Below are positions 1 through 64,000 of a stretch of DNA of 64,000 nt, piece by piece (the stretch's first letter is position 1; every line of letters begins with the position of its first letter). This DNA is from Spirochaetota bacterium (GTDB lineage Bacteria > Spirochaetota > Brachyspiria > Brachyspirales > JACRPF01), in NCBI GenBank assembly GCA_016214035.1, contig JACRPF010000005.1, positions 310,001 to 374,000 of the forward strand, in the 5' to 3' direction. A model generated the notes under the pieces. The model saw only the letters and a list, made by a program, of their open reading frames with translations. It had not been told where the DNA came from and made no database searches. The position numbers were made by a program, and so were the translations under genes.

Positions 1-230
1 GTAAGGATGTCGCGCATCCGAACACCGTGGAACATCACATCAAATGGGTGCGTCTCTTCGGTGTCAAGAAAGACACGAAGCAGCTGGTCGATATCGCATC
101 GGCCGAATTTGGTCCGACATACGCGAAGCCGGTGCTCGTGGCAGAACTTACAGCGTCGGATTTCAGCGAGCTCATCGCGCTTGAATACTGCAATATCCAC
201 GGCGTCTGGGAAAACAGCATTGTGCTGTAA
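1..230 (+). CDS. Superoxide reductase (neelaredoxin type), 3' part only
   Basis: The frame is open from the window edge, so the start lies upstream. The visible ~75 residues read HPNTVEHHIKW, then PVLVAEL, then YCNIHGVWE near the end. In superoxide reductases the HP and EHHI histidines and the Cys and His of CN-x-HG ligate the catalytic mononuclear iron, so the fragment carries most of the active site. The family reduces superoxide to peroxide in the cytoplasm of anaerobes and microaerophiles without making oxygen. Whether an N-terminal desulforedoxin domain exists (class I versus II) cannot be seen. It ends with TAA and runs tail to tail with the kinase on the other strand. Confidence 0.85.
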   Translation, partial: KDVAHPNTVEHHIKWVRLFGVKKDTKQLVDIASAEFGPTYAKPVLVAELTASDFSELIALEYCNIHGVWENSIVL

Positions 231-243
231 AAAAGCTGCACAG

Positions 244-1050
244 TCATACTGCCGGGGGGAACGACACCTGTACCGTGGTGCCCTCCCCCTGTTTCGTTGA
301 AAAAACGATCGTACCTTTGTGGTCTTTGACGATGTTGGAGCAGATGAACAGGCCGAGGCCCACGCCGCCGGAATCACGTTTTGTCGTAAAGAACGGCGTC
401 ATGATATTCTTAAGCTCATCGTCGGACATGCCGCATCCTTCGTCGCGTACGGTTATCTGTATGTTTCCCGACGCATCCCTCCCGGTGTTCAGGAATATAC
501 GCTGCCCGGTGCCGGTAAGCGCCTGGCAGGCGTTGGTGAAAAGATTTACCAACACCTGTTCTATCTGCTGCCGGTTGCCGCGGATCGCCGGCAGATGACC
601 GTCGCGTTCCATGACGATCCCGGCGGATTTTTTTTTGAGCGACCCGCCCACCAGCGTAAGCGCGTTGTCGATCGCCTGATTCACATCGACCGTATCGGTG
701 AGCAGCGTGGACCCCTTCCGTGAATACCCGAGCAGGCTGTCTACGATCATTTTAATTTTCCACGTGCTTTGCGCCGTTTTATCGAACAATTCTCTGATAC
801 TCGAAGCGTTGCCGCTGTACGACACTCCCGCCACCAGAAAATCATCGTTGGCGAGGAGATACTCATTGATGATCGGCTCGATACTCATCCATGCGTCTCT
901 GAGAAATGAAATACTCGTGGCGATGAACTGGTTGGGGTTGTTGATCTCATGGGCCAACCCCGCAACCATTATTCCCAGCGACTTCATTTTTTCGGCGTGC
1001 AGAAGACCGAGCTCGAGGATCTTAGCCTTCTCCTCGGCGATGATCTTTGC
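244..1050 (-). CDS. Sensor histidine kinase (HisKA + HATPase), out of frame with the receiver before it
   Basis: Sequence features are a dimerisation/phosphoacceptor helix with AGLAHEINNPNQF, an N box (LVNLFTNACQAL), a G1 box (VRDEGCGM), an F box (MTPFFTTK) and a G2 box (GVGLGLFICSNIV). This is a complete catalytic core of a histidine kinase that autophosphorylates on the His of AHEIN. There is no good start of its own: the first ATG in frame is at 987, just before the H box, without a clear ribosome site. The frame stays open upstream to 1317, but only as a shadow of the receiver gene. The linker read near 1047 (KIIAEEKAKILELG) joins naturally to the receiver's end, so I infer one receiver-kinase protein split by a one-base slip. 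Confidence 0.7.
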   Translation of the reverse strand, partial: AKIIAEEKAKILELGLLHAEKMKSLGIMVAGLAHEINNPNQFIATSISFLRDAWMSIEPIINEYLLANDDFLVAGVSYSGNASSIRELFDKTAQSTWKIKMIVDSLLGYSRKGSTLLTDTVDVNQAIDNALTLVGGSLKKKSAGIVMERDGHLPAIRGNRQQIEQVLVNLFTNACQALTGTGQRIFLNTGRDASGNIQITVRDEGCGMSDDELKNIMTPFFTTKRDSGGVGLGLFICSNIVKDHKGTIVFSTKQGEGTTVQVSFPPAV

Positions 1051-1429
1051 GCTCGATCGCGTAGCGTATGGAGCGCGTGACGATGTCGCCTCCGCTGACA
1101 CCTTTGACGAGATAATCCTGCACGCCCCTGCGGATTGCCTCGACGCCCGCGGCCTCATCGAGAGAACCGGTGAGAACGACGATAGGCAGATGCGGTGCCG
1201 TTTTCTGAATCCGCGCGTACGTGTCGGGACCGGAGCTGTCGGCCAGCGTGAGATCGAGCAGTACGATATCGAACGTGTTTTTCCGCAATGCCGCCAAGCC
1301 GTCGCCGATGCATTCAACCCACGTCAGCGCAACATCGGCAGCCGTTACTTCGGCGAGGCTGTGCTGCAGCAGCAGTGCGTCGGTTTTATTGTCTTCAACC
1401 AGCAGTATCCGTGCAGTCATTTCGGGCAT
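1022..1429 (-). CDS. Response-regulator receiver domain (likely N-terminal half of a receiver-kinase hybrid)
   Basis: A 135 aa CheY-like receiver. The acidic pair is in LLVEDN (residues 12-13), the phosphoacceptor Asp is about residue 59 in IVLLDLTL, the conserved Thr is in VVLTGS, and the Lys is in YLVKG. It ends ...IRYAIERKDHRRGEG. In many proteins this 'RYAIERK' ending runs straight into a coiled linker and a HisKA domain, which is what the other frame encodes immediately downstream. It lies 83 bases after the large PAS kinase on the same strand, so it may be that kinase's partner. Removing one A of the CAAAG run at 1045-1049 would fuse it with the kinase. Confidence 0.8.
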   Translation of the reverse strand: MPEMTARILLVEDNKTDALLLQHSLAEVTAADVALTWVECIGDGLAALRKNTFDIVLLDLTLADSSGPDTYARIQKTAPHLPIVVLTGSLDEAAGVEAIRRGVQDYLVKGVSGGDIVTRSIRYAIERKDHRRGEG

Positions 1430-1512
1430 AACATCACCCCGCAGAAAGAATCGTTTCCCGTCGACAATGGTACAGCAGTGAACAACGTATCCTCACATTC
1501 GTACGCCGTGCC

Positions 1513-4500
1513 TTATGCCGGCAGGCGGAAATAAAACGTCGCGCCCTTACCCGGTTCTCCCGACGCCCAGATAGATCCGCCGTGTTTTTCGATGATGCGT
1601 TTCACGATAGCAAGACCGATTCCCGTGCCGGGAAAATCACTTTCCCTATGGAGCCGCTGAAACGGCTTGAACAGACGTTCCGCCTGTTCCGGATTGAACC
1701 CGGCGCCATTATCCCGGATGAACAATGTCTGCGCTCCCTGAAAATCCGTAATACCGAATTCGATAATCGTATGTTTGCATTTTCCGGTATATTTCCATGC
1801 GTTGTACAGCAGATTTTCCAAAGCTATCCGCAGAAGACCCGAATCAGCCGTTACGGTGATTCCTTCCTTGATTATAAGATCCGCCTGTCTGTCCGGGTGA
1901 GCTGTGCGAAGCGGGACCAGTACTTTCGCCACCATATCAGAGAGGTCGACAGACTCACGATGTATCTCCTGTCGGGATACCTTTGAGAGGCGCAGCAGTT
2001 CGTCGATGATACGGAACATTTTCTCCGTGCCTTCGATAATATGCAGGAGATGTTCTCTTCCGGCGGGTTCGAGAGATGCTTCGTATTTTTTTTTCAGAAG
2101 ATCGGCGAAACCGGCGATGGCGCGGAGCGGCGCCCGAAGGTCGTGAGAGACCGAATAGGAGAACGTTTCGAGTTCAGCGTATGCCGTGGCGAGCTGATCG
2201 GCATGACGCTCCAGCTCCGCGTCACGTGCTTCAAGTTCTTTCCGGAGTCTGATAGCCTGTATTCCATAGCTCAGATCATTTGCCAATTCAGTGAGCAGCC
2301 GGATTTCATTCTGGGAAAACGAATCCGTTTTTTCAGAATAAACGGTCAACGCGCCGAAGCTTTTATTTCCCGATATGAGCGGAAAAGAAATGGATGACTG
2401 ATATCCGCGCAGAATGGCATCATCACGCCATGGCTGAAACTGAGGGTCTGTCTGCATATCCCTGCAGGCGCTTATCGTACCGGTACGGACCGCTGTTCCG
2501 GTGGGACCGCGCCCGAGTACGGTGTCCGCCCACGAGATACGCAATGACTCAAGATATCCCGCCTCAAATCCGGCGTGCGCAACGGGGCGAACCGTTTTGT
2601 GCTCATCATCCTCGGCGAACCCTATCCATACCAGCTTATATCCGCAGTCTTCCACGATAATGCCGCACACACTGTTGAGATACGCAGACTCATCCACGGC
2701 GCGCATCATCGCCTGACTGCTTTTACTGAGCGCCTTGAGGGTGCGGTTGTGCTTGTAAAGTTCAGCCTCCCGGGCTTTGCGGTCGGTAATGTCACTGAAC
2801 ACCGTCGCAAAGCTACCGGTGCCGGGGGAGAAAACCGAGATATCAAAATGTTTGCCCATCGGCGGGAAAAAGATATCGAAATGCTCCGGCCTGCCCGACG
2901 CGGCTACCCGCGCATACACGTCCAGGAACGGCGGCTCTCCGGTGCCGTAGAGCTCGGATGCTTTTTTACCGACGACAAGGTCCCGTTGAAATCCCGTTAT
3001 CGTTTCGTATGCGGCATTGACATGGGTGAGTATATAGTCAACCGGCGCATCCCCGTCATACACAACCGTGTGGATGGCGAGCCCCTCGGTCATCGACTCA
3101 TAGAGCGTGCGGAGCCGCTCTTCGCTCTCATGCAGCGCCAGTTCCGACCGTTTGCGCTCGGTGATATTTACGACGATATTGGCGAATCGCCGGCCTCCGG
3201 CGGGAAAGGTGACTACGTGCAGATAATGGCCCACAGGCTGAGCGAATGAATCGAATTCTATCGATGTCTGTGTTTGTACCACATGCGTGAACCGCGGCAG
3301 ATATTCCGGTATCGATGCGGGAAACACTTCACTGATGCGATGTCCTACTATATGTTCACGGGTCATGCCGGTGTGCCGTGTGTATGCATCGTTGATCTCA
3401 ATGATGCGCCAATCCGACGGTTGTCCCGCATCGTCATACAGAAGTTCATATAATGCGAATCCTTCTGCCATTTTCTCGAACAGCAGACGATATTTTTCTT
3501 CGCTCTCGCGCAGTGTTTCCTCCATGCATATGCGTTCGGTGACGTCGTTCGCCATCACGAGCCGGCAGTGCCTGCCGTTGAACATGATAGAACTGACGGT
3601 GACTTCCACGTCGATGACGACGCCGTTCTTCTTCCGGTGCTTGTGCAATCCGACAGATGCCGCATGTGCGCCGTCCTGTCCGGCGATTATAGTCCGTGTT
3701 TCATCGCGATACTCCGGGGGACGTATGTCAAGCACGCTCAACCGGAGAAACTCCTCGCGCGTATAGCCGTAGTGAAAGAGCGCGGCGTCATTGACCGCGG
3801 TGAACTGCAGGGTTTCCTCGTCGAAAATATACATCGGGTTCGGATTATACTCGAACAGCAGACGGAACTGTGTCTCGCTTCTGCGAAGATTATCCTCCGC
3901 CAGCCTGCGCGCGGTGATATCCTGCGTGATCCCGAAACCGGCGAGAAGACTTCCGTTCGCGTCAAACTCCAGAAACGCCTTTTCGCGCACCCATTTGACC
4001 GCACCATCCACGACGATACGGTGTTCTATATCGTAATCCTCTCCCGCCAACCCCGCTTTCCATTTTGCATCGACAAACGCGCGGTCATCAGGATGGACTA
4101 TCGATAGAAAGGTGTCGTAGGTCTGCGGCGCACCTATCGGCATTCCGAAAATACGGTAGTTTTCGTCCGACCATACAAGCTCGTTCTTGAGGACATTCAG
4201 TCTCCAGCTGCCGATTGTGCCGATCTCCTGGGCGTGATGCAGATCTTCACTGCGCTGCTGCAGCAGCATCTCAGCCCGTTTGCGCTCGGTGATATCATTT
4301 CCGTACAGATTCAGATAGCCCGCTTCAACAATGGGGACCAGTACGAAACTGTAGCTGTGTGTTCCGCAATCGATATCGAAGAATGTATTTACTGCACGCG
4401 CAAATGTGTCTGCCGCTGTCTGCCGCCACGGTTCGGGTATGACACTGTTCACGGCGGTATCCCATTGGTTCAGAAGCAGACTCGCGGCCTCGTTGGCATA

Positions 4501-5100
4501 GAGCAGGACGCCTGCGCGGCTAATTCGAAGAACCGGATTCGGGTTTTCAGACGGGAAACGGGCAAGACTGCTGATCTCGGCTTCCATCTTTTTGCGTTCG
4601 GTCTGGTCGCGGCATATCGAGATGTATCCCGCCGGTCGTCCGTCTTCCCCGTACACCCGGGCAGAACGCACTTCCACGAACAATCTTCGGCCGTCTTTCG
4701 TCTGATGAATGACCTCCGCCTGTATGCGTCCGGCATCACGCAGCCGGGAAGTCATCGTCTCCCTAGTGTCGCCGATATACTCGGTGCGCAGCAGGTCATA
4801 CGATTTTTTCCCGATAGTCTCAGCTGCGGACCATCCATACATCGCTGTGGCCGCGTCGTTCCAGTAGGTGATGATAAAATTGTCATCGAGACCGATTGCA
4901 GCATCATATGCATTTGCGATGAATTGCGCCTGCAACGCGATCGCCTCATCGGTGTGTCTGCGCTCCGACTGTGTCCGCCGTTCCGGTGTTCCGCCGCCGC
5001 GGGAAGCTTTCCGTAAACGATCCGCTTTAACCCGCCGCTTGCGGCCGGACATCCGCGGCATGGACCGCACTGCCGATGATCTTGATTTCCCTTTTTTCAT
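1513..5100 (-). CDS. Hybrid-type sensor kinase with six PAS domains, GAF and histidine kinase core
   Basis: A 1195 aa protein without signal peptide or membrane segment, with a very basic N-terminus, so a cytoplasmic sensor. About six PAS/PAC units follow one another (roughly residues 50-175, 185-275, 290-405, 415-535, 540-660, 665-785), several ending in the PAC signature D-[IV]-T-[ED]-R. A GAF domain follows (about 800-950), then a HisKA helix with the phosphoacceptor in SVSHDLRAPLRA (about residue 985) and a HATPase domain with GTGIGLAIVKRI near the C-terminus. The ligands cannot be deduced; the PAS array suggests integration of several redox or small-molecule inputs. No receiver is fused, but one follows directly downstream. 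The start ATG at 5100 follows GAGGCGG. Confidence 0.9.
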   Translation of the reverse strand: MKKGKSRSSAVRSMPRMSGRKRRVKADRLRKASRGGGTPERRTQSERRHTDEAIALQAQFIANAYDAAIGLDDNFIITYWNDAATAMYGWSAAETIGKKSYDLLRTEYIGDTRETMTSRLRDAGRIQAEVIHQTKDGRRLFVEVRSARVYGEDGRPAGYISICRDQTERKKMEAEISSLARFPSENPNPVLRISRAGVLLYANEAASLLLNQWDTAVNSVIPEPWRQTAADTFARAVNTFFDIDCGTHSYSFVLVPIVEAGYLNLYGNDITERKRAEMLLQQRSEDLHHAQEIGTIGSWRLNVLKNELVWSDENYRIFGMPIGAPQTYDTFLSIVHPDDRAFVDAKWKAGLAGEDYDIEHRIVVDGAVKWVREKAFLEFDANGSLLAGFGITQDITARRLAEDNLRRSETQFRLLFEYNPNPMYIFDEETLQFTAVNDAALFHYGYTREEFLRLSVLDIRPPEYRDETRTIIAGQDGAHAASVGLHKHRKKNGVVIDVEVTVSSIMFNGRHCRLVMANDVTERICMEETLRESEEKYRLLFEKMAEGFALYELLYDDAGQPSDWRIIEINDAYTRHTGMTREHIVGHRISEVFPASIPEYLPRFTHVVQTQTSIEFDSFAQPVGHYLHVVTFPAGGRRFANIVVNITERKRSELALHESEERLRTLYESMTEGLAIHTVVYDGDAPVDYILTHVNAAYETITGFQRDLVVGKKASELYGTGEPPFLDVYARVAASGRPEHFDIFFPPMGKHFDISVFSPGTGSFATVFSDITDRKAREAELYKHNRTLKALSKSSQAMMRAVDESAYLNSVCGIIVEDCGYKLVWIGFAEDDEHKTVRPVAHAGFEAGYLESLRISWADTVLGRGPTGTAVRTGTISACRDMQTDPQFQPWRDDAILRGYQSSISFPLISGNKSFGALTVYSEKTDSFSQNEIRLLTELANDLSYGIQAIRLRKELEARDAELERHADQLATAYAELETFSYSVSHDLRAPLRAIAGFADLLKKKYEASLEPAGREHLLHIIEGTEKMFRIIDELLRLSKVSRQEIHRESVDLSDMVAKVLVPLRTAHPDRQADLIIKEGITVTADSGLLRIALENLLYNAWKYTGKCKHTIIEFGITDFQGAQTLFIRDNGAGFNPEQAERLFKPFQRLHRESDFPGTGIGLAIVKRIIEKHGGSIWASGEPGKGATFYFRLPA

Positions 5101-5157
5101 TGGACCGCCTCGCCCTGTCTGCCAGTATAATTCTGCAGAATATTTTCGTCAAGTTCA

Positions 5158-5805
5158 TTAACTGCGCCCCTGGGCACGATCCGTTTTCCATGTGTGAAGA
5201 ATCGCAACGACCTCATCGTCGGATATGTCGCGCCATGACTCATAGACCTGCGCCACGGCGTGAAAGTTCACCGGAGTCTCAAGTATTGTTGTCTCATCGA
5301 CAGTACGGGCGATGGCTTTCGCAACGTCTGAACCGGATACCGGAGCGGCGACGATGACACGTTTCGCCAGCAAATGCCTGCACATGAGAATGGCGGCGCG
5401 CATCGTCGCCCCCATGGCGATACCGTCGTCGACAAGCATTATCGTGCGTCCCTCGATGGCGGGGATGGGACCGTCGCCCCGAAGCACACGAACACGCCGC
5501 ATGACCTCCCGCCGCTGCTCACGGATTATCCTCCCGATATCCGGTTCTCCCACCAGGCGGTCGGTATTGTCGAATATGAATGTGCTTCCGTCTTCAGCTA
5601 TAGCTCCGAAGCCGGCCTCGGGATCGAACGGATACGGCAGCTTTCTTGCGACGATGACAGACAGGTCCAGATGAAGATGCGCCGCCACCTCATACCCGAC
5701 GGGCACGCCGCCCCTCGGTATAGCGAGCACCAGCGCGCCGGAATCGCGATACGTCCCGAGTGCACGCGCGAGTTTTTGGCCGGCATCCGTTCTGTCTTTG
5801 AACAC
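5158..5805 (-). CDS. Phosphoribosyltransferase-family protein
   Basis: About 216 aa. The PRPP loop reads IMLVDDGIAMGATM, the hallmark of type I phosphoribosyltransferases, preceded by LAIPRGGVPVGYEVA. The family is widespread, often annotated simply as phosphoribosyltransferase; the base acceptor is unknown. I chose the GTG at 5805 because TGAGG lies just upstream and the protein then begins VFKDRTDAG, the usual N-terminus of this family. The longer open frame would overlap the upstream gene. It begins seven bases after the stop of the SixA-like gene, so the two are co-transcribed. Confidence 0.8.
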   Translation of the reverse strand: MFKDRTDAGQKLARALGTYRDSGALVLAIPRGGVPVGYEVAAHLHLDLSVIVARKLPYPFDPEAGFGAIAEDGSTFIFDNTDRLVGEPDIGRIIREQRREVMRRVRVLRGDGPIPAIEGRTIMLVDDGIAMGATMRAAILMCRHLLAKRVIVAAPVSGSDVAKAIARTVDETTILETPVNFHAVAQVYESWRDISDDEVVAILHTWKTDRAQGRS

Positions 5806-5812
5806 TGCTGCC

Positions 5813-6271
5813 TCAGAACGAGAGCGCGGGCACGATATACCAGCTGCTGTCATATTCCTTTTTTTCAAGACAGATGACGCCGGAATTCGTGAACGCGGCG
5901 ATCTTTGTATCCTCATCGCCGAGCACGAGCTTCGAAACGGTATTCGACAGATGCGGAAGATGTCCCACCAGCATACAGTTCCCGTTCACGGATGTGATCG
6001 TGCGTATGCCGTGCTCCACATCGTCCGTGGGACCGATGCCGTCAAGTTCCCGTAAGCCTTTTGCTGGATGGAGCGCGGCGGCGAAAATCCCCGCGGTCTC
6101 TTTCGCACGCTGCTTGTCGCTGTGAAATATGATGTCGATGGAGACAAGTCCGGATGCGGCAAATATTTTCGCCATGGCCGCCGTTTCTTCGACGCCCTTC
6201 GCTGTCAACGGTCTGCCCGCGCCATCATCTTCGTGTTTGGCCTGTCCGTGCTGTACCAGATACACTTTCAT
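5813..6271 (-). CDS. sixA: SixA-like phosphohistidine phosphatase (histidine phosphatase superfamily)
   Basis: 152 aa. The N-terminus reads KVYLVQHGQA, a VQHG variant of the RHG catalytic motif; the second histidine is in CMLVGHLPHLS. The small size matches SixA, which removes phosphate from histidine phosphotransfer domains. That is a plausible link to the sensor kinases next door, but this is inference. The ATG at 6271 is preceded by AGGGA. Upstream in-frame codons to 6391 lack such a site and do not match the family. It is the first gene of a two-gene unit with the phosphoribosyltransferase. Confidence 0.8.
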   Translation of the reverse strand: MKVYLVQHGQAKHEDDGAGRPLTAKGVEETAAMAKIFAASGLVSIDIIFHSDKQRAKETAGIFAAALHPAKGLRELDGIGPTDDVEHGIRTITSVNGNCMLVGHLPHLSNTVSKLVLGDEDTKIAAFTNSGVICLEKKEYDSSWYIVPALSF

Positions 6272-6562
6272 GGCTAAACTCCCTGCGGAACATATGACCG
6301 ACCGGTGATCCCGGAATCGATGATCGCATTCCATATTTTTTCCGGAGCAGCGGCGATATACGATGTATAAACGAATTGTTTTTTTTTCCATAGATCCACC
6401 GGATAAATGTGATATGAATATATATAACTATTCCATGATAATAATCAAATCAAAAAAGGATTCTCAGCGGAATGACCGTTGAAAATGCGGCGGATTCAGA
6501 TATAGTATTTTTTATACTGATAATCGCAGCAGATATTTCGCAGCGGTGAACAAGGAATAGGC

Positions 6563-7141
6563 ATGGGCGCGACTGTCATAACAGAGAGCAATTCGCTTCT
6601 GGCAACCTCCCGCCGGGAATGGCGGGCATGGCTGAGAAAGAATTTTAAAAAGGCGGATGAGGTGTGGTTGATATACTATAAAAAGGAAACCGGCAAACCG
6701 CGCATTGCATACAACGACGCGGTGGAGGAGGCGCTTTGCTTCGGCTGGATCGACAGTACCGTGAGGTCGGTTGACGACGGGCGATTCGCCCAGCGCTTCA
6801 CCCCGAGAAGGCCGCACAGCACGTATTCGCAGTCCAATAAAGTCAGACTGCGGTCGCTGATCCTCAGGAAAAAAGTTCATCGCGATGTTCTGGCGGCACT
6901 CGGTGACATTCAGAACGATTCATTTGTCATCCCCAGGGATATTCAGAATGCGATTCAGGCGAACAAACGCGCATGGAAGAATTTCAAGAGACTTTCGTCG
7001 AACTATAAAGAGATACGGATCGCGTATATCGACGGTGCGCGGAAGCGGCCGAAAGAATTCGCGAAACGACTCAAGAACTTCATTGCGATGACCGAGGCCG
7101 GCAGAGTGATCGGTTTCGGCGGGATAAACAGACATTACTGA
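6563..7141 (+). CDS. YdeI/OmpD-associated family protein
   Basis: 192 aa, soluble and basic. Motifs typical of the YdeI/OmpD-associated family are EVWLIYYKKETGKPRIAYND, EEALCFGWIDS and the RFTPRRPHSTYS stretch. The C-terminus is rich in Lys/Arg (KRPKEFAKRLKNF). The biochemical function of the family is not settled; some members are annotated as bacteriocin-protection or stress-related proteins. It stands alone with a good site (AAGGA) before ATG. About 290 bases separate it from the divergent SixA gene; they are AT-rich and hold a short inverted repeat (AGTAT/ATACT) near 6500. Confidence 0.75.
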   Translation: MGATVITESNSLLATSRREWRAWLRKNFKKADEVWLIYYKKETGKPRIAYNDAVEEALCFGWIDSTVRSVDDGRFAQRFTPRRPHSTYSQSNKVRLRSLILRKKVHRDVLAALGDIQNDSFVIPRDIQNAIQANKRAWKNFKRLSSNYKEIRIAYIDGARKRPKEFAKRLKNFIAMTEAGRVIGFGGINRHY

Positions 7142-7181
7142 CGTGCCGCGGGCAGAGGGTCAGCGATATGCGCCGCATCGC

Positions 7182-7210
7182 TTGCAACACTTTTGCGTAT
7201 AGGGTAATAT
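7182..7210 (+). promoter_or_regulatory. Sigma70-type promoter placed for a (nearly) leaderless mRNA
   Basis: TTGCAA at 7182-7187 and TAATAT at 7205-7210 are separated by exactly 17 bases. Only nine bases separate the -10 box from the ATG at 7220, so transcription should begin at or within three bases of the start codon. GGTGAC lies between, too close for a normal leader. Confidence 0.6.
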
Positions 7211-7219
7211 GGTGACATC

Positions 7220-8659
7220 ATGGCAACCGAAAAACGCACCATTCTTTCAAAACGCCATATCCCGATACTCGCCGCCGTCATAGCCGCCGTACTCGGCACC
7301 GTCACACTCGTCTGGTGGTTTTCAGTGGAGCCGGTCGGCATCAGCCTCGCGTATCGCATTCCGCTTTCCAATGAGATGAATATAAAGAAAAGCGTGCAGG
7401 CGTTATCCGAGACGGTGACCATAGCGGGTGTTTTTAAAAAGTTCGGCGGAACATCGTCGCCGATAACCGCATCGTGGCCTCGGTTCCGCGGTGCCGACTT
7501 TGATAATATCGCCAAAGAGGATATACGCTTGAAGAATTCCTGGGGGCCGAAAGGGCCGCCGGTACTCTGGAGCGTCGACCTCGGCGAAGGGTACGCCGCA
7601 CCCGCGGTGATGAACGGCCGCGTGTATGTGCTCGATTACAATGAAACGGAACGGGCGGATGCGTTGCGCTGCTTCTCGCTCGACAATGGCGCCGAGATAT
7701 GGCGTCGTACGTATAAGATCGATGTGAAGCGAAATCACGGCATGTCGCGCACAACGCCCGCGGTAACCGCGAAATATGCGCTCACCGTCGGGCCGAAATG
7801 TCATGTGCTCTGCGTGGATGCCGTCTCCGGCGGATTTCTCTGGGGCATCGATCTGCCGCGTGAACAGGGGACGAAGGTGCCGCTCTGGTATACCGGTCAG
7901 TGTCCGCTCATCGACAATAACATCGCCGTGATAGCTGCCGGCGGGAAGGATCTGCTCATCGGTGTCGACTGCGCTTCGGGAAAGGTGGTATGGCGGGCAC
8001 CCAATGTGAACAAATGGGATATGTCGCATGCATCCGTGATGCCGATGACGCTTTCCGGCAAACGCGTGTATGTATATCCCGCACTCGGCGGCATCGTCGG
8101 CGTGTCGGCTGAAAGCGCCGACCGCGGGCGTATCGTCTTTTCAACGCGCGAATGGAATCCGTCGGTCAGCGCTCCCTCGGCGGTACAGACCGGACCTGAT
8201 ACGTTTCTCATAACCGCAGGTTACGGTGCAGGGAGTGCGATGTTCCGTGTGAACGGAAATGCGGTATCGCTTATCTATAAAAAAACAAAAGAGGAATTCG
8301 GCTGCGAGCAGCAGACGCCGATATTCTATCAGAATCATCTGTTCACGGTAATGCCCCCCGACGGCGGCGGTCATCGCGGCGAGCTTGTCTGCATGACGCC
8401 CGACGGCCGGACGGTGTATGCGAGCGGGCGCGAAGACCGTTTCGGGCTCGGGCCGTACATGATAGCCGACGGCAAACTGTTCCTGCTCGACGACAGCGGC
8501 GTACTCACCATGTCTCGCGCCGGTACGGTAAAATATGAACGTCTCGCCCGCGCGAAGCTCCTCTCCGGCCGTGATTCCTGGGGGCCGCTGGCATTGGTCT
8601 CGGGGCGTATGCTCCTGCGTGATCTCAAACGTCTTATCTGCATCGACCTGAGGGAATAG
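7220..8659 (+). CDS. Membrane-anchored PQQ-like beta-propeller protein
   Basis: 479 aa. One N-terminal transmembrane segment (about 14-33, ending LVWWFSVEPV) anchors a long periplasmic domain. After a ~60 aa spacer comes the WPRFRGADFDN motif typical of PQQ/BamB-like propellers, then blades with GxxxWR- and CVDAVSGGFLWG-type repeats. The family forms seven- or eight-bladed propellers. A bound quinone cofactor cannot be inferred, since many members are scaffolds. First gene of a five-gene unit: its stop abuts the next start (TAGATG), and the operon ends in Fe-S electron-transfer proteins, so a role as periplasmic partner of that redox chain is likely. Confidence 0.8.
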   Translation: MATEKRTILSKRHIPILAAVIAAVLGTVTLVWWFSVEPVGISLAYRIPLSNEMNIKKSVQALSETVTIAGVFKKFGGTSSPITASWPRFRGADFDNIAKEDIRLKNSWGPKGPPVLWSVDLGEGYAAPAVMNGRVYVLDYNETERADALRCFSLDNGAEIWRRTYKIDVKRNHGMSRTTPAVTAKYALTVGPKCHVLCVDAVSGGFLWGIDLPREQGTKVPLWYTGQCPLIDNNIAVIAAGGKDLLIGVDCASGKVVWRAPNVNKWDMSHASVMPMTLSGKRVYVYPALGGIVGVSAESADRGRIVFSTREWNPSVSAPSAVQTGPDTFLITAGYGAGSAMFRVNGNAVSLIYKKTKEEFGCEQQTPIFYQNHLFTVMPPDGGGHRGELVCMTPDGRTVYASGREDRFGLGPYMIADGKLFLLDDSGVLTMSRAGTVKYERLARAKLLSGRDSWGPLALVSGRMLLRDLKRLICIDLRE

Positions 8660-9625
8660 ATGAAACTGAACGGGCCGCTTGTATTCATACTTATCGTCAT
8701 CGCCGGGGGCATCGGCGTCTTGGGCTTTTTTGTACTTACGCGCGCACCGAATGCGACGGACAAAAATCCGTATCCCTATGATATGTCTGCGCTGAGGACA
8801 ACGAATGCGAAACAGTACCGCGAGATACGTTCCATCGATGTTTCATCATCGGCGCATGCGGTCACGATAGCACAACAGATGCTGTACGTACTTTCTGACG
8901 ACGGCGTTGCGGTATACTCACGTGCCGGTGAGAAAACCAGGGTGTTTCCCGTGCAGGGCGCAACAGCAATCGCAGTTGACGGCGATATTTTTCTCGGCAT
9001 GGGCGACCGCATCGCCGTATATTCGTCAGCAGGCGAGTTCAAATCGCAGTGGCGCGAACCGGACCGGAAGACGAAGATAACCGCGCTTGCGGTGCAGGGA
9101 GATGCCGTGGCGGCAGTGGATTTCGGCTGTCGTGTGGTCTGGCATTATTCGCGCGCCGGTACGCTTCGCGGTATTTTCGGACGGCGCGACGAGGAGAAAC
9201 GCGTGCCGGGTCTTTTGTTTCCGAGTCCGTACGGAGGTGTAGCTATGTCACCGTCAGGCATATGGGTTGCCAACACCGGGCGGTTGTCGATGGAGCGGTA
9301 CGGCACTGACGGACGCATCACCGCGTCGTGGGGACATCCCGGCATGACGATAGACGGATTCACCGGCTGCTGTAATCCGGTTCATTTCGCGATGCTGCCG
9401 GCGGGTTTCGTCACGAGTGAAAAAGGGCTCCTTCGCATAAAGACCTACGACCTTCGCGGTACATTCACCGCACTCGTTGCTGGACCTGAGGATTTTCATC
9501 CGGCCACAAAACCGTGTGATGTCGCCGCAGACGCAGCAGGCGATATTTATGTGCTCGATTCATACCGCCATGCGGTGCGGGTGTTCACATATCAGGAAAC
9601 GAATAACGCCGGGAGTAGCCGATGA
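8660..9625 (+). CDS. Membrane-anchored NHL/beta-propeller protein
   Basis: 321 aa. An N-terminal transmembrane helix (about 5-25) is followed by a periplasmic six-bladed-type propeller with NHL-like blades, for example KPCDVAADAAGDIYVLDSY near the C-terminus and GGVAMSPSGIWVANTG in the middle. A GCCNPVHFAM segment carries a vicinal Cys pair, unusual for an NHL blade and possibly a redox or metal site. It starts on the base following the previous stop and overlaps the next gene by four bases (ATGA), so it is translationally coupled on both sides. No enzymatic motif is visible. Confidence 0.75.
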   Translation: MKLNGPLVFILIVIAGGIGVLGFFVLTRAPNATDKNPYPYDMSALRTTNAKQYREIRSIDVSSSAHAVTIAQQMLYVLSDDGVAVYSRAGEKTRVFPVQGATAIAVDGDIFLGMGDRIAVYSSAGEFKSQWREPDRKTKITALAVQGDAVAAVDFGCRVVWHYSRAGTLRGIFGRRDEEKRVPGLLFPSPYGGVAMSPSGIWVANTGRLSMERYGTDGRITASWGHPGMTIDGFTGCCNPVHFAMLPAGFVTSEKGLLRIKTYDLRGTFTALVAGPEDFHPATKPCDVAADAAGDIYVLDSYRHAVRVFTYQETNNAGSSR

Positions 9626-9855
9626 GCACTAATGACAGAAAAGGATTTCTGCGGTCACTCGCGCGTATCGGCATTGCCGGCGGTATAACGGCACTCGGCG
9701 GTGTTGCGGTTGTAAAATCGGCAGCAGCGAAAAAGAATGGCTGTGTTCAGAAGAACGCCTGTGAAATATGCAGCGACGTTTTCACCTGTACCGATGGCCG
9801 TGCGCAGAAGACCGCGGCGATGCTCGCGAAAACCAGAACCGGGAAGGCGCGATGA
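9622..9855 (+). CDS. Small Tat-type exported protein with four cysteines
   Basis: 77 aa. The N-terminus carries RKGFLRSL followed by a glycine/alanine-rich hydrophobic stretch, a near-consensus twin-arginine signal (RK rather than RR) with a likely cut after ...VKSAAA. The mature part is only ~45 aa and holds C-x5-C-x2-C-x5-C, then a basic tail. The spacing could hold a small Fe-S cluster or two disulfides; I cannot match it to a named family. It is coupled by ATGA overlaps to both neighbours, and the next gene carries a true Tat signal. This suggests co-export of folded cofactor proteins. Confidence 0.65.
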   Translation: MSTNDRKGFLRSLARIGIAGGITALGGVAVVKSAAAKKNGCVQKNACEICSDVFTCTDGRAQKTAAMLAKTRTGKAR

Positions 9856-10418
9856 AATCCCCATCAGTGAAAAAACGGCGCGGCTTTCTTGCGGTACTCA
9901 CCCGCGGCGGTATCGCGGCGGCGCTTGCCGGTATTTTCGGGGCGGCGGCGGTACGCACAAAGAATACGAACACCGTGTGGCAGATCGATCCGGCGAAATG
10001 CACGCAATGCGGTTTGTGCGCCACAAGTTGCGTGCTCTCGTTGTCGGCGGTAAAATGCGTGCACCGCTATGCGATGTGCGGCTACTGCAATCTCTGTTTC
10101 GGTTTTTTCCGGCCCGACGCGAATGCACTCACCTCGGCGGCGGAGAATCAGGTGTGCCCCACCGGAGCGATCAAGCGCACGTTCGTCGAGGACCCGTACT
10201 TTGAGTATACGATAAACGAACCGCTCTGCATCGGCTGCTCAAAATGCGTGAAGGGCTGCACGGCATTCGGCAACGGATCGCTGTATCTGCAGATTCGTCA
10301 TGACCGCTGCGTTCAGTGCAACTCATGCGCCATCGCCCGCGTCTGTCCGTCCGGGGCAATCTCGCGCATACCGTCGGACAAACCGTATATTATAAAAGGC
10401 GAGGAACGCAAATCATGA
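9852..10418 (+). CDS. NapG-like periplasmic ferredoxin with Tat signal
   Basis: 188 aa. A Tat signal (RRGFLAVL, then a hydrophobic Ala/Gly stretch) precedes a ferredoxin with several 4Fe-4S motifs: CTQCGLCATSC, CGYCNLC with a later CPTGAI, CIGCSKCVKGC and CVQCNSCAIARVCPSGAI. Sixteen or more Cys in this order resemble NapG-type polyferredoxins, which pass electrons from a membrane quinol dehydrogenase (NapH) to periplasmic enzymes. I chose the ATG at 9852, which overlaps the previous stop, because it gives the Tat signal. A NapH-like gene follows, overlapping by four bases. No nitrate or nitrous oxide reductase is nearby, so the acceptor is unknown. Confidence 0.8.
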   Translation: MKSPSVKKRRGFLAVLTRGGIAAALAGIFGAAAVRTKNTNTVWQIDPAKCTQCGLCATSCVLSLSAVKCVHRYAMCGYCNLCFGFFRPDANALTSAAENQVCPTGAIKRTFVEDPYFEYTINEPLCIGCSKCVKGCTAFGNGSLYLQIRHDRCVQCNSCAIARVCPSGAISRIPSDKPYIIKGEERKS

Positions 10419-11686
10419 AGATACGATTGCTGCTGCGCGTATTCCTGCCGCTCATCCTCGTCATTGGCCTTGCGGCGTCGCTTGCCGGCGAGGACCGTTT
10501 TCCGCAGCCCGAGTTCGAGACCGCGTATAAAGCCCCGGTGTATCAGCATCCGTTGCCGAGAAGCGTCATCATGTCGTATGTCGATGTGGGTGTGCTCATA
10601 CTCGCCTGTTCGCTCGCGGCGTTGTTCGCTATAAGGATACGCAATCGCCGCGGATTGTTTGCCGTCATGCTCGGGTCGCTCATCTATTTCGGGTTTTACC
10701 GGAAAGGCTGCATCTGTCCCGTGGGGTCGATACAGAACATCATATCGCTTCTGTTCGAGAACGCATATGCGATACCGCTTACCGCGGCGCTGTTTTTCAT
10801 CATACCGATAATATTCACGCTGCTCTTCGGACGTGTGTTCTGTTCATCGGTCTGTCCGCTCGGTGCCGTACAGGATGTCGTGGCGGTGCGTCCCGTCGCA
10901 TTGCCGCGCTGGCTCAACGCGGCACTCGGCATGCTGCCGTATGTGTTCCTCGCGTTCGCCGTCCTTTTTGCGGCCACCGGCACCGGTTATATCATATGCC
11001 GGTTCGATCCGTTCGTGTCCTTTTTTCGCATGACCGGCGACGTGTGGCGGCTCGTACTTGGCGGACTTTTTCTCGTTCTCGGTGTTTTCATCGCCCGGCC
11101 GTATTGCCGTTTTCTCTGCCCCTACGGTGCGATACTGAATTTTGTTTCGCGGTTTTCGATCAAGCACGTGACCATCACCCCGACCGAATGCATACAATGC
11201 CGTCTCTGCGAGAACTCATGTCCGTTTGACGCCATCGAGGTTGCGACACCCCCCGATGCGCCGGCGCCGAAGAACGGCGTACGCACTATGGCGGGAACAC
11301 TCGCGCTCATACCGGTGATGATATTAATCGGCGGGTTTCTCGTGTCGCGACTCGCACCAGTACTTGCATCAACGCATCTTACCGTGGCCACAGCGAAACA
11401 GATAGCGATCGAGGATGCGGACCCGAACGCAAAGACCACGCTACAGTCGCAGGCGTTCAGATCGCTCGGCACATCGCCGGAAGAACTTGCCGCACAGGCA
11501 AAGGATATCGTCAAAGGTTTCTCTATCGGAGGGTGGATTGCGGGCGGATTCATCGGTCTAGCATTCGGCCTAACGCTTGCGTTTCTCGCGCGGCGCGTGC
11601 GGCGCAAAGATTATGAACCGGACCGCGGTCGCTGCCTGTCATGCGGGCGCTGTTTTGCGTATTGCCCGAAATATTATGCGCCCTAG
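10415..11686 (+). CDS. NapH/NosR-like membrane Fe-S protein (quinol dehydrogenase type)
   Basis: 423 aa with about six transmembrane helices. Loop motifs CICPVGSIQN, CSSVCPLGAVQD and CRFLCPYGAILNF are those of the NapH/NosR/RdxA family. They precede a ferredoxin pair, CIQCRLCENSCPFDAIE about residue 260 and CLSCGRCFAYCPKYY at the very C-terminus. Between them a helix pair and an Ala-rich ~60 aa insert are unlike standard NapH. NapH-type proteins oxidise menaquinol and feed electrons outward through NapG; the window's futalosine menaquinone gene fits. The start at 10415 overlaps the preceding stop (ATGA). The upstream in-frame GTG at 10316 lies inside the ferredoxin gene and is rejected. Confidence 0.8.
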   Translation: MKIRLLLRVFLPLILVIGLAASLAGEDRFPQPEFETAYKAPVYQHPLPRSVIMSYVDVGVLILACSLAALFAIRIRNRRGLFAVMLGSLIYFGFYRKGCICPVGSIQNIISLLFENAYAIPLTAALFFIIPIIFTLLFGRVFCSSVCPLGAVQDVVAVRPVALPRWLNAALGMLPYVFLAFAVLFAATGTGYIICRFDPFVSFFRMTGDVWRLVLGGLFLVLGVFIARPYCRFLCPYGAILNFVSRFSIKHVTITPTECIQCRLCENSCPFDAIEVATPPDAPAPKNGVRTMAGTLALIPVMILIGGFLVSRLAPVLASTHLTVATAKQIAIEDADPNAKTTLQSQAFRSLGTSPEELAAQAKDIVKGFSIGGWIAGGFIGLAFGLTLAFLARRVRRKDYEPDRGRCLSCGRCFAYCPKYYAP

Positions 11687-11697
11687 CACGGGCCTCG

Positions 11698-12477
11698 CTA
11701 CGCCAAGAGCAGATTCACACCTTTCGATGTAAGCATCGTTTTCGTCTCCTCCGGCACACCGCTGTCGGTGATCACCGTCCGCGCCACATCATATCCGCAC
11801 ACCGCGAGATTGCCCCGTTCACCGAACTTGCTTGCGTCGGCGAGTACGATCACTTCACGCGAGCGCGCTATCATGAGGCGTTCGGTGGCGATGAGCCGCG
11901 TGTCGGTGTTGGTGATGCCGGATTCGTCGATGCCCTGCGGACTCATGAAGAGCTTCGACGCGGAATAGTTGGCGAGAAGTGTGTCGCCGAAGGGGTTGAT
12001 CATCATCTGCGAGTCGCGGTACACCATGCCGCCGAGAAGGATAACGGTCACCGATCCGCTCATGCGGAGCGCGTTGGCGATGGCGAACGAATTGGTGATG
12101 ACGGTCAGCTCGGTGTCGGCGAGGAACTCAGCCATATAATATGTGGTTGACCCGCCGTCGATGATGATCGTCTCGCCGGGTGCTACGAGCGACGCGGCCT
12201 TTTTTGCGATGAGACGTTTCTGCTCGGCGAAGATGTTCTTTCGTACGTCAAGCGGTTCCTCGTCGATGCGTTCCGATGCCGGCGTTTCAGGTTCAGCGCC
12301 GGCATATTCTATGCCGCCGTGCATACGGCGTATCAGCCCGCGCGTCTCAAGGTCCTGAAAGTCGCGCCGTACCGTCGCTTCGCTCGCGTTGAGAATGGAA
12401 ACCACCTGTTTCGTGGAAACATACCGCTGCTTCTTTGCGAATCTGAGTATCGTATCATGCCGTTCTTTTGTCAACAT
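11698..12477 (-). CDS. DeoR-family transcriptional regulator
   Basis: 259 aa. The N-terminal winged helix reads ERHDTILRFAKKQRYVSTKQVV, with the recognition helix ASEATVRRDFQDLE, the DeoR signature. The C-terminal DeoRC sensor domain has the phosphosugar-binding IIIDGGSTTYYMAEFL and GGMVYRDSQMM segments. Members repress sugar-catabolic operons and release on binding a phosphorylated sugar. It is the last gene of the dehydrogenase/epimerase unit: its ATG overlaps the epimerase stop by seven bases (ATGTTGA). Its likely targets are the two divergent promoters around 14.5 kb. Confidence 0.88.
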   Translation of the reverse strand: MLTKERHDTILRFAKKQRYVSTKQVVSILNASEATVRRDFQDLETRGLIRRMHGGIEYAGAEPETPASERIDEEPLDVRKNIFAEQKRLIAKKAASLVAPGETIIIDGGSTTYYMAEFLADTELTVITNSFAIANALRMSGSVTVILLGGMVYRDSQMMINPFGDTLLANYSASKLFMSPQGIDESGITNTDTRLIATERLMIARSREVIVLADASKFGERGNLAVCGYDVARTVITDSGVPEETKTMLTSKGVNLLLA

Positions 12478-13169
12478 ACGCTCGCAACGCGGCTCAACTT
12501 ATTTTGTCCGAGCATGCCGCGCATCCGGGAAAGATTATCGCTTAGAACGCCCGATTTGTCAAACAGGCTTGATGTCCCTGCTACGAGCACGTCGGCTCCC
12601 GCGTCCACCATCACCGGTATGTTCTTCCAGCTCACGTTGCCGTCGACTTCAATCTCGATGTCATACCCGCGTTCATCGATGTGCGCCGAGAGTTCGCGTA
12701 TCTTTTCTATCGTCTGCGGTATGAGCTCCTGTCCCGCGTAGCCGGGGTTCACCGTCATGATGCAGACAAAATCCACCTCGGGCAGCATGTGCTTATACGT
12801 TTCAAGCGGCATCGACGGGTCTATCGCAATACCCGCGCGCGCACCGGAGCTTTTGATGAGGCGCAGTGAACGCAGCGGGTGATAACAGGTTTCCGGGTGT
12901 ATCGAGAGGAGCGCATTGCCGATGGAGGCGAACGACGGAATGTATTCGTCCACGTTCTCGATCATGAGATGTATATCGAGCGGTATTGACGTGTAGCGCG
13001 CGACGGCTTTGCAGAAATCGATGCCGAGCGTGAAGTTCGGGACATAGTGGCCGTCCATGATGTCGATGTGCAGATAGTCCACGCCCTCGCGCTGAAAGAC
13101 GTCGAGTGCGGAACGCATATCGATGAAATCCGCGCACATGAGCGATGGGGAAAGTTTTACGGTATTCAT
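12471..13169 (-). CDS. Ribulose-/allulose-phosphate 3-epimerase family enzyme
   Basis: 232 aa TIM barrel. Family motifs are SPSLMCADF, HIDIMDGHYVPN (metal-binding His and Asp), DIHLMI, MTVNPGYAGQ and EIEVDGNVSW with GTSSLF. The SLMC start, the HPET segment and the EVDGN ending resemble D-allulose-6-phosphate 3-epimerase (AlsE) more than housekeeping Rpe, and the gene sits in a sugar-catabolic unit, so AlsE-like activity is my preference. It starts at ATG 13169 behind AGGAGCA. The ~220 bases upstream hold a copy of the dispersed leader element (13239-13353). Confidence 0.82.
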   Translation of the reverse strand: MNTVKLSPSLMCADFIDMRSALDVFQREGVDYLHIDIMDGHYVPNFTLGIDFCKAVARYTSIPLDIHLMIENVDEYIPSFASIGNALLSIHPETCYHPLRSLRLIKSSGARAGIAIDPSMPLETYKHMLPEVDFVCIMTVNPGYAGQELIPQTIEKIRELSAHIDERGYDIEIEVDGNVSWKNIPVMVDAGADVLVAGTSSLFDKSGVLSDNLSRMRGMLGQNKLSRVASVC

Positions 13170-13238
13170 GATCAGTTGCTCCTGTTAATATCATAACTGT
13201 GAAAATCCGTCTTCTTTAGCAAGAGATTTCTTCCGTTG

Positions 13239-13353
13239 TGTCGTCGCTTTCGTGTGGTCGCCGGGTACGGCTCCGCAACGGCATCCGGCATGACTTGCGC
13301 TCTGCGTTGCGCGGCGAAGCATTCATTCTTATTTTTTGTCCGCATCCATGCGG
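13239..13353 (-). repeat. Dispersed leader element, copy C (upstream of the 3-epimerase gene)
   Basis: Read on the minus strand it has a first hairpin (CCGCATGGATGCGG), an A-rich linker with AAAAAATAAGAA, the block AACGCAGAGCGCAAG, a CATGCCGGATGCCG segment, a ~25-base insertion, and the closing block CGAAAGCGACGAC. The same order recurs at 44282-44374 and 60715-60798. It lies about 70 bases before the gene and in its sense. This is the most diverged of the three copies. Confidence 0.6.
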
Positions 13354-13392
13354 TGCTATTGTTTCCATTTTTCCTTCCTCTTTGGGGAACGA

Positions 13393-14439
13393 CTACGCCG
13401 CGTTTGGTGTGACGATGACTTTCAGTCCGCCGCGTTCTTCGTGATATGAGAATGCCGACGATATCTCATCGAGCGGAAACGTTTTTGAAATATATTTTTT
13501 CGCGCTCACGATATCCTGCGCGATGAGCGATACGGCAAGCTCATGATGCCGCGGCAGCGACCCGTGACTTCCCATCACGTAGCACTCGCGGTAGTGGATG
13601 ATATTGGAGTCGATCGAGAGCTTCGGCTGATTCTTGAGCCCGCCGAACAGGTTCACGAAACCGCGGTGGCGTATCATCTGTATCGCCGCTTCCTGCGCTT
13701 CGGTGGTGCCGGCGGTGGTTACGGCGCAATCAACGCCTTCACCGTTCGTTTCCTTCAGCACGACTGCAACCGGGTCTTCGTCGGCGCTGGCGATGAAACG
13801 CGCGTCCTCGCGGAATGTCTTCGCCATTGCAAGTCGGTTCTTCGATCGCTGTATCGCAAACACCTTTTTTGCGCCGTACATCTTTGACAGCTCGAGCATC
13901 ATGCAGCCGATGGGACCGAGTCCGATGACGGCGAGGCTTTTGCCGGGTGCGAACTGCGCGAGCTCAAGGCCGTTGATGGCGCAGGCGAGCGGTTCGGCGA
14001 TGGCAGCCTCTTCAAAGGAAAGCGAATCGGGCATCTTTGTCACCGGACCGTATTTGAGTATCGTATCGTTCAGCGTCATATATTCCTGAAAACCGCCGGC
14101 GAATTGATAGCCGATGGCATAGTTGATTGAGCAGTTCGTTCCCATGCCGTTCGCGCACCAGTAACATTCTCCGCACGGCACATCGGCACCAAGCGCTATC
14201 CGGTCGCCGACCTTCACTTTGCTTACGTTCTTCCCGACAGTGACTATCTCACCGGCTATCTCGTGTCCTATTATGGATGGATACTTTACGCGGTCGTTAC
14301 CATAATGGTAGATCCGCACATCGGAACCGCATACGGCGCAGGCTTTCACTTTCAGAATGGCTTCATTATCACCGCAGACCGGATCTGCTACGTTTTTTAT
14401 CGCTATTTTGTTCTGTGCTTCAAGAATTGCTGCTTTCAT
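13393..14439 (-). CDS. Zinc-dependent medium-chain alcohol/polyol dehydrogenase
   Basis: 348 aa. The catalytic zinc site is CAVCGSDVRIYH plus GHEIAG; the structural-zinc loop is CGECYWCANGMGTNC with four Cys. The nucleotide site is VIGLGPIGCM. The whole matches sorbitol/threonine-dehydrogenase-type MDR enzymes that oxidise a polyol or sugar alcohol with NAD(P). I placed the start at ATG 14439 behind GGGAGC; the longer frame begins in AT-rich promoter sequence. It heads the minus-strand unit with the epimerase and DeoR regulator and is divergent from another MDR dehydrogenase. Confidence 0.87.
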   Translation of the reverse strand: MKAAILEAQNKIAIKNVADPVCGDNEAILKVKACAVCGSDVRIYHYGNDRVKYPSIIGHEIAGEIVTVGKNVSKVKVGDRIALGADVPCGECYWCANGMGTNCSINYAIGYQFAGGFQEYMTLNDTILKYGPVTKMPDSLSFEEAAIAEPLACAINGLELAQFAPGKSLAVIGLGPIGCMMLELSKMYGAKKVFAIQRSKNRLAMAKTFREDARFIASADEDPVAVVLKETNGEGVDCAVTTAGTTEAQEAAIQMIRHRGFVNLFGGLKNQPKLSIDSNIIHYRECYVMGSHGSLPRHHELAVSLIAQDIVSAKKYISKTFPLDEISSAFSYHEERGGLKVIVTPNAA

Positions 14440-14467
14440 TTTATGCTCCCGAATTTTGATATACTTA

Positions 14468-14495
14468 ATAATAATCATAAAACGATAAAAGTCAA
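14468..14495 (-). promoter_or_regulatory. Promoter of the minus-strand dehydrogenase unit
   Basis: On the minus strand TTGACT (14490-14495) and TATTAT (14468-14473) are separated by 16 bases, about 30 bases before the ATG at 14439. GATAAAA occurs at 14484-14490 and again at 14513-14519, both on the plus strand, and may be a regulator site. Confidence 0.5.
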
Positions 14496-14534
14496 TCAAA
14501 AATTGCCATAAGTGATAAAAAAGATTGTAAATGC

Positions 14535-14563
14535 TTGACTTCTCCAGCAAGTGATATTACTAT
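14535..14563 (+). promoter_or_regulatory. Promoter of the plus-strand dehydrogenase unit
   Basis: TTGACT (14535-14540), a 17-base spacer and TACTAT (14558-14563), about 37 bases before the ATG at 14600. Back to back with the promoter on the other strand, so one regulator could control both units. Confidence 0.6.
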
Positions 14564-14599
14564 ATAAACATGAATCGTATGCATAAATCGAGATAATCA

Positions 14600-15631
14600 A
14601 TGAAAGCGCTCGTACTTCACAGCGATAAATCACTGAAATATGGAGATATTGACCTTCAATCGCATGACGGATGGATACGTGTGCGGGTGACATATTCCGG
14701 CATATGCGGGTCTGATATCGAGCGGGGATTCCATGGTAAGGCATATCATTATCCCCTGGTCATGGGGCATGAGTTTGCAGGTGTCGCAGAGACCGGCGGC
14801 ATACGCGTTAAAGCAGGTGACCGAGTGGCGGTGTTCCCGCTCATTCCCTGTGGAACATGTGCCGCATGTGAAACGGGGAATTATGCGCTTTGCAAGAACT
14901 ATAACTATCTCGGTTCACGATGCGACGGCGGTTTTGCCGAGTATGTCTATGCGCCCGAAGAAAATCTCATCGCCATCCCTGACTACGTTAAAAGCGAACA
15001 TGCCGCGATGACAGAACCCTGCGCGGTGGCGCTTCACGGGGTGAATAAGTTCCATATAACACCGGGCGATATCGGCTGTGTGTACGGCGGCGGTCCCATC
15101 GGCAATATCGCCGCGCAGTGGCTTCGTGTGCGTGGCTGCGGCACGGTTATCGTCGTCGAGATCGATGAACGGAAACTGGCCATAGCCCGGCAGATGGGCT
15201 TTGCCGCCGTGAACCCGAAAGACGGCGATCCGGTTACCGCGATACAAAGCGTTACCGGCGGGCGTCTTGCCGATCATGTCGTGGAGGCGTGCGGCTTTCC
15301 CGAAACATTCCTCAACGCGGTGCGGAGTGCCGGCGATTTCGGCGAGGTGCTTTTCATGGGCAATATCAAAGGGACATTCGGCATTCCCGAAGCCGAGTTC
15401 ACCAAAATACTCAGAAAAGAACTTACGATATTCGGCACCTGGAACTCGAAAGTGACGCCCGCCGGCCATAACGACTGGACCGCGGCGCTTTCGTTTATGG
15501 GCCGAGGCATCGACTGCGCGCCGCTCATCAGCCATATCGCTGCACTGAGAGACGGTGCGGCCATGTTTGATACGATTGTGGGTAAAAAAGAATTCGTCAA
15601 TAAAGCTATTTTTCGGATACACGCCGAATAA
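14600..15631 (+). CDS. Zinc-dependent dehydrogenase, galactitol-1-phosphate 5-dehydrogenase-like
   Basis: 343 aa MDR enzyme. The catalytic zinc ligands are in YSGICGSDIERGFHG and GHEFAG; the structural-zinc Cys set is CGTCAACETGNYALC; the Rossmann motif is VYGGGPIGN. The CDGGFAEYV stretch and overall length fit the GatD-like branch that oxidises a phosphorylated polyol. It opens the plus-strand half of the divergent sugar region, and 17 bases downstream begins a TIM-barrel isomerase, so the two probably act on the same sugar. The substrate cannot be read from the sequence. Confidence 0.85.
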   Translation: MKALVLHSDKSLKYGDIDLQSHDGWIRVRVTYSGICGSDIERGFHGKAYHYPLVMGHEFAGVAETGGIRVKAGDRVAVFPLIPCGTCAACETGNYALCKNYNYLGSRCDGGFAEYVYAPEENLIAIPDYVKSEHAAMTEPCAVALHGVNKFHITPGDIGCVYGGGPIGNIAAQWLRVRGCGTVIVVEIDERKLAIARQMGFAAVNPKDGDPVTAIQSVTGGRLADHVVEACGFPETFLNAVRSAGDFGEVLFMGNIKGTFGIPEAEFTKILRKELTIFGTWNSKVTPAGHNDWTAALSFMGRGIDCAPLISHIAALRDGAAMFDTIVGKKEFVNKAIFRIHAE

Positions 15632-15647
15632 CAAAAAGGAAAACAGT

Positions 15648-16577
15648 ATGAGCGATACAAAAACGGTCTGCAGCATCGGCATAAAAAGCGATCCGGTGGA
15701 ATACCGCTACAGCTATGACTGGCTGTTCGATTTTCTCGAACGCCATGAGATACGGTATATGCAGCTGGGAAGTTTCTTCGAGCTCTATTCGCTTGAGGAC
15801 GACTACTTCAAGCGTCTCCGCGACAATGCGCTCGCGCACCGCGTGACGATAAAAAGCGTGTTCACGTCGCATCGCGAGCTCGGTGGTTTTTTCACCGGCG
15901 AAAAGGCGATCGAAAAAGTGGCGCGGAGGAATTATGAACGCCTCATAGAGATTGCGTCGCTGCTCGGTGCCGACTATGCCGGGTCTAACCCCGGCGCCGC
16001 GTACCGGGACCGTGAATCGGCGAAGGACGCAGGCATTGAATGTTATCTTTCGCACATGAAAGAGCTTATGGGTTACGCAAAATACCGCGGCCTTAAGGCG
16101 CTTACCATCGAACCGATGTCGTGTCACGCCGAACCGCCGTCATTGCCGGAGGAGATAGACTATATGCTCCGCACCCTCGGCGGTCATCACCGTACCGACC
16201 CGTTCACCGTGCCGGTGTATCTCTGCGGCGATATATCGCACGGTGTGGCGGACAGGAACCGCCGTGTGCTTCACGACAACTATGAACTCTTCGCCATGGA
16301 GATCCCCTACATGTGCGAATTTCATTTCAAAAACACCGACAGCGCATTCGACAAGACCTTCGGTTTCACCGACGAGGAGACGGGCAGGGGTATTGTGGAC
16401 CTCAAGCGCGTCTTCACCATGGTGGCCGAGGGACAATGGCCGGTAGACGAGGTCGTGGGCTATCTTGAGATTGGCGGCCCGAAACTCGGCCGCGATTATT
16501 CCGATCACCTTCTAGAATCGCAGCTCGCCGGTTCGTTCGATAATCTCAGGAAATCATCGGCGCTCATTTACACGTGA
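15648..16577 (+). CDS. Xylose-isomerase-like TIM-barrel (sugar phosphate isomerase/epimerase)
   Basis: 309 aa. The sequence shows the AP-endonuclease-2/xylose-isomerase-like fold: a buried IRYMQLGSFFELY strand, an LLGADYAGSNPG strand, ALTIEPMS (a metal-binding Glu), YLCGDISHG, EFHFKNTD (His) and EIGGPKLG (Glu) at the ends of successive strands. Such proteins isomerise or epimerise sugars or inositols; the exact reaction is unknown. I chose ATG 15648 behind AAAAGGA; the longer open frame overlaps the dehydrogenase. It is the second gene of the plus-strand unit. Confidence 0.75.
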   Translation: MSDTKTVCSIGIKSDPVEYRYSYDWLFDFLERHEIRYMQLGSFFELYSLEDDYFKRLRDNALAHRVTIKSVFTSHRELGGFFTGEKAIEKVARRNYERLIEIASLLGADYAGSNPGAAYRDRESAKDAGIECYLSHMKELMGYAKYRGLKALTIEPMSCHAEPPSLPEEIDYMLRTLGGHHRTDPFTVPVYLCGDISHGVADRNRRVLHDNYELFAMEIPYMCEFHFKNTDSAFDKTFGFTDEETGRGIVDLKRVFTMVAEGQWPVDEVVGYLEIGGPKLGRDYSDHLLESQLAGSFDNLRKSSALIYT

Positions 16578-16593
16578 AACATCCCCGGGGCGT

Positions 16594-16622
16594 TTGACCG
16601 GTATACACCACATTCGTATACT
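16594..16622 (+). promoter_or_regulatory. Sigma70-type promoter of the PilJ/SpoIIE gene
   Basis: TTGACC (16594-16599), 17-base spacer, TATACT (16617-16622). The start codon at 16693 leaves a leader of about 65 bases. Confidence 0.6.
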
Positions 16623-16692
16623 ATATGTATAACGTTTGTCTGCATTCGAAGCGCCCGGCTGCATACAAAAACGGACACGAAACGGGGGACGG

Positions 16693-18237
16693 ATGAAAGA
16701 CCATCTCGCCGCCGGCACAAATCCTGCAACGGAGCTCCGGCGCCGGTATATACTCGCATTAAGCCTCATCGCGCTGGTAAGTATAATAAGCCAGACGGTA
16801 ATCCAGTGCACTATCATCCGCAGAAACGACGACGGCCGTGTGGTGAACATCGCGGGGCGGCAGCGCATGCTCAGTCAGAAGCTGACAAAATCAGCCATGG
16901 GTATTGTCAGCGCTGCGCCGGAAGGCCGGCGGACATATCTTGCCGAATTGAAAGAAACCGCACGGCTCATACAGCTTTCTCACCACGGGCTGATTCACGG
17001 GGACAAAGCTATCGGCATTTCCGGAGACAACAGCAGTGCGATAGCAGAAAAATACCGCCGCATCGAGCCGTATCTGCTGGCGATGCTCGACGCGGTGACC
17101 AATCTCGTCGATAAAGCCGAGCGCTCCGCCGGCGCCGAAACGCTTCACGCCGCGGCCGCACCGATACTCGACTATGAAGCGCAGTTTCTTGTTGGCATGG
17201 ATGAAATTACCTTCATGTATGATAGCGAGGCGCGCGCGAGGATAGATGTCATACGGGCTGCAGAATACGCGCTGCTGCTGCTGACACTGCTCCTGCTGGC
17301 GCTCGAGGCCCGATTCATTTTTATCCCCACGGAACGGCAGATAGCCGTGTATTTCCGCGAATATACCGAGACGGTTAAAACGCTCAATGATGATATTAAA
17401 CGTCATATATCGCTCGAGGAAGGAAATAAGAAGATAGTCGACGCCTCGCGAAAATCCATCGAACGGGCAAAGATTTTGCAGCGGTGGATGATAACGCAGG
17501 ATCTGCCGATGCCCGATGGGTACGACATTGCCGCCATGTATATACCGTCTGAGAACCTGAGCGGCGACATGTTCATTGTCCGTGAACAGAACGGCAGACT
17601 CGCGGTCATACTCGCGGACTGTACCGGGCACGGCATCGCCGCGTCCATGAGCGCAAATCTTGTCTGGCGTTATATATACCGCTTCGAACATATGCTCCAT
17701 GATGACGTTCCGGCGCCCGGGACGTTTCTCGAGAACATCAATGAAAAACTCTGTGAAAGCCCGAATGACGAGTTCGGGTATCCGACGATGTTCGTCGCCG
17801 TCATCGATACCGGTAAGCGGAAAGCATGGCTTGCCAATGCGGGAGGTGTTCCTCCCTTCTATTTCAACGGGCAGACGATAAAATCCTATTATCAGCCGCA
17901 CGGGCTTCTACTCGGGTTAAAGCCGGACTCGCGGTATCTGGTTACCGAACTTGTCCTTGAAGAGAATGATACGCTCTTTTTCGTGTCCGACGGCCTGCTT
18001 GAGGAGCAGTTTCACGGCGAAGGGACGGCGGATGCGGACAGTGAAAAACTGCTTGGTGAGGTTTTGCGCGACTATCCCGACCGGGGGTATCTTGAAAATC
18101 TCAACTATCTGTTTATGAAACTGTCGAACCGCGATCGCATCGGGCCGCTCTTTGATGACACAACCATGGTGCTGGTAAAAGCGGTGCCGTTCAGAAACGG
18201 GGAAGCGCATGCCCCGCGCGCAACGATTTTTCTCTAG
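16693..18237 (+). CDS. Membrane PP2C/SpoIIE phosphatase with PilJ-type sensor domain
   Basis: 514 aa. The first helix (about 20-40) is followed by NIAGRQRMLSQKLTKSAMG, the signature of the PilJ/NIT-like type IV sensor domain (about 50-180). A second helix (about 195-215) leads through a coiled coil to a SpoIIE/PP2C phosphatase domain (about 280-505) with metal-binding Asp residues in VILADCTGHGIAASM and FFVSDGLLEE. Such proteins usually dephosphorylate anti-sigma-factor antagonists in a partner-switching cascade. No anti-sigma or antagonist gene is adjacent. The ATG at 16693 follows GGGGGACGG. Confidence 0.85.
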   Translation: MKDHLAAGTNPATELRRRYILALSLIALVSIISQTVIQCTIIRRNDDGRVVNIAGRQRMLSQKLTKSAMGIVSAAPEGRRTYLAELKETARLIQLSHHGLIHGDKAIGISGDNSSAIAEKYRRIEPYLLAMLDAVTNLVDKAERSAGAETLHAAAAPILDYEAQFLVGMDEITFMYDSEARARIDVIRAAEYALLLLTLLLLALEARFIFIPTERQIAVYFREYTETVKTLNDDIKRHISLEEGNKKIVDASRKSIERAKILQRWMITQDLPMPDGYDIAAMYIPSENLSGDMFIVREQNGRLAVILADCTGHGIAASMSANLVWRYIYRFEHMLHDDVPAPGTFLENINEKLCESPNDEFGYPTMFVAVIDTGKRKAWLANAGGVPPFYFNGQTIKSYYQPHGLLLGLKPDSRYLVTELVLEENDTLFFVSDGLLEEQFHGEGTADADSEKLLGEVLRDYPDRGYLENLNYLFMKLSNRDRIGPLFDDTTMVLVKAVPFRNGEAHAPRATIFL

Positions 18238-18245
18238 CCCGCTGC

Positions 18246-19151
18246 TCAGTAGACCACGTTGACGGCGTTTCTTCCCGCCTTCTTAGACAGATACAGCGCC
18301 TTGTCGGCTTTCTGCACGAGCTCCCTCCCTGAAACGATCTTTCTGTCCCAGCCGGCAACGCCGATGCTCAGCGTCACCCGGATGATGTGTTCATTGTAGC
18401 GGAATCTGGTTCGCTCCACCAGCTCACGGAGCCGCTCGCCTAAACGCCGGCCGCCCTCGACATCGCTGATAGGCGCGATGACGGCAAACTCGTCGCCGCC
18501 GTACCGCGCAACGATGTTCACTTTGCGCGTGTTCTTGCGGATCAGGTTTGCCGTTTTCATGAGCACCGTGTCTCCGGCGTCGTGTCCGTATGTATCGTTT
18601 ATTTTTTTGAAATAGTCCACGTCTATCATAAGGAGTGTCAGCATGCCGCCGTAGCGGCGTACGCGCTCGATCTGCGTTTCGAGCGTTACCTTGAGGAATT
18701 TCTGGTTATACATCCCCGTCAGTCCGTCGCGCGAGACCTCCTGTTTCAGCTCATGCGCCTTGAGGTTCACATCGGCAATCTCTTTCTGCAGCACGCGCAT
18801 GATGTCGCCGTAGGTGACGATGCCGATGAGCGTTTTCTTGTCGCACACGGGGAGCCTGCGGATACGACGGTCTATCATGACCTGCAGCGCCTCGGTTATC
18901 TCACTGCGCGGATCGGCGGTGACGAGCGGCGATTTCATCACCGCGGCTGCGGGACGGTTCATGACATCGGGTCCGTGCTCCGCGATGGCGTTCACGATGT
19001 CCCGCTCGGTGACGATGCCCACCGGCATTTTACTTTTGACGATCACCACCGACCCTATCCGGTGCTGTTCCATGATGCGGCATATCTCGAGCAGTGTGGT
19101 TTTCATGGAAGTCTGGAATACGTTGCCGCTCATGACCGATCGTATGTGCAT
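18246..19151 (-). CDS. CBS-pair diguanylate cyclase
   Basis: 301 aa, cytoplasmic. Two CBS motifs (about residues 5-60 and 70-125) form a Bateman module, likely binding an adenine nucleotide. They are followed by a GGDEF domain (about 150-298) with RDGLTGMYN, LMIDVDYFKKINDTYGHDAG and the intact active site RYGGDEFAVIA, so it should make cyclic di-GMP from GTP. The product-inhibition site just before it is RKVN rather than RxxD, suggesting weak or no feedback. The start at 19151 follows GAGGA. It converges on the PilJ/SpoIIE gene. Confidence 0.87.
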   Translation of the reverse strand: MHIRSVMSGNVFQTSMKTTLLEICRIMEQHRIGSVVIVKSKMPVGIVTERDIVNAIAEHGPDVMNRPAAAVMKSPLVTADPRSEITEALQVMIDRRIRRLPVCDKKTLIGIVTYGDIMRVLQKEIADVNLKAHELKQEVSRDGLTGMYNQKFLKVTLETQIERVRRYGGMLTLLMIDVDYFKKINDTYGHDAGDTVLMKTANLIRKNTRKVNIVARYGGDEFAVIAPISDVEGGRRLGERLRELVERTRFRYNEHIIRVTLSIGVAGWDRKIVSGRELVQKADKALYLSKKAGRNAVNVVY

Positions 19152-19204
19152 GCCGTGTCCTCGTGCGTTTGATACGGGAGAGTATATTCCGCGCGGTGAT
19201 ATAT

Positions 19205-20110
19205 TCAAGTGCGTCGGCGGCGCCGGTGCTCCGTCCGGTACTGCATCGGTGTTCTGTTGCAGAGCGCCTTGAACGTTGTTGCAAAGTGCTGACTTGACGA
19301 AAAGTGCAGTTCATACGCGATATCGGTTACGTTCATCGGGCCATCGCGGAGAAGATACATAGCCGCTTCGACGCGTCTGCGCAACAGATAGTCTTTCGGC
19401 GAAACACCCGTTTCATGCTTGAACCGGTGGCCGAGGACGGATACCGAGAGTTTCGCATGTCGGGCGATGTCTTTGACGGTCAATGGTTCGCGGATATGCG
19501 CCTCGATAAAGTGCTGAGCGGCGATAATATGCGGTGTGCCTGATTTTTTTCGTGACGATCTCGCGTTCTCTGCAAGCGAAAGCAGCAGGTCCATAAAGAG
19601 TGTCTGCAGTTTCAATTTCCGGAATGCGGGAAGCAGCGTCCTGTTTTCGTAAACATCGAGAATGCGGTCAAAGTCGCGCTGTGCTGAACGCGGCGCACTG
19701 AACAGCCGCGGGAACGCCGCAACAGCCTTTCGAAGCCGTTCGGCCGGTACACTGTATCCGAGAAAATCACCGCGGTGCGATTTAATATCGATGAAAAGAT
19801 AATAGCCGGTGCGTTTCTCCTCAAAGAGCCCGCCGTGATGCGTTTCGTTCGGACGCACGGTGAGTATGTCTCCGGCATTCAGCGAATAGTGCCGTCCGCC
19901 CACGGTATACCGCTGCGAACCCTCGGCGATATAATGCAATTCAATCTCGCTTCCATTGTTGCGGTGTGCGGGAACCGCATCGCTTGCTTTATGGTTTTCA
20001 ACGCGGACCAGATGTATGATATTGTTGACGGCATTCGTTCCGTCGGGAAAATGATAATGACGGTACGCGTAACGCCCGCGCGGATCGTTGTAGCGGATAA
20101 TCGGCGACAT
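19205..20110 (-). CDS. AraC-family transcriptional regulator
   Basis: 301 aa. An N-terminal cupin-like sensing domain (EIELHYIAEGSQRYTVGGRHY, then LTVRPNETHHGG) precedes two helix-turn-helix motifs of the AraC/XylS type in the last 100 residues (LTVKDIARHAKLSVSVLGHR and MNVTDIAYELHFSSSQHF, then PMQYR). Such regulators usually activate carbohydrate genes. It is divergent from the secreted glycosidase at 20233, the natural target. Two palindromes lie in the 122-base gap between them. Confidence 0.87.
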   Translation of the reverse strand: MSPIIRYNDPRGRYAYRHYHFPDGTNAVNNIIHLVRVENHKASDAVPAHRNNGSEIELHYIAEGSQRYTVGGRHYSLNAGDILTVRPNETHHGGLFEEKRTGYYLFIDIKSHRGDFLGYSVPAERLRKAVAAFPRLFSAPRSAQRDFDRILDVYENRTLLPAFRKLKLQTLFMDLLLSLAENARSSRKKSGTPHIIAAQHFIEAHIREPLTVKDIARHAKLSVSVLGHRFKHETGVSPKDYLLRRRVEAAMYLLRDGPMNVTDIAYELHFSSSQHFATTFKALCNRTPMQYRTEHRRRRRT

Positions 20111-20187
20111 ACGGGAAGCATATAGCGCCGCCGTGTATGTGTCAAATTCCGCAGACAGAAAGATGAACGCTTTATAAATGCGGCGCT

Positions 20188-20201
20188 ATACTATATAGTA
20201 T
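20188..20201. promoter_or_regulatory. Palindrome between the AraC regulator and the glycosidase
   Basis: ATACTATATAGTAT is a perfect 14-base palindrome. A second, ATGAT-N5-ATCAT, lies at 20205-20219. Their position in the divergent gap suggests regulator binding or overlapping -10 boxes; the TATAGTAT half also resembles a -10 region. Confidence 0.35.
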
Positions 20202-20232
20202 GACATGATTTATTATCATCGCGGGAGCTGCC

Positions 20233-22695
20233 ATGCGAATCGTACCACTGCTTCTTGCACTTATGAGCATTGCGGTGCATGCCGCTGAATACCGCCTGAT
20301 ACCGGTTTCCATGACGGATTTCTGGATAACGCCGGACACACCGTCGGTGCTGTCATTCAGAATATCGAACGGCGGCGGCGCGGATGCCATTCCCTGCGTC
20401 ATCAGAAATTACAGCGGTGATGAGACCGCGCGAATCAATGCGGTCATCGACGGGGATATCGCCCGCGTAGCGATAACGGTGCCGAAAGGATATTATGAAA
20501 TAGCAATACCCGGTTCGGGACAGACATTCGGTATCGGATCAGTAGCGACGTTTGCCGGACCGCGGGATACATTCTTCGGGATGGACTGCGGTCTTACATG
20601 GCAGACTCAGAAAAATATCTCACGTGACGCCGTGATGGCGATACTCAAGCGCATCGGCATAGCTCGCGTGCGTGAACGGTTCGGTATCCGTGATGTCGCA
20701 CCGCTACGCGATGTGTTCAAGCCGGAGGGAACTGCGGAGACTATAAGAAAAGCATACGGACACAACGGCATCAGAACGGTTGAGATGTTTCATGGCGGGG
20801 TATCCTGGATGGAGTCGAAGGGTGACCGGGATATCCCCGGTGATGTCATCGTCATGGCGGATGTGTGGCGCGCACTCGGCGCCCGCTGGGCGGACACGAC
20901 GGCGATGCTTGAGGTATGGAACGAGGTTGATGCGGCGTCGTACAGCGGCAACAAACCGGTGGACCAGTATGTGTCGCTCGTGAAAGCCATTCGGTATCTC
21001 TTTCAGCGGGAACAGAGCTCCATCCCGGTAAGCACCTGCGGATTCACCGGCGAATCGCTCAAACGCGACGATGAACGTGCGCTCACCGCGAATGATTTTG
21101 TCAGCGGCACCGAGATCTCCCGTACGGATCACCCGTTTCTCGATCTTGCCGGTGAAAACGGCCTTATGGAGAACGTCGATGTGTTCTCATTTCATTTTCA
21201 CAGTAAAGTGATGGATGATTACACCGCGCAGGGATATATCGATATCATATCCGCATATCGTTCATGGACGGCGAAGTACAGCAGGCCGTCGATACCGCTT
21301 GTCAACACGGAATCCGGCGTCAACTTCACCGTACCGAAAGGCGCATCACGGCCGGAACCGGAAGTAGACGATCGTACGGCCGCAGGTCATGTGTTTAAGA
21401 TCGTCGAGTCAAAAGCGTGCGGGCTTTCGGGGTACTATGCGTTTTACCTGCAGCATGTGCTGGAAGACGTGCGCTGCTGGGGGCTTCTTGACAGCGCGGG
21501 CACTCCGTTCCGTCCGTTCGTCGCCTATGCGAATGCGATTGCGATGCTTGCCAATGCCGAATATGCCGGTGAACTCGCCGACAGCGGGCTTGGCTGGACT
21601 CGTGTTTTTTTCAAGGCCAACGCCTCAGTCATTGTCGTGTATCGCCCTTCGGGAGCCGGAGTCACGGTAACGCTTCCGTTCACGGTACACGGAATTACCG
21701 GAATCGACGGCAGCGACAGAGCCGCGGGCGGTTCTGAGATATCGCTGAACGCAGGCATCACCTATCTTCACGTCGACACGGCGGATGTGAAAAAGCACAT
21801 CACGACGAATACCGCATCGTATCGCCTGTATCAGATGAGCCGCGGCGCCGACAGACCGGTACCAAAGCTTTCACCCATCGTCCTGCAGCGGCGCATTGTC
21901 GCCGGCCGTGAGATATTCTCCACGCCGAAAAACTATATCGTCTCTGAAGACGAATGCGCCGATATGCTCCTTGAGGTCCGTGTGAACAATCTGTCGGGAG
22001 ATCCGCAGAACGTTTCGCTCAGCGGATATGTGAAGTCGAACATGGCGAACGATGTATTTCAGACCGGCAGCATCGATGTCCCGCCGATGTCGTACCGTGA
22101 TGTGCAGTGGCGTGTGAATGCGGCACGGTATCTCACCGGAAACGAACCGCGCATATTCTATGTTGACGCAAAATGCCCCGGGACACCCGATGCGGTGCTC
22201 GCGGTGAAACTGCAGCGGGAGACAACGTTTGCCGATATGATGAAAACATATCCGAACACGGAACGGCTTCCCGTCGGTGAATCGTCACGATGGTCAACGG
22301 ATAAGCGTTATTTCAACTGGGCCGGCGGAGCGGTTATCGATCTGGTCTGCGGTCAGGGCGTGCGTTTTTCAATCGATTTCAGGAAGGACGGACACAAATG
22401 GATATTTCCGTTCTTCATACTCAAAGACAAAAGCTTCAGCGGCATACGCGGTCTTATCATTCGCGGCAGGGCGGAGCAGCCGGCGACGGTAATGATAAAC
22501 TTTCTGTCGGATTACGGAAAAACACTCGGTCATAAGGAGCCGATATTTCCGGCGGATAATAAATGGCATACGGTATTCGTTGCGCTCGATGATATAAAGG
22601 ACATCGATTCTGTCCGCCTCATGGAGATAGGCGGGCTCAGCATGTCGCTGACGAATACGTATCATATCAGCGATATGATGCTGGTGCTTCGCTGA
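20233..22695 (+). CDS. Secreted clan GH-A glycoside hydrolase-like protein
   Basis: 820 aa. A short signal peptide (MRIVPLLLALMSIAVHAA) leads to an N-terminal beta domain and a TIM-barrel (about 110-480). The acid/base candidate is Glu231 in EVWNEVD and the nucleophile candidate is Glu360 in NTESGVNF, placed at strands 4 and 7 as in clan GH-A (GH39/GH5-like). The C-terminal ~300 residues form further beta domains, the last resembling a carbohydrate-binding module. The substrate is unknown. A stand-alone gene behind CGGGAG, presumably controlled by the divergent AraC regulator. Confidence 0.72.
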   Translation: MRIVPLLLALMSIAVHAAEYRLIPVSMTDFWITPDTPSVLSFRISNGGGADAIPCVIRNYSGDETARINAVIDGDIARVAITVPKGYYEIAIPGSGQTFGIGSVATFAGPRDTFFGMDCGLTWQTQKNISRDAVMAILKRIGIARVRERFGIRDVAPLRDVFKPEGTAETIRKAYGHNGIRTVEMFHGGVSWMESKGDRDIPGDVIVMADVWRALGARWADTTAMLEVWNEVDAASYSGNKPVDQYVSLVKAIRYLFQREQSSIPVSTCGFTGESLKRDDERALTANDFVSGTEISRTDHPFLDLAGENGLMENVDVFSFHFHSKVMDDYTAQGYIDIISAYRSWTAKYSRPSIPLVNTESGVNFTVPKGASRPEPEVDDRTAAGHVFKIVESKACGLSGYYAFYLQHVLEDVRCWGLLDSAGTPFRPFVAYANAIAMLANAEYAGELADSGLGWTRVFFKANASVIVVYRPSGAGVTVTLPFTVHGITGIDGSDRAAGGSEISLNAGITYLHVDTADVKKHITTNTASYRLYQMSRGADRPVPKLSPIVLQRRIVAGREIFSTPKNYIVSEDECADMLLEVRVNNLSGDPQNVSLSGYVKSNMANDVFQTGSIDVPPMSYRDVQWRVNAARYLTGNEPRIFYVDAKCPGTPDAVLAVKLQRETTFADMMKTYPNTERLPVGESSRWSTDKRYFNWAGGAVIDLVCGQGVRFSIDFRKDGHKWIFPFFILKDKSFSGIRGLIIRGRAEQPATVMINFLSDYGKTLGHKEPIFPADNKWHTVFVALDDIKDIDSVRLMEIGGLSMSLTNTYHISDMMLVLR

Positions 22696-22698
22696 GCG

Positions 22699-24333
22699 TC
22701 AGTGCGTTTTAACCGTTCTCTTTACCGGATAGAGGAAACGCTTGATTTTCTGGGACGGTGTTTTTTCAAACGGTTCATGCTGCAGTTTTACCTTGACCAG
22801 ACGGCTGAAACCGGCGAGTCGTGCGTTTGCCGCATGCCGTATCGCATCGAGTATGTCTTCGGCGTCTTCTATCCGGTCCTGTACCGCGGCGCCGAGCCGT
22901 TCGATAATCTCTGATTTCAGATGCACGAGTGCGGTGAGTCCGCCGCCGTCCTTATAGACGAGTGATTCAACGACATGTTCATGCGCATTGAGGAGCGATT
23001 CTATTTCCTCCGGGTATATATTTTCCCCCGATGAACCCACAATCATCGCTTTGAGACGTCCGCGGATAAACAGTCTCTTTCTGCTGTCGAAATGTCCGAG
23101 ATCTCCCGTGCGGAACCAGCCGTCGGTTGTGAACACCTCTTTGGTTTTTTCCGGTTCACGGTAATATCCGAGCATGACATTCTCGCCGCGGGCCTGAATC
23201 TCTCCGTCGCCGGTGACAGGGTCGGGGTCGGCGATACGCAGTGATACGCCGTGAAGTGCGGGGCCGGTCGAGGATAACGTCGTATGGAACGGTGCGCAGC
23301 CGGCGATGAGCGGTGCCGTTTCAGTGAGCCCGTAGCCGATGGCGTACGGGAAACGCGCGTCGATAAGGAACTGTTCCACCTCGGGATCGAGTCCCGCGCC
23401 GCCGATGCCGAAGAAACGGATGCGTCCGCCGAATGTCTTTTTCAATTTCATTCCGGCGAGACGGTGCAGGAGCGGCCTGAGCCATACGTGTTTATACAGT
23501 TTTATCGCCTCAAGCGCGGGCTTGATGCTCCCGCGGTATATTTTTTCCATGATGAGCGGAACGGTGACCATAACACTGGGTTTCAGCGTCGCAAGCGCGG
23601 GCAGGAGCACGGATGCAGACGGCGGTTTTTCCATATACGAGATGAACGAACCCTGCATTATCGGCGCGAGCATACCTATGGTGCATTCATACGTGTGCGC
23701 GAGCGGCAGCACAGACAGAAAATAATCGTTCCTGCGCAGATGTATTATGGAGCGCGTTGCCCACGCATCCCACACGAGATTACGGTGCGTGAGCATGACG
23801 CCTTTGGAATGGCCGGTAGTGCCCGAGGTATAGAGAATGACGGCAAGACTGTCCTCTTTCAGCGGCGGAAGCTCTTTCATGAGCCTTTTTTCATGGTCAT
23901 CGGCACAGCTTGATTGCGGATTGATATTGAAAAACAATGTTTCTATCGGGATGATCTCGGGGAGTGCAGCATGCTCAAGCTTCGTGCGCATCTTTTCAGA
24001 AAGTACTACCGCTTTGCATCCGGCATGCGCGACAATGTTGACGATCTGATCGCGGCTGAAATCGGTGAGTATCGGCATCCCCACGAACCCGCCGGCGGTT
24101 ATCCCGAAATATGCCGCAGCCCATTCCGGACGGTTTTCTGAAATTATCGCGACACGGTCACCGGGTCTGATGCCCCGTGCACGCAGCACAGCGGCGAACG
24201 CGGCAGCGGCACGGCCGAGCGCGGCGTAGGTGACCGGTTGTTTTTCAAAAAAAGCGACCGCGGGGAGTTTATTGTAACGCAGGGAACTTTGAATCAGGAC
24301 ATCTCTGAGTGTGAACGAGCGCAGTTGATACAT
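22699..24333 (-). CDS. AMP-forming long-chain acyl-CoA synthetase
   Basis: About 544 aa. The adenylate-forming signatures are present: phosphate-binding loop YTSGTTGHSKGVMLTHRN, GYGLTETAPLIAG, GWFRTGDLGHFD, and the C-terminal hinge and Lys region GENIYPEEIESLL...PSQKIKRF. It should activate a fatty or aromatic acid to acyl-CoA via acyl-AMP, at the membrane face. The start is uncertain: I prefer ATG 24333, since the GTG at 24366 has no ribosome site. It converges on the glycosidase with three bases between stops. No other lipid gene is adjacent. Confidence 0.88.
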   Translation of the reverse strand: MYQLRSFTLRDVLIQSSLRYNKLPAVAFFEKQPVTYAALGRAAAAFAAVLRARGIRPGDRVAIISENRPEWAAAYFGITAGGFVGMPILTDFSRDQIVNIVAHAGCKAVVLSEKMRTKLEHAALPEIIPIETLFFNINPQSSCADDHEKRLMKELPPLKEDSLAVILYTSGTTGHSKGVMLTHRNLVWDAWATRSIIHLRRNDYFLSVLPLAHTYECTIGMLAPIMQGSFISYMEKPPSASVLLPALATLKPSVMVTVPLIMEKIYRGSIKPALEAIKLYKHVWLRPLLHRLAGMKLKKTFGGRIRFFGIGGAGLDPEVEQFLIDARFPYAIGYGLTETAPLIAGCAPFHTTLSSTGPALHGVSLRIADPDPVTGDGEIQARGENVMLGYYREPEKTKEVFTTDGWFRTGDLGHFDSRKRLFIRGRLKAMIVGSSGENIYPEEIESLLNAHEHVVESLVYKDGGGLTALVHLKSEIIERLGAAVQDRIEDAEDILDAIRHAANARLAGFSRLVKVKLQHEPFEKTPSQKIKRFLYPVKRTVKTH

Positions 24334-24496
24334 GTCGCATCCGTAGACAGAATATTTTGAAAGCACGGAAAGTAGCGGAAGTGTATTTTGGTGATATCTG
24401 ACGGAAAATTATCTCTTATGAAAGATATGAAAAAAACGCGTTACGTCAATCCGAGATTACGAAATATATGCTCAAATAAGCATTAATCGGGCAACG

Positions 24497-25495
24497 CTAT
24501 GCGACGTGATGGAACATACGTACGATGATGTATGCAAGTGCCGACATTCCCGCTGCGCACGGTATGGTGAGCACCCAGGCCCAGAGAAGCTGCCCGGCAA
24601 CTGTCCACTTTACTGCAGACAGGCGTTTGAGCATGCCGATACCCATGATGGAGCCGGTGATGGTATGCGTAGTGCTGACCGGTATCCCGAACGATGTCGA
24701 TATGAACAGTGTTACCGACGCTCCGAGTTCGGCGCAGAAACCGTCGACAGGGCGCAGTTTGGTGACTTTATGCCCCATCGTCTTTACAATGCGCCAGCCG
24801 CCGAACATGGTGCCCAGGCCGATGGCGGTATAACATGAAAAGATAACCCATTTCGGTATCGTGTCATTTGCACCCATCATGCCGGAACCGATGAGAAGGC
24901 CCATGATGATACCGATGGTCTTCTGCGCGTCATTTCCGCCGTGGCCGATGCTGTAGAACGCGGCGGATAATAGCTGCCCTTTCCGGAATACGCCGTCAAC
25001 CTGATGCAGTGAAAAATTATTCGCCAGCCGGTACACGAGCGCACCTATGCCGAGCCCGAGGACAAGACCGAGTATCGGGGCGACAAAAATGAACACTACC
25101 GTTTTGATGATACCGCCCCAGATGAGTACCGATGGACCGGCCTTCACCAGCGCCGCACCGATGAGCCCGCCCATGAGCGCGTGTGAGGAGCTTGATGGAA
25201 TGCCGAAGAACCAGGTAATCAGATTCCAAATGATGGCGCCTACAAGCGTGGCGAATATGATATTCGTGTCGATGATACCGACATCGACAATGCCCTTGCC
25301 CACCGTTTTTGCGACATGCAGACCGAAGATGAAGAGCGCGATGAAATTGAAAAAGCCCGCCCAGAGTACGGCGAGCTGCGGGGGCAGCACGCGCGTGGCG
25401 ACAACGGTGGCTATTGAATTTGCCGAGTCATGAAATCCATTGATAAAATCGAAAATAAGCGCGAATGCGATGAGAATGATGATGAACACTTCCAT
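24497..25495 (-). CDS. pit: PiT-family low-affinity phosphate transporter
   Basis: 332 aa, about ten transmembrane helices. Both PiT signature repeats are seen: FINGFHDSANSIATVVATRVL at the N-terminus and SIGHGGNDAQKTIGI in the middle. GIPVSTTHTITGSIMG near the end is the matching repeat. The protein imports metal-phosphate with protons or sodium. Its start is four bases after the stop of the DUF47 gene, the usual DUF47-pit operon. Confidence 0.93.
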   Translation of the reverse strand: MEVFIIILIAFALIFDFINGFHDSANSIATVVATRVLPPQLAVLWAGFFNFIALFIFGLHVAKTVGKGIVDVGIIDTNIIFATLVGAIIWNLITWFFGIPSSSSHALMGGLIGAALVKAGPSVLIWGGIIKTVVFIFVAPILGLVLGLGIGALVYRLANNFSLHQVDGVFRKGQLLSAAFYSIGHGGNDAQKTIGIIMGLLIGSGMMGANDTIPKWVIFSCYTAIGLGTMFGGWRIVKTMGHKVTKLRPVDGFCAELGASVTLFISTSFGIPVSTTHTITGSIMGIGMLKRLSAVKWTVAGQLLWAWVLTIPCAAGMSALAYIIVRMFHHVA

Positions 25496-25498
25496 GGA

Positions 25499-26125
25499 TC
25501 AGCCCTGTTTGACTAGAATGGAGCTGATGACGTTGACGACATCCTCGCAGATGTCGAGTGTCGTTTCAGCGCCTTCAAATATTTCCTTCCACTTAATAAG
25601 CTTGATCGCATCCTTGGACTTTTCCATATACTCGCCGATGACAGCATCTTTAAGCTGATCCGCCATGTTCTCAAGGCGGTTCACTTCCATGCAGGCTTCG
25701 TGTGTTATTTTTGAATTTTTCATCGAACGCAGTCCGCTTAACGCCTTGCCGAGCCAAATAGTCGCCTGGTCTATGTATTCAGCGAACTGCACGAGCGCTT
25801 TGTTCTTTTCTTTTATTTTATATACATGCATGCGCTTGGTGAGCGAATAGATGATGTCGACTACATCGTCAAGCTCCTGAGCAAGCTGAAGGATATCCTC
25901 GCGGTCGAACGGTGTGATGAAGCTGCGGTTCAGTCCGTTGATGATATCATGAGTTGTATTGTCGCATTCATGCTCTATATCGTGCATCTTGAGCACGTCA
26001 ATATCGCTGCAGGCGCCTTTCTCGGCGATTTCTTTGAAGAAAACGGCGGCCTTGCGCAGATGCTGCGCCTGTGCGTCATACATATCAAAAAATTTTACTT
26101 CTTTCGGCAGCAGACTGAAGCCCAT
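25499..26125 (-). CDS. DUF47 (PhoU-like) regulator of Pit transport
   Basis: 208 aa, all-helical, starting MGFSLLPKEVKFFDMYDAQA as in the DUF47/TIGR00153 family. It has acidic PhoU-type metal-binding motifs (HDIEHECDN, DREDILQLAQELDDVVD and NRLENMADQLKD). Family members are thought to control or chaperone the adjacent phosphate transporter. The ATG at 26125 follows GGAGGA. First gene of the two-gene pit operon. Confidence 0.9.
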   Translation of the reverse strand: MGFSLLPKEVKFFDMYDAQAQHLRKAAVFFKEIAEKGACSDIDVLKMHDIEHECDNTTHDIINGLNRSFITPFDREDILQLAQELDDVVDIIYSLTKRMHVYKIKEKNKALVQFAEYIDQATIWLGKALSGLRSMKNSKITHEACMEVNRLENMADQLKDAVIGEYMEKSKDAIKLIKWKEIFEGAETTLDICEDVVNVISSILVKQG

Positions 26126-26240
26126 GATGTCCTCCGGAATGAATAATTACTTAAACGGGTAACGTGAGCATTCTACAGTGTCGTCGGATATTGTCAAGGT
26201 TTTTCGGCATTATGGTCAGCGTTTTCCGCGAATACGAACG

Positions 26241-27032
26241 TCATTTCACCAGTCCCGATATGAGAAAACCGATGCCGTATGCCGCCGCCGCCGCGACACT
26301 TCCGACCGCGAGCATTTCAAGGCCGGAGAAAAACCAGTTTCGTCCCGTGATACGCGTTTTCAGCGCACCGAGCAGGAACAGCGTGCCGCCGGTGAGTATA
26401 CACGCGACGACGAACGTCTGCGCGCGGAACGCCGGAACGAACTGCGACACGACATACGCCGCGATGGGGATGAAGCCGAACACGAGGAACGAGACGAATG
26501 TCACCAGCGCACTTTTCATCGGTGATTCATTGTTGGGGATGATGCCGAGTTCCTCCACCATCATGATATCAAGCCACGCTTTTTTGTGTTTCGCGATGGT
26601 GTTCACGATGGTCGCCGCGTCTTTTTTCGGCATGCCCTTCGAGATGTAAAGCTCGACGAGTTCGGTCTTCTCGCCGTCGGGATAATGCGTCATTTCCCAC
26701 TCTTCGCGCGTTTTCTCCGCCGCTTCATATTCCTTTTCCGCTTTCGTGGAAAGATAATCCCCGATGGCCATCGACAAACCGTCGGCGATGAGATTGGCAA
26801 ATCCCATGATGAGTACTATGGCGGGGGCAAGCGCCGCGCCCGTCACACCGGCGACGGCAGCGAACGTGGTGATGGTGCCGTCGAGTCCGCCGTATACGAC
26901 GCTTTTGATGTGTTCACCGCCGGCCTTGTGCGATTCATCGGCACGCGCGCCGGGTGAATGCGCCGCGATGGTCGCATCGATTGATTTATTTTTGAACGCA
27001 TCACGCGCCTTATCAAGACTTCGGGTAAGCAT
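26241..27032 (-). CDS. VIT1/CCC1-family iron/manganese transporter
   Basis: 263 aa. The hallmark is VVYGGLDGTITTFAAVAGVTGA in the first helix, followed by MGFANLIADGLSMAIGDYLSTKAE. A cytoplasmic Glu-rich metal-binding helix pair (EKEYEAAEKTREEWEM, then ELYISKGM) precedes three C-terminal helices. Members move Fe2+ or Mn2+ out of the cytoplasm. It is separated by ~115 bases from the DUF47 gene on the same strand and seems to be its own unit. Confidence 0.9.
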   Translation of the reverse strand: MLTRSLDKARDAFKNKSIDATIAAHSPGARADESHKAGGEHIKSVVYGGLDGTITTFAAVAGVTGAALAPAIVLIMGFANLIADGLSMAIGDYLSTKAEKEYEAAEKTREEWEMTHYPDGEKTELVELYISKGMPKKDAATIVNTIAKHKKAWLDIMMVEELGIIPNNESPMKSALVTFVSFLVFGFIPIAAYVVSQFVPAFRAQTFVVACILTGGTLFLLGALKTRITGRNWFFSGLEMLAVGSVAAAAAYGIGFLISGLVK

Positions 27033-27104
27033 GGCAGTCTCCTTCTGGCTGATAGCTGAAACTATAATGATTTTTCATGAATACGCAAGTCATCCGCAGG
27101 AAAT

Positions 27105-27135
27105 AAAAAAGCCCCCGGATATCCGGGGGCTTTTT
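27105..27135 (-). terminator. Bidirectional Rho-independent terminator
   Basis: A perfect ten-base-pair stem (GCCCCCGGAT at 27111-27120, ATCCGGGGGC at 27121-27130) is flanked by an A run on the left and a T run on the right. It lies 13 bases past the stop of the minus-strand kinase and can also work from the other side. Confidence 0.92.
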
Positions 27136-27147
27136 AGATGATTAACG

Positions 27148-28233
27148 CTATCTCTGGATCCGGGCCGAGCCGCCTTTCGCGAACGATTCAACCTGGTCGA
27201 GTGTTGCCATGGTCGTGTCGCCCGGGAATGTGGTGAGCAGTGCACCGTGAGCCCATCCGAGTTTGATGGCCTCTTCCGGCGTTTTGCCTGATAGGAGCCC
27301 GTACATGAGCCCTGCCGCAAAGCCGTCGCCGCCGCCAACGCGGTCGTACACGTCAAGTTCGCAGGTGGGGCTTACATAGTTCTTGCCGTCAAGCCAGAGC
27401 ACTGCGCCCCATGAGTGCCGGTTCGTCGAATGCACTTCGCGGAGCGTCGTTGCCACCGCCTTGATGTTCGGGAATGATTTCACCACCGATTCCATCATGC
27501 CGAAGAACGTTGACGGATCGAGCTTCGATGATTTTGATTCAACTTCCGGTCCTTTGAGCCCGAGACCTTTCTGGAGATCCTCTTCATTGCCCACAAGGAC
27601 ATCTACGTTCTTAACAATTTCGCGGAGCACTTCCGGCGCCTTTTCTGCGCCGCCGGAAACTGCCCAGAGCTTGGCGCGGTAATTAAGGTCGAACGATGTT
27701 ATCGCTCCGGCCTTTTTTGCCGCCTGCATCGCCTCGATAACGAGTTTGCTTGTGGTTTCTGAAAGCGCGGAGAATATGCCGCCGGAATGGAACCAGCGCA
27801 CACCGCCCGCGAATATCTCGTTCCAGTTGAAACTGCCGGGCTTTAGCTGGCCCGCCGCTTCGTTCGAGCGGTTATAGAACACCACCGGGGCGCGAACGCC
27901 TTTGCCCTGGTCGCTCCACACCTGCGCGATATTCGGTCCGCGGACGCCATCGTGCTTGAAGCGTACGTAATACGGGACAACCCCCGTTTCGCGGACCACA
28001 TTTTCAACTTTCACGCCGATCGGATAATCGACCATAGCCGACGCGATGGCCGTGCGCATGCGGAAGCAGCGCGAAAGATTTGCGGCAACATTGTATTCGC
28101 CGCCGGAAACGTGGAGGTCATACTTGTTTGCCATCGAGAACGGGATGATGCCCGGGTCGAGGCGTGTCACGAGCGCGCCGAGCGCCAGAAAATCGTGCTT
28201 CGCTTTTTCTGCGGGAAGGATGTTCAGTGCCAT
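27148..28233 (-). CDS. PfkB-family sugar kinase, 2-keto-3-deoxygluconate kinase-like
   Basis: 361 aa ribokinase fold. Seen are HVSGGEYNVAANLSRCF (N-terminal substrate motif), TSFDLNYRAKLW, and the C-terminal anion-hole motif DRVGGGDGFAAGLMYGLL, with GGGD in place of the usual GAGD; the catalytic Asp is present. The FDLNYRAKLW segment is typical of KdgK, which phosphorylates 2-keto-3-deoxygluconate. It follows gnd on the same strand with a 90-base gap that contains a CG-rich repeat. The pairing with 6-phosphogluconate dehydrogenase suggests gluconate or uronate catabolism. Confidence 0.8.
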   Translation of the reverse strand: MALNILPAEKAKHDFLALGALVTRLDPGIIPFSMANKYDLHVSGGEYNVAANLSRCFRMRTAIASAMVDYPIGVKVENVVRETGVVPYYVRFKHDGVRGPNIAQVWSDQGKGVRAPVVFYNRSNEAAGQLKPGSFNWNEIFAGGVRWFHSGGIFSALSETTSKLVIEAMQAAKKAGAITSFDLNYRAKLWAVSGGAEKAPEVLREIVKNVDVLVGNEEDLQKGLGLKGPEVESKSSKLDPSTFFGMMESVVKSFPNIKAVATTLREVHSTNRHSWGAVLWLDGKNYVSPTCELDVYDRVGGGDGFAAGLMYGLLSGKTPEEAIKLGWAHGALLTTFPGDTTMATLDQVESFAKGGSARIQR

Positions 28234-28257
28234 AAATACTCCATAATATTATTTTTC

Positions 28258-28323
28258 CCTTTCCCTGCAAAGCGGAGAAAGGGCGCTGCGCCGAGCGTAG
28301 TCGAGGCGGCGTGGGGATAGGGG
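28258..28323 (-). repeat. CG-rich intergenic palindromic repeat between gnd and the kinase
   Basis: On the minus strand it reads GCCTCGACTACGCTCGGC, then CCCTTTC and GAAAGGG as a seven-base stem. The 'CTCGACTACGCTCGG' type is a frequent dispersed repeat in environmental genomes as far as I recall; only this copy is seen here. Confidence 0.4.
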
Positions 28324-29772
28324 CTACACGGTATACGTTGATGCACTCGTATTTCCGCCGCGGCCCGTCCAGTTCGTATGAAAGAACTCACCGCGTTTCT
28401 TGTCCGTGCGTTCATACGTGTGCGCGCCGAAATAGTCGCGCTGCGCCTGCAGGAGGTTAGCCGGGAGGCGTTCGCTGCGGTAGCCGTCGAAATAATTGAG
28501 CGCGGTGGCGAGTGCCGGCACCGGTATGCCGTTCACGATTGCCGTCGCGACCACATTGCGCCAGCCGGCCTGCGCGTTCGCCATCTTGTCTTTGAAAAAC
28601 GGATCGAGCAGAAGATTGTTGAGCCCCTGGTTCTTGTCGAATGCCTCTTTTATCTTGCCGAGGAATACCGAGCGGATGATGCAGCCGCCGCGCCACATGA
28701 GCGCGATGCCGCCGTAATTGAGGTCCCACTTGTATTCTTTAGCCGCTTCGCGCATGAGGAGGAACCCCTGTGCGTACGATACGACTTTGGATGCATACAG
28801 CGCGTTCTTGAGGTCGTCGAGGAATTTCTTTTTATCGCCGTTGAACGATATCGCAGGTCCCTTGTAGACCTTAGATGCTGCAACGCGTTCGTCCTTCACC
28901 GCCGAGAGACAGCGCGCGAACACCGCTTCGCCGATGAGCGTAAGCGGTACGCCGAAATTGAGCGCAGCGATACCGGTCCATTTGCCGGTACCTTTCTGAC
29001 CGGCGGTATCGAGTATCTTATCAGCAAGCGGACCGCCGTCGGTGTCCTTGTATGCGAGAATATCGCGCGTGATCTCAATGAGGTAGCTGCCGAGGTCGCC
29101 CTCGTTCCACTGCTTGAATGTCTGATGCATTTCATCATATGACATCTTGAGCACGTCTTTCATTATCTGGTACACTTCGCAGATAAGCTGCATATCGCCG
29201 TACTCAATGCCGTTGTGCACCATCTTCACGAAATGTCCCGCGCCGTTCTCGCCAACCCAGTCACAGCAAGGCTGATTGTCGGCTTTGGCGGATATCGCCT
29301 GAAATATCGGTTTTACCGTTGCCCATGCCGCTTTCGAACCGCCCGGCATAATGGACGGGCCGGTAAGCGCACCCTCTTCGCCGCCGGAAACGCCGGTGCC
29401 GATATAGAGGAGTCCCTTGGATTCAACATATTTTGTGCGGCGTATGGTGTCTTCATAATTCGAATTGCCGCCGTCGATGATGATATCGCCTTTTTCGAGC
29501 GTGCCCAGAAGCTGCTCGATGGTGTCGTCAACGGCGTTACCCGCTTTCACCATTATCATCACTTTGCGTGGTGTTTCAAGCGCCGCCGAGAGTTCTTTCA
29601 GGTCGTGCGTACCGACGATCTTTTTACCTTTGCCGCGGCCGTTCACAAAGTCGTCGACCTTGGATGTTGTCCGGTTGTATACCGCTACCGTAAATCCCTT
29701 GCTTTCCATGTTCAGTACGAGATTTTCGCCCATCACCGCGAGGCCGATGAGCCCGATGTTCGCTTTACTCAT
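28324..29772 (-). CDS. gnd: 6-phosphogluconate dehydrogenase, decarboxylating
   Basis: 482 aa, full length for the long (Gnd) form. The N-terminal Rossmann motif is IGLIGLAVMGENL followed by VYNRT (NADP preference). Family signatures are VSGGEEGALTGPSIMPGG, GHFVKMVHNGIEYGDMQLI (catalytic Lys and Asn), DTAGQKGTGKW and YFDGYRSERLPANLLQAQRD near the C-terminus. It converts 6-phosphogluconate to ribulose 5-phosphate with CO2 release. It begins behind AGGAGCAC; an extended -10 (TGGTATAAT) lies about 35 bases upstream. Confidence 0.97.
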   Translation of the reverse strand: MSKANIGLIGLAVMGENLVLNMESKGFTVAVYNRTTSKVDDFVNGRGKGKKIVGTHDLKELSAALETPRKVMIMVKAGNAVDDTIEQLLGTLEKGDIIIDGGNSNYEDTIRRTKYVESKGLLYIGTGVSGGEEGALTGPSIMPGGSKAAWATVKPIFQAISAKADNQPCCDWVGENGAGHFVKMVHNGIEYGDMQLICEVYQIMKDVLKMSYDEMHQTFKQWNEGDLGSYLIEITRDILAYKDTDGGPLADKILDTAGQKGTGKWTGIAALNFGVPLTLIGEAVFARCLSAVKDERVAASKVYKGPAISFNGDKKKFLDDLKNALYASKVVSYAQGFLLMREAAKEYKWDLNYGGIALMWRGGCIIRSVFLGKIKEAFDKNQGLNNLLLDPFFKDKMANAQAGWRNVVATAIVNGIPVPALATALNYFDGYRSERLPANLLQAQRDYFGAHTYERTDKKRGEFFHTNWTGRGGNTSASTYTV

Positions 29773-29804
29773 TTCATGTGCTCCTTGACGAAAATTGAGC
29801 GGTC

Positions 29805-29832
29805 ATTATACCATGCCATCAGGCGATTACCA
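29805..29832 (-). promoter_or_regulatory. Probable gnd promoter
   Basis: On the minus strand TATAAT (29805-29810) is preceded by TGG, giving an extended -10, and by TGGTAA 16 bases further up. It sits about 33 bases before the gnd start. Confidence 0.5.
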
Positions 29833-29995
29833 CTCCGGAGGATGAAGGAAAATCGTCCGTCATCCCGGGTGATTATCGTCTCAGTCCGGTTCATGTCCGC
29901 GGATAATTGAAATAAATATAATGATTAATTGACGAGTGGTGAATGAATGGAAGCGGTGTGGATGTATAAAAGTGACATAGCGCGGGAAAATATAA

Positions 29996-30193
29996 TAAAC
30001 CCTTGGGCCCGCTGCGCTACGCAATGGACAGGACTTTTTGGTTGGATATATACAGAAAGGGGTGTGAATAGAGGTGTGAAAGGGAAATGCCTGCACATCC
30101 GCGTATGGCCAGACTCGGCTGGTATCGTTAGAGATACCCCGACGGCATGTCGCCGCCGGCGCTAGGTCCTTTGTTACTTGCCCAAGGGGTTTA
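29996..30193. ncRNA. Unidentified structured element in the 510-base gap upstream of gnd
   Basis: TAAACCCTTGGGC (29996-30008) pairs with GCCCAAGGGGTTTA (30180-30193), with one bulged base, closing a ~198-base domain. Inside are AGGAC/GTCCT as an inner stem, the hairpin GGTATC-N6-GATACC (30121-30138), and alternative pairings CCAG/CTGG and CGAC/GTCG. TATAAT at 29991-29996 directly precedes the left arm, but no -35 box is seen. No credible protein frame covers it. A closed-stem RNA such as a 6S-like RNA, or an inserted mobile element, are the options; orientation is undecided. The rest of the gap (29833-29990, 30194-30282) is AT-rich with nothing recognisable. Confidence 0.35.
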
Positions 30194-30282
30194 TTGTCAT
30201 CTCAAAGAACATATCCTACACTTATATAACTATGTATATAAAAAAAAGTAAAAAAGGCAAGAGCATTGTGCGGTCTGAACAG

Positions 30283-31128
30283 CTATTTCACTGTCCGTAC
30301 GATGCGAAATCCGTTGTCATATAAAGCCGTAAGCGGCGCGAGATAATTACGCGAGGCGGACCGAAGCGCATTGTTTTGATCGGCAATTCCCCCTCCGCGC
30401 ACCACGCGATAATCGCCGGACAGTGCGCCTTTGGGATGCACGATGTCCTTCACGGCATAGAATCCATACAGATCAAAACACCATTCCGCGGTATTGCCGG
30501 ACATGTCGTATATTCCGAAAGCGTTCGGGTGTTTCAGTCCCACGGGATGCGTCCGCCCGCTGCAGTTCGCGTAGTTCCAGACGTGAGCGCCGCTGATGGA
30601 ATCGCCCCAGTAATAACGGCTGGTTGTGCCCGCGCGGCATGCGTATTCCCACTCGGCTTCCGTGGGCAGGCGGTAGCCATTGGCCTCCCAGCGCACCCAT
30701 GCGGGCGATACCTGGATAGCTCCTTTTCGATATACGTCGCGTTTCGCCGCGGTGGTGTAATAACACGGCGCAAGGCCTTCCGCTTCGGACGCCGCATTGC
30801 ACCATTTTACCGCATCAAACCAGCTGACGCCGGCTACCGGTTCGTTGTCCTCGTGTTTCTCAATATCGAGAAAATGCCCGCCGTCCGTACCCGTGTTGTC
30901 GAACGTATATCCCCGCTTCAATGCGTAATCATAGGTCTGCTTCCATTGCCGATAGGTCACTTCATGAATGCCAATCATGAACGGCGGAAGGGTAACCGTA
31001 CGGATCGGTTTCTCGGTATATTCAAGCGTTGAACCCATCGAAAATGATCCGCCGGGCAGACGGACCATGGTGTCGTCCGCGGGTAACAGCATGACGGAGC
31101 AGAGCATCATCAGTACTGTGGTCTTCAT
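30283..31128 (-). CDS. Secreted FGE-sulfatase-fold (SUMF1-like) protein
   Basis: 281 aa. An N-terminal signal peptide of about 17 residues precedes a complete formylglycine-generating-enzyme fold: MVRLPGGSFSMGS, IHEVTYRQWKQ, PVAGVSWFDAVKWCNA, YRLPTEAEWEYACRAGT, FGIYDMSGNTAEW, VVRGGGI and the end GFRIVRT. The copper-binding Cys pair that makes genuine FGEs active would lie between RGG and the terminus; here the segment reads RSASRNY with no Cys. So I infer a structural or ligand-binding member, not a sulfatase activator. It follows the DUF3108 gene by ten bases. Confidence 0.83.
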   Translation of the reverse strand: MKTTVLMMLCSVMLLPADDTMVRLPGGSFSMGSTLEYTEKPIRTVTLPPFMIGIHEVTYRQWKQTYDYALKRGYTFDNTGTDGGHFLDIEKHEDNEPVAGVSWFDAVKWCNAASEAEGLAPCYYTTAAKRDVYRKGAIQVSPAWVRWEANGYRLPTEAEWEYACRAGTTSRYYWGDSISGAHVWNYANCSGRTHPVGLKHPNAFGIYDMSGNTAEWCFDLYGFYAVKDIVHPKGALSGDYRVVRGGGIADQNNALRSASRNYLAPLTALYDNGFRIVRTVK

Positions 31129-31138
31129 CGCGAGTTCC

Positions 31139-31885
31139 TTATTTTTTTCCGGGGATATAACGTGAAAGATGCGCTTTCGCGAACAGCTGGAATTTCGAGA
31201 CCTTTACCGCCGGCACGGTAACCTCCACCGGTATGCAGTCGAAATCCTTCGCCAGGTGTACGGTGAATCCATAGATGACCTTCTCATGCGCCTCGATGGT
31301 TTTAATGCCGCCGCGGGCGAGCGCTTTCATTTTAATATTCCCGCCTTCGTTGAAGGTGATCTGTACGTCACGAAGCCTGTCGTAATCAAGCCAGACAAAA
31401 TCGAGCGGTTTCGTTTTGTCGTGCCGTCGCACATAATATATCACGGTGAGCACGTCCATGACGAACGGCGGCAGGAACAGCGTCTTGCCGTACGGATTGC
31501 GCCGGTCTGAATAGTGCGCGGTATTGTTCGATGGATTGATGACGGTGACGATGCGGTTCGTCCACTTTCCCTGGTGGATATCGTTCTCCACACGGTACGG
31601 GAGGAATGTCTGTGTATCGAATGATGAATAGAACGAGTTGCTGAAAGGGTATAATATCCGTATTACGTCTATCGAGCGCAGCCGCACTACCGCATGGCAT
31701 ATCTCGCGTCCATTGGCAATGGAATTGCTGAGCGTTTCAACCTCGATGGTGCCGATTTTTCCGCTGACGTTCATGTCGGCGAGTTCAATTGAAAAGTCGT
31801 AGATAAACGTCTCGCCGGGAGGGAAGGAGGCGTGCAGCAAAGCAGCCGCACAGAGAAGCAGTGAATATCTGCACCAGCGCACCAT
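31139..31885 (-). CDS. DUF3108-type exported protein
   Basis: 248 aa with a signal peptide (SLLLCAAALLHA) and an all-beta periplasmic domain. The FPPGETFIYDFSIEL opening, a conserved VENDIHQGKWTN-type middle and PVEVTVPAVKVSKFQLFAKAHL near the end resemble the DUF3108 family of envelope proteins, whose function is unknown. It precedes the FGE-fold gene in a two-gene unit, suggesting the pair works together in the periplasm or outer membrane. Confidence 0.6.
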   Translation of the reverse strand: MVRWCRYSLLLCAAALLHASFPPGETFIYDFSIELADMNVSGKIGTIEVETLSNSIANGREICHAVVRLRSIDVIRILYPFSNSFYSSFDTQTFLPYRVENDIHQGKWTNRIVTVINPSNNTAHYSDRRNPYGKTLFLPPFVMDVLTVIYYVRRHDKTKPLDFVWLDYDRLRDVQITFNEGGNIKMKALARGGIKTIEAHEKVIYGFTVHLAKDFDCIPVEVTVPAVKVSKFQLFAKAHLSRYIPGKK

Positions 31886-31966
31886 ATGGCCGGATAATAC
31901 TGTAAAATCGATGGAAAAGCAACGACAGCGATAAGCGAAAACGACAGTAAAATAATCGATTCCGGC

Positions 31967-31995
31967 TGGACTCGGCGCCGCATCGTAGGTATTCT
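31967..31995 (+). promoter_or_regulatory. Possible promoter of the ADP-ribosylglycohydrolase gene
   Basis: TGGACT (31967-31972), 17-base spacer, TATTCT (31990-31995), 30 bases before the ATG. Confidence 0.4.
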
Positions 31996-32024
31996 ATGGA
32001 TACATTTATGACAAGGAGCTAGTC

Positions 32025-33371
32025 ATGCCGCACAAATGGCTTTCGATAACGAAAGGCGATCTCGCGATCGAACGTGAACAATGTCTCGACGAAGGCAGGG
32101 ATTTTACCGGTGTTCAGAAAGAATACGATACGCTCCTGAAGACCGACCTTGACAATGACCCGACGCTTCAGCCGCGTGCCGGCGCATTTCTCGACGCAAC
32201 GATAGCGCTTCCGGTACAAAAGGACTATCAGTTCCGCGAACCGTCGGATCTTGCCGGTATACGCGCCGAACGCCCCGACGGTCCCCGGCGTATCAACATC
32301 AGTCTTCCTGATGATGTGCTTTTCGATAACGTACTCGGCGCATGGCTCGGCAGATGCGCGGGGTGTCTGCTCGGCAAGCCCGTCGAAGGCTGGCGCACCG
32401 AACGGATGTGGGGATATCTCAAGGACCTCGGGCGTTTTCCGCTTGCCGATTACTTTCACAGTGATATCCCCGAAGCCGTCGCAAAAAAGTATGACGTCAA
32501 AGGCGGCGCATTCATCAACAATGTGAACCGCATGGTGGAGGATGATGACACGAACTATACCGTCACCGGATTTGTGCTCATGAAGCAGAAAGGCGCCGGA
32601 TTTACGCCCGATGATATGGCGGATTTCTGGATGCAGAACATTCCGCTGCTGCACACCTGCACCGCCGAACGTGTGGCGTATAAGAATTTTTCCGTCGGCA
32701 TCACTGCGCCCGCATCGGCTGCGTATCGTAACGTCTATCGTGAATGGATTGGCGCGCAGATACGCGCTGACTTTTTCGGTTATGCGGCGATGGGTTATCC
32801 GGAACTGGCCGCCGACTTCGCGTTCCGCGACGCGTCGATATCGCATGTGAAGAACGGCATCTACGGCGAGATGTGGGTTGCCGCCATGCTCGCGGCAGCG
32901 CCGTTCGAACGGGACGTCATGAACGTGATACGCACCGGATTGTCCGAGATACCGGCGAAGTCGCGTCTTGCCCGCGATATAGAAACGGTTATCGGCTGGC
33001 ATGCTGAAGGCATCGGTTACGCGGAGGCGATATCGCGGATTCATACGCAATGGAATGAAAAGAACGGACATCACTGGTGCCATACGAACAGTAATGCGAT
33101 GATCGTCGCTCTGGGACTGCTTTGGGGCGAAGGTGATTTTGAAAAATCCGTCTGCCGCGCGGTAGAAGCGTGCCTGGACACGGACTGCAACGGAGCCACG
33201 GTCGGTTCCGTTGTCGGGATGATGCTCGGCGCAAAAGCGCTGCCGTCAAAATGGATTGCGCCCCTCAACGATACGCTCGACACGGGAATTGCCGGATATC
33301 ACCGCGTATCGATATCGGCTATCGCGAAGGAAGGATTCGATGTTTACCGGGCGGTGCGGGAACGGGCCTGA
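32025..33371 (+). CDS. ADP-ribosylglycohydrolase (DraG/ARH) family protein
   Basis: 448 aa. The ARH fold signatures are LGAWLGRCAGCLLGKPVEGW, DDDTNYTVTGF (metal-binding Asp residues) and DTDCNGATVGSVVGMMLG near the C-terminus, the DTDT-like second metal site with Cys in place of Asp/Thr. Classical members remove ADP-ribose from proteins or small molecules using two Mg ions. The ~95 residue N-terminal extension before the core is not part of DraG. No ADP-ribosyltransferase is adjacent, so the substrate may be another glycosidic bond. The gene overlaps the convergent ubiE by 28 bases. The ATG follows AAGGAG. Confidence 0.82.
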   Translation: MPHKWLSITKGDLAIEREQCLDEGRDFTGVQKEYDTLLKTDLDNDPTLQPRAGAFLDATIALPVQKDYQFREPSDLAGIRAERPDGPRRINISLPDDVLFDNVLGAWLGRCAGCLLGKPVEGWRTERMWGYLKDLGRFPLADYFHSDIPEAVAKKYDVKGGAFINNVNRMVEDDDTNYTVTGFVLMKQKGAGFTPDDMADFWMQNIPLLHTCTAERVAYKNFSVGITAPASAAYRNVYREWIGAQIRADFFGYAAMGYPELAADFAFRDASISHVKNGIYGEMWVAAMLAAAPFERDVMNVIRTGLSEIPAKSRLARDIETVIGWHAEGIGYAEAISRIHTQWNEKNGHHWCHTNSNAMIVALGLLWGEGDFEKSVCRAVEACLDTDCNGATVGSVVGMMLGAKALPSKWIAPLNDTLDTGIAGYHRVSISAIAKEGFDVYRAVRERA

Positions 33372-34123
33372 GCCCTGCCGCCGGCTTTCCGTTCGATGAC
33401 GACGAGATCGGCCACGCCGAACATGAAACGCCGGCGCGAGAAAAAGGAAAAGCCGTTTTTTTCGGCGCGGGCGATGAATGCTTTGATGGTGTCGTAGTCG
33501 TTGATGGAATTGCCGAGATAGGCGTAATCGGACGCCGCACCCGCGACGAACCGGGCGATGACCGGTATCACGCAGCGGACATACACCGTCTGGAATATAC
33601 GCGTGAACAGATTGTCGGGTTTGAAGAATTCAAGCACATAGAGGCGCCCATTGGGTTTGAGCGCGCTTGCCGCCGCTTTAAGCGCGCGGTCATTGTCGCG
33701 TACATTGCGGTATCCGAACGCCACCGCCGCCGCGTTGAAGACGGCTTTCGATGAACCGATAGTTTCCGCCGAGGCGCGCTTGAAGATGACCTGACGCATG
33801 CCGTCGCGTTCCATTTTCGCGCGGGCGAAGACAAGCATGGCGTCGGAGATGTCGATGCCGGTTACACGTGTCTGGGGCAGGCGCCGTTTGACGGCAAGCG
33901 CTATGTCGCCGGTGCCGGTGGCAATATCGAGGAACGCCGGCGTTTCGCCGCAGCGGACAAGGAACGACACCGCTTCGCGCACCAGGTGACGCCGCCACAC
34001 GCGGTCAATACCGAATGTCATGATGCGGTTCATCGCGTCGTACCGCGGCGCAATGCGGTTGAAGAGCGCGCGAATTTTTTCGCGGCGGCGGTCCACCTTG
34101 ACGGTCGTTTCAGCGTTTTTCAT
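33344..34123 (-). CDS. ubiE: Demethylmenaquinone methyltransferase (UbiE/MenG)
   Basis: 259 aa class I SAM methyltransferase. Motif I is FLDIATGTGDIAL, followed by TGIDISDAMLVFAR, AVAFGYRNVRD (UbiE-type NxRD loop), GRLYVLEFFKP and the C-terminal YLGNSINDY. The N-terminus has VRALFNRIAPRYDAMNRIMTFG, diagnostic of UbiE. It methylates demethylmenaquinol in the last step of menaquinone synthesis. It overlaps mqnC by 14 bases at its start, which couples the two quinone genes. Confidence 0.9.
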   Translation of the reverse strand: MKNAETTVKVDRRREKIRALFNRIAPRYDAMNRIMTFGIDRVWRRHLVREAVSFLVRCGETPAFLDIATGTGDIALAVKRRLPQTRVTGIDISDAMLVFARAKMERDGMRQVIFKRASAETIGSSKAVFNAAAVAFGYRNVRDNDRALKAAASALKPNGRLYVLEFFKPDNLFTRIFQTVYVRCVIPVIARFVAGAASDYAYLGNSINDYDTIKAFIARAEKNGFSFFSRRRFMFGVADLVVIERKAGGRAQARSRTAR

Positions 34124-35126
34124 AATAAAAATTCCTCAATACCGGTTTAAATCCCGCGTTCTCGATGACCGCGCGCAGAGCCGGTTCGTTCGTTGTATGC
34201 GACACGCCCGCGGCTCGAACCACGTTCTCCTCAAGCATGACGCTTCCCATGTCGTTCGCGCCGAAGTAGAGCGCTATCTGTCCGAGATTGAGTCCCTGCG
34301 TCACCCACGACGACTGTATGTTCGTGAAATTGTCGAGATACAGGCGCGCAAGCGCCACCATGCGCAGATATTCGTCGCCGCGGTGCATCGACGCCGCGCG
34401 CACATTTTTTCCCTCGCCTTCGTATGTCCATGCTATGAACGCCACAAATCCGTGCGTGCGGTCCTGCAGCGTACGGAGCCGCTCGAGGTGTTCGATGCGG
34501 TCGGCGATGGTCTCGCCGAAGTTGAACATCATGGTGGCCGACGACTTCATGCCGATGCCGTGCGCCGCTTCCATCACCGCTATCCATTCGTCCGCCGTGC
34601 ATTTGTTCGGCGATACGCGGCTGCGCACACTGTCCACCAGAATTTCGGCGCCGCCGCCGGGTATGCTGTTCATTCCCGCGGCTTTGAGTTCGGTAAGGAT
34701 TTCAGTAAACGATTTTTTCGCCATCAGGGCGAAATGGACGATCTCCGGCGGTGAAAACGCATGGATGTGCAGTGTAGGTATTTCGGCACGCAGTGACGCG
34801 ATCATGTCGACATAAAACGCAAACGGTTTGTCGTCGCGAAGTCCGCCCTGAAGCAGTATCTGGTCGGCGTTCGCACTGACAGCCTCACGCATCCGCCGCG
34901 TAAGCTCATCGTTCGTCAGCAGATAACCGTCTTGCTCTTTGTAAAAATAGCAGAACTCGCATCCGCACGTGCATTGATTCGTGTAATTGATGTTGCGGTC
35001 TATGTGATACGTTACGACTGACGGATCGGCGACACGTTCACGCCGGGCGTCGTCGGCGAGTCTCCCGAGTTCGAGCAGCGGCAGCCGGAACAGCCGGAGC
35101 GCTTCGTCGTTGGTGATGCGTGTCAT
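34110..35126 (-). CDS. mqnC: Cyclic dehypoxanthinyl futalosine synthase (radical SAM)
   Basis: 338 aa. The radical SAM cluster is in CTCGCEFC (CX3CX2C). MqnC-type motifs include HIDRNINYTNQC, LHIHAFSPPEI, NSIPGGGAEILVD and SPNKCTADEW. It cyclises dehypoxanthinyl futalosine in the futalosine route to menaquinone. The related MqnE lacks the SIPGGGAEIL context, so I favour MqnC. Other mqn genes are not in the window. It sits in a gatC-DUF4340-pgsA-mqnC-ubiE operon, nine bases after pgsA. Confidence 0.9.
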   Translation of the reverse strand: MTRITNDEALRLFRLPLLELGRLADDARRERVADPSVVTYHIDRNINYTNQCTCGCEFCYFYKEQDGYLLTNDELTRRMREAVSANADQILLQGGLRDDKPFAFYVDMIASLRAEIPTLHIHAFSPPEIVHFALMAKKSFTEILTELKAAGMNSIPGGGAEILVDSVRSRVSPNKCTADEWIAVMEAAHGIGMKSSATMMFNFGETIADRIEHLERLRTLQDRTHGFVAFIAWTYEGEGKNVRAASMHRGDEYLRMVALARLYLDNFTNIQSSWVTQGLNLGQIALYFGANDMGSVMLEENVVRAAGVSHTTNEPALRAVIENAGFKPVLRNFYYEKR

Positions 35127-35135
35127 TGGTCTCCG

Positions 35136-35780
35136 TTACGACTTGATAAGCCTGCCCCAGAGTTTGTACGATCCGGCAAGGTAGTCGATCCCGGAATAGA
35201 GCGTATATGCGGCGACAACCGCAAAGACCCAGAACATGATCGGCTGATACGGGATGGCGGTGCCGAACATGCGATCGAAATTCACAAACGGGTTGAACCG
35301 CATAAGATCGAGCGCGAGCACGGCGAAGGTCCCGACGGCCTGCACCCATGCCTTGATCTTACCGCTCATGCGCGCCGCGAGCGCCACGCCGGAAAGTCCG
35401 CTCAGGATGCGCAGCGTGCTCACGATTGAGTCACGGTAGAAGAATACGAGCAGTATCCACAGCGGAAAATAGCCTGTTGCCATGAACGTGGCGAATATGG
35501 TGAAGCGGTAGAAACTGTCGGCGAACGGGTCGAGGATTTTACCCATGTCGGAAACCTGTCCGAACTTCCGCGCGGCGTATCCGTCGAATGCGTCGGTGAG
35601 TTCGGCGATGATGATAAGCGCGATAGTGATGATGCGCGCATAGAAGAGCGGCATGCCGGCGCGATCGAGGAAAAACGTTGCCGCTATTACGGGGGCCAGC
35701 GCCATGCGCGAGAGGGTGATCATGTTGGCAATATTGATGCGCGGTTTTTTTGCCGCCGCTTTTTTAACCTTTTTTTTCAT
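35136..35780 (-). CDS. pgsA: CDP-diacylglycerol-glycerol-3-phosphate 3-phosphatidyltransferase
   Basis: 214 aa with about five transmembrane helices. The CDP-alcohol phosphotransferase motif is complete: DAFDGYAARKFGQVSDMGK, then ILDPFAD, i.e. D-x2-D-G-x2-A-R-x8-G-x3-D-x3-D. The basic Lys-rich N-terminus precedes NIANMITLSRM. It makes phosphatidylglycerol phosphate in the inner membrane. It overlaps the DUF4340 gene by four bases (ATGA). Confidence 0.9.
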   Translation of the reverse strand: MKKKVKKAAAKKPRINIANMITLSRMALAPVIAATFFLDRAGMPLFYARIITIALIIIAELTDAFDGYAARKFGQVSDMGKILDPFADSFYRFTIFATFMATGYFPLWILLVFFYRDSIVSTLRILSGLSGVALAARMSGKIKAWVQAVGTFAVLALDLMRFNPFVNFDRMFGTAIPYQPIMFWVFAVVAAYTLYSGIDYLAGSYKLWGRLIKS

Positions 35781-36706
35781 TTCGGTGTTCCCTCTGCATT
35801 CGTCGCGGTCTTCTCACGCTGATAGAACGATGCGGGACGTTTGAGCTCGCTGATGAACGACGCGTCGACCTCGTACATCACCGGGTCGCCGGTGCGTATT
35901 GCGTATGCTGTTTCGCCGCGTTTGGCGAACCGCACCTCGCGCGAGGTGGCATCCTCAAGCGCGACACGCATGGTGATGCCGTAGGCGAAGCCGTAAAATT
36001 CCGGCTTGGCGTCATCGGGCGCGAAGCCGGTGGCCTTGAGACGTTCGATGCGCTGAATGAAATCGACTATCTTTATCGTATCAGCGACCGGTACTCCGGC
36101 ACAGCTCCAGTTCGTCCGTGAGATGCGCTTGAAGGAAATGCCGTTGTCGATCGAAAGCGCAATCACATCCTGTGATACGATATCCATGAAATCCTTGTTG
36201 CGCAGATCCTTTACTGATTTTTTAAGCGCGTCGATGAAGATCGCCTCAACGGCGAAATATTCCTTCCCGTAACGGATGTAATAGCCTTCCTCGTCGAACG
36301 TCCGTTTGCCGACAACTATCGTATGCTGTTTTTTCCCTTCCCAGATGGAGAACTGCGCCGTCGGTTTGTCGAGGCCGTAGTCGCCGGCCGGGTTGGTGAT
36401 GATGGTGAGTATCGACAGTGTGTTGAAGTTTTTCACGTTCGCCGTCATTTCCATCATATCACCGGGATATTCGGCAGGTGCGATGATGCGCCAGCCGCCG
36501 TTGGTTTTCACCGCGGTAATGGCCGTGTTGTCGAACAAGAGATCGAACCGGGTGACCGTGTCCTCTTTGAGACGGAACACGAGCGTGCGGGGCTTTTTCT
36601 TGTCTTCGTATGCTTTTCTGACCGGCGGAATGATGATGGCCGCGGTTATCAGCAGCGCGAGCGTGCCGAGCAGTAACAACAGGCGTGTGCGGTAGGGGTT
36701 CTGCAT
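35777..36706 (-). CDS. DUF4340-like membrane-anchored protein
   Basis: About 309 aa. One N-terminal transmembrane helix (about 8-27) is followed by an all-beta exported domain with the DUF4340 pattern: FDLLFDNTAITAVKTNGGW, YGLDKPTAQFSIW, HTIVVGKRTFDEEGYYIR and VDASFISEL at the end. DUF4340 proteins often accompany ABC-2-type gliding/exopolysaccharide transporters, but none is here. The start at 36706 is set 22 bases after the gatC stop; the longer frame would overlap gatC. Ribosome site weak, so translation is probably coupled. Confidence 0.7.
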   Translation of the reverse strand: MQNPYRTRLLLLLGTLALLITAAIIIPPVRKAYEDKKKPRTLVFRLKEDTVTRFDLLFDNTAITAVKTNGGWRIIAPAEYPGDMMEMTANVKNFNTLSILTIITNPAGDYGLDKPTAQFSIWEGKKQHTIVVGKRTFDEEGYYIRYGKEYFAVEAIFIDALKKSVKDLRNKDFMDIVSQDVIALSIDNGISFKRISRTNWSCAGVPVADTIKIVDFIQRIERLKATGFAPDDAKPEFYGFAYGITMRVALEDATSREVRFAKRGETAYAIRTGDPVMYEVDASFISELKRPASFYQREKTATNAEGTPK

Positions 36707-36728
36707 GTGGTATCCAGTGTGCGGGATA

Positions 36729-37016
36729 TTATTCGATAACAGCGGGGACGGCGATATGCCCGTTGTCGCTTTCGGGCGCAAGTTTCATGATGACATCGAC
36801 GGGCAGCGACGGTGTTACGGTATCGGCCCGGGTGACGTCACTGATATCGACGGCGTGATAGGTGGGGGCGATGGCGTCAGTATCAAGTTCATTGATTTTT
36901 TCAACGAAGGCGACGATGTCCTTGATCTGCGCGCCGAGTTTCGCGCGTTCATCGTCGTCGAGTTTCAGCCGCGAAAGCTTCGCAACCGTTGCAATTGTCG
37001 CGTCGTTCAGTTCCAT
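36729..37016 (-). CDS. gatC: Aspartyl/glutamyl-tRNA amidotransferase subunit C
   Basis: 95 aa. It has the typical GatC layout: TIATVAKLSRLKLDDDERAK, a helix ending IVAFVEKINELDTD, then PTYHAV and TRADTVTPSLP. GatC stabilises the GatAB transamidase that makes Gln-tRNA or Asn-tRNA. gatA and gatB are not in the window, so the subunits are split on this chromosome. I chose ATG 37016 behind GGAGG; the ATG at 37070 has no site. First gene of the operon running to ubiE. Confidence 0.87.
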   Translation of the reverse strand: MELNDATIATVAKLSRLKLDDDERAKLGAQIKDIVAFVEKINELDTDAIAPTYHAVDISDVTRADTVTPSLPVDVIMKLAPESDNGHIAVPAVIE

Positions 37017-37211
37017 GCAGCGCATCCTCCGAATGAAGGGGATTATAGGAAGAAAGGCCTGTTTTGTCAACCGCGATGGTGTTCCATGTCAAGCCAAAGA
37101 CGGCATACGCTGTCCGTGAACGGCGGGCCTCTTTATTTTCAATTGCCGGATGACGATAATAAAAATGATAATCTTCTTTAATGAGTATTCGACTACGTTC
37201 TGGAGATACCA

Positions 37212-40200
37212 ATGCATATTCGCTCAAAAGTCATGCTGTTTAATGCTGCAACAATCTGTATTTTTGCATTGGTGATAATACTTGTCGTTGTCCTGTCGAT
37301 TCGTTCAAATGCCGAGAAGGATATATCCTCATTCGAAGGCGATGCGACCGCTGTGGTGCGGCAGAAGCTGCGAAACCATGTTACTTCGGCGTATACGATC
37401 ATCGACAGCGTGTATCGGAATTCCACGAACCGCGAGTATGTAGGCAGACAGTTCGGGAGCAGACTCAAGGCCGCCGTGGAAATCGCCGAAACATATGCCA
37501 ACGACAGCTCCCGAACGGCGAAAAACAGCGCGGATGCGAAGCGCATCGCGAAGGAGCAGATACGGAAGATACGCTATGACAGCGGGACCGGGTATGTCTG
37601 GATCAACGACACATCAGAGCCGTATCCGGTGATGATAATGCATCCTACCATACCGTCGCTTGAAGGAACAGCAATGTCCGACGCGAAGTACAACTGCGCG
37701 TTGGGCGTGAAAAAAAACCTGTTCGTCGCCTTCCGCGAGACGTGTGTGAAAGACGGCGAAGGATATGTGGATTATCTCTGGCCTAAGCCGCTTGGGGCAG
37801 GTCTGAGCGAGGATCGGCAGAAAATATCGTATGTGAAACTCTACAAGCAATGGGGCTGGATTATCGGCAGCGGCATCTATGTGGACGACGCTCTGCAGCA
37901 GTCGATGCAATCGGTGCTCGAAGAGCTTCGCGTGATGCGCTACGACAACGGCGTGGGTTACTTCTGGGTGAACAGCACCAACAGACCGTTCCCGACAATG
38001 ATAATGCATCCCACGCTTCCCGGACTTGAAGGCAAGGTGATGGACTCGCCGGAATACAACTGTGCGCTGGGTGTGAAGAAAAACCTGTTCGTCGCATTCG
38101 CTGAGGTGTGTGAAAAGAGCGGTGAGGGTTTTGTTGATTACCGCTGGCCCAAGCCGGTGAGCAACGGGCTTTCCGAGGCGAAACCCAAACTCTCGTTTGT
38201 CATGCTCCATAAACCCACGGGATATATCATCGGCAGCGGTGTCTATATCGACGATATCGACGCCGCTGTACAGGTGAAACGCAAAGATACGCGTTCGGAT
38301 ATGACGCGTATCGGTTCTCTCATCGCGCTGGTGACGCTGATAGTCGCCGGTATCGCGCTGGTCGTTGCGTATTTCATCGCCGGCGCCATTGTCAATCCGG
38401 TGGGACTCGCCGCATCGCGCCTCAAGAACATCGCCGCCGGAGAGAAAGACCTTACCCAGCGTATCGACGTGCACACGAAGGATGAAGCCGGTGAACTGGC
38501 GTCTTCATTTAATATGTTCATTGATAATCTCGGGCGGACATTCGCTGACATCAAGGAGCACGTATCCGCGTCAAAACTTTTAAGCGACAGTGTCTCCACG
38601 GATATGGTGACCGGGACCACCATTATCAATGATATGGCCGTTGCCGTGAAAAAGGCCGACGCGAGCATCAAGGACCAGTTCGGATTCGTCGAGAACTCCG
38701 CGGCGAACAACGATACGCTGAAACGGTCGGTCGGCGAGATCGTCGGCGCGGTGAACAATGTCATCGAACGCACCAATGCGCTCACGGTGATGATCAACGA
38801 TCAGGCCGCGAGCGTGGAGCAGATAGCGGCTTCCATTGAGGAAATGGCGAAAACCACGGAGAACATCACCGTGGTGAGCGGCAATGCGGATATCTCGGCG
38901 AAAAAGCTCCGTACAACATCGTCGGAAGGCCGGGCGATGATGGAAAAAACGCGCGCCAATATGAACGAGGTGCTGAAAGCGATAGGCGGCATCAACGATT
39001 TTGTCGCCGTCATCGGGAACATCGCGTCGCAGACAAATCTGCTTGCCATGAACGCTGCAATCGAGGCCGCACACGCGGGCGAACAGGGTAAGGGATTTGC
39101 CGTCGTCGCCGAAGAGATACGCAAACTTTCGGACGCATCGAACAAACAGGCGGATGATGCGAAACGCTCGCTTAAAAAGACGGCTGAGAGCGTAAAAAAT
39201 ACCGCCGCGGAACTCGCCGCTACCGCCGAACGTTTCGACACGGTGACCGGGGAAACCGATGCGGTGGCGTCGATTATCACGCAGATAAGGAATGCAACCG
39301 AGGAGGAGGCCGCGGGTATAGCGGAGATCGTCAAGGCGGTGACGCTTGTGGCGAACATAACCGGAAAGGTGAAGGACGATTATACCGCCATTGAAACGGG
39401 GCTTGCCGGCACGCAGCAGATACTCGGAGGATTGAACCGGGCCTCGGATGAGAACGACGCTTCAATAACGCGGTTGAAGGAACTGTCATCAGAAATAACC
39501 GCTACCATGGGACAGCTCGCGACGAATGCGGAAGAGCTCAATCAGTCCATGCAGATGCTGCTCGATAGAACGGTACAGTCCACCAACAGCGTCAATGCGG
39601 TGGATTCAATCGTCGTGCAGTATCGTATCGACGCATCGCAGACGTTTTCGGGTGACGCGACATCGAAGACTGCGCAGCAATCGACGGCTCAGGATACCGG
39701 TAACGATGTTCTCGTCAAAGGCGCCGCAGTGGCTTCGCTTCCGGCATATATTAAAAAGGAGCTGGGAGATGACGCGTTTGCGCGCTGGCTTGACGCACTC
39801 TCGTCGACGGCACGCGCGGTTTACCAGAACGAGATTCCGCACAAGAACTGGTATCCGATTGTTGATGCGTTCCTCGAGCCGACACGTATCATGTGCGACA
39901 TGTTTTTTGACGGCAAGCCGTCTGGCGCATGGCAGGTGGGCCGCATGTCGGCGGATATCGGACTTCACGGGATTTTTCGCACCTTTTTGAAATTCGGATC
40001 GGTGCATTTTATCCTCAAACTCGGCAGTATCATACTGCCGAGTTATTACCGGCCTTCGAAAATGGAATCGATAGTGAATTCCGATCATGAGGGAATCATC
40101 CGTATCCTGTCTTTAAACGGCATCAATGAATATATCGAGCAGCGTATCGCCGGATGGATGGAACGGGCGCTTGAGATATACGGATGTAAAACCCGCGAGA

Positions 40201-40268
40201 TAACCATTGTCTCGGCAATCTCCAAGGGCGATGCATGCAGTGAGTTCCGTGCCCGTTGGGATTTCTGA
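37212..40268 (+). CDS. Methyl-accepting chemotaxis protein with duplicated Cache domains and a C-terminal extra domain
   Basis: 1018 aa. Helix 1 (about 10-30) and helix 2 (about 375-400) flank a periplasmic region holding two near-copies of one Cache-type domain (about 110-235 and 235-355). A HAMP ([20 protein letters not shown]) and the cytoplasmic coiled coil follow, with the conserved signalling tip around [20 protein letters not shown] and [14 protein letters not shown]. Beyond the usual end, a ~180 aa globular domain (about 840-1018) ends in [13 protein letters not shown]; it resembles the V4R/DUF2378-type ligand-binding fold, by inference. It begins behind GGAGAT. No other chemotaxis genes are adjacent. 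Confidence 0.9.
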
Positions 40269-40273
40269 TCAGC

Positions 40274-40711
40274 ATGGACCGCCGGCTCATCATACTGATC
40301 GCATTCACGGGCTATGTCGCCGTGGCGCTCTATCTTTTTGTCTTCAGCGAAAGCGGTGCGATCAATCATGCCCGCGTTAAAGCGCGCACCGCCGTCATGG
40401 AAGAGGAGATACAGCGTCTCACCGAGGACAACAGACGGCTTACGCGCGACATCGAGCGCCTCACGCATGATGCCGCATATATCCGTTCACTCGCCAAGGT
40501 GTACGGTTTCCGTGAGCATGCGAAGGAAAAAGTGGTGGTATTTCTTGAGGACAGGATCGTCAGCAACAAAGCCCTGATAGCCGGTGATGAACGTATGCTG
40601 AAAGCGGAAGGCCGTACGAGCTACTTTGTGCTGATAGTGTTTATCGTTCTGACCGTGATACTGTATGCGGTCATCCGTATCGCGCTTGCCGGACGGAAAA
40701 AACAGCCTTAA
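40274..40711 (+). CDS. FtsB/DivIC-like septum protein with a second C-terminal helix
   Basis: 145 aa. A transmembrane helix (about 5-24) is followed by a coiled coil EEEIQRLTEDNRRLTRDIER and a short AAYIRSLAKVYGFREH segment, as in FtsB/DivIC proteins that link FtsL and FtsQ at the divisome. Unlike FtsB it ends in a second strong transmembrane helix (YFVLIVFIVLTVILYAVI). It starts five bases after the chemoreceptor stop, so the ATG at 40274 is preferred over the TTG at 40256 inside that gene. Ribosome site poor. Function assigned only by architecture. Confidence 0.6.
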   Translation: MDRRLIILIAFTGYVAVALYLFVFSESGAINHARVKARTAVMEEEIQRLTEDNRRLTRDIERLTHDAAYIRSLAKVYGFREHAKEKVVVFLEDRIVSNKALIAGDERMLKAEGRTSYFVLIVFIVLTVILYAVIRIALAGRKKQP

Positions 40712-41340
40712 CGCTGCGCCATGCTTTCGCTGAGAACGGCAAGTATGCCGGTGTCTTCGTCGGTGTTCTTTATCTGCAGGAACGCCGCGTCAACGCGTTT
40801 GTCCTTATAGAGCGCCAGGGTGCGTATGGTTTCCATTTTCAGCCATCTGCCCGTTGTTTTCAGATTTACCAGAAGCGGAACGATGAGCGTATCGTCCCGA
40901 TAGACAGCCGCAATTTTTGTCGCCTCGATGAGCACGGGCCGCGCGACATCTGAAAGACCTTTGGTGATGACCGGAAGCGCCGCCGCTTTATCCGGACGGA
41001 AAACGCCGATGGCGTGCATGGCCATGGTGCGCACATTGAAGTCGGAATCGAATTCAGCGAGCCGCAATACGATGCGCGTGGCTTTATCAAAATAGGGCGT
41101 ATCATTCGATATGCTTTTTACGAACGACATGAGCGCGTAGACCGATTCCGCGCGTACTTCACGGTTTCCGTTCTCGGCCGACTCGAGCAGGCGGGCGATA
41201 TCCTCTCCCGACGGTTTCTTTTTGAGGTTTTCAACGACATCGGCGACATTGTTGAGTGTGCGGATATCGCGCGGTGTTGCGCAGGAGATGATTAGGAATG
41301 CGGACGTTGCGAGTATCGCGCCGGTAATTGTTTTCATCAT
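40708..41340 (-). CDS. HEAT-repeat lipoprotein
   Basis: About 210 aa. The signal peptide ends in the lipobox LIIS-C, so the mature protein starts with a lipidated Cys. The body consists of helical HEAT-like repeats (REVRAESVYALMSF, FNVRTMAMHAIGVF, PVLIEATKIAAVY, WLKMETIRTLALY), a scaffold for protein contacts. I set the start at ATG 41340 behind GAGGT. It overlaps the convergent FtsB-like gene by four bases. Partner unknown. Confidence 0.75.
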   Translation of the reverse strand: MMKTITGAILATSAFLIISCATPRDIRTLNNVADVVENLKKKPSGEDIARLLESAENGNREVRAESVYALMSFVKSISNDTPYFDKATRIVLRLAEFDSDFNVRTMAMHAIGVFRPDKAAALPVITKGLSDVARPVLIEATKIAAVYRDDTLIVPLLVNLKTTGRWLKMETIRTLALYKDKRVDAAFLQIKNTDEDTGILAVLSESMAQR

Positions 41341-41412
41341 ACGTGACCTCATGGACGGGAAGTATACTGCAAGTCGGCTATAAGTCAAACCTGCTGTGTT
41401 CGAATTGCCGTG

Positions 41413-43230
41413 TTACTTTGGGGCCGCCGGAGTCAGGACGGCGCGTATGCGGCGTACGCCGGCCGACGAGCTTTCTTCCTTCTGTATCTTGAAGCCGACG
41501 AGTTCACGCGTGTTCTTTACGTGCGGGCCGCCGCAGATTTCCTTGCTGAAATCGCCGATGGTGAACACCTTCACCCGTTCGCCGTATTTCGACTCGAAAA
41601 GGCCCGTTGCGTTGGCCGCTTTCGCCTCGTCGAATGACATTTCCTGCATGACGACATCAAGTCCGCGCGCTATCTGTTCGTTCACGATCTGTTCAACGCG
41701 CTTCACTTCGTCTTCCGACATCTTGGCGCCGTGCGTGAAATCGAACCGGAGGCGTTCAGCGGTGATATTGCTCCCTTTCTGGTTGGCGTGGTCGCCGAGC
41801 ACGATCTTAAGCGCCTTGTGCAGGAGATGCGTCGCCGTGTGCAGGCGCGTGGTCTCCTCCGAATGATCGATGAGGCCGCCCTTGAATTTCGCGTCGGCGC
41901 CCTGGCGGGAAAGCTCCTGATGTTTCTCATACGCCGTCTTGAATTCGGCGGTATCCACGGTAAGGCCGCGCTCTTTGGCCAGTTCCTCGGTCATCTCGAG
42001 CGGAAAGCCGTAGGTGTCATAGAGCTTGAACGCGTTCTTGCCCGAGATCACGGTGATGCGCTTGCCGGATTTCTGAAACGCTATCTCAAGTCCGTTCACC
42101 AGTTTCTCGAATTCTTTCAAACCCTGCGCGAGCGTATTCGAGAACCGTTCTTCTTCCTTATTCAATTCGTCAAGGATAAATGCCTTGTGTGCGAGAAGCT
42201 CGGGCCAGTCCATCTGCATGATATCGATGATGCATGACGCAATCACCTGACAGAACGGTTCATTGATGCCGAGCAGACGTCCGTGTCTCACCGAGCGGCG
42301 TATGTAGCGGCGGAGTATGTAGCCCGCATCGACATTCGACGGTGTGAGCCCGCGGTCGTCGCCGAGGATGAACGTCGCCGCGCGCAGATGGTCGGCGATG
42401 ACGCGGAACGATGTCTGTTTCGACGTGTCGCTGTATGACGCCCCCGAAAGACGCTCTATCTCGCGGATGATAGGCTGAAAAAGTTCGGTGTCATAAACTG
42501 ATTTTTTTCCCTGCAGGAGACACGCTACGCGCTCAACACCGAGGCCGGTGTCAACGTTTTTCTGCGCGAGCGGGGTGAATGTGCCGTCCGCGTTCTTGTT
42601 GTACTGCATGAACACGTCGTTCCATATCTCCATCCAGTTTTTCTTGTCATTGCCCGGATTGCTTGATTCGGGAGGATAACCGTCACCGAGCCAGTAGAAC
42701 ATCTCAGTGTCCGGACCGCACGGACCGGTAAGTCCCGCCGGCCCCCACCAGTTGTCGGATTTGGGAAGCGGCGCTATCTTGTGCTCAGGTATGCCGAGCG
42801 ACAGCCATACACGTTTCGCCTCGTCGTCAAAAGGCGCGTCCGCATCGCCGGCGAAAACGGTGACCGCGAGTTTTTTCGGGTCGATGCCGAGCCATTCCTT
42901 CGAGGTGAGGAATTCATGGCTGAAGCGTATGGCGTCTTCCTTGAAATAATCGCCGAGCGACCAGTTGCCGAGCATCTCGAAGAACGTCGTGTGTGAATTG
43001 TCTCCCACGTCGTCGATGTCCTGCGTGCGTATGCATTTCTGCACGTCGGCAAGCCGGTTTCCCATGGGATGTTTTTCTCCCATCAGATAGGGTACGAGCG
43101 GATGCATGCCGGCGGTGGTGAAAAGCACCGTGGGGTCGTTCTCCGGCAGAAGCGATGCGCTTTTGATTATCGCGTGGCCCTTGCTTTTGAAGAATGAAAG
43201 ATATGTGCTTTTGAGTTCTGACGCTGTCAT
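41413..43230 (-). CDS. alaS: Alanyl-tRNA synthetase, short form
   Basis: 605 aa. The class II catalytic core is seen in the N-terminal half (FKSKGHAIIKSASLLPENDP, FFEMLGNWSLGDYFKEDA, GPCGPDTEMFYW, GVERVACLLQ). The editing domain follows with the zinc motifs RLHTATHLLHKAL and CGGPHVKNT. The protein stops after SSSAGVRRIRAVL, so the C-terminal DHHA1/C-Ala domain of typical ~870 aa enzymes is absent. Short AlaRS forms are known in spirochaetes and some other lineages. The ATG at 43230 follows an AGGTTACCC-type weak site. Essential gene, single. Confidence 0.96.
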   Translation of the reverse strand: MTASELKSTYLSFFKSKGHAIIKSASLLPENDPTVLFTTAGMHPLVPYLMGEKHPMGNRLADVQKCIRTQDIDDVGDNSHTTFFEMLGNWSLGDYFKEDAIRFSHEFLTSKEWLGIDPKKLAVTVFAGDADAPFDDEAKRVWLSLGIPEHKIAPLPKSDNWWGPAGLTGPCGPDTEMFYWLGDGYPPESSNPGNDKKNWMEIWNDVFMQYNKNADGTFTPLAQKNVDTGLGVERVACLLQGKKSVYDTELFQPIIREIERLSGASYSDTSKQTSFRVIADHLRAATFILGDDRGLTPSNVDAGYILRRYIRRSVRHGRLLGINEPFCQVIASCIIDIMQMDWPELLAHKAFILDELNKEEERFSNTLAQGLKEFEKLVNGLEIAFQKSGKRITVISGKNAFKLYDTYGFPLEMTEELAKERGLTVDTAEFKTAYEKHQELSRQGADAKFKGGLIDHSEETTRLHTATHLLHKALKIVLGDHANQKGSNITAERLRFDFTHGAKMSEDEVKRVEQIVNEQIARGLDVVMQEMSFDEAKAANATGLFESKYGERVKVFTIGDFSKEICGGPHVKNTRELVGFKIQKEESSSAGVRRIRAVLTPAAPK

Positions 43231-43371
43231 GGGTAACCTTTTCGAATGTTGATTGTTGCAAATGCGGGATTACTATATCACAGAATGGCGGCGTATACAA
43301 TATGCGGTATGAAAATGCGTGAGCGTCTCCGGCGGGGCAGATTGCACATAGTTCAGCGGGAATATGCTGCC

Positions 43372-43400
43372 TTGACAGTTTCGTCGTAATTATCTATACT
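43372..43400 (+). promoter_or_regulatory. Consensus sigma70 promoter of the IclR-family gene
   Basis: TTGACA (43372-43377), 17 bases, TATACT (43395-43400). Expected transcription start about 43407, giving a ~26-base leader. Confidence 0.8.
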
Positions 43401-43406
43401 ATACCC

Positions 43407-43423
43407 ATAGAACGATGTTCTAT
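43407..43423 (+). promoter_or_regulatory. Palindromic operator over the transcription start
   Basis: ATAGAAC-GAT-GTTCTAT is a perfect seven-base inverted repeat placed at the predicted start of transcription; a further half-site (TAGAAC) follows at 43427-43432. The position suits autorepression by the IclR-family protein encoded next. Confidence 0.6.
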
Positions 43424-43432
43424 AGGTAGAAC

Positions 43433-44236
43433 ATGAAAAAAGCATCGAAAAATCAGTCCGCTGACTACAAAGTCCCGAGCCTCGATCGGGCGCTCCGCAT
43501 CATTGAGCTGATAGCGGCGTCTCCGGAAGGCCTCGGGGTGAGCGAGATAACCGCGTCGCTCAAGTACCCGAAGAACAATGTATTCCGCATCGTCATGACG
43601 CTGCTCGCCAACGAATATCTTGTGCGCGACGTGAAAAGCCTCCGGTTCTCGCTGTCAAAAAAAATACTGTCACTCGGCTTCCACGCGAACGGCGGCGATA
43701 ATCTCATCGCGAACGCCATCGACATCATGAAGGACCTGCGCGACAAAACCAGGGAGACCGTACTCATCGGCAGCATGCTCGACGACATGGGTGTGGTGCT
43801 CGAGCAGATACCGGGTACGCATCATTTCAAATTTCTCATCGACGCGGGAACGATGCTTACGCTTCACACCTCGGCACCCTGCAAGGCCATCATCGCGGCA
43901 ATGCCTGCGAATGAACAGGAGCGGATGTGCCGCAGGATCACCTATAAAAAATATAACGACCATACCATCGTTACCGAGCGCGATTTTTTATCGGAACTTG
44001 CCCGCATACGGGAGAACGGGTTTGCCATCGACAACGCCGAGGAATATGACGGCGTGTCGTGCATCGGCGCGGCAGTTCTCAATCATCTCGCATATCCCGT
44101 CGGGGCGATATGGATCACCGGGCCGTCATTCCGCATCACGAAGGATGTGATGCGGGAACTCGGTCCTGTTGTCGCGGACCATGCGCAGCGTATCTCGAAA
44201 CGGCTCGGCTACGGCTATATGAAAGCGGAGGCATAG
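43433..44236 (+). CDS. IclR-family transcriptional regulator
   Basis: 267 aa. The N-terminal winged helix reads SLDRALRIIELIAASPEGLGV and the YPKNNVFRIVMTLLANEYL recognition region, then the IclR effector domain with DDMGVVLEQIPG, MLTLHTSAPCKAIIAAM, DNAEEYDGVSCIGAAV and AIWITGPSFRI. Such proteins sense small carbon metabolites. It lies upstream of and co-directional with the large redox operon, separated by ~195 bases that carry a dispersed leader element; I infer that it controls that operon. Confidence 0.88.
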   Translation: MKKASKNQSADYKVPSLDRALRIIELIAASPEGLGVSEITASLKYPKNNVFRIVMTLLANEYLVRDVKSLRFSLSKKILSLGFHANGGDNLIANAIDIMKDLRDKTRETVLIGSMLDDMGVVLEQIPGTHHFKFLIDAGTMLTLHTSAPCKAIIAAMPANEQERMCRRITYKKYNDHTIVTERDFLSELARIRENGFAIDNAEEYDGVSCIGAAVLNHLAYPVGAIWITGPSFRITKDVMRELGPVVADHAQRISKRLGYGYMKAEA

Positions 44237-44281
44237 CGCGGGTTTTCAAAAACCAAATCAGAATAGGAGATTGCAACAATG

Positions 44282-44374
44282 AACGCAAGGATGCGAGACA
44301 ATAATAGAGAGTCTATATTCTCCCGCGCTAACGCCGAGCGCAAGCGGTGCAGGAAGCACCGCGAAAGCGACAAC
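44282..44374 (+). repeat. Dispersed leader element, copy A (upstream of the HzsA-like gene)
   Basis: It has an ACGCAAGGATGCG half-hairpin, an AATAATAGA linker, AACGCCGAGCGCAAG, the hairpin GCGGTGC-AGGAA-GCACCGC (44344-44362), and GAAAGCGACAAC. In copy B the stem is GCGATGC/GCATCGC, a compensated base-pair change. The same stretch is also open in frame (NAERKRC-x2-HRESDN), as in copy B. Confidence 0.65.
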
Positions 44375-44431
44375 ATGGTTTGCGGAATAATATACGCGGG
44401 TTATGTAAATTCTGAAAAGGAGTACAATAGT

Positions 44432-47400
44432 ATGCGTCGGAACACTCTGGCACTCGTATTCTCGATTATCCTCGCAGCATCACTTCCCGCGGAAAAGTTC
44501 ATGCTCATCCCGGTGGACCCGTCGCTGAAACCGCCCGCACCGAACTCGCTTGCCGCCGTAAAAGGCAATTGGCAGGAGACGATGCTCGCCACGCGCGCGC
44601 GCATACTCGATGCGCTTGCCGCCGGACGTTCATCCTGCGTCGAAGTAGTACTCGGCGACTGGTATAGCACCGAATCGCTCGGAGTAAAGTCATTCACCAA
44701 TACGCAATTTCCCGAACCGGAACGCGAGGGCATCAATCTCGAAGCGGTCTATGATAATAATGACCCGAAGTGGACTTGCAGGTCATCGTGGATAAACCGC
44801 CCGTATAACGGACATAAGGTAAATACGAAGCAGGTGGCATATTTCTACCGCACCATCGCCGTTGACAAGCCCTGCACGCTCGATGTGTACATCGGCAAGG
44901 CGTTTGCGATTGCGCTCTGGATTAATGAACAGAAAGTCATTGAAGAAATATCTGCGAACGGCGAACTGATGGAATTGAAAACCAACATTACGCTGGAGGC
45001 GAAAACGAACACGGTGCTGCTGAAAGTGTACAATACCACCAACAAGAACGATCTTTCCATCGGTATGAACATCACCACCGGTGCGAACGCCTATAATACC
45101 GAAGCGGTCTGGCAGACAATTAAAGGTAAATATCCGCGCCTGTGTGATTATTTCGAGCGCGACCTTCCGAACGGCAGACATCTGCTCTGGCTCACATCCA
45201 CCGCAACGTCACTTGAACGCGGCGTGCTTGCGTCGGTGATGACGAATCTCGGTGACTATGACCCGCAGCTTGCGATACTGGTGGAGAAGGCGCTTCGCAA
45301 TGACAGCGCATCGGCGAAGGAACTTTTTTCGCTCTATGAACAGACCTGTTACGCGCGGGAATATCTCGACCTCGCCGCCGCTGTGGATACAACCCCGCTG
45401 CGCGCCGTACTCACCGACGTAGCATCCGTTACCGGCAGTGTGAGCGACGAATATACCGCGGCACTCAACGTTATCGACGCATCGCTCATCGCGTTGAAAA
45501 ACCGGTACCGCGCGGGCGACTATGCGCTGGTGTCGTCGCGGGCGGCGAAACCGATGGAGCTCTTCGCCGCAGATATTGCCGCTCAGAAAAATGCTCCGGT
45601 ACGCGCACGGTTTATACGCATCGAACAGCAGAACACGCTCTCGCTCGCCGAAGTGGAAGTGCAGAGCGAGGGGAAGAACATCGCGCCGCAGGGGAAAGCC
45701 TCGCAGTCGACCACGGCGAGCGGCGCCGATGCCGCGCGCGCCATCGACGGACGTACCGACGGGGCATGGAGTTCCGGCTCGGTGACGCACACCACGGAAA
45801 AAATTCCCGGCTGGTGGGAACTCGATCTCGGCGCTGAAAAGAACATCGAATCGATACGCGTGTGGAACAGGACGGACTGCTGCGGTGACCGTCTCGTGGG
45901 CGCCAATATTCAGGCACTCGGAGAAGACCGTTCGGCAGCCTGGTCACAGAAGATAGAAACGTTTTCATCCGGCGGCGGAGGCGACAAGGACGCGCTCATC
46001 AACGCATACACCGACATCCGTAAAAAGATAATGTTCCTCAATCCGCTTCTCGATTTCGACAAACTGCTCTGCATTCGTCAGCAGGGTGACCCGCGGCTTC
46101 CCGCGAACTGGCAGGGCAACTGCTCCATCGGCGGCGCCATGGGCGGAGGCCGTTCATCCGAGATAGCGATCCTTTCGCCGGTACGACCCGACGGTTCGGT
46201 GACCACACTGTATAAACCCGCATCGAATCGCGTGCTCGCCGATATCGATCTGCATTTCGACGCCGACCGCATGCTTTTCTCCATGCCCGACGACGTGAAC
46301 GCCGCATGGCAGGTGTACGAGATGGACCTTGCGTCAAAGTCGGTGCGCGTCTTAAGCAAAAGCGATTATCCCGACATTCACAATACCGAGGCATGCTATC
46401 TTCCCAGCGGAAAAATCGTGTTCGCGTCCACGCGCGTGTATGCCGGCGTTCCGTGCGTTGCGGGAGCGGACCCGGTGGCGAATCTTTTCATCATGAACGA
46501 CGACGGCAGCGGCGTGCGGCGGCTGTGTTTCGATCAGGAGCAGGACTGGAATCCCACGGTGCTCAACAACGGGAAGATCATGTACACGCGATGGGAATAC
46601 ACCGACACGGCGCATTACTTCACGCGCATCGTCATGCACATGAATCCCGACGGCACATCGCAGACGGAACTCTACGGCAGCGGCTCGTTCTGGCCCAACT
46701 CGCTGTTCTACTCGCGCCCCATACCGAATCACCCGACCATGCTCATCGGCATTGTGAGCGGGCATCACGGCGTGTCGCGCATGGGCGAACTCATACTGTA
46801 TGACCCGGCGAAGGGACGTTTCGAGGCGGACGGCGTCATACAGCGTGTCGGCGCAAAAGAAAAGAAAGTGATACCCATCATCGACGACCAGATAGTCAAC
46901 AATAGCTGGCCGAAATATCTCCACCCGTATCCGCTCAGCGATAAATATTTCATCGTCTCATCAAAACCATCACCGTCCGAATCGTGGGGCATTTATCTTG
47001 TCGATGTGCACGGCAACCGGCAGCTCATCAAGGAAGAGAAAGGCTATTCGCTTCTTGAGCCGATACCGCTCAGGAAAACTAAGAAACCGCCGGTCATACA
47101 GGACAAGATAAAGACGAACGAGACGAACGCGCTTGTGTATCTGCAGGACGTCTACACGGGCGGCGGACTGCGCGGTGTTCCGCGCGGCGAGGTGAGCAAG
47201 CTCCGGCTGTTCACCTATGTGTATACGTACAACAAGATCGGCGGACATCAGGATGTGGCGTACGAGGGCGGCTGGGAAGTGAAAGCGATACTCGGCACGG
47301 TGCCGGTGTATGAGGACGGCTCGGCGTTCTTCAGCGTTCCGGCGAACACGCCCATCGCCGTGCAGCCGCTCGACCGCGAGGGTAAGGCGCTTCAGCTCAT

Positions 47401-48919
47401 GCGAAGCTGGTTCACCGCCATGCCGGGCGAGACGCTGTCCTGCGTGGGCTGTCACGAATCGCAGAACGCGGCGACGATACCCAAACGGACGACCGCATCG
47501 CTCAAAAAGCCGGTGACGATAGACCCGTGGTACGGTCAGGCGCGCGGCTTCAGTTTTGAACGCGAGGTGCAGCCGGTGCTCGACGCATACTGCGTGGGCT
47601 GCCATAATGGAACAAAGACGAATATCCCGAACTTCACGTTCAGGAAAGGGAATTTCATCAATAACTTTCCCGAGTCATACAACGAACTGCATCCGTATGT
47701 CTGGCGGCCGGGCCCCGAGAGTGATTATCATCTGCCGGAACCGTTGGAATATCATGCGGACGTGAGCGAGCTTGTGCAGAAACTGAAGAAAGGACATCAC
47801 GGTGTGACGCTTGACGCCGAGGGATGGGAACGCATCATCACGTGGATAGACCTCAACGTACCGTGCATCGGTTCGTGGATGGAATACCGGGCGTCGGTCT
47901 CGAATTTCTACGAGAAACGCCAGGCGATGCTTGCGCAGTATACGAGCTGCAGTGTGGACTATGAAAAGATAATCAATCCGTATGCGATGCGGAATTTCAT
48001 CTCACCATCACCGCCGCCGGAAATGCTTCCCGCTCCCGCAGTGCAGCGATGGCCGCTTTCCCGGAACGAAGCGGCAGAGCTTCAGAAGAACGCGGGACAG
48101 AACAGGACGAAAACGGTGGATCTCGGCAACGGCGTAACGATGACGCTGGTGCTCATACCGCAGGGGACATACCGCATGGGCGGAGAATCCGGCGAGCGGA
48201 ATAAAGAGGTACAGCGGCAAGTGACCGTTTCAAACGCGTTCTGGATGGCGGAGACCGAAGTGACGCTGGCGCAGTATCATGCGTTCGACCCATCGCACGA
48301 GAACGGCTATATCGATCAGCAGTCGAAGGATCACACGACGCGCGGTTACGACGCGAACGACCCTAGGCATCCGGTGATACGCGTCTCATATGAGGAGGCG
48401 ACTAAGTTCTGTGAATGGCTTTCTCAGAAGGCGGGTGTGCCGGTGATGCTGCCGAGCGAAGAGGAATGGGAGTGGGCCTGCCGTGCGGGTACCGATACGC
48501 CGTTCTTTTTCGGTGATGTGAACATGGATTTCTCGCCGTATGCGAATCTCGCCGACAAATCGGTGTCGCTACTCGCCGTGCAGGGTGTAAATCCGAAACC
48601 GATACGCAATCCGAACAAGTACGTGGATTTCATCCCCAAAGACGCGCGGTTCAACGACGCCAATAAGATACTTTCGCTCACGGGCATCTATAAACCGAAT
48701 CCGTGGGGGCTTAAGGACATGCACGGCAATGTGGCGGAATGGACACGTTCTGATTTTACCGGTTTTATCGATGTCGGCGGCAACAGCGTTTTCAAGACCG
48801 TTCGCGGCGGCTCCTGGCGCGACAGACCGTATCGTGCGACGTCGTTCTTCAGAATGGGATACCGTCCGTATCAGCGCGTGTTCAATGTCGGCTTCCGTGT
48901 CGCCGCGGCTCTGCACTAG
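44432..48919 (+). CDS. Large secreted multidomain protein: F5/8C + HzsA-like propeller + dihaem cytochrome + FGE-fold
   Basis: 1495 aa. The signal peptide (ALVFSIILAASLPA) is followed by an N-terminal beta/helical region, an F5/8 type C domain (about 392-510: ARFIRIEQQ, AARAIDGRTDGAW, WWELDLG), and an HzsA-related propeller (about 540-990; IHNTEACYLPSGKIVFASTR, DWNPTVLNNGKIMYTRWEY). Two c-haem motifs follow: CVGCH (1004-1008) and CVGCH (1054-1058). An FGE-sulfatase fold closes it (about 1235-1495; LIPQGTYRMGG, LPSEEEWEWACRAGT, TVRGGSW), without the catalytic Cys pair. Such giant proteins occur in PVC bacteria; the reaction is unknown. ATG 44432 follows AAAAGGAG. First gene of a five-gene redox operon. 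Confidence 0.82.
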   Translation: MRRNTLALVFSIILAASLPAEKFMLIPVDPSLKPPAPNSLAAVKGNWQETMLATRARILDALAAGRSSCVEVVLGDWYSTESLGVKSFTNTQFPEPEREGINLEAVYDNNDPKWTCRSSWINRPYNGHKVNTKQVAYFYRTIAVDKPCTLDVYIGKAFAIALWINEQKVIEEISANGELMELKTNITLEAKTNTVLLKVYNTTNKNDLSIGMNITTGANAYNTEAVWQTIKGKYPRLCDYFERDLPNGRHLLWLTSTATSLERGVLASVMTNLGDYDPQLAILVEKALRNDSASAKELFSLYEQTCYAREYLDLAAAVDTTPLRAVLTDVASVTGSVSDEYTAALNVIDASLIALKNRYRAGDYALVSSRAAKPMELFAADIAAQKNAPVRARFIRIEQQNTLSLAEVEVQSEGKNIAPQGKASQSTTASGADAARAIDGRTDGAWSSGSVTHTTEKIPGWWELDLGAEKNIESIRVWNRTDCCGDRLVGANIQALGEDRSAAWSQKIETFSSGGGGDKDALINAYTDIRKKIMFLNPLLDFDKLLCIRQQGDPRLPANWQGNCSIGGAMGGGRSSEIAILSPVRPDGSVTTLYKPASNRVLADIDLHFDADRMLFSMPDDVNAAWQVYEMDLASKSVRVLSKSDYPDIHNTEACYLPSGKIVFASTRVYAGVPCVAGADPVANLFIMNDDGSGVRRLCFDQEQDWNPTVLNNGKIMYTRWEYTDTAHYFTRIVMHMNPDGTSQTELYGSGSFWPNSLFYSRPIPNHPTMLIGIVSGHHGVSRMGELILYDPAKGRFEADGVIQRVGAKEKKVIPIIDDQIVNNSWPKYLHPYPLSDKYFIVSSKPSPSESWGIYLVDVHGNRQLIKEEKGYSLLEPIPLRKTKKPPVIQDKIKTNETNALVYLQDVYTGGGLRGVPRGEVSKLRLFTYVYTYNKIGGHQDVAYEGGWEVKAILGTVPVYEDGSAFFSVPANTPIAVQPLDREGKALQLMRSWFTAMPGETLSCVGCHESQNAATIPKRTTASLKKPVTIDPWYGQARGFSFEREVQPVLDAYCVGCHNGTKTNIPNFTFRKGNFINNFPESYNELHPYVWRPGPESDYHLPEPLEYHADVSELVQKLKKGHHGVTLDAEGWERIITWIDLNVPCIGSWMEYRASVSNFYEKRQAMLAQYTSCSVDYEKIINPYAMRNFISPSPPPEMLPAPAVQRWPLSRNEAAELQKNAGQNRTKTVDLGNGVTMTLVLIPQGTYRMGGESGERNKEVQRQVTVSNAFWMAETEVTLAQYHAFDPSHENGYIDQQSKDHTTRGYDANDPRHPVIRVSYEEATKFCEWLSQKAGVPVMLPSEEEWEWACRAGTDTPFFFGDVNMDFSPYANLADKSVSLLAVQGVNPKPIRNPNKYVDFIPKDARFNDANKILSLTGIYKPNPWGLKDMHGNVAEWTRSDFTGFIDVGGNSVFKTVRGGSWRDRPYRATSFFRMGYRPYQRVFNVGFRVAAALH

Positions 48920-48928
48920 GATTATACT

Positions 48929-50695
48929 ATGAGATTGATGCTGTACATTATCTGCGCTACGGTGTTCATCGTCTGTTCCTCCTGGGCCGACGACATGCTG
49001 CTTCCTACGGCGCTTGCGGGGAACGGAGATATCGTCTATATCGCTAATGAAAATGGAAAATCGGTCTTTGTCTACGATCTGGGTACGCGCATCGTTTCCG
49101 CACGTGTGTCGCTGCCGTCAGCACCGACGGGCCTCGCGCTTTCAGGGCAGACACTGTACGTCACGGGCGGATTGCCGTCGGGCGTATTGTATACGATTGA
49201 CACGGCGTCGATGAAGATAACCGCGACTACGGCGCTTCCAAGCGGCGCATGTGCTCCGCGTGTTGTCGGCACAACGCTTGTCGTCTGTAACCGGTATGCC
49301 GGTTCACTTTCATTCATTGATATCGCCACGGGCAAAGAGCGGAAACGTATTTCCGTGGGCCGCGAACCGGTGGCAACGGCCGTAAGCGGCGGTGTCCTCT
49401 ACGTCGCGCAGCATCTGCCCGACATGCCGGCGAATGCGGCTTCGGTACATTCGGTGATCACCACGGTGGATATCGAGCGCGGCGTTGTAACCGGAACGAT
49501 AGCGCTTCCTAACGGCAGTACGGCGCTTCGTGACATTACCGCAGCACCGGATGGGAGCATCATCGCTGTTCACAATGTGGCGCGCTTCGATCTTCCCACC
49601 ACGCAGATCGAACGCGGCTGGATGAACACTGCGGCGCTTACGGTGCTTAAGCCCGGAGCTGCAAACACCTACGCCACCGTGATGCTCGACGACCCCGAAA
49701 GCGGCGCGGCAAATCCGTATGCGGTGGCGCTATCTCCGTCGGGGAAAACGATATTCGTCGCGCATGCGGGCACACATGAAGTGAGCATCATCGACCGCGG
49801 GCGGATGACGGCGAAATTGGAGGCCATGAACCGCACGGCGCTCTCATACGACCTTACATTTATGCGCGGCATCCGTCAGCGCATTGCGCTCGGTGTGAAC
49901 GGCCCGCGTTCGATATTGGTCACCAAACGCGGCGTTATTACAGCCGGATACTTCAGTGACGCGCTTGCGCTCATCGGTAATATCAATTCTACACCGAGCG
50001 TTAACATACTTCCGCTGCGCGACACCGTAACGCTTACCGATTCACGACGCGGTGAGATGTATTTCAACGACGCGAAACTGTGTCTCCAGAACTGGCAGAG
50101 CTGTTCGAGCTGCCACCCGGACGGACGCGTTGACGCGCTCAACTGGGACCTCATGAACGACGGTATGGGTAATCCTAAAAATGCGCGGAGTCTTCTCAAC
50201 TCGTTCCGCCGCTCGCCGGTGATGAGTCACGGCATACGCGCGTCGGCGGATGTCGCCGTGCGTTCCGGCATACGCTTCATTCTATTCACCGTGCAGCCCG
50301 AGCCCGTCGCCGAAGCGATGGATGCATATCTCAAGGCTATGGAATCCGACCCGAGTCCGTATCTTGTCAATGGTAAACTGAGCGCAAAAGCACTGCGCGG
50401 CAAAACACTTTTTGAAAGTCCCGGTGTCGGCTGCACTGCCTGTCACACGGGGCCGCTTTTCACCGACCTCAAGCTTCACGATGTGGGGACGATGGGGCCA
50501 TACGACAGCGAGGGGACATTTGTAACGCCCACGTTCATCGAACTCTGGCGTACGGCGCCGTATTTTCACGACGGCCGTTACTCCACCGTGAAAGAAGTCA
50601 TCACCGTCGGCAACAAGGAAGGGAAACGCGGAAAGACGGCACAGCTCACACCCGCCGAGATCGACGACCTTGTGGAATATCTGCTTTCATTATAA
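48929..50695 (+). CDS. Beta-propeller fused to MauG/cytochrome c peroxidase-like dihaem domain
   Basis: 588 aa, exported (signal peptide to about residue 20). The N-terminal ~370 residues are a YVTN-like seven-bladed propeller (VYIANENGKSVFVYDLGT, ALSPSGKTIFVAHAGTHEV). The C-terminal part has c-haem motifs CSSCH (392-396) and CTACH (502-506), with the peroxidase-type ending TPTFIELWRTAPYFHDGRY. It resembles MauG/CcpA-type dihaem enzymes, which reduce peroxide or oxidise proteins. It begins nine bases after the previous gene and depends on the downstream ResBC system for haem attachment. Confidence 0.85.
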   Translation: MRLMLYIICATVFIVCSSWADDMLLPTALAGNGDIVYIANENGKSVFVYDLGTRIVSARVSLPSAPTGLALSGQTLYVTGGLPSGVLYTIDTASMKITATTALPSGACAPRVVGTTLVVCNRYAGSLSFIDIATGKERKRISVGREPVATAVSGGVLYVAQHLPDMPANAASVHSVITTVDIERGVVTGTIALPNGSTALRDITAAPDGSIIAVHNVARFDLPTTQIERGWMNTAALTVLKPGAANTYATVMLDDPESGAANPYAVALSPSGKTIFVAHAGTHEVSIIDRGRMTAKLEAMNRTALSYDLTFMRGIRQRIALGVNGPRSILVTKRGVITAGYFSDALALIGNINSTPSVNILPLRDTVTLTDSRRGEMYFNDAKLCLQNWQSCSSCHPDGRVDALNWDLMNDGMGNPKNARSLLNSFRRSPVMSHGIRASADVAVRSGIRFILFTVQPEPVAEAMDAYLKAMESDPSPYLVNGKLSAKALRGKTLFESPGVGCTACHTGPLFTDLKLHDVGTMGPYDSEGTFVTPTFIELWRTAPYFHDGRYSTVKEVITVGNKEGKRGKTAQLTPAEIDDLVEYLLSL

Positions 50696-50714
50696 AACCA
50701 TCGAAGGAGTTACC

Positions 50715-51596
50715 ATGCGTTCCGGACACATCATTTTCAGTTTGCTGATAGTCTGCGCAGCCGTCATCGCTGCACCGTCGCATCGTTTTATGAAAAGCGG
50801 CTGCAACGCGGGTTCGGTGGCGATAGTCGGCGTTGACGGAAATATCGAATGGGAATATCCGATAGCCGACGAGACAAGCGACTCGTGGCTCCTTGAAAAC
50901 GGCAATGTGATTTTCTCCTACAAGAAAGGCGTACGCGAAGTGCGGCCCGACAAGACCACCGCGTGGGAATACACGGCAGCTCCGGCAAGCGAAGTGCATG
51001 CGTGTCAGCCGCTCGATAATGGATTCTTTCTCATCGGCGAATCATACACCAACGGCACCAGTCTTGTATGCGAGATGTCGCGTGACGGGACAAAGCGTCT
51101 GTCGTTCATCATCACCAACGGCGGGAACGCGCACAATCAGTTCCGCCAGATACGCAAAACGCCGCAGGGTACGTATCTCATATCGCTTCAGCGCGGCGGC
51201 GGAGTGTCCAAAGAATATGACGCATCCGGAACATGCATTCGCACATTCCCCGGCGGACGATACGCTGCGGTGCGGTTGGCCGACGGCAATACGCTCATCG
51301 CGTGCGGTGATGAACACAGGCTTATCGAGGTGAATGCGGCAAACGAGATAGTCTGGGAAGTGAAGCAGAACGACATACCCGGTGTATCGCTCGGTTTCGT
51401 GGCGGGCGTTCAGCGCCTCGCCAACGGCAACACGGTCATCTGCAACTGGAGCGGCCACGGCGGCGCGAAGGACCAGGCGCAGGTCATCGAGATAACCCGC
51501 GAGAAGACACTTGCGTGGGAACTCCGCGATGCGCGTCTCAAGATGATATCGAGCATCACCATTCTTGATGAGAGTGGCGCGGGGAATTATAGGTAG
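50715..51596 (+). CDS. Exported arylsulfotransferase-like/PQQ-type beta-propeller
   Basis: 293 aa. Signal peptide MRSGHIIFSLLIVCAAVIAA; the mature protein has propeller repeats of the type NIEWEYPIADET, TAWEYTAAP, IVWEVKQND and LAWELRDA with LANGNTVICNW. This is the W-E repeat style found in arylsulfotransferase-like (ASST) propellers; the catalytic His of true sulfotransferases cannot be assigned. The start ATG 50715 follows GAAGGAG. Third gene of the redox operon, its stop directly before resB. Confidence 0.72.
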   Translation: MRSGHIIFSLLIVCAAVIAAPSHRFMKSGCNAGSVAIVGVDGNIEWEYPIADETSDSWLLENGNVIFSYKKGVREVRPDKTTAWEYTAAPASEVHACQPLDNGFFLIGESYTNGTSLVCEMSRDGTKRLSFIITNGGNAHNQFRQIRKTPQGTYLISLQRGGGVSKEYDASGTCIRTFPGGRYAAVRLADGNTLIACGDEHRLIEVNAANEIVWEVKQNDIPGVSLGFVAGVQRLANGNTVICNWSGHGGAKDQAQVIEITREKTLAWELRDARLKMISSITILDESGAGNYR

Positions 51597-52319
51597 ATGG
51601 ACATACGCAAGCTCATCGATCGCATCGCATCGATGCCGGCGGCGCTCATACTGCTCGGCGTCATCATTGCGGCGTCGGCGGGGGCGACATTCTTTCCGCA
51701 GGCGATTGCGGTGAAAGCCGTGTACGCTTCATGGTGGTATGCCGCATTGCTCATCATATTCTGTCTCCTCACACTTGTCTGCGTCATCCGTCATCTGCCG
51801 CCGGCGAAAGGCCGCATCGGTTTTCTGATGCTGCATGTGAGTATTCCTGTCATCGCTATCGGCGCGCTCGTGAGTCTCACGGCGGGTTCGCGCGGTTACA
51901 TGCAGATATACCGTTCCGAGGCGCTCAACACGATAGTGCGCGAGGACGGGAGTTATGAACGGCTGCCGTTCTTCATCTACCTTGCCGATTTTGCAATCGA
52001 CTATTATACGAACGGCATGGTGAAGGAATATGCGAGCACGGTGCGTATCGCCGAAGAGGGCAGCGGTATCGTGCGCGACGCGATCATCCGCGTGAATCAT
52101 CCGCTGACGCACCGGGGTTATACGGTATATCAGTATTCCTGCGACATGCAGAACGGCACGTGGACCGGTTTTCTCGTGCAGCGCGATCCGGGCATCGGTA
52201 TCGTCTACTTCGGATTTCTGCTGCTTATGATAGGTATCTGCATCCGCGTGTTCGAACGTATTCGAAAAAATAACGATATCCCAAAAACCGGGGAAGAAAC
52301 AAACGGAGCAAACGCATGA
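51597..52319 (+). CDS. resB: ResB-like cytochrome c biogenesis protein (System II)
   Basis: 240 aa, short for ResB. Three to four transmembrane helices (about 14-33, 45-63, 75-95 and 200-218) surround a periplasmic loop with IVNHPLTHRGYTVYQYSC-type residues (VNHPL and YQYS are family-typical). With CcsA it carries haem to the outside and ligates it to CxxCH. It starts immediately after the previous stop and overlaps ccsA by four bases (ATGA). Confidence 0.87.
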   Translation: MDIRKLIDRIASMPAALILLGVIIAASAGATFFPQAIAVKAVYASWWYAALLIIFCLLTLVCVIRHLPPAKGRIGFLMLHVSIPVIAIGALVSLTAGSRGYMQIYRSEALNTIVREDGSYERLPFFIYLADFAIDYYTNGMVKEYASTVRIAEEGSGIVRDAIIRVNHPLTHRGYTVYQYSCDMQNGTWTGFLVQRDPGIGIVYFGFLLLMIGICIRVFERIRKNNDIPKTGEETNGANA

Positions 52320-53089
52320 GTCAGATTTTCTCATCGCTATTTTCAATAACACTTGTGTTGTTCCTGCTGTCGGCCATTGTCAATGCCGTTGCGGCGGTTA
52401 CAAAAAACAGGATTGCGGCACTCATCGGCAGCGGATGCATCGGCGCGGCAGTGCTCGCGAGTATCGGTGCCGTCGTGCTCCGTACCGTCATCGCCGCGCG
52501 CATACCGGTGGCGAACACGTATGAGACGATGCTCCTGTTCTCATTGTTCATCGGGCTCGGCTATTTCGCACTCATGAGATCCGATACGGGGCGTCTCATC
52601 GCGACGGGCATATCGCTTCTCAATGTCATGCTGCTCGCGTTCGCGTCAACGCAGTCGCCGGAAGTGAAGCCGCTCATACCGGCGCTCAAGAGCACGCTTC
52701 TCACCGTACATGTGCTCCTCTGCTTCTTCGCGTATGCGGCGTTCGGTATATCGTTCATCACGGCTGTCATCCATCTGTTTCGAAACGACGCTGACACGGG
52801 GCAGGCAACCTATCGCGTCATACTTTTCGGCTTTCCGTTCCTCACGGCGGGCATCATCACCGGGGCGCTCTGGGCGGAACGTGCCTGGGGGCGGTACTGG
52901 GGCTGGGACCCGAAAGAGACCTGGGCGCTCATCACGTGGCTTGTGTATGCGGCGTATCTGCATCTCAGGTTCATGCGGGGATGGAAGGGGAGGAAGCTCT
53001 CCATCATCGCGGCGGCGGGATTTCTGGTGGTGATATTCACGTATCTGGGTGTGAATTATTTTCTGGCGGGGCTGCATTCGTATCGATAG
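52316..53089 (+). CDS. ccsA: CcsA/ResC-like haem lyase subunit
   Basis: 257 aa with about eight transmembrane helices. The WWD-type haem-handling motif is WGRYWGWDPKETWALITW; external histidines that bind haem are probably those in LLTVHVLLCFFAYAAFGISF and the C-terminal region. This is the System II synthetase partner of ResB. Last gene of the operon whose first two genes encode four CxxCH sites, so the maturation genes travel with their substrates. Confidence 0.9.
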   Translation: MSQIFSSLFSITLVLFLLSAIVNAVAAVTKNRIAALIGSGCIGAAVLASIGAVVLRTVIAARIPVANTYETMLLFSLFIGLGYFALMRSDTGRLIATGISLLNVMLLAFASTQSPEVKPLIPALKSTLLTVHVLLCFFAYAAFGISFITAVIHLFRNDADTGQATYRVILFGFPFLTAGIITGALWAERAWGRYWGWDPKETWALITWLVYAAYLHLRFMRGWKGRKLSIIAAAGFLVVIFTYLGVNYFLAGLHSYR

Positions 53090-53123
53090 GCGGCCGCGGG
53101 CCGAAGGCACGCGCTTATCGTTC

Positions 53124-53273
53124 GGGAAGAAAAGTCTTTTTCGAAATCGGCAAATAACTCGCATACCACATATCAATTTCTCTTTGGTTTCACGTCTAAC
53201 ATCCGTTTTTTCTCCGATTGTTGACTGTGTTGCTCAAACAGATTTGCCGATTTCTCGAAAGACTTTTCTTCCC
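53124..53273. repeat. 150-base element with 32-base inverted arms
   Basis: The left arm 53124-53155 (GGGAAGAAAAGTCTTT...CGGCAAAT) and right arm 53242-53273 (ATTTGCCG...CTTTTCTTCCC) match at 28 of 32 positions, differing only in a central four-base block. The 86 bases between are AT-rich and non-coding. Size and form fit a MITE-like element or a long transcribed hairpin after ccsA. Confidence 0.75.
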
Positions 53274-53461
53274 TTCACTATCGCACGTTGAAAAAATGAA
53301 TGGTGGTAGTGCACATTCCGGTTGTTGTTTTCTATCGCTCGAACGCCGTTGCGCATGAGGTTGTTGCCCGCGGGTTATTGAAAAACATCAAACCATAGTG
53401 GGCGCTCCCGCCTGCCCAAAAATATATCTTTGTCCCTTGAAATACAAATACCCTGCCAACA

Positions 53462-53671
53462 ACTGCAACCGCGATAGTAATGACTGCAAGTGACCTGCTA
53501 ACAACGTCCAACGCCTTATTAACTACTGCAAGTGCCCTACTGACAACTTCCATTGCCTTATTAACGACTGGAAGCGGCATAGTAATAACTGCCTATGCCT
53601 TATTATCAACTGCATGTGCCACACGAACAACTTCAAATGCCTTATTAATAACTGCAGGTGCCCGATTAAAA
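53462..53671. repeat. Ten in-register 21-bp tandem repeats
   Basis: Ten units of exactly 21 bases begin at 53462, 53483 and so on, with consensus ACTGCAAGTGCCTTATTAACA. Odd and even units differ consistently (every second unit has GCCTTATTA), so the higher-order unit is 42 bases. Both strands are partly open: the plus strand gives ALLTTAS-like heptads (open 53480-53722), the minus strand AVVNKAL-like heptads with one internal stop. No ribosome site was found. The rest of the gap 53274-53461 shows nothing recognisable. Confidence 0.85.
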
Positions 53672-53739
53672 AAGGTGCGGTATCCGGTTATATCAGAAAA
53701 CACAGATACCGCACCATCATGATGAAATATCCGGGGATA

Positions 53740-54543
53740 TTATCCCTTTGCTTCGGGTGCTGCCGCCGGGGCCTCTATTTCATCCTGCAGACCGCTTTCA
53801 GATACGATATCACGGCGTTTGAACACGATAGCCCGGATCATTTTGTATTCGGCGCTGTTGGCACCGAACGCGCCTTCAATGTAGCGTTTCGAACGTATGC
53901 CGATATCCACAAGACCCGAGGGCTGTGCATACAGCACCGTGTCCCGGTGGAGTCGCGCGGCATGCAGGGGATATGCCGCCACGGTTGTTGCCTCATTGAG
54001 CGCGGCAAGATTATCCGCGCGCTTTTTCAACGCGGCCACGGTGAGATCGTTCTCGTTCGTTGCATAGACCTTTGACGCGGCGAGCATGGCGGCAAGGTCG
54101 CGGAAATAGCCGATGCGGTTCGCGAATCCCGTCTGCGCGGTGGACCGTCCGCCGTCTTTTTTCTTCTGCACATAACCCATCACCCTGCCCTGCAATGCCG
54201 ATACGTCGTTCAACTCCTTCTTCGCGGCGCCGCAGGACTTCATCGTCTTGAGTACGCGCGACGCTATGTGCTTCAGCTCTTTGTACGCGCTTCTGCGTTC
54301 GTTCTGCGCCGTCTTGTGCGTCGGCTCAAGCCTGCGCACCTCGTCCATAGCCGCAACGGCGGCGCAGTTCACCTTTTTGATGTTGGCAAGCGCAAGATCG
54401 GCCGTTGCCGGCCGGTACTTCGCGCCCATGGTGGTTGCCGCCGCGATGAGTTCAACCGCCGAGGCGAGGTTTTTCCTGTCGCCGTTCTCCTCCTTTGAGA
54501 CTTTTCTCCGTACTTCCGTTACTGTTGTGTTTTCTTCCGCCAT
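53740..54543 (-). CDS. Conserved-looking helical protein of unknown function
   Basis: 267 aa, no signal peptide or membrane segment. The sequence is rich in Ala, Lys and Arg and predicted mostly helical: AAMDEVRRLEPTHKTAQNE, AYKELKHIASRVLK, then NEATTVAAYPLHAARLHRD. The C-terminal third (GLVDIGIRSKRYIEGAFG, YKMIRAIVFKRR) looks like a compact domain, followed by an Ala/Pro-rich tail. I do not recognise the family. ATG 54543 follows AGGAG. It lies alone between two repeat-rich gaps, with a perfect inverted repeat at 54626-54682 upstream. Confidence 0.7.
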   Translation of the reverse strand: MAEENTTVTEVRRKVSKEENGDRKNLASAVELIAAATTMGAKYRPATADLALANIKKVNCAAVAAMDEVRRLEPTHKTAQNERRSAYKELKHIASRVLKTMKSCGAAKKELNDVSALQGRVMGYVQKKKDGGRSTAQTGFANRIGYFRDLAAMLAASKVYATNENDLTVAALKKRADNLAALNEATTVAAYPLHAARLHRDTVLYAQPSGLVDIGIRSKRYIEGAFGANSAEYKMIRAIVFKRRDIVSESGLQDEIEAPAAAPEAKG

Positions 54544-54625
54544 AACCGGCTCCTGATACAATGTATTTGAACATACCCCGAAGGATATATCCATGCGCAT
54601 ATTATCAGGTGAAACCGGCGGGATG

Positions 54626-54682
54626 CATAGAGTACAAATATACTTTTTCGCTGAATTCCGATGAGTATATTTGTACTCTATG
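54626..54682. repeat. Perfect 19-base inverted repeat with 19-base loop
   Basis: CATAGAGTACAAATATACT (54626-54644) and its exact complement (54664-54682), loop TTTTTCGCTGAATTCCGAT-like. It lies 83-139 bases upstream of the unknown minus-strand gene. Either an operator, a strong hairpin in its leader, or a short mobile end. Confidence 0.8.
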
Positions 54683-55061
54683 GGATGTTTAGTGATACGA
54701 TTCATACGAATAGATGGTTCTGCAAAATTCGGTGTTGGCAGAAGCAGCATATTCGTACTGGTACGGCGTTTAGGGGAGGGAAGATGTTGTCTGCGGCTTG
54801 GACTGAACTGGAGTATAGATTATGCCCTTAATAATGAACAGGCTATTTAAAATAGATATTGTAAATCTTATCCCCCCACCCACTGGAGTCGTCAAATGAG
54901 TAATGCGCGGCGAAGGCTGGGGTTGAAAACTGTGTGGGAATTGATGCGGCGTTGCTGCGGGGATTGTGGTACGTTGTTTGGCGGTATACGACATAGCTGA
55001 ACGGAAATGAAAGCCCGGGGCGCAGGCGAATACATGATGACAGGCCCGGAGACGTTGAGAG

Positions 55062-55081
55062 CAAGGGGCTTCAGCCCCTTG
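55062..55081. repeat. Short stem-loop CAAGGGGC-TTCA-GCCCCTTG
   Basis: Perfect eight-base-pair stem with a four-base loop, between the degenerate repeats. It lacks a T run, so it is not an obvious terminator. Confidence 0.6.
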
Positions 55082-55180
55082 TCCTATCAAATGTTTTTCC
55101 GGCAATTGATTCCAACCGGATACGGAAAGAGGTAGTTATTTCCTGCACACAACATCGCTGAACAGGAACCGCAGTGCGGA

Positions 55181-55206
55181 GGACAATGGAGCATGCTCCA
55201 TTGTCC
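55181..55206. repeat. Perfect 26-base palindrome
   Basis: GGACAATGGAGCA (55181-55193) is followed directly by its exact complement (55194-55206). No spacer, so it is a site or cruciform rather than an RNA hairpin with a loop. Confidence 0.8.
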
Positions 55207-55406
55207 GACTAGGTATTGCAAACTTTGTTAATTTATCGAATGCGTACGTTGCTCTGCGGCATTCGACATAACTGAACAGTGAACGAAGGAGCGAAGGACA
55301 GCAGGCATGGAGGAATATTATATTGACATTTTCATCCATATCGCCTAGTATGCGGATAAGATGTTGCGGAATAAAATGAATATCGCGTTACATCATTCGA
55401 TTATGG

Positions 55407-55985
55407 ATGATAAAATTGGAATATGAATCAATACGATCACGGCGGATAATGCAGATGGAAATGCTGAAGGAATTCCTGGTAAAAGACGGTATCAACATCA
55501 ACGGAAATGCAATTTATCGCGAGGCCGTTCGGGCTGTCATCCGGAATGGCGGGAACTGTCTGATGGTTCTCTCGAAAAAGAACGGAGATTATAAATTCCC
55601 CGGCGGCGGCATCAATGACGGCGAAGACCACGAGTCGACGTTGCGCAGGGAATTACGGGAGGAATGCGGAATCCAAATGCTCGAGATCATTGCCGGATAC
55701 GGAAAGGTGATAGAATACGACCGGCCGAAAGAACGCGAGTATGATGTATTCAAGATGACGTCATATTATTACCTGTGCAGCTCGGATACGGCGTTCGGGC
55801 AGCAGAACCTTGACGATTATGAAAAAGCGCTTGGCTTTACACCGGTGTGGATTAGTCTTGATGCCGCACTGGCCAATAATAAACAAAGGCTAGAGGAGTC
55901 ACCCGAAACAATGCCGCGCTGGGTGAAGCGGGATACGTATATTCTGGAGCGGCTGAAGAATGAATACGGCGCGCAGGTTTCCTGA
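55407..55985 (+). CDS. Nudix hydrolase
   Basis: 192 aa. The Nudix box is complete: GGINDGEDHESTLRRELREE followed by CGI, fitting G-x5-E-x7-R-E-x2-E-E-x-G. It hydrolyses a nucleoside diphosphate linked to another moiety; the substrate cannot be predicted. Either ATG 55407 or ATG 55449 (behind GGCGGA) may be the start, the latter giving 178 aa. It is the first gene after the repeat-rich gap and converges on the EFR1-like gene. Confidence 0.87.
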   Translation: MIKLEYESIRSRRIMQMEMLKEFLVKDGININGNAIYREAVRAVIRNGGNCLMVLSKKNGDYKFPGGGINDGEDHESTLRRELREECGIQMLEIIAGYGKVIEYDRPKEREYDVFKMTSYYYLCSSDTAFGQQNLDDYEKALGFTPVWISLDAALANNKQRLEESPETMPRWVKRDTYILERLKNEYGAQVS

Positions 55986-55987
55986 AC

Positions 55988-57040
55988 TTACTTCGTTTTC
56001 CCCGGCTTGAATCCCGGCGAAACATAACGCCCGTACGACTGCGTATGGCTTTTCGAGAAAAACCGGCGCACGCTCGTGATGCCCGTCAGCATGAAACAGA
56101 AACGGTATATCGCCGTGAACCCGAGCACATGCGCAAGAACAACAGCCGCGATGACGGCGCCGATGTTTGCCAGAGCGGCGGCCATGCCCGTGATCGGCAG
56201 ATGCGGTGCAAGTGCGTTATATCCGGCGATGCCGCCCCAGATCATGAGTCCCGTTGCGACGGAGCCGATGATGATGAACGGCAGCGAGAACTGTATCGAA
56301 TGCATGGGGCAGATGTTGATGCAGCGGTTGCAGGCCTCGCAGGAGAAACGCCAGCGCGGCCGTTTGTCCTTACCGGTCATGACGATGGTACCCGTGGGGC
56401 AGTGCTTTTCACAGAGCGAGCATCCGTTGCAGTTTACGTCGGCGATGAAACAGGTGCCGAGCGCCCGTGCCCCGATGGCGCGGAACAGCACGGCGATGAT
56501 GCCGGTCAGCGTTTTCGGCAATGCCTTTGCCCGGTATACTGAACGGCTGCCGGACAGAAGCTTGTCGATGAATACACCGGTCTCGCGGTCGCCCTTGGAG
56601 CATGTTGCAGTGACATCATCCTTGCCGAGCGGAGGGATGAACTGCATCCAGTTGTCGGGATATCCCGCGTCCGCCGTAACGCAGACGTCATAACCCTTAC
56701 GGACGAGGATGTGTTCCACTTCTTCAAGCGCCCCGCCGCCGTATCCGCCGGCCTCATCTTTCCCGGGCATGCCGCCGCGTACGGCAAGTACGTATATCCG
56801 GCCTTTTCCTTTCGGCAGATGTCTGAGATACCGCCGCATCGACAGCGGAGCCATCCATGAATATACCGGGAACGCGATGACGGTGTTTTCACCGAGCGGT
56901 TTTATCGGTACTGCAGTATGCGCGGTGATGCAGACGGCCGATACGGTATTCCGTTTTTGCTGAAGTGCGCGCTGTATTACATCCACAGCGTGCGCTGTGT
57001 TGCCGGTGCCGGTGTAATAGATGATGTCATAGTGCGCCAT
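55988..57040 (-). CDS. EFR1-family flavodoxin-ferredoxin fusion with membrane helices
   Basis: 350 aa. The N-terminal flavodoxin-like domain has the FMN loop YYTGTGNTAHAVD and FPVYSWMAPLSMRRYL. Two 4Fe-4S motifs follow: CNGCSLCEKHCPTGTI and CEACNRCINICPMHSIQF. The C-terminus has three hydrophobic helices. This is the EFR1 ('EF-hand/flavodoxin-ferredoxin') class of uncertain function, presumably a membrane-tied electron carrier. Stand-alone gene; ATG preceded by AAGGAG. Confidence 0.85.
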   Translation of the reverse strand: MAHYDIIYYTGTGNTAHAVDVIQRALQQKRNTVSAVCITAHTAVPIKPLGENTVIAFPVYSWMAPLSMRRYLRHLPKGKGRIYVLAVRGGMPGKDEAGGYGGGALEEVEHILVRKGYDVCVTADAGYPDNWMQFIPPLGKDDVTATCSKGDRETGVFIDKLLSGSRSVYRAKALPKTLTGIIAVLFRAIGARALGTCFIADVNCNGCSLCEKHCPTGTIVMTGKDKRPRWRFSCEACNRCINICPMHSIQFSLPFIIIGSVATGLMIWGGIAGYNALAPHLPITGMAAALANIGAVIAAVVLAHVLGFTAIYRFCFMLTGITSVRRFFSKSHTQSYGRYVSPGFKPGKTK

Positions 57041-57110
57041 GCGGTACTCCTTATGTGAACACCGCTATTGTATCGGCTTAATCGGGTTTGTAAAGACGCC
57101 GGAACGTGTT

Positions 57111-58334
57111 TCAGATACGGATGATGTCAGCCTGTTTCGACCACGGCAGTTTCTGTTCGGCGAAACTTTTATTATCGCGCGCGGCACTGCGTACCGCATC
57201 GTCGATGCCGGTGATGGTCACATGCCATGCGTTGCTCACGTCAAGATTCCCGTACGCTTCCTTAAGCGCCTTGGTCTTTTCGGTGAACTGTTCGGGAACC
57301 TTCGTAACACCGCCCGAGGAGGCGAATCCCGTCTCGATGCACTGCACCTGCTGTTTGGCGTTTGCAATAGTGCAGAGCGGTGCGCGGCCGGCGTTGATGG
57401 CCTCGATGGTGTCCTTGAACACCAGATGGTTTATCGATACCGTTCCGTTCGGTGTCTCTTCGACAAGCGTATCCGTCGCGCCGGATGTTTCATATGCTTT
57501 AATGCCGTTGGAGTTCCAGCGTACAATGCCGCGCTCATAGCGGTATTCGGCAAGCGGGCCTTCCGTCGTGATGCAGGCGTGCGTAGCAGCATAGACGATT
57601 TTCACGCCGGTATCCGTGGTCACGCGCAGGAACTGGGTGTCGGCGCTTTCAATATCCTTGGCGTGATAATTTTCCATGTAGATGTCGGCGGGGTTGGCAC
57701 TCTCATCATGCATACTGCCGGAGACATAGAGCATGTTCTCCAGAAAATGCGCCATGCCGTTCTGCATCGGCGAATCGAATATGGTCTTGCCCGCATACGA
57801 TATCTTTCCCGACCAGCAGTTGCGTCCGTAGTATGCACTTGAGCGCGGCCACAGTCCGTGCGTATGCGCCGACAATAACTTTCCGAAGCGTTTTTCAAGC
57901 GTGAGCGTTTTCAGCCGCTGTATCGACGGTGAGAAGATGTTCTGATAACCGATGGCGCAGTTCTTTCCGGAACGTTTCGCCGCCGCTTCCATGGCAAGCG
58001 CGTCCGCATAACTTCCGGCGGCCGGCTTCTCGCACATCACATGATAGCCCGCGTCGAGCGCCCGTATCGTAAGTTCGGCGTGCTGGTCGATGCCGCAGGG
58101 TATCGCGATGAGGTCGATGTTCCCCTTTTCGCATGAGTAGAGCTTTTCATACGCCCGATATATCCTCACGCCGCGCGCGGTGAATTCCTCTTCACGCTTC
58201 AGATTGCTGTCCTTGTCGCGAATGACGACGGCGGCAAGTTCGCACAATCCCTGTTCGGCGCACCAGGCTATCGAGCGCAGATGCGAATCGGCGAATCCCG
58301 CCGCGCCGATAAGACCTATTTTTATCTTTTTCAT
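57111..58334 (-). CDS. Gfo/Idh/MocA-family oxidoreductase
   Basis: 407 aa. The N-terminal Rossmann fold reads KIGLIGAAGFADSHLRSI; CEKPAAGSYADALAM holds the conserved EKP motif with the catalytic Lys. The C-terminal alpha/beta domain binds the substrate. Such enzymes oxidise or epimerise sugars and inositols with NAD(P). ATG 58334 follows GAGGAG. The 175-base gap upstream has no feature that I can name. Confidence 0.88.
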   Translation of the reverse strand: MKKIKIGLIGAAGFADSHLRSIAWCAEQGLCELAAVVIRDKDSNLKREEEFTARGVRIYRAYEKLYSCEKGNIDLIAIPCGIDQHAELTIRALDAGYHVMCEKPAAGSYADALAMEAAAKRSGKNCAIGYQNIFSPSIQRLKTLTLEKRFGKLLSAHTHGLWPRSSAYYGRNCWSGKISYAGKTIFDSPMQNGMAHFLENMLYVSGSMHDESANPADIYMENYHAKDIESADTQFLRVTTDTGVKIVYAATHACITTEGPLAEYRYERGIVRWNSNGIKAYETSGATDTLVEETPNGTVSINHLVFKDTIEAINAGRAPLCTIANAKQQVQCIETGFASSGGVTKVPEQFTEKTKALKEAYGNLDVSNAWHVTITGIDDAVRSAARDNKSFAEQKLPWSKQADIIRI

Positions 58335-58509
58335 GGAAAACTCCTCGTGGTGATGATGTACCTATGATATTCGTGAATTGCGGTGCTGTCTTGGCGGAAA
58401 AGGACATTTTTCTGCACGAAAACGACATCCATAACCGGGAAAAATCACTTATGCGTTTTTTGTGAAATCCGATAATTATAATGAAAGTTTAATTTTTTCG
58501 AGCAGGATT

Positions 58510-58779
58510 ATGATGTTATCAAGCGGTGTCAGTCAGATCAATCTGGCCAACCAGCAGACGATGTTCGTCTGGCCGTCATACGGGCAAAGCCGCATCGTGC
58601 ACATCAAGCGCCTCGACAGCGACGAAACGGAAAGCCGTTTCCAGGTCGATGCAATGAAAGCCGCAAAGGCCGATGAAGACAAGAACATCGAACCGGGCTA
58701 TCGCAAAGAAGGCGCGGACCGTGTTGCAAAACGCGAACTGTCAGCCATGCGCGGCCGGATCATTGATTTATTAGCCTAA
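58510..58779 (+). CDS. Small protein of unknown function
   Basis: About 89 aa, soluble. It contains SGVSQINLANQQTMFVWPSYGQ, then RIVHIKRLDSDETES and a charged helical tail (AKADEDKNIEPGYRKEGADR). I recognise no family. Codon use and composition look like those of neighbours, and a tandem ATGATG follows AGCAGGATT. It stands alone between the divergent dehydrogenase and the convergent htpG. Confidence 0.55.
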   Translation: MMLSSGVSQINLANQQTMFVWPSYGQSRIVHIKRLDSDETESRFQVDAMKAAKADEDKNIEPGYRKEGADRVAKRELSAMRGRIIDLLA

Positions 58780-58800
58780 ACGCGTGTTTTCCGCTATTTC

Positions 58801-60690
58801 CTATTTTGCCCGTACCATGATATCCGCCATCCGGCGTGAAAAATCAGCCGCATCGTCCAGCGCATATCCCTCGATGAGCAATCCCTGTTCATACAAAAGA
58901 AGGCTGTAATCCTTCAAGCGGTCCGATATTTTATTTGCCGTAAACTCGTCCTTGAGCACCTGAAAGAGCGCGTGGTCGGGATTGAGTTCAAGTATCTTCT
59001 TGGCGTGCGGCATCATCTTTTTCATTTGTGTCTGCGCCATCATCTGTTCCATGGCGAAGCTCACACCGTCATCGGCAGCCACGAGACACACCGGGCTTGA
59101 TTTCAGGCGCTTGCTCACGCGCACCTCGGAGACCTTTTCGCCGAGTGCTTCTTTTATCGCGGCGAGAATATCCTTGTATTCCTTTTCGTCAGCTTCCTTT
59201 TTCTTGTCATCTTTTTCGAGCGATTCAATGTCGCCCTTGCTTATCGAATGCAGTTTTTTGCCGTCGTAGTCGGTGATGTGCATCGCCATGAACTCGTCAA
59301 CGCGCTGCGTGAAATAAAGCACTTCATATCCCTTGTCACGCACCGCTTCCATCTGCGGAAGCTTTTCTATCTGCTCGCGGCTCATCCCAACGCCGAAATA
59401 AATTTCCTTCTGTCCGTCCTTCATGCGGCTGACGTATTCCTTGAACGTAGCCATGCCGCCGTTTGACGATTCGAACATGATGAGGTCTTTCAGTTTGTCC
59501 TTCGCCGCCGGATCCGAGTAAAGACCGGTTTTGATCGCCTCGCCGAATTCCTTCCAGAAATCCTCATACTTGGAGCGTTCCTTGATGAGAAGGTCCGCAA
59601 GCGATTCGAGCACTTTTTTCTCGATGTTCTTGCCGATAGTGGCAAGCTGTCGTGTATGCTGCAGTATCTCGCGCGATATGTTGAGCGAGAAGTCCGGCGA
59701 ATCGATGAGCCCGCGCACGAACCTGAGATAGTCCGGTACCAGTTCCTTGCAGCGGTCCATGATGAAGACGTTCTTCGAATAGAGCTGTATACCTTTTTCG
59801 AATTCTGCGAAGTGCAGGTTGAACGGCGCCTTTGACGGGATGAACAGAAGCGCGGTATATTCAAGCGTGCCTTCCGCCTTGGTGTGTATTATTTCAACGG
59901 GGTCCGCGAACTCGTGGAAATGCAGTTTGAAGAACTCCGCATATTCCTCTTTCTTGATGTCGTTCTTGTTGCGTTTCCACAGCGGCACCATGGAATTGAG
60001 CGTTTTTATTTCATGTTTATTCTTGTCTTTTTCGTCGTAAACCGGCATATCCATGACGATGGGATACTGGATGTAGTCCGAGTATTTCTTGACGAGACTC
60101 TGTATCGTATAGGGGTCAACATAATCGCCGTCGTCGCCTTCTTCCTTGTCGCGGAGTTCAAGTATCACTTCTGTGCCGCGGACTTCGCGGTCGATAGTTT
60201 CTATCGCATAGGTCCCGTCGCCGGTGGATTCCCAGCGTACACCTTTTTCATCGAGCGGAGAGCGGGTGAGCATAATGACATTTTTCGATACCATGAACGA
60301 AGAATAGAACCCCACGCCGAACTGGCCGATGAGGTCAACCGTGCCGCCTTCCTTGTTGGCCTTGAGCGCTTCAAGAAAACTTTTTGTGCCCGATTTCGCG
60401 ATGGTGCCGATATTCGTCACCACTTCATCGTACGTCATGCCGATGCCGTTGTCTTTTATCGTGACAGTACGCTTCGCCTTGTCCAATATGATTTCAATTT
60501 TGAATTCCGTGTCGCCTTTCAGGAGCGCCGCATTGGTGAGCGATTCAAAACGCACCTTGTCGATGGCGTCCGATGCGTTGGAAATAAGTTCACGCAGGAA
60601 AATTTCCTTGTGCGTGTAGATGGAATGTATCATGAGGTCGAGTATCTGTTTTGTCTCGGCCTCGAATGAACGTGTTTCCTTGGTACTCAT
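58801..60690 (-). CDS. htpG: Hsp90-family chaperone HtpG
   Basis: 629 aa. GHKL ATP-binding motifs are plain: LRELISNASDAIDKVRF, IKDNGIGMTYDEV, GQFGVGFYSSFMVS. Middle-domain signatures include FVRGLIDSPDFSLNISREIL, and YFTQRVDEFM follows. I chose ATG 60690 (MSTKETRSFEAETKQ) behind CCGGAGG. The open frame runs on to 60789, but that is the dispersed leader element read in frame. It is preceded by the groES terminator, so it has its own transcript. Confidence 0.97.
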   Translation of the reverse strand: MSTKETRSFEAETKQILDLMIHSIYTHKEIFLRELISNASDAIDKVRFESLTNAALLKGDTEFKIEIILDKAKRTVTIKDNGIGMTYDEVVTNIGTIAKSGTKSFLEALKANKEGGTVDLIGQFGVGFYSSFMVSKNVIMLTRSPLDEKGVRWESTGDGTYAIETIDREVRGTEVILELRDKEEGDDGDYVDPYTIQSLVKKYSDYIQYPIVMDMPVYDEKDKNKHEIKTLNSMVPLWKRNKNDIKKEEYAEFFKLHFHEFADPVEIIHTKAEGTLEYTALLFIPSKAPFNLHFAEFEKGIQLYSKNVFIMDRCKELVPDYLRFVRGLIDSPDFSLNISREILQHTRQLATIGKNIEKKVLESLADLLIKERSKYEDFWKEFGEAIKTGLYSDPAAKDKLKDLIMFESSNGGMATFKEYVSRMKDGQKEIYFGVGMSREQIEKLPQMEAVRDKGYEVLYFTQRVDEFMAMHITDYDGKKLHSISKGDIESLEKDDKKKEADEKEYKDILAAIKEALGEKVSEVRVSKRLKSSPVCLVAADDGVSFAMEQMMAQTQMKKMMPHAKKILELNPDHALFQVLKDEFTANKISDRLKDYSLLLYEQGLLIEGYALDDAADFSRRMADIMVRAK

Positions 60691-60714
60691 AATGCTAAAT
60701 GCCCTCCGGATATT

Positions 60715-60798
60715 GTTGTCGCTTTCGCGATGCGTCCGGCATCGCTTGCGCTCGGCGCTCGTTCGGGAGTTTTTTCTTATTCCGCACATCCATGTGCG
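60715..60798 (-). repeat. Dispersed leader element, copy B (upstream of htpG)
   Basis: On the minus strand it has the hairpin CGCACATGGATGTGCGG, AATAAGAAAAAA, AGCGCCGAGCGCAAG, the second hairpin GCGATGC-CGGAC-GCATCGC (60727-60745), and GAAAGCGACAAC. It lies 25 bases before the htpG start and beyond the groES terminator, so it should be in the htpG leader. Confidence 0.7.
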
Positions 60799-60867
60799 TG
60801 TCCTTCCCGAGCTGCATGTTTATTTTCTATTATTGCCAATACATAGATCCCGAACGATCGATAAAAA

Positions 60868-60901
60868 AAAGCACCGGAGACTTCGTAATCTCCGGTGCTT
60901 T
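60868..60901 (-). terminator. Rho-independent terminator after groES
   Basis: AAAGCACCGGAGA (60868-60880), eight-base loop, TCTCCGGTGCTTT (60889-60901). On the minus strand the stem is followed by a run of T residues. It lies 13 bases beyond the groES stop. Confidence 0.92.
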
Positions 60902-60913
60902 ATCCGCAATTAC

Positions 60914-61204
60914 TTACGCGATGACTGCAACGATCTCATTGTTACTCACGATGAGATATTCGTTGTTGCCGTCCTTTATCTTGACGCCGGCGAACTTATC
61001 GTATATCACGATGTCGCCCTTTTTCACGTCGATCGTCAGGCGCTTGCCGTCTTTGTCAGTCCCGCCGGGACCGATTTCGATGACTTCCGCCTTCTGGGTC
61101 TTTTCCTGAGCGGTATCCGGAATATAGAGGCCGCTCGAAGTCTTGGATTCCTGATCGAGCACTTTCAGAAGTACGCGATCGCCAAGCGGTTTTATTGAAG
61201 CCAT
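60914..61204 (-). CDS. groES: Co-chaperonin GroES (Hsp10)
   Basis: 96 aa. Typical GroES: IKPLGDRVLLKVLDQE, the mobile loop SKTSSGLYIPDTAQE, EVIEIGPGGTDKDGKR, GDIVIYDKFAGVKI and the DNNEYLIV ending. It caps GroEL. It lies 28 bases downstream of groEL rather than upstream, opposite to the usual groES-groEL order. Confidence 0.97.
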   Translation of the reverse strand: MASIKPLGDRVLLKVLDQESKTSSGLYIPDTAQEKTQKAEVIEIGPGGTDKDGKRLTIDVKKGDIVIYDKFAGVKIKDGNNEYLIVSNNEIVAVIA

Positions 61205-61232
61205 TGTGTTTCTCCTTAATCCTGTTGTCGGT

Positions 61233-62879
61233 TTAGTACATGCCGTCCATGCCGCCCATGCCGCCGCCCATGCCGCCGCCGCCCGGTGCGGGTGACGCCT
61301 GCTTGGGTTCCGGCTTGTCGGCGATCAGGACCTCGGAGGTGATGATCTGACAGGCAACCGATGATGCGTTCTGCAGTGCAAAGCGCGTCACCTTGGCCGG
61401 ATCGATGATACCGGCTTTGAGCATGTCGACCCATTCGCCGCTGTAGGCGTTGAATCCCATGTTGCCTTTCTGTTCTTTGGCCTGCTGCGCAACGACGGCG
61501 CCGTCAAGACCCGCGTTCTGCGCGATGATGCGGATAGGCTCTTCAACAGCGCGGCGTACGATGCCGACACCGATCTGTTCCTCGCCGCCGAGCTTGAGTG
61601 CATCGAGTTTCGCCATCGCGTGGATGAGCGTGATGCCGCCGCCGGGGATGATCCCTTCTTCGATGGCCGCGCGGGTTGCCGACAGGGCGTCTTCAACGCG
61701 TGCTTTCTTTTCTTTCATTTCAACTTCGGTAGCCGCGCCGACATTGACAACCGCAACGCCGCCCGCGAGTTTCGCGAGACGTTCCTGGAGTTTTTCCTTG
61801 TCATAGTCGGAATCGGTGTTCTCGATCTCTTTCTTGATGGAAGCGATGCGCTTCTGAACTTCTTTCTGGTCGCCTGCGCCTTCGATGATCGTCGTATTGT
61901 CTTTATCGATCGATATCTTTTTCGCGCGGCCGAGGTCGGAGATCTGAGCGTTCTCAAGCTTCATGCCGAGCTCTTCAGCGATGACACGTCCGCCCGTGAG
62001 GATGGCGATGTCGTCGAGCATGGCCTTGCGGCGGTCGCCGAAGCCAGGGGCTTTCACCGCGCAGACTTTCAGTACGCCGCGCATCTTGTTGAGTACGAGG
62101 GTGGCGAGTGCTTCGCCTTCCACTTCTTCTGCGATGAGCACGAAGGGTTTGCCCGTCTGCGCGATCTTTTCGAGGAGCGGCAGGAGGTCCTTCATATTCG
62201 ATATTTTCTTGTCATGGATGATGACGTAGGCGTCATCGAGTTCGCAGACCATATTGTCCGCATTGGTGACGAAATACGCCGAAGTGAAACCGCGGTCGAA
62301 CTGCATGCCTTCGACAACGTCGAGGTGCGTTTCAATCGTTTTGGCTTCTTCAACGGTGATGACGCCGTCTTTGCCCACTTTTTCCATCGCGTTTGCGATG
62401 AGGTCGCCGATGCTCCGGTCATTATTCGCGGAGATGGTCGCAACCTGTGCGATCTCTTCTTTGCCTTTGATCTGTTTTGCTTCGCTCTTGATGTACGCCA
62501 CGACTTCGTCGACCGCTTTCTCGATGCCGCGTTTAATCGCCATCGGGTTTGCGCCGCTCGTAACGTTCTTGATGCCTTCGCGGATAATAAGCTGCGCGAG
62601 CACCGTTGCCGTGGTGGTTCCGTCACCGGCCACGTCGTTCGTCTTGCTTGCCACTTCTTTCACGAGCTGTGCGCCCATGTTCTCGAAGTGATCTTCAAGC
62701 TCGATTTCCTTGGCGATAGTCACCCCGTCATTGATGACGGTCGGTGCGCCGTACTTTTTCTCGATAACCACGTTTCTGCCGCGGGGACCGAGGGTGGTCT
62801 TGACGGCATTCGCCAGAGCGTCAACGCCCCGAACGAGTGCCCGCCGTGCCTCTTCGTTGAAAAGAAGTTGCTTGGCCAT
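61233..62879 (-). CDS. groEL: Chaperonin GroEL (Hsp60)
   Basis: 548 aa. Signatures are [38 protein letters not shown] and a Gly-Met-rich tail [16 protein letters not shown]. All ATP-site residues visible by eye agree with the family. The start is behind GAGGAGG. No CIRCE box (TTAGCACTC-N9-GAGTGCTAA) was seen upstream. It is the first gene of the groEL-groES unit. Confidence 0.98.
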
Positions 62880-63263
62880 TGCGAATCCTCCTCTTGGATC
62901 TTGTGTAGTTTTTATTATTTACCGCAGACAAAATAGTCTGACGATAGACAACTAAATCGCCATAAATAGTGCAAAGTCCATGCCAATTTGATATTTTCCC
63001 GATAATCAGGAATAAACGAAAAGGCCGTAATATTCATGAAAAAGAAGGCATTGTCATATTTTCAGCTGGGTATGACGGGCGATTGCATCAAGCGTTTCTT
63101 TTTTCTAAAATCGCCGATGTATCAAATTGATACATTTTGACATGATGATACATCATGCAGTAAAAGATTTCAACAAAAACACGGCAAAGGCGGATATTTC
63201 AATCAGTTGAGATTTCAAATACTGCTTAAAGCAAGGAACATACCCGTATAATGTGTTGTAGCA
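62880..63263. other. Gap upstream of groEL with stacked operator-like palindromes
   Basis: TGTATCAA-A-TTGATACA (63118-63134) and ATGATG-ATA-CATCAT (63142-63156) lie close together and share the half-site TGATACA(T). Nearer to groEL, CAGAC-N6-GTCTG is at about 62926-62941. The remainder is AT-rich with no gene. Confidence 0.55.
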
Positions 63264-63866
63264 TCACCTGGGCACATTATAATTTGAAAAACAATTGATA
63301 GCCGAATAGCCCGACGGACTGCCGCTTTTATTTGATGCAAGGACAACATACACCATGACTTCTTCGTAATTTGAAAAAGCGGGCACGGTGTTTGACAGCG
63401 GAGTATCATACGACAGTCGTTTTGAGGCGTCGTTCAGCCAGGCATTGGTGAGAACGAGATAATTCGACCAGCTGTTCGGGTCACGGCAGACGAGTGCAAC
63501 AAAAAACGCAGGACCGAACAGATGTGTGACGACGATCTTTGACTCCGGGAACAATGTGCTTATTCGGTTGTTATTATCCCAATTATTGCTGGATATTCTC
63601 GCGTTATAACAGTCGATATCGCCGTTGGTAAGATATCCCACTCTGCCCTGTGAATTTTTATCATAATTTTCAAGCGATTTTGAGTAACTGTAATATCTGA
63701 GTTCCGTAGAAGATTCAATAGTATTGTTCGGTTCATACACATCAAGATTACTGGTCGATGCTTCAAAGAGTGTCATATTGCTGCACGATACGGTAAGTAT
63801 CATTGTCAGGGTCGACAGCGCCACCGCAACGATATTCAACACGGCTTTTTTGTCCCATACGGTCAT
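63264..63866 (-). CDS. Lipoprotein of unknown function
   Basis: 200 aa. A signal peptide with lipobox LTVS-C predicts a lipid-anchored envelope protein. The mature part (EPNNTIESSTELRYYSYS, YLTNGDIDCYNARISSN, EVMVYVVLASNKSGSPSGYS) resembles the single-domain pre-peptidase/DVUA0089-like beta sandwich, in which 'EPN(N/D)T...' is typical. No ribosome site is obvious before ATG 63866. AT-rich composition compared with its neighbours. Confidence 0.6.
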   Translation of the reverse strand: MTVWDKKAVLNIVAVALSTLTMILTVSCSNMTLFEASTSNLDVYEPNNTIESSTELRYYSYSKSLENYDKNSQGRVGYLTNGDIDCYNARISSNNWDNNNRISTLFPESKIVVTHLFGPAFFVALVCRDPNSWSNYLVLTNAWLNDASKRLSYDTPLSNTVPAFSNYEEVMVYVVLASNKSGSPSGYSAINCFSNYNVPR

Positions 63867-63963
63867 CAGTAGATTATAATCGACGTATCTGTTTTAGTCA
63901 AATACTTGCTAAAAAACCGGAACATATATATCGTTACGATATTATAAGAACACGAGGGAACAT

Positions 63964-64000
63964 ATGCTCTTTCAGGGAAAACAATACAGCCGCAGCGATA
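63964..64000 (+). CDS. Start of a gene running off the window
   Basis: ATG 63964 lies behind GAGGGAA and begins MLFQGKQYSRSD; only 12 codons are visible. No assignment possible. Confidence 0.4.
   Translation, partial: MLFQGKQYSRSD

Follow-up and report, generated by a model that had tools for sequence, protein, structure and literature searches.

An apparently lineage-specific family of folded repeats at stop codons of a spirochaete genome, probably non-autonomous miniature insertion elements

Three copies of a folded repeat lie at gene borders in the window, the whole stretch of 64,000 nucleotides of the spirochaete contig JACRPF010000005.1 that was analysed here. Copy A overlaps the last codons and the stop of a dehydrogenase gene, copy B begins on the stop of an IclR-family gene, and copy C lies between the groES terminator and htpG. 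The genes that follow are unrelated, as the first-pass annotation of this DNA had stated: rpe lies downstream of copy A, a giant HZS_alpha/FGE-sulfatase protein downstream of copy B and htpG downstream of copy C. A covariance model, R1, for which 20 genome copies including A, B and C served as the training set, matches copy A at 13239-13357 on the minus strand (54.6 bits), copy B at 44279-44375 on the plus strand (93.9 bits) and copy C at 60714-60801 on the minus strand (88.3 bits); in the rest of the window it found no fourth match above 13 bits, the next best scoring 12.6 bits. The core pattern GAGCGCAAG-N8..38-GAAAGCGAC, which is independent of the model, matches twice in the window against 0.00 expected, and 21 times in the whole genome against 0 for the reversed control. 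Model scores and core pattern thus bear out the three copies at the places first reported.

At full length the element measures about 190 bp and is composed, in order, of the 5' strand of a helix termed P1, hairpin 1, the P1 3' strand, hairpin 2 and a tail. P1, which was found by printing the flanks of the copies, is a closing helix (TAGCGCGGG/CCCGCGCTA) around hairpin 1 only. Its 5' arm spans about 36 or 47 nt before hairpin 1, which divides the copies into two classes, and about 20 nt separate hairpin 1 from the P1 3' strand. Hairpin 2, placed 2-5 nt 3' of P1, is framed by the conserved blocks AGCGCMAG and GARAGCGAC, and the tail extends for ~49 nt after GARAGCGAC, its end being estimated from the offset at which direct repeats begin. 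The core originally described is therefore real, but that description lacked the 5' part of P1 and the tail. The loop contains GGA in 160 of 177 hairpins, over 66 different stem sequences; the other 17 loops, mostly in hairpin 1, carry CGA. The parts of the three window copies are as follows:

44234..44242, plus strand: copy B, P1 5' strand TAGCGCGGG, whose TAG is the stop of the upstream IclR-family gene (43433-44236)
44284..44295, plus strand: copy B, hairpin 1 (CGCAAGGATGCG), loop with GGA
44322..44330, plus strand: copy B, P1 3' strand CCCGCGCTA
44336..44371, plus strand: copy B, GAGCGCAAG, hairpin 2 and GAAAGCGAC
44344-44362, plus strand: copy B, hairpin 2, GCGGTGC-AGGAA-GCACCGC
44372..44424, plus strand: copy B, predicted tail, running about 49 nt beyond the model match to where the element should finish, as inferred from the direct-repeat offsets of other copies
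60805..60812, minus strand: copy C, variant P1 5' strand GCTCGGGA, 3' of the groES terminator, as read by eye
60783..60798, minus strand: copy C, hairpin 1 (CGCACATGGATGTGCG)
60757..60768, minus strand: copy C, P1 3' strand TCCCGAACGAGC
60718..60753, minus strand: copy C, GAGCGCAAG, hairpin 2 (GCGATGC-CGGAC-GCATCGC) and GAAAGCGAC
60690: start of htpG, downstream of copy C
13393..13404, minus strand: copy A, P1 5' strand AACGCGGCG, lying in the final codons of the dehydrogenase gene upstream, and after it the stop TAG of that gene (13393-13395)
13340..13353, minus strand: copy A, hairpin 1 (CCGCATGGATGCGG)
13310..13316, minus strand: copy A, P1 3' strand CGCCGCG
13253..13302, minus strand: copy A, GAGCGCAAG (13294-13302) and a long second-hairpin region (13253-13293)
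13243..13251, minus strand: copy A, closing GAAAGCGAC

The second-hairpin region of copy A is 41 nt long (13253-13293) and does not form a simple helix, a variant that recurs in about ten copies elsewhere in the genome. Copies in which this long form (GCCGGATGCCGTTGCGGAGCCGTACTCGGCGACCACG) was noted are L096, L117, L120, L123, L124, L125 (window copy A), L129, L131, L134 and L135. The compensated change GCGGTGC/GCACCGC versus GCGATGC/GCATCGC, which had been placed in copies A and B, actually distinguishes copy B (44 kb) from copy C (60 kb). Some copies elsewhere in the genome contain one or two further inserted GGA-loop hairpins (L127, L122, L126, L129, L133, L134, L136, L137, L140, L141 and L115). 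These extra hairpins lie between the position of hairpin 2 and the closing block, in a modular arrangement that resembles the boxB modules of BOX elements. The giant protein encoded 3' of copy B (44432-48919) carries HZS_alpha (hydrazine synthase alpha middle), F5/8 type C and FGE-sulfatase domains, and its open reading frame stays open upstream to 44279, through copy B. The idea that the core encodes a conserved peptide (AERKRCRKHRESDN-like in copies B and C) was rejected, since indels, stop codons and the compensated stem changes ignore the frame.

A covariance-model search of the genome and its relatives, which the first-pass annotation had proposed, recovered about 90 copies in the genome itself and two in one relative. 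Over the 5.2 Mb genome, R1 yielded 94 matches at E <= 1 and 90 at E < 0.001, which were fetched and then aligned; a looser form of the core pattern gave 60 genome matches, 60/60 of them already in the R1 list. Among 60 relatives searched, the element occurs in one, of the same family and another genus, with its 2 copies, and in a sample of 393 genomes across the phylum the same two genomes alone carry it, with none in the 391 others. Rfam returned nothing but tRNAs for the window and 11 copy-bearing loci at gathering and permissive thresholds, a pattern scan of viral contigs gave no match, and a BLAST search of plasmids and phages with a multi-hairpin copy produced only weak short matches. In a pattern scan of all contigs, the matches listed include single ones in many mostly GC-rich genomes, and these look like chance. 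Arrays of GGA hairpins, sought by pattern in 15 other genomes, were mostly no commoner than the reversed control, and a limited literature search found no description of a stop-codon-anchored repeat in spirochaetes. These searches indicate that the family is new and confined to a lineage represented by its own genome and one relative.

The predicted fold is strongly supported by covariation. In an alignment of 59 sequences (A5), on which all covariation counts are based, changes on both sides were found in 9 of 10 pairs of P1 and in 6 of 7 pairs of hairpin 2, and double-change cells numbered 156 against 37.9 +/- 6.1 after shuffling, with all slid-register controls far below the true register. 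P1 and both hairpins therefore covary strongly, and the structure and covariation claimed at the outset are upheld. Selection on the sense RNA should make one-sided departures from pairing favour G-U over A-C. In A5, G-T departures number 11 and A-C departures 18, and in the 177 hairpins counted without preference the figures are 13 and 29 (p = 0.02, in the opposite direction). Without a G-U excess, the constraint looks less like RNA folding than like Watson-Crick pairing of DNA or the correction of palindromes. This points to stems that act as DNA-level hairpins, the counts being modest and thus an argument rather than proof. The predominance of A-C over G-T departures (29 versus 13) is what folding of the complementary strand would give.

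Placement relative to genes was assessed with a simple codon-usage gene finder trained on this genome. Both neighbouring genes are in the sense of the element at 49 copies, divergent at 15, both antisense at 14 and convergent at 12. The orientation claimed to be always that of the downstream gene thus holds for copies A, B and C, but genome-wide it holds for only 64 of 90 copies, the next gene of the other 26 lying on the opposite strand. Counted from P1 as its start, the element begins within 15 nt of a same-sense upstream stop at 46 of 89 copies, whereas a simulation of random intergenic placement on the gaps of the window gave 4.1 (p about 4e-37). Spacing to the downstream start is scattered. 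At 20 copies P1 opens with the stop codon as its first three bases, and the closing triplet changes with it: TAG/CTA in 13, TAA/TTA in 4, TAA/TTG in 1 and TGA/TCA in 2. The upstream stop codon therefore anchors about half of the copies. Just 3 of the 42 unanchored copies follow intrinsic terminators, and a replication-strand preference, sought through GC skew, had no consistent sign. The P1 5' strand is unlikely to be, in general, a target sequence that existed before the element, because gene ends reading TAGCGCGG would occur by chance about once per genome (a rough estimate) and because orthologous gene ends in the relative read differently.

Dispersal of the copies, element-free orthologous gene ends and flanking repeats together support the view that the element is mobile. 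In the relative G001, a different genus, for which comparison of filled and empty sites is limited to gene ends, the orthologues of the upstream genes stop at about the same codon and then run into unrelated sequence that lacks the element. Direct repeats matching their own locus occur 49-52 nt behind the core at about a dozen copies, examples being CATAACGCGG at L084 and, at L108, GTCCTAGCGCG, of which GTCC belongs to the gene. Among these repeats, at least those at L081 and L107 are tandem second copies and not target duplications. Seven copies have repeats scoring >=10 compared with 0.8 expected from cross-locus pairs. Full-length identity between any two copies reaches at most 88%, so the copies are old and have not moved recently. 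The genome contains three Y1 transposase genes, one of them RAYT-like; none of the three is flanked by element copies in RAYT fashion, and two have no copy nearby. At the Y1-transposase-like gene L112:1858-2443 (C12), a single divergent copy lies at the very start and appears to have cost the gene its first codons. The RAYT-like gene, L142:1984-2583 (C8), has no element copy nearby.

The nearest kind among known repeats is YPAL, also called RU-2, a Yersinia palindromic sequence of about 168 bp with internal inverted repeats, no A+T richness, variable target duplications of 3-26 bp and linkage to upstream genes (PMC2229807, PMC2759123). The spirochaete element resembles it in length, in inverted repeats that are internal and not terminal, in not being A+T rich and in its link to the upstream gene; beside the variable duplications of YPAL, about a dozen copies here have locus-specific direct repeats, and some copies are tandem. 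When folded, the published RU-2 sequence forms a pair of hairpins with GGA in the loop (CGCGCCAAGGATGGCGCG and TACATGGATGTA). GGA also occupies both loops of a YPAL copy carried by an E. coli plasmid (L302:1201-1364). That copy matches the Rfam family Ysr224 at 72.4 bits on the opposite strand, whereas the spirochaete element does not match Ysr224, and the two share no sequence or covariance homology. They also differ in build, as P1 encloses hairpin 1 only, whereas YPAL is one long stem around both hairpins. The YPAL descriptions do not state exact siting at the stop codon or a stop that covaries inside a helix (PMC2229807, PMC2759123). The spirochaete element thus works like YPAL and is not a member of that family.

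Other hairpin repeats share fewer traits. REPs are also high-copy intergenic hairpins with compensated stems, which are recognised by loop and stem in the form of single-stranded DNA (PMC8266576), and in E. coli some are found no further than 15 nt from a stop codon (PMC12306157). They are, however, single hairpins of 20-40 nt with a GTAG-type head that flank their own rayt gene (PMC2817692, PMC3733652), whereas the present element is ~190 nt long, has several hairpins and does not occur as copies on both flanks of any Y1 gene. Nor does A5 contain a foot tetranucleotide of the GTAG/GGAG type, the conserved feet being AGCGCMAG and GARAGCGAC. BOX of Streptococcus is likewise modular, dispersed and folded, with fixed ends enclosing middle modules that vary in number (PMC3049150); it differs in its terminal inverted repeats, and no sequence relation was seen. 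The TwoAYGGAY motif (Rfam; PMC2864571) should, to go by its name, have two AYGGAY-loop hairpins; its Rfam covariance model did not match the element up to E = 5. As in IS200/IS605 elements, a sequence 5' of a hairpin, here the P1 3' strand 5' of hairpin 2, is complementary to the left-end flank. IS200/IS605 insertion is not known to produce a target duplication, whereas direct repeats are present at some copies of the element. The guide of IS200/IS605 is also a tetranucleotide (PMC8266576), whereas the complementarity here extends over 8-10 nt.

The genome thus holds dispersed copies with a covarying fold, sense orientation, stop-codon siting and, in some cases, direct repeats. We regard these as probable YPAL/REP-type insertion elements, miniature and non-autonomous, present in ~90 lineage-specific copies and co-transcribed with the upstream gene. 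Such elements would spread as folded single-stranded DNA through an enzyme acting in trans that reads the perfect GGA-loop hairpins. This is inferred from the TnpA-REP and IS200/IS605 enzymes, which handle such hairpins, recognising them through loop and stem while a short sequence 5' of the hairpin sets the site (PMC8266576). Insertions would survive, or be aimed, at gene ends, where a folded 3' UTR is added and the protein is left undamaged. Within the shared transcript, P1 could form only once the terminating ribosome has left, and the element is therefore likely to influence how stable the upstream message is or how it terminates. An influence on that message is also suggested by analogy with REPs, which stall ribosomes where the stop codon is no more than 15 nt away (PMC12306157), and with ERIC and its destabilising action on upstream transcripts (PMC2229807). 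A more specific version, which we regard as rather doubtful, takes P1 less as a structure than as a guide-target match in which the internal CCCGCGCTA-type sequence beside hairpin 2 pairs with the insertion site and aims the element at gene ends. The guide of each copy would then fit its own stop and flank (TAG/CTA, TAA/TTA or TGA/TCA), and the element would be a miniature, structure-based system programmable for stop codons.

The most serious alternative, though an unlikely one, is a regulatory RNA acting on the sense strand: one dispersed module in ~90 messages whose GGA-loop hairpins, with ANGGAU and NGGAN as candidate loops, bind CsrA or another RNA-binding protein. CsrA is a dimer, which matches the two hairpins per element. 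The genome has one complete csrA gene, the element runs in the sense of the upstream gene, and the retention of GGA in most loops over so many stem sequences is what such binding would favour. The CGA loops, mostly of hairpin 1, do not fit, nor do stems without a G-U excess over A-C, and the conservation of AGCGCMAG and GARAGCGAC outside the hairpins goes unexplained. Blocking of ribosome sites would not be general, given the scattered distances to downstream starts. CsrA may possibly bind RNA of the element as a secondary use. The mRNA leader put forward by the first-pass annotation, a riboswitch-like cis-regulator of the downstream gene, has very little in its favour. All three window copies do precede a same-sense gene, as do most copies genome-wide, but the next genes on the other strand, the unrelated identity of the downstream genes and a spacing fixed at the upstream stop and not at the downstream start all argue against it. 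The same-sense excess is nearly accounted for by upstream anchoring and operon structure: where the upstream gene is in sense, 49 of 61 copies also have a same-sense downstream gene, so that the predicted enrichment of same-sense leaders exists but only slightly exceeds the background of same-strand neighbours (36/53 in the window). The other suggestion made there, a directional mobile RNA element, fares better in two of its three terms. In same-strand gaps, 49 copies are sense and 14 antisense (p = 1e-5), and mobility is borne out by the dispersed copies, the element-free gene ends of the relative and the flanking direct repeats, but the absence of a G-U excess in the stems speaks against RNA.

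Two further explanations operate at the DNA level. Palindromes might be kept perfect by mutation alone, through template-switch correction of imperfect inverted repeats in elements that are otherwise inert debris. Almost no one-sided changes and no wobble excess are seen, and the stems remain perfect where tails and linkers decay, as this mechanism would have it. Conservation extends, however, to loops and single-stranded blocks, which is beyond palindrome correction, and the P1 arms lie about 80-100 nt apart; we therefore hold the explanation to be improbable. It is highly improbable that the element is an attC-like site-specific recombination site belonging to an integron, or to an integrase, that acts at gene ends. 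In favour of this are a folded site at stop codons, the sense orientation and the direct repeats at some copies, but the copies are scattered rather than gathered in cassette arrays, and the conserved genes beside them have orthologues in the relative without such a site.

Small folded repeats are known in enterobacteria, pneumococci and other bacteria, some of them near stops. The family described here adds one whose host is probably an uncultured spirochaete lineage, and in which the stop codon of many unrelated genes is itself part of a covarying helix, an unusual form of anchoring. Within this one family it becomes testable whether elements are aimed at gene ends or merely survive there, and whether the upstream message is affected by a structure that must await the departure of the ribosome from the stop. 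That YPAL of Yersinia, though unrelated, is built on GGA-loop hairpins too hints at a common mode of recognition, and the YPAL copy on the E. coli plasmid suggests that GGA-loop hairpin repeats are a design common across phyla.
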